32,611 bases of DNA from the IMG/VR virus record IMGVR_UViG_3300001593_000009, positions 1 to 32,611 of that record; one strand, given 5' to 3'. This DNA is from a virus. Position 1 is the first letter of the stretch. Each line of letters opens with the position of its first letter. The translations under genes and the position numbers were made by a program. The notes beneath the pieces are model-generated. The model searched no databases, was not told the origin of the DNA, and saw only the letters and a list, made by a program, of their open reading frames with translations. Positions 1 through 32,611 of the stretch are shown here, in pieces.

Positions 1-2
1 TC

Positions 3-80
3 TATTGGGATGATGGCGTGTACACACAAGTATTAAATCCTTTACAGTTACATAAAATCAATGCGCAAGCGAAAGAGTGA
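3..80 (+). CDS. C-terminal end of an upstream gene (partial)
   Basis: An open frame enters from the left edge and ends at TGA 78-80, giving 25 residues ending NAQAKE. The next gene begins inside it at 61, a 20-nt overlap typical of this tightly packed region. There is too little protein to assign a function. It is called coding because the other two forward frames stop early and because the overlap pattern matches the following genes. Confidence 0.45.
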   Translation, partial: YWDDGVYTQVLNPLQLHKINAQAKE

Positions 81-237
81 CCATATAGTCATGCACGATA
101 AAGGAGCGAAGTGCTTGCATTGTGGAAGATATTTGGAGATACCACTACCCATTGAAATATCCGTATTCGTAGCTATGAGTAGAGCCTTTGTAAAATCCCA
201 TGTAAATTGTAAAAAGCCATGTTCGACGACTACATAG
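61..237 (+). CDS. small Cys-rich zinc-finger-like protein (58 aa)
   Basis: A 58-residue protein. It has a CLHCG knuckle at residues 18-22 and a second Cys pair, CKKPC, at residues 50-54, which together could bind one zinc ion. The middle (about residues 27-47) is hydrophobic or helical. It overlaps the previous gene by 20 nt and the next by 19 nt, as expected in a translationally coupled phage operon. Small proteins with this HCG...H..C pattern are recurrent in Bacteroidota phages, but I know of no proven function. The position upstream of other zinc-ribbon and DNA-associated genes suggests a nucleic-acid-related role, which is inference. Confidence 0.6.
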   Translation: MRKRKSDHIVMHDKGAKCLHCGRYLEIPLPIEISVFVAMSRAFVKSHVNCKKPCSTTT

Positions 238-512
238 AAGATTATGATCAATCTTGCCCTAAGTGCAATCATTTTCCTCTTAGGATGAAAGACTGCGATA
301 GAATTGGTTGTGAAGATGGATATTGCGACGAATATGAAGATGATCCAATTAACTTTTATCCCGGCGAAGAATATACAGAATGCCCGGAATGCAAAGGAAC
401 GGGATCGATTATTTGGTGTCCTAATTGTGGTGAGGAATTAAGCGGCCATAGGTTTCCAGAAGATGAGGAAGATAATTTTTACGATCCAAACCAGTTAAAA
501 TTACCTTTATGA
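219..512 (+). CDS. acidic multi-zinc-ribbon protein (97 aa)
   Basis: The protein has several CxxC-type knuckles: CPKC near residue 13, Cys residues around 26-36, CPECKGTG near 55 and CPNCG near 67. This recalls the Cys-rich zinc region of DnaJ-type proteins, but there is no J domain. It is strongly acidic between the knuckles and at the C terminus. The start at 219 overlaps the preceding gene, and the stop overlaps the next start (ATGA at 509-512). A zinc-binding scaffold or regulator is likely; the exact function is unknown. Confidence 0.65.
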   Translation: MFDDYIEDYDQSCPKCNHFPLRMKDCDRIGCEDGYCDEYEDDPINFYPGEEYTECPECKGTGSIIWCPNCGEELSGHRFPEDEEDNFYDPNQLKLPL

Positions 513-892
513 GCAAGCGTAAAATAATTGATACGAGCCAAGACGCATATCGATCATTGGACCCTGATAGCATAAGAGCAATGTATAGGAAAATAGCGGC
601 GGCATTGCAAGCATTGGGTCCATCTACATTTGAGGAAGTGGCCGCTTATCTGGATGAAAAGCCAGAGCGAATATGGAAGCGGCTTGACGAGTGCAGGAAG
701 ATTGGTTTATGCCACCGTCCTGGAGAGAAAAAAAAAATGATTAGCGGCAGATACGGATTCTTATGGAAAGCAGGAGACGGCCCTGATGTAATGGATCAAA
801 AGACCAAACTGAAAGAAACCAAATCAGTAGCCGATCATTCAAGGGCTATAAAGAAACTGGGTCAACCTATTAACCAAACTACTTTATTTTAG
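509..892 (+). CDS. winged-helix-like DNA-binding protein (127 aa)
   Basis: Residues about 18-85 read as a helix-turn-helix/winged-helix fold. A helix containing RKIAAALQALGPSTFEEVA is followed by a recognition-helix-like segment (EKPERIWKRLDECRKIGL) and a basic wing. The C-terminal third is polar and probably disordered. It is coupled to the upstream gene by an ATGA overlap and abuts the HNH gene. An A10 run at 728-737 lies inside the coding sequence (KKKM codons), with out-of-frame stops close behind it. Proteins of this kind are usually annotated as hypothetical or wHTH proteins in Bacteroidota phages; the target is unknown. Confidence 0.6.
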   Translation: MSKRKIIDTSQDAYRSLDPDSIRAMYRKIAAALQALGPSTFEEVAAYLDEKPERIWKRLDECRKIGLCHRPGEKKKMISGRYGFLWKAGDGPDVMDQKTKLKETKSVADHSRAIKKLGQPINQTTLF

Positions 893-1282
893 ATGCCAAT
901 TGATTATAAAAAGTACCCTCCGAATTGGAAAAGCGAGATTGTGCCTGCCGTGTTGCTTCGAGCCGAGAATAGATGCGAATGTTGCGGGCTCCAAAATCAT
1001 TCGTTTGTTTGGGCCATAAAATTGTGGGTTAAAGATGACAAGGGTAAGTATAAGCTAAGAAGCATCTGGTTCAGAGATATGAGAGACGCCGAGCGAGAGG
1101 CGACCATGTACACGGTTAGAAGGGTAAAAGTGGTTCTGACAATTAGCCATACGGACCATGACGAAACAAATCAGAATGTCCAGCTGGATCGACTTAAGGC
1201 CCTTTGCCAGATTTGCCATTTGAGATATGACGCAAACGAGAAATACCGTCGATCTACTGAAAAATGGGAGAAACTTTTTTGA
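893..1282 (+). CDS. HNH endonuclease-like protein (129 aa)
   Basis: This is an HNH/beta-beta-alpha metal nuclease fold. A first zinc pair is at C28 and C31 (RCECCG). The catalytic histidine region is HTDHDET at residues 86-92. A Lys/Leu-rich stretch is followed by CQICH at 105-109, which supplies the second zinc pair and the last His. The length suits a compact single-domain HNH protein. It starts directly after the previous stop. Unlike the homing-type enzymes later in the window, it has no extra NUMOD or HTH segment, so a role in phage DNA processing is as likely as mobility. Family call is fairly sure; role is inferred. Confidence 0.75.
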   Translation: MPIDYKKYPPNWKSEIVPAVLLRAENRCECCGLQNHSFVWAIKLWVKDDKGKYKLRSIWFRDMRDAEREATMYTVRRVKVVLTISHTDHDETNQNVQLDRLKALCQICHLRYDANEKYRRSTEKWEKLF

Positions 1283-1316
1283 CCCCCCTGTATAATAGAT
1301 AGCCGGGAAAAATATT

Positions 1317-1347
1317 TTTGGAGGTTTAAAAACATTTAGTAGCTTTA
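1317..1347 (+). promoter_or_regulatory. candidate Bacteroidota-type promoter for the replication block
   Basis: TTTG at 1317-1320 is followed after exactly 19 bp by TAGCTTTA at 1340-1347. This matches the Bacteroidota -33/-7 form TTTG-N19-21-TAnnTTTG, except that the last base is A. A transcript would start near 1352-1355 and run through the two hairpins before the gene at 1519. The same spacing and the same terminal A recur at 5541-5571. Confidence 0.45.
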
Positions 1348-1376
1348 ATCCGCTCAATAAAAATAATTTATAGGAT

Positions 1377-1454
1377 ATGAGAGAATTTAACTATTTTCGC
1401 ATTCAGCGGCCTGTCTCCGGGCGGTTTTTCATTTCCATAGAATATTTTTATTAA
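1377..1454 (+). CDS. possible leader peptide (25 aa)
   Basis: A 25-codon frame begins about 25 nt after the predicted transcription start and ends 7 nt before the second hairpin. It is unusually aromatic: 5 Phe and 3 Tyr in 25 residues, ending EYFY. Its middle codons (RPVSGRFF) lie within the first hairpin and its T-run. It could be an attenuation leader whose translation changes hairpin folding, or simply a chance frame across a terminator. No homology is claimed. Confidence 0.25.
   Translation: MREFNYFRIQRPVSGRFFISIEYFY
1409..1429 (+). terminator. hairpin 1 of the leader, with T-run
   Basis: GCCTG (1409-1413) pairs with CGGGC (1418-1422) through one G-T pair around a TCTC loop, followed by GGTTTTT. 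It is a weak intrinsic-terminator-like hairpin. It shares the heptamer CTCCGGG with hairpin 2. Confidence 0.45.
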
Positions 1455-1460
1455 GCAACT

Positions 1461-1490
1461 TCCTCCGGGTTCTCTCGGGGGATTTTTTTT
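1461..1490 (+). terminator. hairpin 2 of the leader, strong intrinsic terminator
   Basis: TCCTCCG (1461-1467) pairs with CGGGGGA (1476-1482), with one T-G pair and an 8-nt loop. It is followed directly by eight T residues (1483-1490). This is the best rightward intrinsic terminator in the window. It lies 28 bp upstream of the replication gene and downstream of the candidate promoter, so it may either end the upstream operon or act as an attenuator. Confidence 0.65.
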
Positions 1491-1518
1491 ATTCATATCC
1501 CTTTAAAAGGCTACTTAG

Positions 1519-2274
1519 ATGGCAAAAGACCCTGCTTTTTTATTTTACCCGAATGACTGGTTGGGGGGGACAAGGCACCTCAGCTTCGAGGCTAAGGGGG
1601 CATACATGGAATTATTGATTTTGCAGTTCAATATGGGGCCTTTTACGATGGATGACGCCAAGCATGTTTTGGGTTCTAATTGGGATAACCTGTGGGTTTC
1701 TCTGAAAAGGAAGTTTTCAACCGACGGCGACGAGGTTTTCTGGAATGTGAGACTAAAGGCTGAAATGGATAAAAGAAACAAACATTCAGAGCATCAACGA
1801 CTTAATGGAATAAAGGGTGGTAGACCAAAAGCCAACAAAAACCCAATCGAAACCCAAACTATAACCCAAACCGAACCCAAACAAAAGCCTTTAGAAAATG
1901 GAAATGAAAATACAGTAGTTAGGAATGAAGGAATATTGTGTCCGGAAATGGTAAAAATTTTCAAAGAGACCTACCCAAAATACCCGTCGGATCAGGAGGC
2001 CGACTATCCAGCCTGCCTGCAAATTGCCTACAAGATTGGCAAATCTAAGGATTGGAAGAAAGATGATGTCGTTAATGGCAAAATGCCGGATGTGCTGAAG
2101 ATTTGGCGGTTTATGGTTGAGTTTTCAGCGACAGATGACTGGTTTAGGACGAGGGCTATTTCTGACTTTAGCAAAGAATATCAGCGACTTGTGCAAAAGA
2201 TTACAAGTAAAAAACCAGAAAAGAGAGAAATTAAACCACAGGCGGATGCACCGCCGCTCAAACGAATAGGCTAA
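1519..2274 (+). CDS. DUF1376-like replication initiation protein (251 aa)
   Basis: The N-terminal ~80 residues show the DUF1376 pattern: FLFYPNDWLGGTRHLS, then a helix containing GAYMELLILQF, then the aromatic segment NLWVSLKRKF. The middle is a polar, Gln/Thr/Lys-rich linker (about residues 95-135). The C-terminal helical domain resembles the tail of phage replication initiators and helicase loaders. The following gene, which shares one base with the stop, is a DnaB-type helicase, a frequent partner. The likely role is origin recognition or helicase loading. Family assignment is good; the molecular role is inferred from context. Confidence 0.75.
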   Translation: MAKDPAFLFYPNDWLGGTRHLSFEAKGAYMELLILQFNMGPFTMDDAKHVLGSNWDNLWVSLKRKFSTDGDEVFWNVRLKAEMDKRNKHSEHQRLNGIKGGRPKANKNPIETQTITQTEPKQKPLENGNENTVVRNEGILCPEMVKIFKETYPKYPSDQEADYPACLQIAYKIGKSKDWKKDDVVNGKMPDVLKIWRFMVEFSATDDWFRTRAISDFSKEYQRLVQKITSKKPEKREIKPQADAPPLKRIG

Positions 2275-3683
2275 TGGAATTTGTAAAAAATGTTCACTAC
2301 TCGCACGACTTGGAAGCCGCTGTTTTGGGGGCTTCGATGCTGGAAAGTACTGCTTTTGGCCGTACGCATGGAATTATCCGGCAGGACACTTTCTATTCCG
2401 AAGCAAACAAAGTTGTTTACGGCGCTATCCATGATCTTTACGCCGCTGGGTTTCCCATCGACATTTTGACGGTTGTTGACAGGATTTTGAATGTTTGTAA
2501 GGTTAAAGAATTTGCGGCTGGAATGAATGTATCGTATTATGTTGTAGAATTAACGAAGGCTGTTGTGTCAACCGCTAATTTAGAATTTCATAGCCTGATC
2601 CTTAAACGCATGTGGATGGAGCGAGAAGTAATCAGGGTTACGCACGGCTCAGTCTCTCTTGATGGCGACGTTAACCAGCAACTTATACAGCTTCAATCTG
2701 CAATACGAGACATTAACGCTGGTGACTATACGAAGGATTGGTACGATATGAGCGAGTTAATGGTAGACCTTATCAAGCATCAGGAAGAAATTAAATCACA
2801 TCCTGACGCCGTTATCAAAACAGGTATTCGAGAACTTGATGAAAAGAATGGAGGGTTTATGCCGGGGAATGTGGTGGTTATAGGTGCTAGACCCGGAGTT
2901 GGAAAGTCGGCTTTCATGGGCCAGATGGCGATGAATATGGCTCGTAACAAAAAGAAAGTTGGAATTATCTCGCTTGAAATGAGCAACAATGAAATTGCAG
3001 GTCGTCTGGCGTCATTGGATAGTGGCGTAGATTTTCAACGGATATTCCGGAACTTGTTTCAGGACGAACGCGAACAGCAACGATTTTATGACAAGATCAG
3101 TAGCGAAACGATCAACTTGCCAATTTACGTATCTGATAGCACACGTGTTAACACGATTGACATTCGGGCAAAAGCAGACAAATTAAAAGCAAAACACGGG
3201 TTGGATATTTTGTTCATCGACTACCTTCAACTCATCAGCGCGGACCAACCGAAAAATAAAACACGGGAAAATATCATTTCAGAAATAAGCCGCTCAACAA
3301 AAATCATGGCTAAGGAGATGAAAATTCCCATCATCATCCTTTGCCAGTTAAATAGGGAATCCACTAAGCGTACAGGCGAAAGCCGATACCCTGTTTTGAG
3401 TGATCTTCGGGAATCAGGGGCAATTGAACAGGATGCCGATATTGTCATGTTCCTGCATAGGGATTGGATCGCCGGAATGGTTGAAGACGAAAAGGGCCAG
3501 TCTACTGAAAATCAGGCAGACCTTGTGGTAAGGAAATGGAGAAACGCGGAACCAAATTTACATGTCGCGTTAGGATTCGACGGGCCACGAATGAAATTTA
3601 TTTTCAATCCTCAAGGCGGAAACTGGAAACCAATATCAGCCATAAAGCCCGACGTTGATTATACATCCGATAATCCCTTTTAA
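2274..3683 (+). CDS. dnaB: replicative DnaB-family DNA helicase (469 aa)
   Basis: This is a ring helicase of the DnaB family that would unwind DNA 5' to 3' at the phage fork. The N-terminal helical domain (about 5-110) begins HDLEAAVLGASMLES, and a linker leads to a RecA-like core from about residue 175. Walker A is GARPGVGKS (204-212). Walker B is LFIDYLQLI with Asp316. Further DnaB motifs are CQLNRES, LSDLRESGAIEQDADIV and FLHRD. The length is normal for the family. It overlaps the DUF1376 gene by one base (TAATG), so the two are probably co-translated. No intein or insertion is visible. Confidence 0.93.
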   Translation: MEFVKNVHYSHDLEAAVLGASMLESTAFGRTHGIIRQDTFYSEANKVVYGAIHDLYAAGFPIDILTVVDRILNVCKVKEFAAGMNVSYYVVELTKAVVSTANLEFHSLILKRMWMEREVIRVTHGSVSLDGDVNQQLIQLQSAIRDINAGDYTKDWYDMSELMVDLIKHQEEIKSHPDAVIKTGIRELDEKNGGFMPGNVVVIGARPGVGKSAFMGQMAMNMARNKKKVGIISLEMSNNEIAGRLASLDSGVDFQRIFRNLFQDEREQQRFYDKISSETINLPIYVSDSTRVNTIDIRAKADKLKAKHGLDILFIDYLQLISADQPKNKTRENIISEISRSTKIMAKEMKIPIIILCQLNRESTKRTGESRYPVLSDLRESGAIEQDADIVMFLHRDWIAGMVEDEKGQSTENQADLVVRKWRNAEPNLHVALGFDGPRMKFIFNPQGGNWKPISAIKPDVDYTSDNPF

Positions 3684-3686
3684 ATC

Positions 3687-3974
3687 ATGGACCCTAAACC
3701 TAAATATCTTCTCAAGTACTGTGGAAAAGAAGTAGAGAGCAACGACTTAGAAAAGTTGGTGCAACTAGCTAGGAACCTTACGGACTACTACGAGATATTC
3801 AGGGTGTACAAAGCCAAGTTCGCACTCGAAAGAAAAAAGGCCATCTTTACCGCTGCCGAGATAGAAGATTCCGAACGCATGGAACAACGCGGTTACTCAC
3901 GGGATGTTATCGCAAGGAAAATGGGTGTATCCAGATTTTATATCGACAAAATACTTGACAAACATTTATGCTAA
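3687..3974 (+). CDS. small helix-turn-helix protein (95 aa)
   Basis: The C-terminal part (about residues 66-92) reads as a helix-turn-helix of the resolvase/sigma type: GYSRDVIARKMGVSRFYIDK. The first half is helical and charged. It lies 3 bp after the helicase stop in the same operon. It may be a small DNA-binding accessory or regulator of the replication block. No specific family is recognised. The following 56 bp (3975-4030) is A-rich, contains no obvious hairpin, and supplies an unstructured A/T-rich start region for the next gene. Confidence 0.6.
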   Translation: MDPKPKYLLKYCGKEVESNDLEKLVQLARNLTDYYEIFRVYKAKFALERKKAIFTAAEIEDSERMEQRGYSRDVIARKMGVSRFYIDKILDKHLC

Positions 3975-4030
3975 ACCATAACACTCCCACCACCCTTAAT
4001 AAATACTACAGAAATAATAAAAAATAAAAA

Positions 4031-4294
4031 ATGACACACGCATTAAAAACAGACCCCGGATTTTACAAATCCATTACCGAAGGAGTAAAGACATTCGACG
4101 TTCGCAGATATGACCAGCCCTTCAAAGTAGGCGACAAACTTCTTTTACAGGAGTACAACCAAGAAACAGAAAAGTACTCAGGCCAAGAATGGCATGGAGA
4201 AATAACCTACATTCTGGATAGTACCGATTACTGCAAGAAAAATTTCGTTATCTTGGGAATAAAAGAAAACGGTCAAGTCCGCCAAAACGACTAA
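4031..4294 (+). CDS. DUF3850 / ASCH-like domain protein (87 aa)
   Basis: The whole protein matches the DUF3850 pattern, a small ASCH/PUA-like beta-barrel. The marks are an N-terminal LKTDPGFYKSITEGVKTFDV, then RRYDQPFKVGDKLLLQEY, a Y(S)G segment, and a last strand ending NFVILGIK. ASCH-type folds bind RNA or modified nucleotides, but the DUF3850 role is not established. It begins after an A-rich leader (aataaaaaATG type). It is the first of a run of small genes after the replication proteins. Confidence 0.75.
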   Translation: MTHALKTDPGFYKSITEGVKTFDVRRYDQPFKVGDKLLLQEYNQETEKYSGQEWHGEITYILDSTDYCKKNFVILGIKENGQVRQND

Positions 4295-4303
4295 ATTAAT
4301 ACA

Positions 4304-4549
4304 ATGACACCAAAACCTATTTGCATAATAAAAGTAGATTTTGAAAGAATTAAGCCGGAAGGCCAAGATTTGCTTTCTGATCTGACGAATGCTTTTTCAG
4401 AAAAAATGCCAGACTATCATGTTTTTGTTATACCCAACGATGACCGAGAAGAACCGCATGATTTTTTGGAGTTCCAGGTATTTTACGAGAAGGATCAACT
4501 ACCTATCGACTATGAAGGACTTAAAAACATAATCAAGCCATCAAACTAA
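4304..4549 (+). CDS. hypothetical protein (81 aa)
   Basis: Not recognised. The sequence alternates beta strands and helices: an N-terminal strand ICIIKVDF, a helix around LLSDLTNAF, a strand YHVFVIP, and a strand EFQVFY. That would fit a small alpha/beta fold. It lies 9 bp after the DUF3850 gene and 7 bp before the next, in the same direction and tightly spaced, which supports it being real. Confidence 0.55.
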   Translation: MTPKPICIIKVDFERIKPEGQDLLSDLTNAFSEKMPDYHVFVIPNDDREEPHDFLEFQVFYEKDQLPIDYEGLKNIIKPSN

Positions 4550-4556
4550 ACGGTAT

Positions 4557-4775
4557 ATGACAGTAGAAATGCCAAAATATATTTCAGGCCAGTATGTGAC
4601 GTTTGAAGGATTGCGATACAAGGTAATTTGTCCGGTGTTTTATGAAAGTTGGAATTGCTTAACCAATGATAAAACTGCAATCGGATGGAGATATAGGCTT
4701 GACGGATACAGGCACGATGTAGAAGAAAGTCAACTTTCAATAACCCCCGACGAACTTTTAAAATGCATTTTATGA
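4557..4775 (+). CDS. hypothetical protein, small beta-barrel-like (72 aa)
   Basis: Not recognised. The pattern KYISGQYVTFEGLRYKVI, followed by aromatic strands and a YRLDGYRHDVEESQL segment, looks like a small SH3-like or KOW-like barrel. It ends in ATGA overlap with the following gene (stop 4773-4775, next ATG 4772). Confidence 0.55.
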   Translation: MTVEMPKYISGQYVTFEGLRYKVICPVFYESWNCLTNDKTAIGWRYRLDGYRHDVEESQLSITPDELLKCIL

Positions 4776-4996
4776 AGCAATTCGAGCTACTTTCAGATTA
4801 CCGCGGCATTCCAAAAGGAACCATACTCTACGGAGGCTATCCGGTAAAAGGCGGCACGGCAAATGTTTACGTCCAGAAAGCTGACATTCCCACCGATCCT
4901 TCTCAAGGAGTATCTTTTGGAATATATGAATCGGCGATAAATGATCCGGCAAACTCTGAAATCTTTAAACTCGTAACTAATGAAAATAAGGCTTAA
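4772..4996 (+). CDS. hypothetical protein (74 aa)
   Basis: Not recognised. The start at ATG 4772 is chosen over ATG 4763 because it makes the ATGA stop-start overlap used throughout this operon. The first residues then read MKQFELLSDYRGIPKGT. The Gly-rich middle (ILYGGYPVKGGTANVYV) suggests a small beta fold. The 3' end overlaps the next small gene by 17 nt. Confidence 0.55.
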   Translation: MKQFELLSDYRGIPKGTILYGGYPVKGGTANVYVQKADIPTDPSQGVSFGIYESAINDPANSEIFKLVTNENKA

Positions 4997-5123
4997 ACAA
5001 TTCGGTGTCGATAATTGGGTAGGAACTATTGGCGTGTATGTACTTGTTTCGTTGGCCAATTGGATGTTCTGGTGTTTTTTGTATGATGGCGCTAAACTTA
5101 TTTGGCGTTGGGTATTTTCATAA
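4980..5123 (+). CDS. small one-TM membrane protein (47 aa)
   Basis: A 47-residue frame starts inside the previous gene. Residues about 14-36 form a hydrophobic, Trp-rich segment (VGTIGVYVLVSLANWMFW) long enough to cross the membrane. A short basic N terminus (MKIRLK) and an aromatic C terminus (IWRWVFS) flank it. It is the last gene before the hairpin at 5127-5153. The overlap with its neighbour and the clean stop support it. It could be holin-like or a superinfection-type membrane peptide, but there is no evidence for either. Confidence 0.45.
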   Translation: MKIRLKQFGVDNWVGTIGVYVLVSLANWMFWCFLYDGAKLIWRWVFS

Positions 5124-5126
5124 AAA

Positions 5127-5153
5127 AGCCCCCGCAGTATAAACCGGAGGGCT
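5127..5153 (-). terminator. intrinsic terminator of the leftward gene, between convergent genes
   Basis: AGCCC (5127-5131) pairs with GGGCT (5149-5153) and CCG (5132-5134) with CGG (5145-5147), with one bulged A. Read on the minus strand the hairpin is followed by CTTTTTTAT, a proper T-run. It therefore terminates the leftward gene. It may also block the rightward transcript that ends at 5123, although no T-run follows on the plus strand. Confidence 0.65.
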
Positions 5154-5182
5154 ATAAAAACCATTTAAAATCTCAAAAAATG

Positions 5183-5482
5183 TTACGTACGAAGCGCATT
5201 AAGAGCAGCAACGGTGGAATCGCAAATGTACCGTTTAGACTTAGCCGGGATTTGGAGACCCATCGGGAATACTTCCACTAAGGAATTGGCGTAAACGGTG
5301 CCCCATTTGGTTTGAAAAATTTGGTAAGGTATCGTAGACACCTTAGTAGATTGAACCGGGAGGGATTGGTAATCGGGACCCGAATACCCGTTCCCGTATA
5401 GAAAAACTCCGCCGTTGACGTTGTCCACATACGCCACCTCCCCGTAAAGGGTGCACGCGAACGCATTTTGACCTGTAGCCAT
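5183..5482 (-). CDS. lone leftward gene, hypothetical (99 aa)
   Basis: Not recognised. The composition is protein-like: Gly/Tyr/Val-rich strands such as GEVAYVDNVNGGVFLYG, then VPFxM-type segments and a helical end (CDSTVAALNALRT). A Bacteroidota-style A/T-rich start region lies before its ATG, and an intrinsic terminator sits about 30 bp after its stop, both on the same strand. This makes it a self-contained unit against the direction of all neighbours. It faces the RHH gene across a 109-bp divergent region. The secondary structure suggests a beta-rich fold. Function unknown. Confidence 0.6.
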   Translation of the reverse strand: MATGQNAFACTLYGEVAYVDNVNGGVFLYGNGYSGPDYQSLPVQSTKVSTIPYQIFQTKWGTVYANSLVEVFPMGLQIPAKSKRYICDSTVAALNALRT

Positions 5483-5540
5483 AAAAATTAAGTTTTAAAG
5501 TATAGCAAAATATATTTCGACCCATTAAAAATAAATGAGT

Positions 5541-5571
5541 TTTGTCGGTTTTGGCCAAAACGCTACCTTTA
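5541..5571 (+). promoter_or_regulatory. candidate promoter of the RHH-glycan operon
   Basis: TTTG at 5541-5544, then 19 bp, then TACCTTTA at 5564-5571: the same form and spacing as the promoter at 1317-1347. A start near 5576-5580 leaves a 12-16 nt leader before ATG 5592. This supports 5592, not 5535, as the start of the RHH gene. Confidence 0.5.
5548..5561. promoter_or_regulatory. 14-bp perfect palindrome between -33 and -7 (candidate operator)
   Basis: GTTTTGGCCAAAAC reads the same on both strands and lies wholly in the promoter spacer, where a bound repressor would block RNA polymerase. A second inverted repeat, ACCTT-T-AAGGT at 5565-5575, overlaps the -7 element. RHH proteins bind such short dyads as dimers, so autoregulation by the next gene is a natural inference. 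Confidence 0.5.
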
Positions 5572-5591
5572 AGGTGGCAACTATCTTGAAG

Positions 5592-5723
5592 ATGGTAAAA
5601 TTTACTGTAAGATTTAAGAAGGCCATGTACGAAAAGGTAAAGTCGTACTCCAAGCACGAAGGTATCACCTTTATGGCCGCACTTCGCCAAATAATTAACC
5701 AATTTTTCAAGGAACGGAAATGA
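5592..5723 (+). CDS. ribbon-helix-helix regulator (43 aa)
   Basis: The minimal Arc/MetJ/CopG-type fold. The beta-strand MVKFTVRF carries the DNA-contacting alternating residues. Helix A (KKAMYEKVKSYSKHEG) and helix B (TFMAALRQIINQFF) follow. At 43 residues it is about the smallest functional RHH size. The upstream in-frame ATG at 5535 would add 19 residues, but these are encoded by the promoter and its palindrome, so 5592 is preferred. It overlaps the glycosyltransferase gene by ATGA (5720-5723), so regulator and sugar operon are translationally coupled. It probably represses its own promoter. Confidence 0.72.
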   Translation: MVKFTVRFKKAMYEKVKSYSKHEGITFMAALRQIINQFFKERK

Positions 5724-7210
5724 AAGAACTACCTAGAGTAACCCTTATAGTTTGCGACACTGTATCCCCTGGGCGGGCTTTAGCTTCATTGAGGCGTAGT
5801 TTAACTCAGATCAAGCCTGCAAAAACCATTCTATTTACAAGTGTTGGATTAGCTATAAAGGACGACATAGAAGTGGTTAAAATACCTTCCTTGAAGTCGA
5901 AGGCCGATTACAGTACTTGGATTATCCGAGAATTGCACAAGCACATAGACACGGATTTTATTCTAATCAGCCAGTGGGATAGCTACGTTTTGGACGGCGA
6001 ACTTTGGGATGACGAATTCCTGTCTGTTGATTACATTGGGGCAAGTTGGTTGGAAACGGATGGATTTTCGGTGGGCAATGGTGGATTTTCGGGGCGTTCG
6101 CGTAGGCTTATGGAGGCGGTGGCCACTGATCCAATGATTGTATCCACCCACCCAGAGGATAACATGATTTGCAAGGTCTATAGGCCCTACCTAGAAGCCA
6201 AATATGGTTTTAAATGGGCCTCGCAAGAATTGGCTGATAGATTTTCGTTCGAATTGAGGGAGCCAACCCAACCCACATTCGGATTTCACTCTTTTTTTCA
6301 TCAACCTTTTAAGGAAACTATTGTCGTTCGAAGGCTCGCAAGTTTAGGAGACGTCGTGCAGACGGAAGGCATACTCCATTATTTCCATAAAAAAGGCTAC
6401 AGGGTTGTTTTAGAGACGTTGCCGCAATTTTTTAATCTATTTTTGTTCCATTACTTCAAAATATACCGACCGGAGGAAGTTGATCCCAAGCTATTGCGGG
6501 GGGCTAAATTTGTAGATTTGGATATGTCATATGAAAGCTCCCCTGAACAACTGCATTTAAAAAGTTATTTTGAAATGGCAGGAATCAATGATGTCGAAAT
6601 AAGGAACCCTAAATTGACTTTACAGTTTAATCCCAAACTACCAGAACATAAATTATTTAGAAAATATTGTGTTCTTCACAATGACCGCCGAGGGCAAGAG
6701 GGCCGAAATATTTACGGAGTAGACTGGGATGCGGTTGTTGCGCACTTGATAGAAAAAGGATACACCGTTGTTCAGATCGGTCATGGAAAACATACAACGC
6801 CTAAAGGTGCTGTCGAGATGCGCAACATGAACGAGCCTATGTTGATGCGGTTGATTGGCGGCGCTGATCTGTTTTTAGGTTGTGATTCCGGCCCTTCGAA
6901 TATAGCCTTGGCAATGGATACGCCAGCAATAATTTGGTTCGGCTCCGTTAATCCAGATTACATCATACCAGATAAAACGAACGTAACAGTTATTTCAAAC
7001 CACAATGCCGAAAAGCCAATTTGCAGACTACCCCATTGCTGGTCTAGTGCTATTTCTACGGAAGGGGTTGAATGTTTAGAAACGTTAGGTCAAGTAAGAA
7101 TGGTAACTAAAATGTTTCAGGGAACCGAATGCGTAGAAAATGAGCCAGTACCCCCCTGCGTACGCTTCACTACGCAACAAGTTATTGACGCCATAAACCA
7201 AACGATATGA
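5720..7210 (+). CDS. DUF5672-GT9 fusion glycosyltransferase (496 aa)
   Basis: Two domains are fused. Residues about 4-190 match DUF5672: RVTLIVCDTVSPGRAL, FILISQWDSYVLDGELWDDE, YIGASW, and VGNGGFSGRSRRLME. From about residue 200 to the end a GT9/heptosyltransferase-like domain follows. It opens with RRLASLGDVVQTEGILHYF and carries the nucleotide-sugar motif GCDSGPSNIALAMDTPAIIWFG near residues 385-407. GT9 enzymes transfer heptose-like sugars from nucleotide donors to LPS, and DUF5672 is found in sugar-transfer clusters. The overlapping neighbours are methyltransferases and a GT2. It may modify virion proteins, phage DNA or the host surface; the acceptor is unknown. Confidence 0.8.
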   Translation: MKELPRVTLIVCDTVSPGRALASLRRSLTQIKPAKTILFTSVGLAIKDDIEVVKIPSLKSKADYSTWIIRELHKHIDTDFILISQWDSYVLDGELWDDEFLSVDYIGASWLETDGFSVGNGGFSGRSRRLMEAVATDPMIVSTHPEDNMICKVYRPYLEAKYGFKWASQELADRFSFELREPTQPTFGFHSFFHQPFKETIVVRRLASLGDVVQTEGILHYFHKKGYRVVLETLPQFFNLFLFHYFKIYRPEEVDPKLLRGAKFVDLDMSYESSPEQLHLKSYFEMAGINDVEIRNPKLTLQFNPKLPEHKLFRKYCVLHNDRRGQEGRNIYGVDWDAVVAHLIEKGYTVVQIGHGKHTTPKGAVEMRNMNEPMLMRLIGGADLFLGCDSGPSNIALAMDTPAIIWFGSVNPDYIIPDKTNVTVISNHNAEKPICRLPHCWSSAISTEGVECLETLGQVRMVTKMFQGTECVENEPVPPCVRFTTQQVIDAINQTI

Positions 7211-7407
7211 AAATATACAAGCTAAAAAAAGATATACGACTTGACTTTAATGACAAGGCGTTTTGCTACAAACAAGGAGATTTATTTAGAGAACAAATTG
7301 ATTCTCCACCAAATCAAAGGACGAGGAGATATTTTCATCCTATCGACGGTAGACTACCACCCATTCAAGGAGATGATAGTATAATGCAATATTTAGAGGA
7401 CAGATGA
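7207..7407 (+). CDS. hypothetical protein (66 aa)
   Basis: Not recognised. A small charged protein with aromatic residues (RLDFNDKAFCYKQGDLF, RRYFHPIDGR). Its start overlaps the glycosyltransferase stop (ATGA) and its end overlaps the next start, so it is translated as part of the glycan operon. Possibly a small domain that assists one of the transferases; this is inference only. Confidence 0.55.
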   Translation: MKIYKLKKDIRLDFNDKAFCYKQGDLFREQIDSPPNQRTRRYFHPIDGRLPPIQGDDSIMQYLEDR

Positions 7408-7721
7408 GAAATCCATTCAAAAAGAAAAAGGCCCACCGCATACGTGGTTATAGCCCTTCAAAAGAAGAACTACAGGAAGAGTTCGACAAGCTATTAAAGC
7501 ACCGAGTGGCTATGCGTTTTAAAGCTGAATTAGGCGAAGGGAAAAGCCCAATGGAATTTATGGAGTTTAGAGACAAGCATGGAGATAGGATAAGAGATGA
7601 AGAAAATACCAAACTCATTGCGGAACTAAAGGGGAAAGGATATTCCAGAGTCCATGAATTAACCAGACAGCCGGGGCAAGATATTCTTTTCAAAAAGATC
7701 ATTGGGGGTAAGCATGAATAG
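7404..7721 (+). CDS. hypothetical charged helical protein (105 aa)
   Basis: Not recognised. The N terminus is very basic (RNPFKKKKAHRIRGY). The rest is mostly charged helix (SKEELQEEFDKLLKHR, EENTKLIAELKGKGY). It is coupled on both sides by stop-start overlaps (7404-7407 and 7714-7721). It may bind nucleic acid or mediate protein contacts within the sugar cassette. Confidence 0.55.
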   Translation: MRNPFKKKKAHRIRGYSPSKEELQEEFDKLLKHRVAMRFKAELGEGKSPMEFMEFRDKHGDRIRDEENTKLIAELKGKGYSRVHELTRQPGQDILFKKIIGGKHE

Positions 7722-8283
7722 TATAACACTTGAATGGATCAGCGGTAGCGGCGAGTTGTGGCTTGAGATAATGAAGATTATTTGCATGGATACGAAAGGC
7801 AAATCAATGATTGACTTAGGGGCGTATAAAGCGCCCTATACGCCACAACTTGGTTTTCTAAAAAGGACATATGTTGATATTCAGGAACGCCAGTTAGACT
7901 TTCCGGAAGAACAACAATATTTAGTTAAGTCCGACATGGTAAAGTATCTTGAATCTTACGAACATCATTTTCAGGTAGCAATATCCTCGGATTCTCTTGA
8001 ACACCTTACTCATGAAAGAGGGCTTGCTCTTTTGGATGCCATGGAAATATGTTCGGATAAGCAGATTATATTTACTCCACTAGGGCCATTTGGAACGACC
8101 GACGACGGCCGCCCAGATAGTCATGCAAGCTCATGGACACCAGATATGCTACCGGAGTATTTGTGTATTGTATTTCCAAACTGGCATCCTGAATTGAACT
8201 TAGGAGCCTTTTTCGCCGTTCGATGCTCCGATGAAGAAAAACAAAGAATACATAACGAAATAAAAAATAAATATGTCATTTAA
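7714..8283 (+). CDS. SAM-dependent methyltransferase-like protein (189 aa)
   Basis: This is a class I Rossmann methyltransferase of the small Methyltransf_11/23 sort. Motif I-like MIDLGAYKAPYTPQ is followed by a strand ending YVDIQER. A motif IV/V-like segment, AISSDSLEHLTHERGLALLD, matches the S/C-x-x-x-x-EH pattern of this family, and the next strand is IIFTPLGP. The start is taken at ATG 7714 (MNSITLEW) rather than the in-frame TTG at 7702. The context suggests a small-molecule or sugar substrate. Family reasonably sure, substrate unknown. Confidence 0.65.
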   Translation: MNSITLEWISGSGELWLEIMKIICMDTKGKSMIDLGAYKAPYTPQLGFLKRTYVDIQERQLDFPEEQQYLVKSDMVKYLESYEHHFQVAISSDSLEHLTHERGLALLDAMEICSDKQIIFTPLGPFGTTDDGRPDSHASSWTPDMLPEYLCIVFPNWHPELNLGAFFAVRCSDEEKQRIHNEIKNKYVI

Positions 8284-8962
8284 GGAACAATATCAACAAG
8301 CGGAAGTTAACGCCATGATATCGGCGTCAATAGGACTGTGTATAGATCAGGCGATACAAAGAAAGTCTAAGTTAACGCCATTGGCGTTGTCTGTCCCGGC
8401 TCTTAGTTCTTTGCGGATCAGGCACCTGATGAATTTGCTTGGCAACATTTCTTACAATTACCTAGAAGTTGGAGTCCATAAATCGGGGTTGTTCTGCTCA
8501 ACCATTTGCGGAAATCCTAACCTGGGTGCAGTCACCGCCATAGATAGCTGGGAGTCAGACGAAACTAGTGAAGACAAAGCGGAAATTCAATTTGATGAAA
8601 ATACGGCCATGCTCAAGCCGTTGAATACTAAGTTTTCGAAAATAAAATCCGATGCGTTTTCGGCTGATCTTTCGAAAGTATTAGGGCCTATTGATCTTTT
8701 CTTATACGACGCAGGGCACTCCTATGAAGATCAAAAAAATGCTCTTATATACTATAAGCCTGTTTTGAATGATTACGTTACCTACTGTTGCGATGATTGG
8801 ACTTACGAAAGAGTCAAGGAGGGAACAATGGCCGGAATAGATGAAGGTGGATATGAAATACTTCACAAATGGGAATTGATTAACGAAACTCTTGGCGATG
8901 GACATTTGAACGAGGAATGGTGGCGGGGATATGGCGTATTCCTATTAAAAAAGAAGCCATGA
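8273..8962 (+). CDS. class I SAM methyltransferase, Methyltransf_24-like (229 aa)
   Basis: The SAM-binding motif is YLEVGVHKSGLFCSTI (about residues 63-78), followed by a strand with acidic end VTAIDSWESD. The motif after it is IDLFLYDAGHSYEDQKNAL, where the D-x-x-H pattern is typical of the Methyltransf_24 group that often acts on sugars or glycan-linked substrates. A Trp/Asp-rich late segment (CCDDWTYERVKEG) follows. It overlaps both neighbours by a few bases. It probably methylates the sugar transferred by the flanking glycosyltransferases; that link is inferred from context. Confidence 0.75.
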   Translation: MSFKEQYQQAEVNAMISASIGLCIDQAIQRKSKLTPLALSVPALSSLRIRHLMNLLGNISYNYLEVGVHKSGLFCSTICGNPNLGAVTAIDSWESDETSEDKAEIQFDENTAMLKPLNTKFSKIKSDAFSADLSKVLGPIDLFLYDAGHSYEDQKNALIYYKPVLNDYVTYCCDDWTYERVKEGTMAGIDEGGYEILHKWELINETLGDGHLNEEWWRGYGVFLLKKKP

Positions 8963-9708
8963 GTAAGAGACTAGGGGGGACGCAATTCGTTATCGATGGA
9001 CTGACCTACGATTACTGCTTTAAGGAATCTATTCAATCGATGCAGGAATTTTGCGACGAAGTCGTTATCGTAGATGCCGGAAGTCGTGACGGGACGGTAG
9101 AGGTTTTGAAAACTTTGGAGAATGAAAAGACAAAAATTATCTATTTGGATCGGGAAGAATGGGACAGCCTACATGGCTGGGCTAAACTAAACCACTTCTC
9201 TAACAAGGCGATTGCGGAACTTACCGCCGAATGGAATTTTTACCAACAAAGCGATGAGGTTGTCCATGAAAAATGCCATAAATCAATCAGGGAAGCCGTT
9301 GATTACGGAACTGCTGAAGCCTATCTAGTGAGCCGGATTAACCTTTGGAATACCCCATATGAAATGCTGAATGTAAAAGGGAATAGAAATCCTTGCAGTA
9401 CCCAGGTAATCCGCTTGGCAAAGTCACAGTACATGACAGGCGGCGATGCGGAAAGTATCTATGCTCCAGCAAGTGGTGCTTACTTGGATCGAATAAGGAT
9501 TTACCATTTCGGGTTTGTCCGTAATAAAGAGGTTCACGCAGACAAGATACGGAACATGCAAGCCAATGTTTTTGAAGTAGGGGTAGATAAAAAATTGGAT
9601 GGAATGACCACGTTTGATCCCAGTAAGTGGTTCGGACCAGAAGACCTTTTGCCAGTACCGGAAATTCTTCCTGCCATCATGGACCAATGGTGTTTGGAAA
9701 GAATGTAA
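8959..9708 (+). CDS. GT2-family glycosyltransferase (249 aa)
   Basis: A GT-A fold glycosyltransferase. The start is placed at ATG 8959, overlapping the previous TGA, which gives MSKRLGGTQFVIDGLTYDYC. The nucleotide-binding strand reads EFCDEVVIVDAGSRDGTVEVL (near residues 30-50). The aspartate-containing metal region is a variant (YQQSDEVVHEKC) in place of a DxD. The protein is short for GT2, as in many phage and capsule versions. It closes the overlapping operon that began at 5592. It probably adds one sugar to a phage or host acceptor. Confidence 0.75.
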   Translation: MSKRLGGTQFVIDGLTYDYCFKESIQSMQEFCDEVVIVDAGSRDGTVEVLKTLENEKTKIIYLDREEWDSLHGWAKLNHFSNKAIAELTAEWNFYQQSDEVVHEKCHKSIREAVDYGTAEAYLVSRINLWNTPYEMLNVKGNRNPCSTQVIRLAKSQYMTGGDAESIYAPASGAYLDRIRIYHFGFVRNKEVHADKIRNMQANVFEVGVDKKLDGMTTFDPSKWFGPEDLLPVPEILPAIMDQWCLERM

Positions 9709-9729
9709 AATAATCATTAACTTAGCCTT

Positions 9730-9951
9730 ATGGCTAAAATAAAGCGCACCGTTAAGAAATTACCAGAATACCCATCCGACCACAAGTTGGGCATCGTAGT
9801 TCCGGAAGGTGGCTCTGATTGTGCTAAATGCCATTTCTGGGATGGGAAGGATTGCGAGAACAAATACTATAGGGAATGGAACAATGGCTCGGGCGAAATT
9901 CCTGTTGCGCCAGAAAAGTACTGTTGTGATTTTTTTGCAACTAAAAAGTAA
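9730..9951 (+). CDS. small Cys-rich protein (73 aa)
   Basis: Five Cys residues in the C-terminal half (DCAKCHFWDGKDC and YCCDFF) could bind a zinc ion or an iron-sulfur cluster. Proteins with this C-x-x-C-x-F-W...C...YCCDFF pattern are frequent in tailed phages near packaging genes and are sometimes labelled HiPIP-like; the function is unproven. The N terminus is basic. It is separated from the glycosyltransferase by 21 bp. Confidence 0.6.
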   Translation: MAKIKRTVKKLPEYPSDHKLGIVVPEGGSDCAKCHFWDGKDCENKYYREWNNGSGEIPVAPEKYCCDFFATKK

Positions 9952-9956
9952 ATACA

Positions 9957-10166
9957 ATGAATGACTTGTTGAACCCTGGAAGTATTTGGATAGGTCCACC
10001 TCCAAAGGATGGAGCCATTTTAACTCCGCATGGGAATACTCTTGAAAAGGAAGAACCAACAAAAGACAGATTCCAGTGGGATGAAGCCACTCAAACTCTT
10101 AAACAAATTAACAATGGCAAAAATAAGAGTAATAAAACCAAAGGAGAAAGGCCAGCACAAGATTAA
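9957..10166 (+). CDS. hypothetical protein (69 aa)
   Basis: Not recognised. A hydrophilic protein with a Pro/Gly-rich start (SIWIGPPPKDGAILTP) and a Lys/Asn-rich tail. It starts 5 bp after the previous stop, and the next gene begins inside its 3' end in another frame. Confidence 0.45.
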   Translation: MNDLLNPGSIWIGPPPKDGAILTPHGNTLEKEEPTKDRFQWDEATQTLKQINNGKNKSNKTKGERPAQD

Positions 10167-10314
10167 ATTTAAGGTCGGCGGCCTTCATAAGTCTACAGGA
10201 ACCGCCAGCGATAAGCCCGTTTCCGCCGCTAAACACACCGAAGCCGCAAGCGGCAAACTTGGCCCGTTAGCTAAAAAGCAAGAACAGTTTTACGAGAACG
10301 TATTGAAACATTGA
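10114..10314 (+). CDS. small basic protein (66 aa)
   Basis: The start is taken at ATG 10114 (MAKIRVIKPKEKGQHK), because residues from an upstream ATG at 10030 would be a shadow of the preceding gene. It is a strongly basic, low-hydrophobicity protein ending in a helix (LGPLAKKQEQFYENVLKH). The SGKLG..AKKQE-type ending recurs in small phage proteins near packaging genes, by impression only. Function unknown. Confidence 0.5.
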   Translation: MAKIRVIKPKEKGQHKIKFKVGGLHKSTGTASDKPVSAAKHTEAASGKLGPLAKKQEQFYENVLKH

Positions 10315-10315
10315 T

Positions 10316-10993
10316 ATGCTCAAACACGTACAAGGGAAAATTGTGGTTAAGGTAAACCATGAACATAAGCGTAGGCACAGAATGGATAATGGTGAAGTGT
10401 TGATTCTGGAGAGAGGGTGGAATAACCTTAATAGGAGGGAAGTGAGTGAAGTAAATGCAATTGTAATTTCCGGCGAAGGATTAAAAGAAGGAGTTGAGAT
10501 ACTTCTGTCTCACAATGCGGTCCATGAAACTTTTAGGATTACTAACCACGGCCATTTGAGCGGGCAAAAGATAGCCGACCGTATAGAATACTATTCAATC
10601 CCGCAAGACAATGCTTTCTTCTGGTTGGATGGGGAAACATGGCGACCCGTGAAAGGATATGCCACCGCCCTCCGTGTTTTCAAACCTTATTTTGGCATCT
10701 TATTGGGAATAGAGCCGACGCTGATTAAAAATGTGTTGTATATTACATCTGGGAAATTGTCTGGGAAAATCGTCCACACACTTAGGGCATGCGACTATGA
10801 GCTGATTTTTCAAGGGTTAGATGGCAGAGAAAATAGAATCATACGTTGTCGTCATTACGAAGATGAAGACAACGAACGCGAAGAAATTGTCGCCATTCGA
10901 GATGATTTAACTAAGGAACTTAAAACCGGGAAACTATTAGTCGGCTTATCTGCGTTTGACGCTAAGCCTTTAAAAGAACTTGTTAATGCCTGA
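10316..10993 (+). CDS. unknown beta-rich protein, possibly GroES-like fold (225 aa)
   Basis: Not securely recognised. The first ~105 residues run like a Cpn10 barrel: GKIVVKVNHEHK at the start, a loop, then EVNAIVISGEGLKEGVEILL, and IEYYSIPQDNAFFW where GroES has its closing strand. The second half (GYATALRVFKPYFGIL onward) is also beta-rich and ends in a Glu/Asp-rich helix. It lies 2 bp after the previous gene and overlaps the next by 8 nt, just before the packaging genes. The fold comparison is by eye and weak. A different packaging-associated role is equally possible. Confidence 0.5.
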   Translation: MLKHVQGKIVVKVNHEHKRRHRMDNGEVLILERGWNNLNRREVSEVNAIVISGEGLKEGVEILLSHNAVHETFRITNHGHLSGQKIADRIEYYSIPQDNAFFWLDGETWRPVKGYATALRVFKPYFGILLGIEPTLIKNVLYITSGKLSGKIVHTLRACDYELIFQGLDGRENRIIRCRHYEDEDNEREEIVAIRDDLTKELKTGKLLVGLSAFDAKPLKELVNA

Positions 10994-11336
10994 AGAACTG
11001 GACTATAAAAAACTGTATGAGCAGGAGCAAAAAAAAGTCGCATTACTGACTGAAAAAATTGCAGGTTACGAAGGCCCGAGCAAGGCAAAACTGTACTACG
11101 CTATCAATAGACAAGTATCTGACTTGGCGGATATGATTAATTCAAAAAGTTTAAAAAATATTGACATTTCGGATGGGGCGGATAAGAGTATTGATAAGAT
11201 GAAAATAGTATGGGGGGCGGTAAAGTCACTTTGCGAAATTCTTCCATTGTTGGCGGTATCTGCCGGCATTACAGGAAACGAAAAGGAGGATTTGAAAACT
11301 CCATTCATTGAAACCATAGCTGAAACACGAAAATGA
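10986..11336 (+). CDS. small helical protein; terminase small subunit candidate by position (116 aa)
   Basis: The start is ATG 10986, giving MPEELDYKKLYEQEQKK. An N-terminal coiled-coil-like helix (KLYEQEQKKVALLTEKI) is followed by more helices and a hydrophobic segment (LCEILPLLAVSAGI). Small terminase subunits often combine a short helical DNA-binding part with an oligomerising helix, and this gene lies just upstream of the large subunit with one endonuclease gene between. No HTH motif is clear, so the assignment is positional only. Confidence 0.45.
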   Translation: MPEELDYKKLYEQEQKKVALLTEKIAGYEGPSKAKLYYAINRQVSDLADMINSKSLKNIDISDGADKSIDKMKIVWGAVKSLCEILPLLAVSAGITGNEKEDLKTPFIETIAETRK

Positions 11337-11959
11337 ATATGTGGAATAGAATAGAATATAAATATGGTGAGCAAGTAGGGGAAGCAATTTTTTTGCATAA
11401 TGTAGACAATAATGCCAAAAGGAGATTCGCCGCCTTTAGGTGCGTTTGTGGCAATAAATTCATATCCCAGATATACAAGGTGAAGACCTGCGAAACCAGA
11501 AGTTGCGGGTGCTTGCATAAAAAGGCAACTTCAGCGGCCAATTCTAGGCATAAGCTAAAAGGACACAAGCTTTACGGAGTTTGGAGCAGCATGAAGTCTA
11601 GGTGCTACACTCCGTCCGTTACGCAATACAAAGACTATGGAGGAAGAGGCGTGACCGTATGTGAAGAGTGGAGGGACGACTTCATGTCGTTCTTTAGATG
11701 GGCAATAGCTAATGGATGGGAAGAAGGACTGCAATTAGACAAAGATTTAAAAGGTGATGGCCTTATTTATTCCCCTTCCACATGCATGTTCATAACTCCA
11801 AAGTCAAATTCAAATAAAAGAAGGACAAGCAGGCTAATAACACATAATAATCAGACAAAAACAGTTTCCCAATGGGCTGATGATTTAAATATATCATTGA
11901 AAAATCTTTATCAGCGGCTTTCAAGAGGATGGAGCATTGAAAAATGTCTTAATGGCTGA
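11333..11959 (+). CDS. HNH-type homing endonuclease (208 aa)
   Basis: Residues about 35-62 carry a zinc-like pair (CVCG ... SCGCLHKK). The middle has the signature of phage free-standing HNH homing enzymes: LYGVWSSMKSRCYTP, YKDYGGRGVTVCEEW, and a degenerate HNH segment LQLDKDLKGDGLIYSPSTCMF. The C-terminal part (TVSQWADDLNISLKNLYQRL) is a NUMOD/HTH-like DNA-recognition segment. It overlaps both neighbours (11333-11336 and 11952-11959) and sits immediately before the terminase start, a usual place for such elements. It probably spreads by cutting phages that lack it. Confidence 0.72.
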   Translation: MNMWNRIEYKYGEQVGEAIFLHNVDNNAKRRFAAFRCVCGNKFISQIYKVKTCETRSCGCLHKKATSAANSRHKLKGHKLYGVWSSMKSRCYTPSVTQYKDYGGRGVTVCEEWRDDFMSFFRWAIANGWEEGLQLDKDLKGDGLIYSPSTCMFITPKSNSNKRRTSRLITHNNQTKTVSQWADDLNISLKNLYQRLSRGWSIEKCLNG

Positions 11960-14021
11960 AACAACAAAAATATACGGATCAACCATCTATCTGCCAGACC
12001 AGCCGCCACTTGAAGTTATCGACGGGTATGGACTACCATTAGATGATCAAGTTTGGGTTAGAAAAGAATTGCCAGACTATTTTGATAACATTTCATTTGA
12101 CGAGGATAAAAATGCAATCTTAACTCCGCAGCAAAAGGCATATGCTACACTCGAAGTGCATAAATGCAAAAAAGGTTATTGGTATTTTAATAGAGGCATC
12201 CCAACTTATATAACAGGTAAAAACTATTTTTATTGGCAATGGTGGAAATTAGAGGATGACATCTACCCTGATGCAAGAATGGCCGATAGAAATTATTTTC
12301 TATTTCTGGAACACTGGGAAAATGTATTGTGGTGTATAGGAATCGGGAGAGGCAAGAAGCGACGCGAAGGGGCAAGCTCTCAGGCCACATCTAATTTGAT
12401 TTACGAGTGTATATTTTTTACCAATAGCAATTGCGGTCTGGTCAGCAAAACAAATACGGATAGCAGGGAGACTTTTCTTGAAATGGTTACTTTTGGGTAC
12501 AACCAACTCCCGGTATTCTTAAAACCAAGGCAACTAAACAGGGCAGATAGCGTAACCGAGTTGGTGTTTGCAGTCAAGATAAACAAGGGTGAAGTTAGTG
12601 GTAAGGGGATGCGATGTAAGGTGAACTACCGGGCACCAGTAGAAAATGCGTACGATAGGGGAAGGATTAGCCGTGGTCTTTGGGATGAAGGAGGTAAGTG
12701 GCCGTTAGATGTTAAATTCTCCAAGTTTATATCTAAGGTCACCAAGACGATGATAAAGGGAGCCAAGCGTGTTGGGTTTGCAGAATGCCCCTCTACTGTA
12801 AATGAAATGACAAAAGGTGGTGGCGCTGAGTATAAAAAGTTTTGGGATGCGGCCAATCAGTTTAAGAACCCGGGTAAGAAAACAAAGAATAGGTTTGTAA
12901 CTTACTTCACCCCGGCCTACGATAACTACGAAGGGTTTATTGATAAATATGGCATGTCTGTTATAGACGAACCCACAGAAGAACAGTATAAATACCTGGT
13001 TGAAAAATGGGTAGTCAAAGACCCAAACACCGGCGAAACCATATCCGAAATTTCGGAAGAAGATATACAACTAGGGGCAAGAAAATATATCTACAGTCGG
13101 AGGGAAGGGCTAGATTCTGAATTATTGGAGGAAGAAATTCGTCAGAATCCCTGCACTATAAAAGAGATGTTTGAGGCGGCCAACACAGATTCTGTTTTCA
13201 ATTCTCATAAAATACATCTTCGCCAAAGCGAACTTGAGGAAAACAAAATTCCGAAAAGAACCATTTTATACTATAGGGATTTGGATCAAATAGTAAAATG
13301 GCGGGATGTTGATCCAAAAGAAAATAGTTTTCATTGGCGATGCACAGACATATTAAAGCCCGAAGACGCTAATAAGTTTGTTATCGTAGATGGGGTTAGG
13401 ATGCCGGTCCGAACGCATATCGGAGCTATGGCCGTGGACGGGTATAGCAATAGCCAAGGCGGTAGGAAATACGGATCGAAGGCGTCAGGATGGGTTGGGC
13501 TTAAATTCGACATACAAAACCCGTACAACACTGGTAAACCAATTCAGCATCTATACGGGCGTCCATCTACAAAAGAAATTCTACACGAGCAGGTAATGCT
13601 TTGCGCAGAATACAATTCGTTTTTGGTTTGGTACGAACACAATGCAGACGATTACCTGAGTTATTTTAAAGACAGGGGGAGATTGGGTTATTTGGGCAGA
13701 TACCCGATGAGTACAATTGATCCAACCAAAAGAAAAGACCCTGACAGATTCAGGGGATTTCCAACTACCCCCTTCAGTTTAACAAAACAATTAGATACCG
13801 GGATAGCCTATGTCGAAAATTATTGTCCGCTAATTGACTTTGAGGAATTGTTGGCTAATCTTCTTTTATTCGATCCATACGACCGCACCGCCTTTGATAC
13901 AGTGGTATCCTTCTTAATTCTTTTGGTCGTGTTGATGGAGCCTGACGCAAAACCGCCGCCAAGAAAAAGCCCGTTGGTAAAAGTGTATGAGAACCCTAAT
14001 TACACACCAACGGTGAACTGA
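11952..14021 (+). CDS. terL: terminase large subunit (689 aa)
   Basis: The ATPase-nuclease motor that packages and cuts phage DNA. The start is ATG 11952 (MAETTKIYG), not the TTG at 11937. The ATPase domain has a deviant Walker A at residues 130-142 (GIGRGKKRREGAS) in place of GxxGxGKT/S. Walker B is GLWDEGG with D245-E246. The nuclease domain (about 480-680) begins at AVDGYSNSQGG with Asp496 and ends with the acidic cluster FDPYDRTAFD near 640. The length is normal. The 5' end overlaps the homing endonuclease and the 3' end overlaps a leftward gene by 26 nt. Confidence 0.85.
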   Translation: MAETTKIYGSTIYLPDQPPLEVIDGYGLPLDDQVWVRKELPDYFDNISFDEDKNAILTPQQKAYATLEVHKCKKGYWYFNRGIPTYITGKNYFYWQWWKLEDDIYPDARMADRNYFLFLEHWENVLWCIGIGRGKKRREGASSQATSNLIYECIFFTNSNCGLVSKTNTDSRETFLEMVTFGYNQLPVFLKPRQLNRADSVTELVFAVKINKGEVSGKGMRCKVNYRAPVENAYDRGRISRGLWDEGGKWPLDVKFSKFISKVTKTMIKGAKRVGFAECPSTVNEMTKGGGAEYKKFWDAANQFKNPGKKTKNRFVTYFTPAYDNYEGFIDKYGMSVIDEPTEEQYKYLVEKWVVKDPNTGETISEISEEDIQLGARKYIYSRREGLDSELLEEEIRQNPCTIKEMFEAANTDSVFNSHKIHLRQSELEENKIPKRTILYYRDLDQIVKWRDVDPKENSFHWRCTDILKPEDANKFVIVDGVRMPVRTHIGAMAVDGYSNSQGGRKYGSKASGWVGLKFDIQNPYNTGKPIQHLYGRPSTKEILHEQVMLCAEYNSFLVWYEHNADDYLSYFKDRGRLGYLGRYPMSTIDPTKRKDPDRFRGFPTTPFSLTKQLDTGIAYVENYCPLIDFEELLANLLLFDPYDRTAFDTVVSFLILLVVLMEPDAKPPPRKSPLVKVYENPNYTPTVN

Positions 14022-14154
14022 TTTTTCGACTATTGCGCATGTGGGCCGAATGGCATTTTTTACAGTAGCCATATTTCCCTTTACGATTTTCCTCAATCGG
14101 TTTGCCGCATTTTGCGCAATTTGGATTACGACCCTTTTTATTTCTTGGCCTCAT
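13996..14154 (-). CDS. leftward zinc-ribbon protein (52 aa)
   Basis: A classical zinc ribbon: CAKCG at residues 13-17 and CKKCH at 31-35, in a very basic context (MRPRNKKGR, EENRKGKYGY). Proteins of this form are common as small phage genes. The start is ATG at 14154 rather than at 14193. A perfect -7 box, TATATTTG (plus-strand complement 14165-14172), precedes it by 10 nt. It is convergent with, and overlaps, the last 26 nt of the terminase gene. It may be a regulator; function unknown. Confidence 0.68.
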   Translation of the reverse strand: MRPRNKKGRNPNCAKCGKPIEENRKGKYGYCKKCHSAHMRNSRKISSPLVCN

Positions 14155-14164
14155 AATGGATGAA

Positions 14165-14172
14165 CAAATATA
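14165..14172 (-). promoter_or_regulatory. perfect -7 element for the leftward zinc-ribbon gene
   Basis: On the minus strand TATATTTG matches TAnnTTTG exactly and ends 10 nt before the ATG, so the leader would be only a few bases. A good -33 TTTG is not present at 19-21 bp; the nearest is ATTG at 22 bp. Upstream lie overlapping repeats: GTGGA-ccgt-TCCAC at 14180-14193, and a direct repeat of GTTCCAC at 14187 and 14201. Confidence 0.4.
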
Positions 14173-14179
14173 TAAATTA

Positions 14180-14207
14180 GTGGACCGTTCCACACAATGT
14201 GTTCCAC
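14180..14207. repeat. nested inverted and direct repeats in the divergent region before the portal
   Basis: GTGGA (14180-14184) and TCCAC (14189-14193) form a dyad. GTTCCAC occurs at 14187-14193 and again at 14201-14207, one and a third helical turns apart. ACACA-A-TGTGT lies between them. The cluster sits between the leftward zinc-ribbon gene and the portal, so it may be a regulator binding site for both. Confidence 0.35.
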
Positions 14208-14247
14208 GATTTCTTTTCAGATACTAACGCCATCTATTGTAAAGCAT

Positions 14248-14255
14248 TAAATTTG
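14248..14255 (+). promoter_or_regulatory. candidate -7 element before the portal
   Basis: TAAATTTG matches the Bacteroidota -7 consensus exactly and lies 19 nt before the TTG start of the portal. No TTTG is found at the correct -33 distance, so this is a partial match only. Confidence 0.3.
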
Positions 14256-14274
14256 AACCAATAATTCCACATTA

Positions 14275-16761
14275 TTGGCTGAATCAGAAAAAATTACCAG
14301 CATTGGGGGCACAGAAGCCCTGAAGTACTTCCAGTTAATGGTGAATGTCAAGCAAAAAAGCGATCCGCTTGTCGGAAAGCAAATAGCTCAGTACATCTGC
14401 TCGACTGTTTTTGCTGGAATAGGGAGCGGGTATTTTTGGATCAGAAACAGCAGGTTTAAAGTAAATCGAGACTTGGCCGCTGGTAAGGTTGACCCTGTTA
14501 AATGGCAGGATAGGCTTGACTTCAACGGTAAGGTTAACTACATCAATCTGAACTGGGCGGCGATAAAGGTAGTCAGTACGACCATTTCCAAAATAGTCGG
14601 TCGATGGATGGGGCGGAATGAAAAGATTGTGGTTAGGGCGACGGATTCGCTATCCGAAAAAGACCGGATAGAAGGGTATCAACAGGCGGAATTTTACATG
14701 ATGCACCGGGATATGGTCGCCCAATTGGAACAGGCGTCCGGCACCCAAATTACTCCCAAAGATCAGTTTATACCCGAAGACCCAGACGAACTTCTTTTAT
14801 GGTCAAATGAATTGCAACGTCTCCCGGAAGAAATTTTATACGAAAAGGGAGTGAATGATGTTCTTGACGCCAATGGATTTTTTGACCAGAACAAGGAAAA
14901 ATTACTACACGATAGCGCAGAAGTAGGACTGCCGGTCACTCATACGGAAATGGACACCAACGGGGTGATTGATGTGTCTTGGATCAAATCGGAAAACTTT
15001 TTCTATTCATGGTCGGAATACAATGATTTGCACGATTGTTCTTGGCAAGGGGATGCGATAGGAATGAAGATTACCGAAATCCGAGGTAAGTTTGGGGTTG
15101 AATTTGGCGGCCATCTAACGGAAGAACAGCTTTGGGAGATTGCTCAAAGCTCTCAGGAATACCAATTGTACGATAAACTCCGGTGGCTAGTTGAATGGAA
15201 CGTAGCTGTACTACGCCCTTACGACGAATGGAACGTCCCCGTCGTCCGGTTCTATGTGAAGACCTTGGATAAAGACCCGTACACCTTAGTCCAAACCAAA
15301 AAGAACAAAAGCACCCTGCTTAAAAAAGGTGGCACTCCGGCAAAGTTGGCCGACAACGAAGAATACGTAGAAGACAAGAACATCAAAATCTACAAGGGCC
15401 TTTATATCAGAAGTACTGAAACTATTCTTTCGTGGGGCCTTTGGGAGAACATGATCCGACCGCAAGATCCAAAAGAATACGGCGAATGTCTGTTTCCGTA
15501 CGCGCCGTACATGTACCAGAATCAGGATATGAAGAACGTGGCCATTCCGGAGAAGGTTGAAGAACCGGCGGATCAAATGATATTGGCGCGGTACAAAATA
15601 CAACAGTGCGTCATGTCCATGATTCCGCACGGGGCCGCCGTGAATACGGACGCCATTCAAGAACTGGATTATGGGCTAGGTGATAAAAATAGACTGATAG
15701 ACCCTGTTAAATTTTATCAGCAAACCGGGATGCTTTACTACCGTGGCAAAGATGCCGAGGGGAATCCTATCCCGGTTCCGATTGAAGAACTAGCCAATTC
15801 CGGCTTCATGTCCCAAATGCAGGGGCTTATACAGACCTACGAATTTCACTACAAGGTATACAAGGATGAACTTGGGGAAGATCCGAGCATATCCACACAG
15901 GCCGCTAAACCACGCGTCACAAGCGATAATGTACAATCCGCCATGCAAGCGGCAGATGAGGCGACCGATTACATGTACGATGCCTATCTCTACTGCATGG
16001 AAGGGACGGCAAAAAGGATTTCCTGCCTACTGCATGATAGCGTAACCTACGGGGCGGATGCCTATAGAAAAATCCTGAAAGAAGACAACATAAAAGGTAG
16101 AGCTTTTTCTACGGTCGCAAGAATGTTGCCGACCGATACTCAGATGCAAGCGCTCGACATGTTCATGCAACAGGCTTTGCAAGCCAACCCGGAATTGATT
16201 ACATTCCTTGACCCGTTCAAACTCAGACGGTTGGCTATGGATGACGTTAAGTTAGCCGAACTGTACATGCGCCGGTGTCAAAAGAAAATGTGGCAATCTC
16301 AACAACAAGCCGCCGCCCAACAGTCCCAACAAAACGCGCAAGCACAGCAACAAGCTGTCCAACTTAAAGCCCAGTTAGACGCGGCCCATGAGCAAGCGAA
16401 GGCAGGATATGAAGCTCAAAAAAATGCCGATTTGAGTAAAGCCAAAAAAGAAGAATTGTTTATCCAAATGATATCTTCTATAGTGACTGCTGGGGTCGCC
16501 ATGCCTCCCGGATTAGATCAAGTCGCAATGGAATTGTATAAAAATGTAGGAATACCGTTATTCGCAGAAAACCAGCAGAACCAGCAAGCCTTACAACAAG
16601 GAATGCAACAGGGTATGCAGATGGCAGCCGCGCAACCAGGAGGTCCGCCACAGCCCGGCGGATTACAGCAGCCACAGGATCAGAACCAACCAGACCAAGG
16701 GCCACCCGATCAGCAACAAGGACAACTACAAGATCAATCACTACAAACACAACCGCAATGA
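14275..16761 (+). CDS. portal protein (828 aa)
   Basis: The dodecameric ring at the capsid vertex through which DNA passes. The assignment rests on its place directly after the terminase, its length, and its content: an N-terminal region with IGSGYFWIRNSRF and a conserved KVVSTTISKIVGRWMGRNEK, a long alpha/beta body, and helical stem and crown segments. The C-terminal ~150 residues are extremely Gln-rich, then Pro/Gln/Gly-rich, and probably disordered or coiled. It starts with TTG at 14275: an in-frame stop lies at 14254, and the first ATG is 21 codons in. It overlaps the next gene by ATGA. Confidence 0.72.
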   Translation: MAESEKITSIGGTEALKYFQLMVNVKQKSDPLVGKQIAQYICSTVFAGIGSGYFWIRNSRFKVNRDLAAGKVDPVKWQDRLDFNGKVNYINLNWAAIKVVSTTISKIVGRWMGRNEKIVVRATDSLSEKDRIEGYQQAEFYMMHRDMVAQLEQASGTQITPKDQFIPEDPDELLLWSNELQRLPEEILYEKGVNDVLDANGFFDQNKEKLLHDSAEVGLPVTHTEMDTNGVIDVSWIKSENFFYSWSEYNDLHDCSWQGDAIGMKITEIRGKFGVEFGGHLTEEQLWEIAQSSQEYQLYDKLRWLVEWNVAVLRPYDEWNVPVVRFYVKTLDKDPYTLVQTKKNKSTLLKKGGTPAKLADNEEYVEDKNIKIYKGLYIRSTETILSWGLWENMIRPQDPKEYGECLFPYAPYMYQNQDMKNVAIPEKVEEPADQMILARYKIQQCVMSMIPHGAAVNTDAIQELDYGLGDKNRLIDPVKFYQQTGMLYYRGKDAEGNPIPVPIEELANSGFMSQMQGLIQTYEFHYKVYKDELGEDPSISTQAAKPRVTSDNVQSAMQAADEATDYMYDAYLYCMEGTAKRISCLLHDSVTYGADAYRKILKEDNIKGRAFSTVARMLPTDTQMQALDMFMQQALQANPELITFLDPFKLRRLAMDDVKLAELYMRRCQKKMWQSQQQAAAQQSQQNAQAQQQAVQLKAQLDAAHEQAKAGYEAQKNADLSKAKKEELFIQMISSIVTAGVAMPPGLDQVAMELYKNVGIPLFAENQQNQQALQQGMQQGMQMAAAQPGGPPQPGGLQQPQDQNQPDQGPPDQQQGQLQDQSLQTQPQ

Positions 16762-17033
16762 GCGTAAATATCACTAACACAACGGCAAGTCCAGCATTAG
16801 ACGGCCAAGACGCGATTTTAAGTATGAGTTGGGCGGCATCTAATGCCAATATTGCCAATCTTTATGTCGGTCAAAAATGCGGGGTGGTGAGTTCTGGTAA
16901 CTTAGGAACAGTCAGTGAAATTGATACAGCCGGAATAACAGTCAGGTGCAAACCGGCACAACCAAATTTAAGATTTGACAGCACTTCAACACCGGGTCAA
17001 TTGGCTGCAAATGAGGTCGTCACGTTCTTTTAA
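16758..17033 (+). CDS. small beta-rich structural protein (91 aa)
   Basis: Not recognised by family. Short strands and loops rich in Thr, Ser, Asn and Gly (SVNITNTTASPALDG, GTVSEIDTAGITVRC) resemble a small capsid-decoration or head-fibre-type fold. It lies between the portal and scaffold genes and is coupled to the portal by ATGA. The role is inferred from context and composition. Confidence 0.5.
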   Translation: MSVNITNTTASPALDGQDAILSMSWAASNANIANLYVGQKCGVVSSGNLGTVSEIDTAGITVRCKPAQPNLRFDSTSTPGQLAANEVVTFF

Positions 17034-17044
17034 AATAAATTATT

Positions 17045-17419
17045 ATGATAGCAAAGCACGTTGATTTCACCAACCAATTTAATTTGGGGATCGGGACTAA
17101 CACTGGCCTATTGCAAATTGACACATCTGGATTCGATTTTGTTATCGTACACTTTGTTAATCTCGCCGGGGCTATTACATTTTCAGGATCTAATGATGGC
17201 GGTGGTATTACGGGAGAGGCGCAAGACAATGCAACGAGTGCAACTAACTGGGTTTCGGTACAAGGTGTAAATGCTACAACAGGAGCATCCGGAACAACAG
17301 CCGCCACCAATACAATTTATAAATTTTCATCTGTAGCAAGGTATTTACAGTTTGATGGGACGGCTTCGACGACCTGTAAAATTCTGGTATACTTCGCTAA
17401 GATTTCACAAACAATGTAA
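17045..17419 (+). CDS. beta-sandwich-like virion protein (124 aa)
   Basis: Not recognised by family. The sequence alternates hydrophobic strands with Gly/Ser/Thr/Asn loops (FDFVIVHFVNLAGAITFSGS, NWVSVQGVNATTG). It ends with strands YLQFDGTAS and CKILVYFAK. This pattern recurs in capsid decoration proteins of phages. It is separated by short gaps from its neighbours and lies upstream of the scaffold and capsid genes. Confidence 0.5.
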   Translation: MIAKHVDFTNQFNLGIGTNTGLLQIDTSGFDFVIVHFVNLAGAITFSGSNDGGGITGEAQDNATSATNWVSVQGVNATTGASGTTAATNTIYKFSSVARYLQFDGTASTTCKILVYFAKISQTM

Positions 17420-17424
17420 TTTTT

Positions 17425-18615
17425 ATGGCAGACGAATCAACAGTAGCAGAACCTATACAAGGACTTCCCGGAATGCAAGTCATTACTCCATCTGGTAATT
17501 TATTCGATGATGGCGGATGGACTACGAATGCCCCAGAACCAACTAAGCCGACGGATGTAACAGACGAGGGAGCAGCAGCAAAGCCTATCGATAAACCAGC
17601 GGACAAACCTGCTGATGCTGACGAAATCGTTGATGAATTGGAGTATCTTGAAAAGCAAACTGGATTCAAGTCATGGGATGAAGTAAAGGCTTTAAAGACA
17701 GAAGCCGAACAGCTACGTTCGAAAGCTCAAACTCCTGCTGAAAGGAAATTTGCCAACGAAGAAAGCAAAATGTTGGCCGAAGCATGGGAAGCCGGTGAGA
17801 CTGATAAAGTTTTAGATTACCTGAATACTCAACGTCAATTAAAAAAAGCTGTCGATCTCCCCGCCGCCGACGCCATTAAATTGCATCTACAGCAAACCAA
17901 TCCCCACTTCAAACCAGAAGATATAGAGGATGTTTTCGAAGAAAGGTATTCCCTTCCCAGAAAGCCTGTGCAAAATGTCGGGGAAGAAGCAGAAGACTTT
18001 CAGGAGCGAATGATCGAATACAATACCCGTGTAGCAAAAGTGAACAGGGCTATTGAGCGGGACGCATTTACGGCTAAACAAGATTTAGCCAAACGAATTA
18101 CGGAGCTTGTACCACCAGAAATACCCAAAAGACAAGAGCAAGAAGGGCCACCCCAAGAGGTTTTGGAGGCCCGCAAAGCATTTGTTGAAAATTATCGTAA
18201 AGAAGCGCCCAAGCAGCTAGGGGAGATTAAAGAATTTTCCACTACTTTCAAGGATGATGTAGCGGAATTTCCAGTGTCCTACGGCATCAAGCCTGAAGAC
18301 CTTGCTCCCTATAAGGCTGAATTGGAGGCTTTCGCCGATAAAGGGCTAGATGTTAATACTTTATTTTCTAAACGCTGGATCAATCAAGATGGATCGGTAA
18401 ACATCAAGCGAATGGGGGAGGATCTCTATTTGCTGGATAACCGGGACAAAATCTTTAAAAGCATTGCTACCGAAACCGGTATGCAACGTATGAAAGCGCA
18501 GGCGAAAATAAACAAGAACATCAAAGTTGACGGTGAATCCAAGGTTGTTCAAATGGACAAGACGGAGAAAGGTACACAAGCGGATGCTATTGATCAACTA
18601 TGGAAACAAGCGTAA
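17425..18615 (+). CDS. scaffold-like protein (396 aa)
   Basis: Very acidic and Lys/Glu-rich with long amphipathic helices (EIVDELEYLEKQTGFKSWDEV, AERKFANEESKMLAEAWEAGE). There is a Pro/Ala-rich N terminus, a disordered middle, and a Lys-rich C terminus ending IDQLWKQA. These are the usual properties of a scaffolding protein placed just before the capsid gene, and its basic C-terminal end would suit capsid binding. No protease domain is seen. The family is not recognised directly. Confidence 0.62.
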   Translation: MADESTVAEPIQGLPGMQVITPSGNLFDDGGWTTNAPEPTKPTDVTDEGAAAKPIDKPADKPADADEIVDELEYLEKQTGFKSWDEVKALKTEAEQLRSKAQTPAERKFANEESKMLAEAWEAGETDKVLDYLNTQRQLKKAVDLPAADAIKLHLQQTNPHFKPEDIEDVFEERYSLPRKPVQNVGEEAEDFQERMIEYNTRVAKVNRAIERDAFTAKQDLAKRITELVPPEIPKRQEQEGPPQEVLEARKAFVENYRKEAPKQLGEIKEFSTTFKDDVAEFPVSYGIKPEDLAPYKAELEAFADKGLDVNTLFSKRWINQDGSVNIKRMGEDLYLLDNRDKIFKSIATETGMQRMKAQAKINKNIKVDGESKVVQMDKTEKGTQADAIDQLWKQA

Positions 18616-18643
18616 TTGCTTAACAATTTAAAATTTAAAAATC

Positions 18644-20089
18644 ATGCCTACAGGAATTCCTACAGGGAATATATTGCAGCCGGGCCAGATAGCATTAGCT
18701 AATGGCGCGACACAGGGGCTAGTCAGTTACTTACAACTGCTAACCCCTCAGTATTACAAAGATTACGTTGAAAAATATGGTAACGAAGACCTCACATGGT
18801 GGTTATCCACCTACGGCGGGATGGAAGAAGTTTTTAACCAGAACTATTTTTGGTTCGAGAATAGGGGTAAATTAATGCCCGGCATCCAGATCGCCAACAA
18901 CGTGTCGGCTGCTGTCGGCGCTACGATTGCTCCGACCTTGGCTGCGCCTTTCCATTTTAATGGTGGGACACAAGCCCCACTAAGAGGCGGCGAAACGGTA
19001 CGGGTGGCCTCTACAAACGTGGAAGGGGTCATTTTACCCAACTCCATCGTTACAACCACTCCGGGAGCCTTTACATTCCAAGTCGCTCCAAAACAGACCG
19101 GACAATCTCTTGCATCCGCCGGAGCAACGTCCTTGCTGACAAGCGATGTTCTGTTATTCGGTGGTCAGATGGACGTCGGCGAAGCGTCCGGTAGCGCATC
19201 CGCACTCGTTCATTTGGATCAGAAGTACAGCAACAATATCACTGAAATGAGGGATACGCACGCTGGCACCGATCTGGCTGAAATGACGCAGGTGTACTAC
19301 ACTGGTGGAGTGACTGGTTCGGCTGCTGTCCAGCAGGCTGGTACTTCCTTGTTCACTTACAAGTCATTGGTGAAGACAGAAACTAGATTCAAAAACGACG
19401 TAGAGTTTAAACTACTCCGTGGCGACATTCAGAACAACACGGCTATCGTAAATGCTAATGGGTACAGTTCCAAGGGTTCTCAAGGAGTGTTCCCTAAAAT
19501 TGCCACCGATGGCGAAACAGTAGGAATCACTCCCGGAAATTTGGACATAGCCAAACTACATGAGATAACGAGGATCATGGACGTTAACGGCTGCGCAAAA
19601 CAATGTTTGTGGATGCAGGACATCTTCTTGCGCCAAGACTTCAGCGATGGGCTGTTCTCTACGTACCCGGCAGGTGCATTTGTTTGGGGCAAGAACGAGG
19701 CCTCTGAAGAAGCCCTAATCAATTACGGCGTAAAGCACGTAAACGTCGACGACTACATGATTGGAGTGAAAAAGTATCGTCAGTATAATACTGAATTCAC
19801 TACAGGTGTTACTCCCGGAGTAGATTTCTTCCGTAACTCAGGACATATCATTCCATTCGGAACAGCTCAGGACTACAATGACGCAACGAAGGTTTACAAG
19901 AACCTAACCGTTATGGTACAGAAGGCTCCGAAAGGCGGAACGCAAGGAAATGGAATCAGGGTCTGGTGTCATGGGGGGGGTAGCATGAACCCAACGGATG
20001 GTACCATGGTTGATTACGTGGAATTTATCTGCTACAGAGGTACCCGCGTAGTTGCTGCGTCACAGTTCATTTTCACAGAAGCGGCTTAG
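18644..20089 (+). CDS. major capsid protein (481 aa)
   Basis: Likely the HK97-fold shell protein, judged from size, position after the scaffold and before the strongest hairpin, and composition: Gly/Ala/Thr-rich, low Cys, with a long helix-like run around VHLDQKYSNNITEMR and late strands VDYVEFICYRG. An A/T-rich leader without Shine-Dalgarno precedes the ATG. A run of eight G residues at 19973-19980 encodes Gly-Gly-Gly near residue 444; shifting into either other frame gives a stop almost at once. The assignment is strong by context, not by motif. Confidence 0.75.
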   Translation: MPTGIPTGNILQPGQIALANGATQGLVSYLQLLTPQYYKDYVEKYGNEDLTWWLSTYGGMEEVFNQNYFWFENRGKLMPGIQIANNVSAAVGATIAPTLAAPFHFNGGTQAPLRGGETVRVASTNVEGVILPNSIVTTTPGAFTFQVAPKQTGQSLASAGATSLLTSDVLLFGGQMDVGEASGSASALVHLDQKYSNNITEMRDTHAGTDLAEMTQVYYTGGVTGSAAVQQAGTSLFTYKSLVKTETRFKNDVEFKLLRGDIQNNTAIVNANGYSSKGSQGVFPKIATDGETVGITPGNLDIAKLHEITRIMDVNGCAKQCLWMQDIFLRQDFSDGLFSTYPAGAFVWGKNEASEEALINYGVKHVNVDDYMIGVKKYRQYNTEFTTGVTPGVDFFRNSGHIIPFGTAQDYNDATKVYKNLTVMVQKAPKGGTQGNGIRVWCHGGGSMNPTDGTMVDYVEFICYRGTRVVAASQFIFTEAA

Positions 20090-20100
20090 TATCAAGTAGT

Positions 20101-20128
20101 TAGGGGCCGTTAATTATAACGGCCCCTA
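20101..20128 (+). terminator. perfect 12-bp hairpin after the capsid gene
   Basis: TAGGGGCCGTTA (20101-20112) pairs perfectly with TAACGGCCCCTA (20117-20128) around ATTA. It lies 12 nt after the MCP stop. No T-run follows, so termination may be partial. It probably lets some read-through and sets the high MCP to low downstream ratio, or stabilises the 3' end of the MCP mRNA. Confidence 0.65.
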
Positions 20129-20143
20129 TTAAACGAAATTTAG

Positions 20144-20156
20144 TATCTTTAAGATA
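20144..20156 (+). promoter_or_regulatory. -7-like element inside a TATCTT-T-AAGATA dyad
   Basis: TATCTTTA (20144-20151) fits TAnnTTT(A) and is part of a perfect 6+1+6 dyad. It ends 10 nt before the start codon of the GIY-YIG gene. No -33 TTTG is present at 19-21 bp. It could be a private promoter or operator for the endonuclease gene. Confidence 0.3.
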
Positions 20157-20161
20157 AAAAA

Positions 20162-21067
20162 ATGGGGTTCATTTACAGGATAACAACTCCTTCAGGTAGA
20201 CGATATGTTGGTCAAGCGCTAAACATACGGAAGAGAATTGCATCCTATAAATTCATGTCGAAAAATTATCACGGAAGAATTCTTATTCTCAGAAGCATAA
20301 AAAAATATGGTTGGGAAAAACACGTTTTTGAAATAATTGAGGAAGTCTCTAACGATATGCTGAACGATAGAGAGCGGTATTGGATTGAAGAATTTAGGAC
20401 GCATATTTACAAGTACCCTAATGAAAGAGGGCTAAATATGAAAGAAGGAGGAAATGGAGAAGGGTCTACGTGGATGCACGATGTTGAACGTAGAAAAAAC
20501 CATAGCAAAAAAATAAGCGGTGAAAAGAACGGATTTTATGGAAAGAAACATTCGGACGACGCTAAGACTACGATCGGAAATAAGGCAAGAAAAAGAAACT
20601 TGGAAGATGGGCGGCGGGTCCCGGAATGGGGAGCAGAGAAAGGGCGAGAAGCCATTAGGAAGCCAGTTTTAGCGTATAATTTGGACGGCGATTTTCTTAA
20701 AGAATACAAATCTGTAACTGACGCTGCAATTGATTTATGTATTGACGTTTCTTGTGTGGCAAAAGTTTGCTGTGGTAGGCACACCAAGGCAAAGGGATAC
20801 ATTTTTAGGTACAAGGACGGCGACATTAAAGATAAAATCAGCAACGCTGGACTGAAAAAGAATAAGGGGATTAAACGAGCAGTTTTGCTATTGTCGCCTT
20901 TCGGGACTATTATCAAGGAATACCCGTCCTCAATTGAGGCGTCCCAGGATACGAAAGTCAATTACGGAACCATTAAGTGGATCGCTAGGGTGGGCAATAT
21001 GAAGCCATTATCTAGCGGCCACATTTTCATTTATAAAGACACGTACGAATCACTTAATTTGAATTAA
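20162..21067 (+). CDS. GIY-YIG homing endonuclease with NUMOD segments (301 aa)
   Basis: The N-terminal GIY-YIG nuclease domain has FIY at residues 3-5, YVG at 15-17, Arg residues at 23-25, and a late catalytic-type Glu region (RERYWIEEF). A NUMOD3-like segment with the GEKNGFYGKKHSDDAK pattern follows. Two NUMOD1-like units, KPVLAYNLDGDFLKEYKS and RAVLLLSPFGTIIKEYPSS, each lead into a helix and a GYIF/GHIF strand. This is the free-standing homing enzyme layout. It lies between the capsid gene and the next virion gene, with a hairpin and its own -7-like element upstream. It is probably mobile and not needed for virion assembly. Confidence 0.88.
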   Translation: MGFIYRITTPSGRRYVGQALNIRKRIASYKFMSKNYHGRILILRSIKKYGWEKHVFEIIEEVSNDMLNDRERYWIEEFRTHIYKYPNERGLNMKEGGNGEGSTWMHDVERRKNHSKKISGEKNGFYGKKHSDDAKTTIGNKARKRNLEDGRRVPEWGAEKGREAIRKPVLAYNLDGDFLKEYKSVTDAAIDLCIDVSCVAKVCCGRHTKAKGYIFRYKDGDIKDKISNAGLKKNKGIKRAVLLLSPFGTIIKEYPSSIEASQDTKVNYGTIKWIARVGNMKPLSSGHIFIYKDTYESLNLN

Positions 21068-21072
21068 TTTTT

Positions 21073-21948
21073 ATGTCAAAAGCAATTTCATCGTCAGACG
21101 CTCTTTTAGCAACTCAGGACGAAAAAAAGGTAGACCCGGTGTTTAAGGAAATCATGGCAAAAATGTCACCGACGCAGATTAATAGGCCGATGATTATTTT
21201 TAAACTGAGGAACGCACCCAATGGTAAAGTACACCTAGATGGCATCGACGACGTATTCGACCCGGAAACAAAACGGATGCGCCGGATCAGGCTTATTCGG
21301 GGAGCTACTACTATTTGGATGGATGAGCAGGAAAAGATGGACAAAGAATTCCTTCAAAAGAACAGGATCAGTATAACCTTTGTCGCCGGAAATCTCATCT
21401 GTGATGAGCTAAAGGACGAGATGATCGTGAAGGTGGCGAGGTTAATGAACGCCAATGAGGGGAACCCAAACCGTATACCCGGCAAAAAACGTTCGTTTTA
21501 CGAGTGGGATGCGTCGGCAGAAGAAAGAGAAGCATTCGAAAAAGAACTGCTGGAAGCAAAGGTTGTGCAATTGGCTATGGAGCAACCGTTCGAGAAAATG
21601 AAAAAACACGCCTTGTATCTAAACCTGCCAATCACCAACGAGATGGGTCAGATTCGAGGGGAAGATGGTATCCGAGCGCTTTATCTCAGGGCAGCAAAAG
21701 CCGATCCTAAGAAGTTCAAAGAATCTTTGGATTCAAAGGAAGTAGAGTACAAATACCTGATCCGGAGGGCTATAGTAGACGCAAAGATTTCAGTTTCAAC
21801 TACCGAAATCAAATATCCTACTGGCCAACTTATTTGCAGACTGCCGCATGGTAGGGAATCTGTGGACTACTTGGTAGAGTTTGCTATGTTGCCGACTGAT
21901 GAATCAAAATCTTTTGTTGAACGACTTGAAAAAATGGCGTTTAATTGA
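21073..21948 (+). CDS. virion-associated hypothetical protein (291 aa)
   Basis: Not recognised. It is mixed alpha/beta with charged helices (AEEREAFEKELLEAKVVQLAM, ADPKKFKESLDSKEVEYKYL). Segments such as GIDDVFDPETKRMRRIRLIRG suggest a soluble structural or connector protein. It follows the first GIY-YIG gene by 5 bp and ends in a stop-start overlap (TTGA) with the next gene. Position in the head-tail block suggests a connector or head-completion role. Confidence 0.55.
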   Translation: MSKAISSSDALLATQDEKKVDPVFKEIMAKMSPTQINRPMIIFKLRNAPNGKVHLDGIDDVFDPETKRMRRIRLIRGATTIWMDEQEKMDKEFLQKNRISITFVAGNLICDELKDEMIVKVARLMNANEGNPNRIPGKKRSFYEWDASAEEREAFEKELLEAKVVQLAMEQPFEKMKKHALYLNLPITNEMGQIRGEDGIRALYLRAAKADPKKFKESLDSKEVEYKYLIRRAIVDAKISVSTTEIKYPTGQLICRLPHGRESVDYLVEFAMLPTDESKSFVERLEKMAFN

Positions 21949-22637
21949 CGGCCGACTTTTCATATCAGCTTTTGTTGTATTGTGCGAACCAATTTCAGCG
22001 CGGGAATGTCGCTCCTAACAAAGCCAACTTAATCCTTCAACAAGCTCAGACGTCTTTTTTGGATTACTGTTTAGGGCAGATGCAGCAATACCAGTACGGA
22101 GCGCCACAGTCAAGAGTGGAATATGCGGTTAATGAAACGGCTCGACTTAGGTTAACGCCTTTTATCGGCCCAGTAAGTACATTGACAATTGATGCAACCG
22201 GATTAGCGCCGTACCCAACTAGCTTCGAACAGGTGGATGCCATGTATATGAACGTTCCGGCAAGGACAAGGATACGTTTCGTTCCACAACACAAAGCGCC
22301 GAACTACATAAGCGACCCAATCGATCCAGTTGACACCAATCCAATATACCTTTTGGAAAGCGACGGTTTTAGGTTTTATCCGAATGCGAATTTTGACGGG
22401 AACACGTTAGGGACGGCTTTAATAAGCTACGTGCAGACACCGCCTGTATTCAATTGGGCCTACACTCCAGACGCTAACGGTAGGCCGATTTACAACGCAG
22501 GCGGCAGTACTGGATATGCTTGGTATGATGTGGACTGTTTCGAGATTATCAGCCGCGCGCTACGCATGGTAGGGGTCAATCTGGCAGCACAAGAGATAAG
22601 TGGTTACGCTCAAAATATAATTGATAAAGGGCAATGA
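21945..22637 (+). CDS. head-tail connector/adaptor-like protein, TTG start (230 aa)
   Basis: Probably a ring or adaptor protein joining portal and tail. N-terminal helices (YQLLLYCANQFQRG, ILQQAQTSFLDYCLGQMQQYQ) are followed by a beta-rich body (GPVSTLTIDATG, RTRIRFVPQHKAP) and a last helix (CFEIISRALRMVGV). The start is TTG at 21945, sharing bases with the previous TGA; no ATG is available near the N terminus. It is coupled to the next gene by ATGA. The family is inferred from helical-then-beta layout and position. Confidence 0.55.
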   Translation: MTADFSYQLLLYCANQFQRGNVAPNKANLILQQAQTSFLDYCLGQMQQYQYGAPQSRVEYAVNETARLRLTPFIGPVSTLTIDATGLAPYPTSFEQVDAMYMNVPARTRIRFVPQHKAPNYISDPIDPVDTNPIYLLESDGFRFYPNANFDGNTLGTALISYVQTPPVFNWAYTPDANGRPIYNAGGSTGYAWYDVDCFEIISRALRMVGVNLAAQEISGYAQNIIDKGQ

Positions 22638-23257
22638 CAAGGCTACAGCTGATACGGAGGATTTTGAGACAAGTATATGGCGGTCAACCGTCCATAGATA
22701 GTAATATCACAGATAATCTTGTCAACAATTGGCTCACAGAGGCTTTGGCAGCATCGGCGGTAAAGAACTATAGAGAGAATGAGCAATTGGATGGTGTGGC
22801 ATATGTAAACAATAGTTTTTACACAACTTTTTTGGGGCTACCAGTTGCTCAATTCGATCAGTTTACGTATCAAATCACGCTACCACAAATACCAATAGGT
22901 ATAGGAAATGTGGAAGGGGTTGGGACGTTGCAATTCATGGATACAAGCGGTAATATATCTGATCCGGCTATCCCGTTAAGCGAAAATCAAGTTGGGTATT
23001 ACCAGAACATGCGGCCTATACCAAACAAGATACTTTTTTACCCGGAATGTATCTACCTATACGCAATATCTACTCTACAGCTAAACAACTTTACGGCGAA
23101 AGTGAGGATGATTAGCGGCGGTAATTCGGCTGATCTGAATAGTCTATTGAATGTCCCGGATGAAACGCTCAGTGATATTACGTCATATGTGAGTAAAATG
23201 TTATCTTGGGAAAGGCAACAGCCAAAAGAGGCTACGAATTCGGGGGCAGATGCGTAA
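22634..23257 (+). CDS. connector/adaptor-like virion protein (207 aa)
   Basis: Starts with helices (RLQLIRRILRQVYGGQPS, NLVNNWLTEALAASAV), followed by strands (FTYQITLPQIP, NKILFYPECIYLY) and a C-terminal helix with Glu/Gln. The layout resembles other podovirus connector rings and its neighbour at 21945. It ends just before the second GIY-YIG gene, which begins 13 bp later. The role in the portal-tail joint is inferred. Confidence 0.55.
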   Translation: MTRLQLIRRILRQVYGGQPSIDSNITDNLVNNWLTEALAASAVKNYRENEQLDGVAYVNNSFYTTFLGLPVAQFDQFTYQITLPQIPIGIGNVEGVGTLQFMDTSGNISDPAIPLSENQVGYYQNMRPIPNKILFYPECIYLYAISTLQLNNFTAKVRMISGGNSADLNSLLNVPDETLSDITSYVSKMLSWERQQPKEATNSGADA

Positions 23258-23262
23258 ATTTG
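23255..23262 (+). promoter_or_regulatory. perfect -7 element before the second GIY-YIG gene
   Basis: TAAATTTG matches TAnnTTTG exactly. Its first three bases are the stop codon of the upstream gene, and it ends 7 nt before the endonuclease ATG. No -33 TTTG is present, so it is a weak candidate for a private promoter. Confidence 0.25.
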
Positions 23263-23269
23263 TATAAAA

Positions 23270-24184
23270 ATGGCCTACGTTTATAGACATATCAGACTTG
23301 ATCAAAATGGTCCGTTTTACATCGGAATTGGAAAGGATAACGCTGGCGAATATAAGAGAGCCCACTCCATTTACATCAGAAATAGATACTGGAAAAATAT
23401 TACGGCAAAAACAGAATACGAAGTAGAAATAATTATAGATGGAATAGAGTGGGATGAGGCATGCAACAAGGAAAAGGAATTTATTCAGTTATATGGAAGG
23501 CGCGATTTGCGGAAGGGTCCTCTTATCAACTTAACTGACGGCGGAGAGGGGTTTGCCAATTTGCTTATAACAGATGAGGCAAAAAGGAAGATGTCCATTG
23601 CCGGTAAAAACAGAAAACCCCCATCTGCCGAAACCAGGGCTAAACTTAGCAAACACGCAAAGGCCAGGCCGATAACAAAAGAAATGAGGGAGAAAATGGC
23701 TTCCAAATTAAGGGGTAGGCCGCAGCCTGAATGGCAAAGGAAAATACTCAGCCATGCCGCTATGGGCAAAAAAGTTCCTTGGTCAGAAAAGCCGATTTTG
23801 CAATACGGAATAGATGGATCATTTATAAAAGAATTCAAAAGCTCCACACAGGCATCCGCTGAACTAGGGATTAATAGAGAAAACATATCTTCATGTCTAA
23901 CCGGAAAAAACAAACATGCAAGAGGATATATTTTTACATACAAGACATCGGCGGCATATCCGCATCAAATAGCTCCATTAAATGAAGCTAAATTGGGTGG
24001 TCAATTCAGAAAAAGGAAGGTTATAAATATACGCACAGGTGTAATTTACAACTCGGTCAAAGAGGCGGCCACCGCAGAAGGCATTAACCATAAGACATTG
24101 GGTTGTAAGCTTTGTGGAGTAAATAAAAACGATACCAATATAAGATACCATGATACGACCAATAAAAAATCAGATTCTTATTAA
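23270..24184 (+). CDS. GIY-YIG homing endonuclease with NUMOD segments (304 aa)
   Basis: The nuclease domain has YVY at residues 3-5 and YIG at 17-19 (variant GIY-YIG), then YEVEIIIDGIEWDEACNKE with the Glu of the active site. Repeated NUMOD3-type units follow (AGKNRKPPSAETRAKLS, REKMASKLRGRP). NUMOD1-type units begin KPILQYGIDGSFIKEFKS and KVINIRTGVIYNSVKE, each with a helix such as AAATAEGINHKTLG. It is a different subtype from the enzyme at 20162. It ends 35 nt inside the GroES gene, so it sits directly against a conserved virion-assembly gene. Confidence 0.87.
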   Translation: MAYVYRHIRLDQNGPFYIGIGKDNAGEYKRAHSIYIRNRYWKNITAKTEYEVEIIIDGIEWDEACNKEKEFIQLYGRRDLRKGPLINLTDGGEGFANLLITDEAKRKMSIAGKNRKPPSAETRAKLSKHAKARPITKEMREKMASKLRGRPQPEWQRKILSHAAMGKKVPWSEKPILQYGIDGSFIKEFKSSTQASAELGINRENISSCLTGKNKHARGYIFTYKTSAAYPHQIAPLNEAKLGGQFRKRKVINIRTGVIYNSVKEAATAEGINHKTLGCKLCGVNKNDTNIRYHDTTNKKSDSY

Positions 24185-24416
24185 GTTGTTCCCGGGTGAT
24201 GATAAATCTGCTGGGGGAATTATTGTTGCAGAAAGTTTCCGCGCCGAATCAAATAAGGGGAAAGTGGTCGCTTGTGGGGAAGGAACTAAAGACAGGAAAA
24301 TGCAATTCAAGGCGGGGGATGTTGTATTTCGTGTGCAAGGGCATGGGGAACCACTGGACATAGAAGGACAACGGTATTACATGATGGATCAGAATACTAT
24401 TTTGGCAACCGGTTAA
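24150..24416 (+). CDS. groES: GroES/Cpn10-like co-chaperonin (88 aa)
   Basis: The sequence follows Cpn10 throughout. IRPIKNQILIK opens the barrel. The mobile loop KSAGGIIV (residues 19-26) keeps the hydrophobic I-I-V triplet that docks into GroEL. The next conserved run is GKVVACGEG, then FKAGDVVFR, and the barrel closes with YYMMDQNTILATG. The roof loop is shorter than in E. coli GroES. No GroEL gene is present, so it must act with the host GroEL, like phage T4 gp31, which is needed for folding the T4 capsid protein. The first 35 nt overlap the GIY-YIG gene. It lies in the head-tail block. Confidence 0.88.
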   Translation: MIRPIKNQILIKLFPGDDKSAGGIIVAESFRAESNKGKVVACGEGTKDRKMQFKAGDVVFRVQGHGEPLDIEGQRYYMMDQNTILATG

Positions 24417-24426
24417 AGTTTATGGT

Positions 24427-25197
24427 ATGGCTATTCAAAAACAAGGATGGGTTACGGTCGAAACTTGCGTGAACGAATACCTAGACCGTAGTGAACAAAG
24501 CAACCACAAATATTTCAAGTTGTGGAACATAGCCTTTTCAGGTATGCAAAAAATGGGCATAAATTTCTTCTATCAGATACAAACCTTCAAACTACCAATC
24601 AATTCCAATTTTACAGTTAACCGACCGGATAATTATCTGAAATGGTGCAAGGTTGGAGTAGGGAACGCCATAGGGGAAATTATCCCATTGGACTATAATA
24701 ATAAACTAAATCTTTTCGCGGATCTGCAAACCAATAGACTATCTCAAACTCAGGATAATTCGCTGTTCAATTTTTACTTCGCTAATTCCGGAATTTTCTA
24801 TAACTATTGGAACGGCGATACGTTCGAAACGCTATATGGACTTCCAAGCGGTGGCCCATTCATTGGTAGTTTCAAAATGGACGAAACTAATAACCTAATC
24901 GTTCTGAATGATTTTTTTCAGTACCCATATTGTTTTTTGGAGTGTCTTACATCTCCGAAAGAAGGATCAGAGTATAGGGTGCCGGTTGACTTCGAGGAAG
25001 CCATGATTGCGTTTATGGGATGGCAGGATAACTTTTTCAAGCCATCCACTTCGCACATGCAGGGGGGGGATAAGGAAAGGTTGAAACACAACTTTTACAA
25101 TGAACTTAGATTGGCTAAGGCAAACTATAAGCCTTTCCAACTTGAAGAGGCGTATGAATGGAATTTAAAGAATCAGCGTTTAACGATCAAAGCGTAA
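24427..25197 (+). CDS. virion protein, adaptor/tail-joining candidate (256 aa)
   Basis: Not firmly recognised. It is aromatic-rich and beta-leaning: NFFYQIQTFKLPINSNFTV, YLKWCKVGVGNAIG, IIPLDYNNKL. The C-terminal helical part reads VPVDFEEAMIAFMGW, then KERLKHNFYNELRLAKANY. This is the layout of adaptor proteins that prepare the portal for the nozzle. It lies 10 bp after GroES and 3 bp before the large nozzle-like gene. A run of eight G residues at 25062-25069 encodes GGD; a -1 shift gives TAA at once. Confidence 0.5.
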   Translation: MAIQKQGWVTVETCVNEYLDRSEQSNHKYFKLWNIAFSGMQKMGINFFYQIQTFKLPINSNFTVNRPDNYLKWCKVGVGNAIGEIIPLDYNNKLNLFADLQTNRLSQTQDNSLFNFYFANSGIFYNYWNGDTFETLYGLPSGGPFIGSFKMDETNNLIVLNDFFQYPYCFLECLTSPKEGSEYRVPVDFEEAMIAFMGWQDNFFKPSTSHMQGGDKERLKHNFYNELRLAKANYKPFQLEEAYEWNLKNQRLTIKA

Positions 25198-25200
25198 TAA

Positions 25201-28200
25201 ATGTTAGCAACTTACCCATTTAGAGGCCGGATGAACCTTGACGATCCCAGCTTGGTCGTTCCCCAAGGTGACCATGTTATGGCCCGTAATGGAATCTTTA
25301 GGGGTACAGAAGGACGGATGCGGTTCGAATCGTGTCTCGGTACGACACTTGTGCCGAACGCCAATCTTCCCGCAGGGACGAACGCTACAGTCGGCGTGAA
25401 ATACGATCCGGTTAATGAGAACGCTAACGGAACTTTGAACCCTCGCGTGTTTTTCTTTAACCTTAACTCAAACGGCAATTCAGGGATTTATATTTACTAT
25501 ACGCTTACTGGAACATTTCAAACACTCGTTCAAGATAACACGAATACAGTTGGAGCGGTAACGGGTATCACAAATGCCAACCGAATTACCAGCATAGATT
25601 TACTTTACGGCGATGGCGTACAAGGGACACTTCTTTTCTATGTGGATTCAACGCTCAATTGCAGGAAGATAAATATAAATCGGCTTCTTGCAGGTGGTTA
25701 TCCAACTGTGAAAAGCACTTACTTAAACGTTATCAAAGCGCCTCCGATACCACCTATTCAATGTTGTTACGAGAACGATACAACCGTGGCAGCAAATAAT
25801 CTGGTTAACTCGCTGTTTAACTTTACTTGTACGCACATCTATGATGATTTCGAGCAATCCGTGTTAGCCAGTGCAAGCAAGCAGCCGTTACCAAGCGATC
25901 CGTTCAACCCGCCAAACACAGCCACAACTTCTGTCGCTAGTCCTTTCAGAAATGCCCGTATCGTTCTATACATTCCTACAGGAGATATTAACGTAACCAA
26001 ACTTCGAATATACGCACAGCAAACGCAGTACGGGTCAACGACAGATTGGTTTATTGTTGATACTTTGGATAAAACGCTTTTAAATATTCCAAGCAATACT
26101 GTCTATCAATACTACTTTTATAACAACGGAAATTATACCGCAGCTGATCCAACATTCACAGTCTTAGACTACGATCAAGTACCGTTAGGAGCTAACTGCC
26201 AATCCTTACTCGATGGGAATGTGATTTCCTACTCGGGAATTACAGAAGGGTACAACTGGCTCAACCCAACCTTCAGCGTAGCGACTTCTAACGTAAACTT
26301 CCCCCAATATTCGGTCAATGGACTTTTGTTTTTTGCAGCAACTAACGGTATTTTCACCGGAAGCCAGCCGCAGATAACTGTGTATTTGCGTGGCGTTGGA
26401 GGGAATGACGGCTTTGGGAATCCCGTATTGCTGGAAAAAGTTCCAAAGACACTAACAGTACGGGCTAAATCTGGCGCAACAAATGTTAGTTTTTCATTCA
26501 ACAATACCACGGGCGTTGTTAATAGCATTCTAGTTGGGTTACTAGCGGCGGCAAATGCGGCAGGCTGGGTAACCGTTGGAGCAATAACCGACAATACATT
26601 TACAGTCTATTACCCAACCGGCAACGTAGTGTTACAATCCTCTTACGTTAACCAACTTTTTTTGGACGAATCTCCTTACCCAAGTCCAATTTGTTGCCAC
26701 TTTCCTCGGTCCGCTTATTCTTATGGAGTTCTTTACCGGGATGGCGACGGCAGGACAAACGGAACGATCAGCAATGTAACTGGAAATTTAGTGACGCAAG
26801 CCCCATCCGCCGGACAGATACCACAAGTGTCGATTAACTTAGCGGCCTTTCAACCGCCGCCGTGGGCTGTCTATTGGGAACTTGTCCGGACGGATACCCT
26901 GACCTACAACAAGTATTTAAACTGGGTGACGAATGCGGCTTGTCAAGGAACTGGGGCTGGCGTAAACACGCAATACGCTTATTTCGGTATCAACAACATC
27001 CAGACGTATAACCAATCCATTAGCGCAACGGAAGGCCCTGTTTCGTATTCCTTCACGCAAGGCGACCGGATCAGGATTCTAGGACGCTATGACCACAACA
27101 TGAATTTTTACCCGTTGAATTTGGACTACGCCATCTTAGGGGAGGCGATTGATCCAATTGCAAACGGAATTTTTCAAAAAGGAACGTTCATACAGATTTA
27201 CTATCCAACCTACGACATTGGGGCAAATCCAAACTTTTCATTTCCCATTGTCAGCAATGACGACGACTATCAAAATTATCTCGTACTGATTTATTCGTAC
27301 AAACCCTATTCGACAACCAATCAAAATGTTTATTTTCAGGTTGGGCAACAATATCCCGTTGGAAATCCCGGATTAAATACATCCTACCATATCGGGAATG
27401 TAGCCGACAACCAAGTGATATTAACGGATGGAGATGTATTTACCAGACAACGGCCCGTACCATTAATCAATAGTTACTTCATTAATACAGGCAGTTTCGA
27501 TCAGACTAGCCCATACGGAACCGATTGGGTGAATCCCGGAGGAGGGGCTGTCCCGATTGTTGACAACGGAATTTGGAAAATAGTCGGCGGCGTACAAATG
27601 GTAGCTGGCCTTTTACCAACACAGTACCCAACTTACGCGAATAACGATTTTACGATCTTCAATGAATCCACAACTTTAACACTAGCCGTTCGGTTAAGAG
27701 GGACGCAAACCATTATTGATAAGACCGATCCGAATGGTCAGTTCTCTAAATATGTGAAAGTTGTTCTGCCTGGTAACGTTGTAACAACTACGCAGATTGT
27801 ACCCACACAGTCAGGAATCAACCCTCAAAATAGTTCCAACAGCAGCGCGGTAACGGTCACATTCGACGCCACTATTCAACTGCCGCCGCAAGGAAAACTT
27901 TGGCTGATAAATTACTGCGTCAATGAAATGCTGATTGGCGGGTACTTGTTACAACTCGATGTACTAAGAACGATTACGATAAATTGTTTCGACAAATCTT
28001 TCAGCGATATTTACGACCTTCAAACCAATTCGGATAATAAACCGAATGTGGTCAACGTCGAAGCGGCGCAAACCTATTACAGTACCTTATTCCGGTTTAG
28101 CCAGCCTGATATTTTAGGAACAGACATAAACAACTCCAACCGTTTCTATCCTGAAAACTTCGATGAATGGGATAAGTCATTTGGGGATGTTATGCGAATG

Positions 28201-29172
28201 CGGGTCAGGCAACGAGAACTTCGTGTATTTCAGAAAAGGAGATGCGGGCGCGTTGGGGTGTATCAAAAGTTTATCACAAATCAAAGCGCCAGCGTTTCGC
28301 TAATCGTTTCAGATACGATCATAACGCAAAACAACATCCAATATTTTGAAGGAGAATACGGGATAGGTGACGCTGTAGATAGTCTTTCAAGTTCTGGCTA
28401 TCAGGATTATTTCGCGGACCCAATAAAAGGCGTATGGTGCCGACTTTCACTAAACGGCGTGGATAACATAAGTGAGGATGAGAAGGTGCAGACCTTCGCA
28501 GGCAATAACCTGCCCGTCTACCTGAATCCATATAATTATCAGTTTGGCGGGACATCGGCCATACTGTCCGCATTCAATACTCCGAAGGACAGGGACGCAG
28601 AAATACTCTTTTTCATGCAAGGTGGAACAAGCGGAGCCAATACGTTAACAGGCCAAACGATAGCCTTCAACGAACGGCAGAAAGTAGCCTACGGATTCTT
28701 TGATTACGCCCCGGATGCCGCCGTATGTGCTGAAAATAATTTAATTCTGTTCTATAATGGGAATCTGTATATCCAGAATAACAGCGGAAATCCGGCCTTA
28801 ATATTCGGGAACCAATTGACACCAACGATTACCTTAGTAATGAAAGACCCAAACATCGAAAAGAAAACATTCTTGTCGGTCACAGAAACTTCAAATCAGG
28901 CGTGGGTATGCCCGAGCATCCAAACCGATACCTATTCGTATGGCACTACCTTGCAGTCAAGTAATTTGGTTGCAGAAGACTTCGCGCTACTTGGGACGGA
29001 TTGGAACGCAGCGTTGCTGAACGATATAAATTCAATCGGAGGGATTATTGAGGGTGACGTTTTACAGGGCTCAGAACTAATAATCCAGTTTTCGGCATCT
29101 AATGCGGCACAGTTCGCTTACCTTGCATCTGTAGGAATCCGATACATTGACAGTCCACTAACCGTAAAATGA
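25201..29172 (+). CDS. very large beta-rich tail nozzle/stabilisation-type protein (1323 aa)
   Basis: The N terminus (YPFRGRMNLDDPSLVVPQGD, then HVMARNGIFRGTEGRMRFE) has the form seen in podovirus nozzle/tail-tubular B and stabilisation-type proteins: a short strand, a Pro/Gly turn, QGD-like, then a.N....G..R.. . The rest is a long succession of beta strands with Asn/Thr/Gly/Tyr-rich loops and few charged helices, so a multi-domain tail-tip or nozzle with fibre-like inserts is likely. It is larger than the nozzles of T7-like phages. It follows the adaptor genes and precedes the internal-protein genes. The exact part is inferred. Confidence 0.55.
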   Translation: MLATYPFRGRMNLDDPSLVVPQGDHVMARNGIFRGTEGRMRFESCLGTTLVPNANLPAGTNATVGVKYDPVNENANGTLNPRVFFFNLNSNGNSGIYIYYTLTGTFQTLVQDNTNTVGAVTGITNANRITSIDLLYGDGVQGTLLFYVDSTLNCRKININRLLAGGYPTVKSTYLNVIKAPPIPPIQCCYENDTTVAANNLVNSLFNFTCTHIYDDFEQSVLASASKQPLPSDPFNPPNTATTSVASPFRNARIVLYIPTGDINVTKLRIYAQQTQYGSTTDWFIVDTLDKTLLNIPSNTVYQYYFYNNGNYTAADPTFTVLDYDQVPLGANCQSLLDGNVISYSGITEGYNWLNPTFSVATSNVNFPQYSVNGLLFFAATNGIFTGSQPQITVYLRGVGGNDGFGNPVLLEKVPKTLTVRAKSGATNVSFSFNNTTGVVNSILVGLLAAANAAGWVTVGAITDNTFTVYYPTGNVVLQSSYVNQLFLDESPYPSPICCHFPRSAYSYGVLYRDGDGRTNGTISNVTGNLVTQAPSAGQIPQVSINLAAFQPPPWAVYWELVRTDTLTYNKYLNWVTNAACQGTGAGVNTQYAYFGINNIQTYNQSISATEGPVSYSFTQGDRIRILGRYDHNMNFYPLNLDYAILGEAIDPIANGIFQKGTFIQIYYPTYDIGANPNFSFPIVSNDDDYQNYLVLIYSYKPYSTTNQNVYFQVGQQYPVGNPGLNTSYHIGNVADNQVILTDGDVFTRQRPVPLINSYFINTGSFDQTSPYGTDWVNPGGGAVPIVDNGIWKIVGGVQMVAGLLPTQYPTYANNDFTIFNESTTLTLAVRLRGTQTIIDKTDPNGQFSKYVKVVLPGNVVTTTQIVPTQSGINPQNSSNSSAVTVTFDATIQLPPQGKLWLINYCVNEMLIGGYLLQLDVLRTITINCFDKSFSDIYDLQTNSDNKPNVVNVEAAQTYYSTLFRFSQPDILGTDINNSNRFYPENFDEWDKSFGDVMRMRVRQRELRVFQKRRCGRVGVYQKFITNQSASVSLIVSDTIITQNNIQYFEGEYGIGDAVDSLSSSGYQDYFADPIKGVWCRLSLNGVDNISEDEKVQTFAGNNLPVYLNPYNYQFGGTSAILSAFNTPKDRDAEILFFMQGGTSGANTLTGQTIAFNERQKVAYGFFDYAPDAAVCAENNLILFYNGNLYIQNNSGNPALIFGNQLTPTITLVMKDPNIEKKTFLSVTETSNQAWVCPSIQTDTYSYGTTLQSSNLVAEDFALLGTDWNAALLNDINSIGGIIEGDVLQGSELIIQFSASNAAQFAYLASVGIRYIDSPLTVK

Positions 29173-29393
29173 TGGAACACAAAAATAAAATAGATAACTG
29201 GTCTCACTACTGGGGGATTGCTACTTCTCGAAAAGACCTGAAGGAGTTTAAAAATCTATTACAGATTAATGCAAATTCCCCACAGGTGGACCTATCCCGG
29301 CAGCAAGTTCCAACAAAAGACGGTATCAAAACTTTCAACGAATTGGTAAAAGAATTGGCACCGAAAGAAAACGAACATGGAGAACTTAATTGA
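29169..29393 (+). CDS. hypothetical protein (74 aa)
   Basis: Not recognised. A polar, helical small protein (KNKIDNWSHYWGIATSRKDLK, TFNELVKELAPKENE). The ATG at 29169 overlaps the previous TGA, and the 3' end overlaps the next gene by 17 nt, so it is clearly part of the late operon. Possibly a minor virion or assembly protein. Confidence 0.5.
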   Translation: MMEHKNKIDNWSHYWGIATSRKDLKEFKNLLQINANSPQVDLSRQQVPTKDGIKTFNELVKELAPKENEHGELN

Positions 29394-29844
29394 CGATAAG
29401 ATAGACGAATTGGAATCCTATATGATGTATTACCCGGCAGTCAATTGCCCGTTGACGCATACATTCACGCCGGGTCTTTATACTCGTACTATTTTTATGC
29501 CAGCTGGAACGCTTATTACAAGTTTGATCCATAAAACAGAACATCAGTTTATCATATCGGCAGGGGTTGTTTTAGTGAAGATAAAAGAAGGTGAATGGAA
29601 ACGGTTGGCGGCTCCGCACATCGGAATAACGAAACCGGGAACGCGCCGCATCTTGTACATAGAAGCCGACTGTTTATGGACAACCTGCCACGCTACAGAT
29701 GTTCAGCCAGAGAATGAAACCGAAGAATCTGTTTTAAAAGCGGTCGAATTAATTACAGACAGGATAATTGAAGTACATGAAAACAAGTTGATCGGGGGTG
29801 TGATTAGGAACAACATTCTTTCACAACAAATTGAAAACCAGTGA
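29377..29844 (+). CDS. cupin-like beta-barrel protein (155 aa)
   Basis: A single RmlC-like cupin fold. It runs PGLYTRTIFMPAGTLITSLI, HKTEHQFIISAGVVLVKIKEG and APHIGITKPGTRRILYI, and closes with DCLWTTCHAT. The His/Glu residues (HKTEHQF) sit where cupins bind metal, and the PGT...R strands match motif 2. The N-terminal helix and the C-terminal helical tail flank it. Such phage cupins lie among tail genes; a structural or sugar-binding role is inferred. It is coupled to the next gene by GTGA. Confidence 0.65.
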   Translation: MENLIDDKIDELESYMMYYPAVNCPLTHTFTPGLYTRTIFMPAGTLITSLIHKTEHQFIISAGVVLVKIKEGEWKRLAAPHIGITKPGTRRILYIEADCLWTTCHATDVQPENETEESVLKAVELITDRIIEVHENKLIGGVIRNNILSQQIENQ

Positions 29845-30581
29845 GTTTCGTCGCTGTAGGGGTTACGGCGGGCGTAGGGATTACGCAGGCTGTTATTGGA
29901 GGAATAAAGGCCGGGAAGGCGCATCGGGAAATGGAGAACCTGAAGACGCCAACATATAGCGGGTCACAGCCTCTTTCTCAGTACTATCAGGAGGCTTTGA
30001 ATAGGTATCAACAAAGTCCTTACCAATCTAATTTTTACGAACAGGCACAAAAGGCGGCTGGACGAAATGAGGCTACTGCAATAGGTGCAACAATGGATAG
30101 GCATTCCGCTGGAAACATAGGAGCTATTGTACAAGGCAGTGACGACCAAATGCAGAAAGCAGGTGTAGAGGCGGAAGGTTTGCAACGTCAGGCGTTCGGT
30201 CAGCTAGGTAGTGCGGCTAATGCGCAGACGGGAGATATTCGTCAACAGTTCCAATACAATCAAGAGGCCCCGTACGAAAAGGCATTCGGCATAGCACAAG
30301 GTAAAGCAATAGCAGGCAGCCAGATGGAGAATTCTGGGTTCTCTAATATATCAGGTGGTTTGGGAAGTTATTCTCAAATCGGTCAACTAAAGCAGTTGTA
30401 CGGTGGCGGCGGTTCGGGAGGAGGTGGAGGGGCAAGCACGAATGCTTTTGCAGGTGGTGGCGGTCAATATTCCGCAAGTCCGGGATTGGCAAACACGGGT
30501 GGTGGGTACACTGACCCGGCAGGTGGTATCGGGTATATTAATCCAAACGGTTTCGGAGCAGGAGCAATAGCAGGAATATGA
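29841..30581 (+). CDS. internal virion/ejection-type protein, GTG start (246 aa)
   Basis: Hydrophobic Gly/Ala-rich N terminus (VAVGVTAGVGITQAVIGGIK) with membrane character, then Gln/Ala/Ser-rich helices (QEALNRYQQSPYQS, GVEAEGLQRQAFGQLGSAANA). It ends in a long Gly-rich tail (residues about 190-246) with runs such as GGGGSGGGGG. Proteins with this make-up near the podovirus tail genes are usually ejected internal core proteins that help DNA cross the envelope. The start is GTG 29841, sharing bases with the previous TGA. Confidence 0.55.
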   Translation: MSFVAVGVTAGVGITQAVIGGIKAGKAHREMENLKTPTYSGSQPLSQYYQEALNRYQQSPYQSNFYEQAQKAAGRNEATAIGATMDRHSAGNIGAIVQGSDDQMQKAGVEAEGLQRQAFGQLGSAANAQTGDIRQQFQYNQEAPYEKAFGIAQGKAIAGSQMENSGFSNISGGLGSYSQIGQLKQLYGGGGSGGGGGASTNAFAGGGGQYSASPGLANTGGGYTDPAGGIGYINPNGFGAGAIAGI

Positions 30582-32023
30582 GAGGAACATCTACGGCAGT
30601 TAATCCAGCCGCCTATTCGGGCGGAACTTTCGCGGTGAGACCGCCGAACTATACCGCCTATTACATGCGGGCGATGATGCACCAACAAGCCAAGCAACAA
30701 GCCCTATCCCAATACTATGACAAACTCCAAAACTCTATAAATCCGGCAGGTGTTCGAGATATTGATTTGGACGGATGGAATCAGAAGGCAGACGCTTGGC
30801 AGAAATTTGGTATTGAAAATAGGGACGCGCTCGTTAATACAAGGTTGGACGGCGGTAAGGCAATGGCAAGATTTCAGTCTATGTACCGTGATTTACGAGG
30901 TGATGCTCAAAAATCAAAGCAGGCAGCTCAGAAAGAAATGTCTTTGCAAAAAATATATTCTAATCCTAACGAAGCTGCAAGAGCTACAGATAGCGATATG
31001 CGGTTAGTGAATTCGATGAGTTCGTCTATCTATGATCCGCAGCATTACCAAGATGACGGAGTTACGCCACATAACCTAACTGAATTTTCATTCAACGCGC
31101 CACCATACGATTATAAAATGCAAAAAGCGGTTGCTGCACAAGTTACCGCAGGGCTGAAACCAAGCAAAACTTTTGGCAAAGCGACCCAACGAGACTACGC
31201 AGCCGGTACGGAAGTTGTTCCTTTTACCTCAAAACATTCAACAGATAACCTGAAGGAAATGGCTAACAGGATGGGTGACCTATACGATAAAAACCCGTCT
31301 ATGCAGCGGTCCTATGAAAGCGAAAAATTAGACCCGGATAAACTGACTTCTTTAAGCCAAGCATATAAGTCGGTATATCCTAACGACGATATAGTAGGGC
31401 CAGATGGTACACCAAGCCCTAAAAAAATAGCACAGGCGGAAGTTATCCGAGATAATTCAGCAGTAAATTCAAGTTCCGAATTGCACAATGTCCCCCGTAT
31501 TCCCGTTGGTAGAGGATTAACGCAAGCGCAACAGAACCAACAACTAATGCTGAACTTAACGAATCAAATGGGGTCAGCTATGAAAGCGGGTAATTTAGAT
31601 GAGGCGAATAGGTTGGCCGGAATGTGGTATTCTGGAAATGGGAAAAGCCAATTTCAGGGCATAGAGAGAGGCCCGATAAATGACCCGTGGAATTCCGGCG
31701 TTTCAAACGCTACTCCAAAACAAGGGTATCTAATTCGGCATGTGGACAAACAATGGGTGTCAGATAATGATCCAAGAGATCCGTCCGCCGGAAGCTATAA
31801 GGATGTACTCAATACTACGGAAATTGACCCGAACGACCCGAATCTAATCAGCAAATTGGCTAATCAGCATCAATCATACATGGGGAGTACTCCGGCACTC
31901 GAACAAGGGGTGGCTCACCAGATATTGAACGCGCCACCGGCAGGAACACCGGCACCGGCACCTAAACCAGCCACTGTTGATCCTGACGCTTTATTAAAAA
32001 AATATGCACCGACACCGCAATAA
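30578..32023 (+). CDS. internal virion protein candidate (481 aa)
   Basis: Long and hydrophilic, rich in Ala, Gln, Asp and Asn, with helical segments (MRAMMHQQAKQQALSQYYDK, QNQQLMLNLTNQMGSAMKAG). The Pro/Ala-rich C terminus (PPAGTPAPAPKPATVDPDAL) looks like a linker. No enzyme motif is seen. It overlaps the previous gene by ATGA and is followed by the next gene with no gap, in the order often seen for ejection proteins. Function is inferred from position and composition. Confidence 0.55.
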   Translation: MRGTSTAVNPAAYSGGTFAVRPPNYTAYYMRAMMHQQAKQQALSQYYDKLQNSINPAGVRDIDLDGWNQKADAWQKFGIENRDALVNTRLDGGKAMARFQSMYRDLRGDAQKSKQAAQKEMSLQKIYSNPNEAARATDSDMRLVNSMSSSIYDPQHYQDDGVTPHNLTEFSFNAPPYDYKMQKAVAAQVTAGLKPSKTFGKATQRDYAAGTEVVPFTSKHSTDNLKEMANRMGDLYDKNPSMQRSYESEKLDPDKLTSLSQAYKSVYPNDDIVGPDGTPSPKKIAQAEVIRDNSAVNSSSELHNVPRIPVGRGLTQAQQNQQLMLNLTNQMGSAMKAGNLDEANRLAGMWYSGNGKSQFQGIERGPINDPWNSGVSNATPKQGYLIRHVDKQWVSDNDPRDPSAGSYKDVLNTTEIDPNDPNLISKLANQHQSYMGSTPALEQGVAHQILNAPPAGTPAPAPKPATVDPDALLKKYAPTPQ

Positions 32024-32611
32024 ATGGCCGGAACAACAGACATATTAGAACCGGACGTTGACGAGCAGGAACCGCCTGCCCCGTCACCCATTCCCAACCA
32101 AGCACCACCGCCTCAACCACCAAGCGGAGGGCCGGGCCAGCAACCGCCTGCCAAAACGCCGACGCCCAACTACGGCCTAAAAGACGATGACAAGCAAAAG
32201 ATAGCCCAGATTATCGTAAAAATGCAACAGGCGGGTGAGCCGGACAGCAATATCAAATCAGCAGTTAAACGGTTCATCGAAATCAATACTGCGCCGCCAC
32301 CTACGCCGGTAGATAAAGGAATCCGGCAGACTACGCAGAATCTTAGCCAACCATTACAATTCAATGGTACTTTCCAACCTGATCTGGAAGGAGAAAAAAA
32401 CGGGCTTTACCTGAACGATCCGGATTATCAGGCTCAAAAGAAAGACTTTGTTAGTAAGATAGCCACTGATCAAAATGGCGTTCTGCTTTACCCAGAACAG
32501 GATGCTAAAGGGAATTGGTCAAACTATTATACCAAGCAACCACTACAGAATTTCGATCCGCATAGTATGCAAGGGAAGATACTGCAAGTCCCGCGTCCTT
32601 ATCAGGCGGCA
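32024..32611 (+). CDS. large virion protein, 5' part (196 codons visible, runs off window)
   Basis: The frame starts at ATG 32024, directly after the previous TAA, and stays open to the end. A Pro/Gln-rich disordered N terminus (residues about 9-50) is followed by a helix pair (DDKQKIAQIIVKMQQAGE, NIKSAVKRFIEIN) that resembles a short repeated or docking module. A region with Gln/Asn/Tyr strands follows. It is probably the start of a very large internal virion or ejection protein, as usually lies here. It has no identifiable enzyme motif in the visible part. Confidence 0.55.
   Translation, partial: MAGTTDILEPDVDEQEPPAPSPIPNQAPPPQPPSGGPGQQPPAKTPTPNYGLKDDDKQKIAQIIVKMQQAGEPDSNIKSAVKRFIEINTAPPPTPVDKGIRQTTQNLSQPLQFNGTFQPDLEGEKNGLYLNDPDYQAQKKDFVSKIATDQNGVLLYPEQDAKGNWSNYYTKQPLQNFDPHSMQGKILQVPRPYQAA

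Follow-up and report, generated by a model that had tools for sequence, protein, structure and literature searches.

The immunity leader of phage P4 (CI RNA, with seqA, seqB, and seqC) belongs to the alpha replication operon, and in T4 the leader of gene 32, a phage replication gene, contains a pseudoknot. Plasmids pT181, ColE1, and IncB/IncI-alpha (repZ) are known for antisense-controlled rep attenuators and pseudoknots; the pseudoknots of T4 gene 32 and of IncB/IncI-alpha repZ block or license ribosome entry. The fluoride, preQ1, and ZTP riboswitches are pseudoknot riboswitches with terminators. The c4 antisense RNA of P1/P7-type phages is a regulatory RNA with complementary segments. It is named (RF01695) in a table of PMC2864571.

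The window analyzed here, meaning the whole stretch of DNA, is a virus record of 32,611 bases, in which the region from 1283 to 1518 lies between an HNH gene and a DUF1376-like gene (Table 1). The leader in this region directly precedes the first gene of the replication region, with 28 nt from the T-run to the DUF1376 ATG, and it may act as a switch for the onset of viral DNA replication. A first-pass annotation had described an attenuator-like leader before the replication genes, and this description is supported, as a number of related phages carry a promoter-hairpin-terminator leader exactly there. When compared with annotated phages, the first 4 kb of the window gave two short matches only, and the DUF1376 protein gave a single match, to one unannotated record. 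Farther downstream in the window, a phage gene at 5720-7210 has matches to DUF5672 and to glycosyltransferase family 9.

TABLE 1 Features of the leader and of the neighboring genes, in positions of the 32,611-base window
Feature	Position	Strand	Details	Basis
HNH gene	893-1282		Upstream of the leader	PHROG 1571
Candidate Bacteroidota-type promoter	1317-1347	+	TTTG 1317-1320, N19, TAGCTTTA 1340-1347	Pattern match
5' hairpin (rod)	1352-1456	+	AU-rich; arms 1352-1371 and 1437-1456, 20 nt, 85% complementary	Inverted repeat; MFE fold
25-codon frame	1377-1454	+	MREFNYFRIQRPVSGRFFISIEYFY, 8 Phe/Tyr; proposed leader peptide, probably not functional	
Loop-1 segment GAGAGAA	1379-1385	+	Candidate partner of the terminator loop	
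Small hairpin with T5	1409-1429	+	Hairpin 1409-1422, T5 1425-1429; inside the rod	
Terminator	1461-1490	+	Stem 1461-1482, T8 1483-1490; widened loop 1467-1476 includes TTCTCTC 1470-1476	
DUF1376-like primosomal/replication protein gene	1519-2274	+		PHROG 9327/3992 primosomal protein; match to Pfam DUF1376 under the curated cut-off (E 2e-4)
DnaB-like replicative helicase gene	2274-3683	+	Start overlaps the DUF1376-like gene	Pfam DnaB_C E 8.9e-73

The Bacteroidota promoter consensus is TTTG/TAnnTTTG, and the promoter-like sequence that had been called in the window is present as claimed, with TAGCTTTA fitting the second box at seven of eight positions (the last base is A instead of the usual G). 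A loose version of the pattern occurs three times per strand across the 32.6-kb window. The transcript would start near 1350, and the rod begins 4 nt past the end of TAGCTTTA. The leader RNA folds much better than its shuffles (z -5.1 and z -4.4, with 0/200 as good in either case). Its second hairpin, with T8, is predicted to stand alone as a strong terminator, and it heads the listed + strand sites of a hairpin plus T-run in the window when these are ordered by pairs plus G-C pairs; the number of terminator-like sites in positions 1 to 4000 is not above that in shuffles (4 versus a mean of 4.1). Both hairpins with T-runs that had been described are present, but in the MFE fold the T-run of the first is paired within the rod, so that the two are not independent terminators and the first is an unlikely terminator once the rod forms. 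An inverted repeat, GGATATGA/TCATATCC (1373-1380/1493-1500), joins the 5' part of the leader with the stretch before the DUF1376 ATG; as a long-range pairing it was rejected, being equalled in 501 of 5,000 shuffles. A second one, AGTAGCTTT/AAGGCTACT (1338-1346/1507-1515), runs from the 5' leader to the pre-ATG region and overlaps the promoter box, and AGTAGC/GCTACT is complementary between the promoter box and the pre-ATG stretch.

For comparison, relatives of the DUF1376 protein were taken from genome contigs and viral contigs, three of the four viral sets each being the best 80 of 434 to 573, and 322 upstream regions formed 131 clusters (12 loci without a start and 5 short loci were dropped). 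A plan recurs upstream of these genes, consisting of a promoter box, the segments A5, B5, A3, and B3, and the ATG, wherein A5/A3 and B5/B3 are complementary and interlocked. The scan for interlocked helices, which allows at most 12 nt between A3 and B3 and in its first form covered 140 distinct regions, found long helices in L023, L079, L138, L038, L071, L130, and L004 (scores of -40 to -52, 0/40 shuffles each). Scores of -38 or lower were reached by 9 of the 131 cluster representatives, versus 7 of 7,391 background windows from the same loci. Other loci have two hairpins with 7-nt complementary loops, the second usually a terminator, and a strict scan found this arrangement in 14 of the 131 representatives, the window included. 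Since the strict scan also gave 97 and 100 matches on the two strands of 612 kb elsewhere, any single match is weak evidence. Many DUF1376 upstream regions have neither the kissing nor the pseudoknot type.

A pattern scan of viral contigs for one loop type returned at least 120 stretches. At 77 of the 80 listed sites, the gene start lies 26 to 29 nt past the match, a spacing that is partly chosen, as the start codon was sought only 22 to 60 nt after the match and nearer in-frame ATGs exist. The genes after the listed sites are of several N-terminal types: ten downstream proteins compared with Pfam and PHROGs include DUF1376/primosomal, HTH_36 replication-initiation, DnaD-like, Lin1244_N, and DnaA-like replisome-organizer proteins as well as one DNA methyltransferase, and HNH-like N termini, named by eye, are also found downstream of leaders. 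Because the same leader type stands before several unlike genes, it travels independently of the coding sequence.

Covariance model R1, built from the 67-leader alignment A4, matches 42 of 43 virus records (40 once and two twice, in whole records of which many are fragments), a rate that is given by construction, since the 44 loci in these 43 records had been chosen as known or expected leader carriers. In both two-copy records (L092 and L340) the copies differ in their loop pairs, GTAGGAT and GTACGAG in one and GTAGGAT and GTGAGAT in the other. The second copies lie at L340:7440-7526 and L092:660-745, before an HNH-like gene (by eye) and a gene for an unknown protein, respectively. Model R1 matched none of 7 and none of 299 host genomes, the latter being the family of L176's genome (Flavobacterium), a result that shows little, as no positive control genome was included. 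Very uniform kissing leaders precede the MAKDPAFLFYP proteins of the L084 family (72 loci, 27 distinct leaders; L084:999-1095), and the 3' half of this leader resembles two Aggregatibacter/Haemophilus phages by DNA (41 nt, E 5e-4). Compared with annotated phages, one kissing leader had no match, and another had a 41-nt partial likeness in four records. On the data presented here, the existence of such leaders (kissing-loop or pseudoknot) as a class upstream of phage replication genes is solid.

Because a row entered A4 only if its loops matched perfectly over 7 nt, both stems were present, and the tail was T-rich, and because the structure was drawn on the same alignment, the percentages from A4 are inflated: 98.8% of cells are paired, 21 of 24 pairs have double changes, and double-change cells number 308, versus 88 in shuffles (0/500 as high). 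These 67 leaders are what remained of 75 picked rows once 8 had been dropped by hand (five minus-strand images, one cut coordinate, L224, and L363). Checks outside this kind of selection are a grouping called A6, the count of T-rich tails at pattern sites, and a set in which the loop letters were free to vary. In this free-loop set, the pattern admitted A or C at one loop position and, whatever stood there, G or T at the partner position, and all 44 distinct complete sites match (27 A-T, 17 C-G, 0 mismatched; one cut site excluded). HP1 is complete, with four pairs, in 42 of the 44 sites, and HP2, with six pairs, in 43; one site forms neither stem and is probably a chance match. A6 comprises 27 distinct leaders grouped by sequence likeness only. 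Here, three loop pairs are complementary in 27/27, double changes are found at 2 of 7 loop pairs, and there are 37 double-change cells versus 12.5 in shuffles; two further measures, pairs changed on both sides (323/500 as high) and further pair types (500/500), are not above shuffles. In all three collections G-U pairs are frequent and A-C mismatches rare (53 versus 0 in A4, 48 versus 0 in A6, and 30 versus 2 in the free-loop set), which indicates that selection acts on the sense RNA rather than on the DNA.

The promoter and the T-run have fixed places in these leaders. In A4, 65 of the 67 rows have a TAnnTT[TC]G box, and in 62 of these the box ends 4 to 6 nt ahead of the 5' hairpin; most of the A4 leaders had been fetched by a pattern asking for TTTG. 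The commonest class value is 4 nt. A6, which was not selected for a promoter, has TAnnTT[TC]G within 45 nt before HP1 in 27/27 leaders, versus 3.3% of 45-nt background tiles, and an exact TTTG 18 to 22 nt upstream in 0/27, so that a -33 element is unconfirmed there. In the A6 alignment, likewise unselected for this feature, each of the 27 rows has a T-run after HP2, and a T-rich tail is present at 76 of 79 kissing-type pattern sites (not deduplicated), versus 14% of control tiles. Among the 15 strongest pseudoknot leaders, the T-run is absent in six (L023, L071, L079, L138, L059, and L131) and weak in L039. Termination is thus not the whole story, and the common core is the pseudoknot rather than the terminator.

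For the class, the data show a promoter box, two hairpins whose loops are complementary, a place before replication genes, and selection acting on the sense RNA. Considering these features, we propose, with a probability of about 0.48, that the leader, including that of the window, may be a cis-acting kissing-loop RNA attenuator of the replication operon. In this model, the TAnnTTTG-type promoter would start an RNA in which HP1 forms immediately at the 5' end. The terminator hairpin, HP2, would emerge beside the start codon with an apical loop complementary to that of HP1, and the resulting contact, a kiss between the two loops or a true pseudoknot where the leader is of a longer version, would clamp HP2. 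Most transcripts would then terminate at the T-run that immediately precedes the start codon of the replication initiator, and whatever occupies or unfolds HP1 or its loop would allow the polymerase to pass. We infer that the contact favors termination rather than blocking it and that a trans factor exists. In the window, GAGAGAA and TTCTCTC would work as their counterparts in the class do.

While transcription attenuation is the likeliest mechanism, control of translation is its main rival. In that scenario, what the element (pseudoknot or kissing) controls would be translation or mRNA stability: placed a few to about 25 nt before the ATG, it would block or license ribosome entry, and termination would be secondary. 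The six leaders without a T-run, together with L039, speak for it, since they nevertheless keep the pseudoknot 15 to 26 nt before the ATG; the T-rich tails at nearly all pattern sites and in every A6 row speak against it, and we consider it unlikely, if well worth keeping in mind. Autogenous binding by the initiator is argued against, as one leader type precedes several unlike initiators. A DNA-level element, be it a replication origin, a recombination hairpin, or an operator with inverted 7-bp sites, would explain the place beside initiator genes and the two loops being inverted copies of one 7-mer, but it would not account for a promoter box and a T-run at fixed places, and the tolerance of G-U with the near absence of A-C points to the sense RNA; such an element is therefore very improbable. 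Somewhat better, but still improbable, is that the terminated leader itself acts in trans, counting genome copies or excluding a superinfecting relative without an antisense gene. With two mutually complementary loops, a leader RNA from one phage genome could kiss the nascent leader of a second genome; this would shut down the replication initiator, and the loop sequence would be the specificity code. The differing loop pairs in both two-leader records are the context for this idea.

Whether the proposed cis-acting attenuator extends to the window depends on its membership in the class, whose anatomy the window leader fits but from which it is divergent. The loop-1 segment GAGAGAA is a perfect 7-nt complement of the terminator loop TTCTCTC, a match equalled in just 23 of 5,000 upstream shuffles, and among short-loop terminators, those before DUF1376 have a match of at least 7 nt in 6 of 10 cases (counting the window), versus 17 of 269 elsewhere. 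These 17 controls are also an argument for the opposing view that the window leader is a promoter with an ordinary terminator and a chance 7-nt match, outside the kissing-loop class. This view, a serious possibility that we nonetheless put below even odds, draws further on the contact energy, which is unfavorable in the window (freeing both arms costs 14.9 kcal/mol, and the contact returns about 7.8); within the class, too, the plain MFE fold leaves both segments free in only a minority of rows (3 of 67 in A4, 11 of 27 in A6). Furthermore, model R1 leaves the window leader unmatched even with filters off (its three window matches lie elsewhere, E 6.4 or worse), and viral contig scans found no close relatives of this leader. 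The scan for interlocked helices gave z 0.1 for the window, with 17/40 shuffles as good. Among seven relatives in one scan, kissing hairpins are absent from the closest by DnaB (L043, 71%) and from L044, L046, and L049, and are present in the leaders of L045 (CTGGTCG/CGACCAG) and L048 (CCGGGAA/TTCCCGG, before an HNH gene); L461 (63%), the only new one of five records from a DnaB alignment, has one kissing match only, inside a coding frame. Against a chance match stand the rarity of the loop match in shuffles, the box-to-hairpin spacing of 4 nt, and a genomic position that is the same as in the class. We hold membership of the window in the kissing-loop/pseudoknot class to be probable but unproven. 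Two further observations concern these relatives: at L461:2921-2949, immediately ahead of the initiator gene, GAATGCCCGG...CCGGGCATTC makes up what looks like a perfect hairpin, which lacks a T-run, and a 25-nt block, GCTAAATCATTTYACATAATTRTAT, precedes the leader at L048:1508-1532 and in L045, the only two occurrences in an exact scan of viral contigs.

The first-pass annotation had offered a different switch, in which TCCGGG at 1416-1421 pairs with TCCGGG at 1464-1469 and translation of a leader peptide could be sensed. On paper the pairing does provide four G-C and two G-U pairs, but the fold forced to contain it reaches -22.0 kcal/mol, versus -47.6 kcal/mol for the MFE; being about 26 kcal/mol worse by RNA folding, it does not amount to a competing state. 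The 25-codon Phe/Tyr-rich frame exists as well. A closed ATG frame of this length arises in 143 of 3,000 shuffles and one that is also as rich in Phe/Tyr in 42, and frames of about 20 to 30 codons are found in four pseudoknot leaders (L023, L071, L038, and L039), all of which lends something to attenuation by sensing Phe/Tyr translation. The frame is, however, not conserved among relatives: an ATG frame of 8 or more codons is present in 21 of the 67 leaders of the kissing type, and L023 and L071, a close pair, differ by an indel that shifts the frame (sequences and alignment read by eye). Replication genes, moreover, are no amino acid operon. Related phages retain the terminator without the peptide or the TCCGGG pairing and conserve the loop-to-loop contact instead; the peptide-sensing mechanism therefore fails, and we regard it as the least credible of the readings considered here.

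Rfam 15 at gathering score gave no match in the window and 33 related loci, except for one tRNA in L345. Subthreshold matches to known Rfam RNAs look like chance and were rejected, the best known being the S15-Flavobacteria leader; at L038:2850-2916, the likeness to this ribosomal protein leader scores 25.1 bits against a cut-off of 46.5 and perhaps reflects only a shared promoter. In the literature, as covered by titles and abstract openings and for some queries by the top-ranked results, no description of such a leader was found. A leader RNA that is portable, covaries strongly, and stands upstream of several unlike replication initiators in phages from the environment would offer a general point of control over when such phages begin to replicate, and it would be a candidate for a new RNA family. 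The loop-loop contact with the terminator, if true, would be a regulatory device contained within one leader.

Each of the known systems shares part of this arrangement. As in the P4 immunity leader, RNA-RNA pairing within a replication-operon leader would control premature termination, but here the pairing joins two hairpin loops of a single leader, that of the terminator and one other. The c4 RNA is likewise a phage regulatory RNA with complementary segments, but no leader in the window or the 33 related loci matches RF01695 at the Rfam gathering score. In the plasmid rep attenuators and pseudoknots, loop-loop contacts also control replication initiation, whereas here the contact lies inside one RNA. 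With T4 gene 32, the shared feature is a leader pseudoknot ahead of a phage replication gene; the difference is that here the helices are much longer, a terminator is often present, and there is no tie to one protein family. Finally, just like in the fluoride, preQ1, and ZTP riboswitches, a pseudoknot adjoins a terminator, but here the topology is kept across families while most nucleotides are not, and a ligand pocket is not evident.
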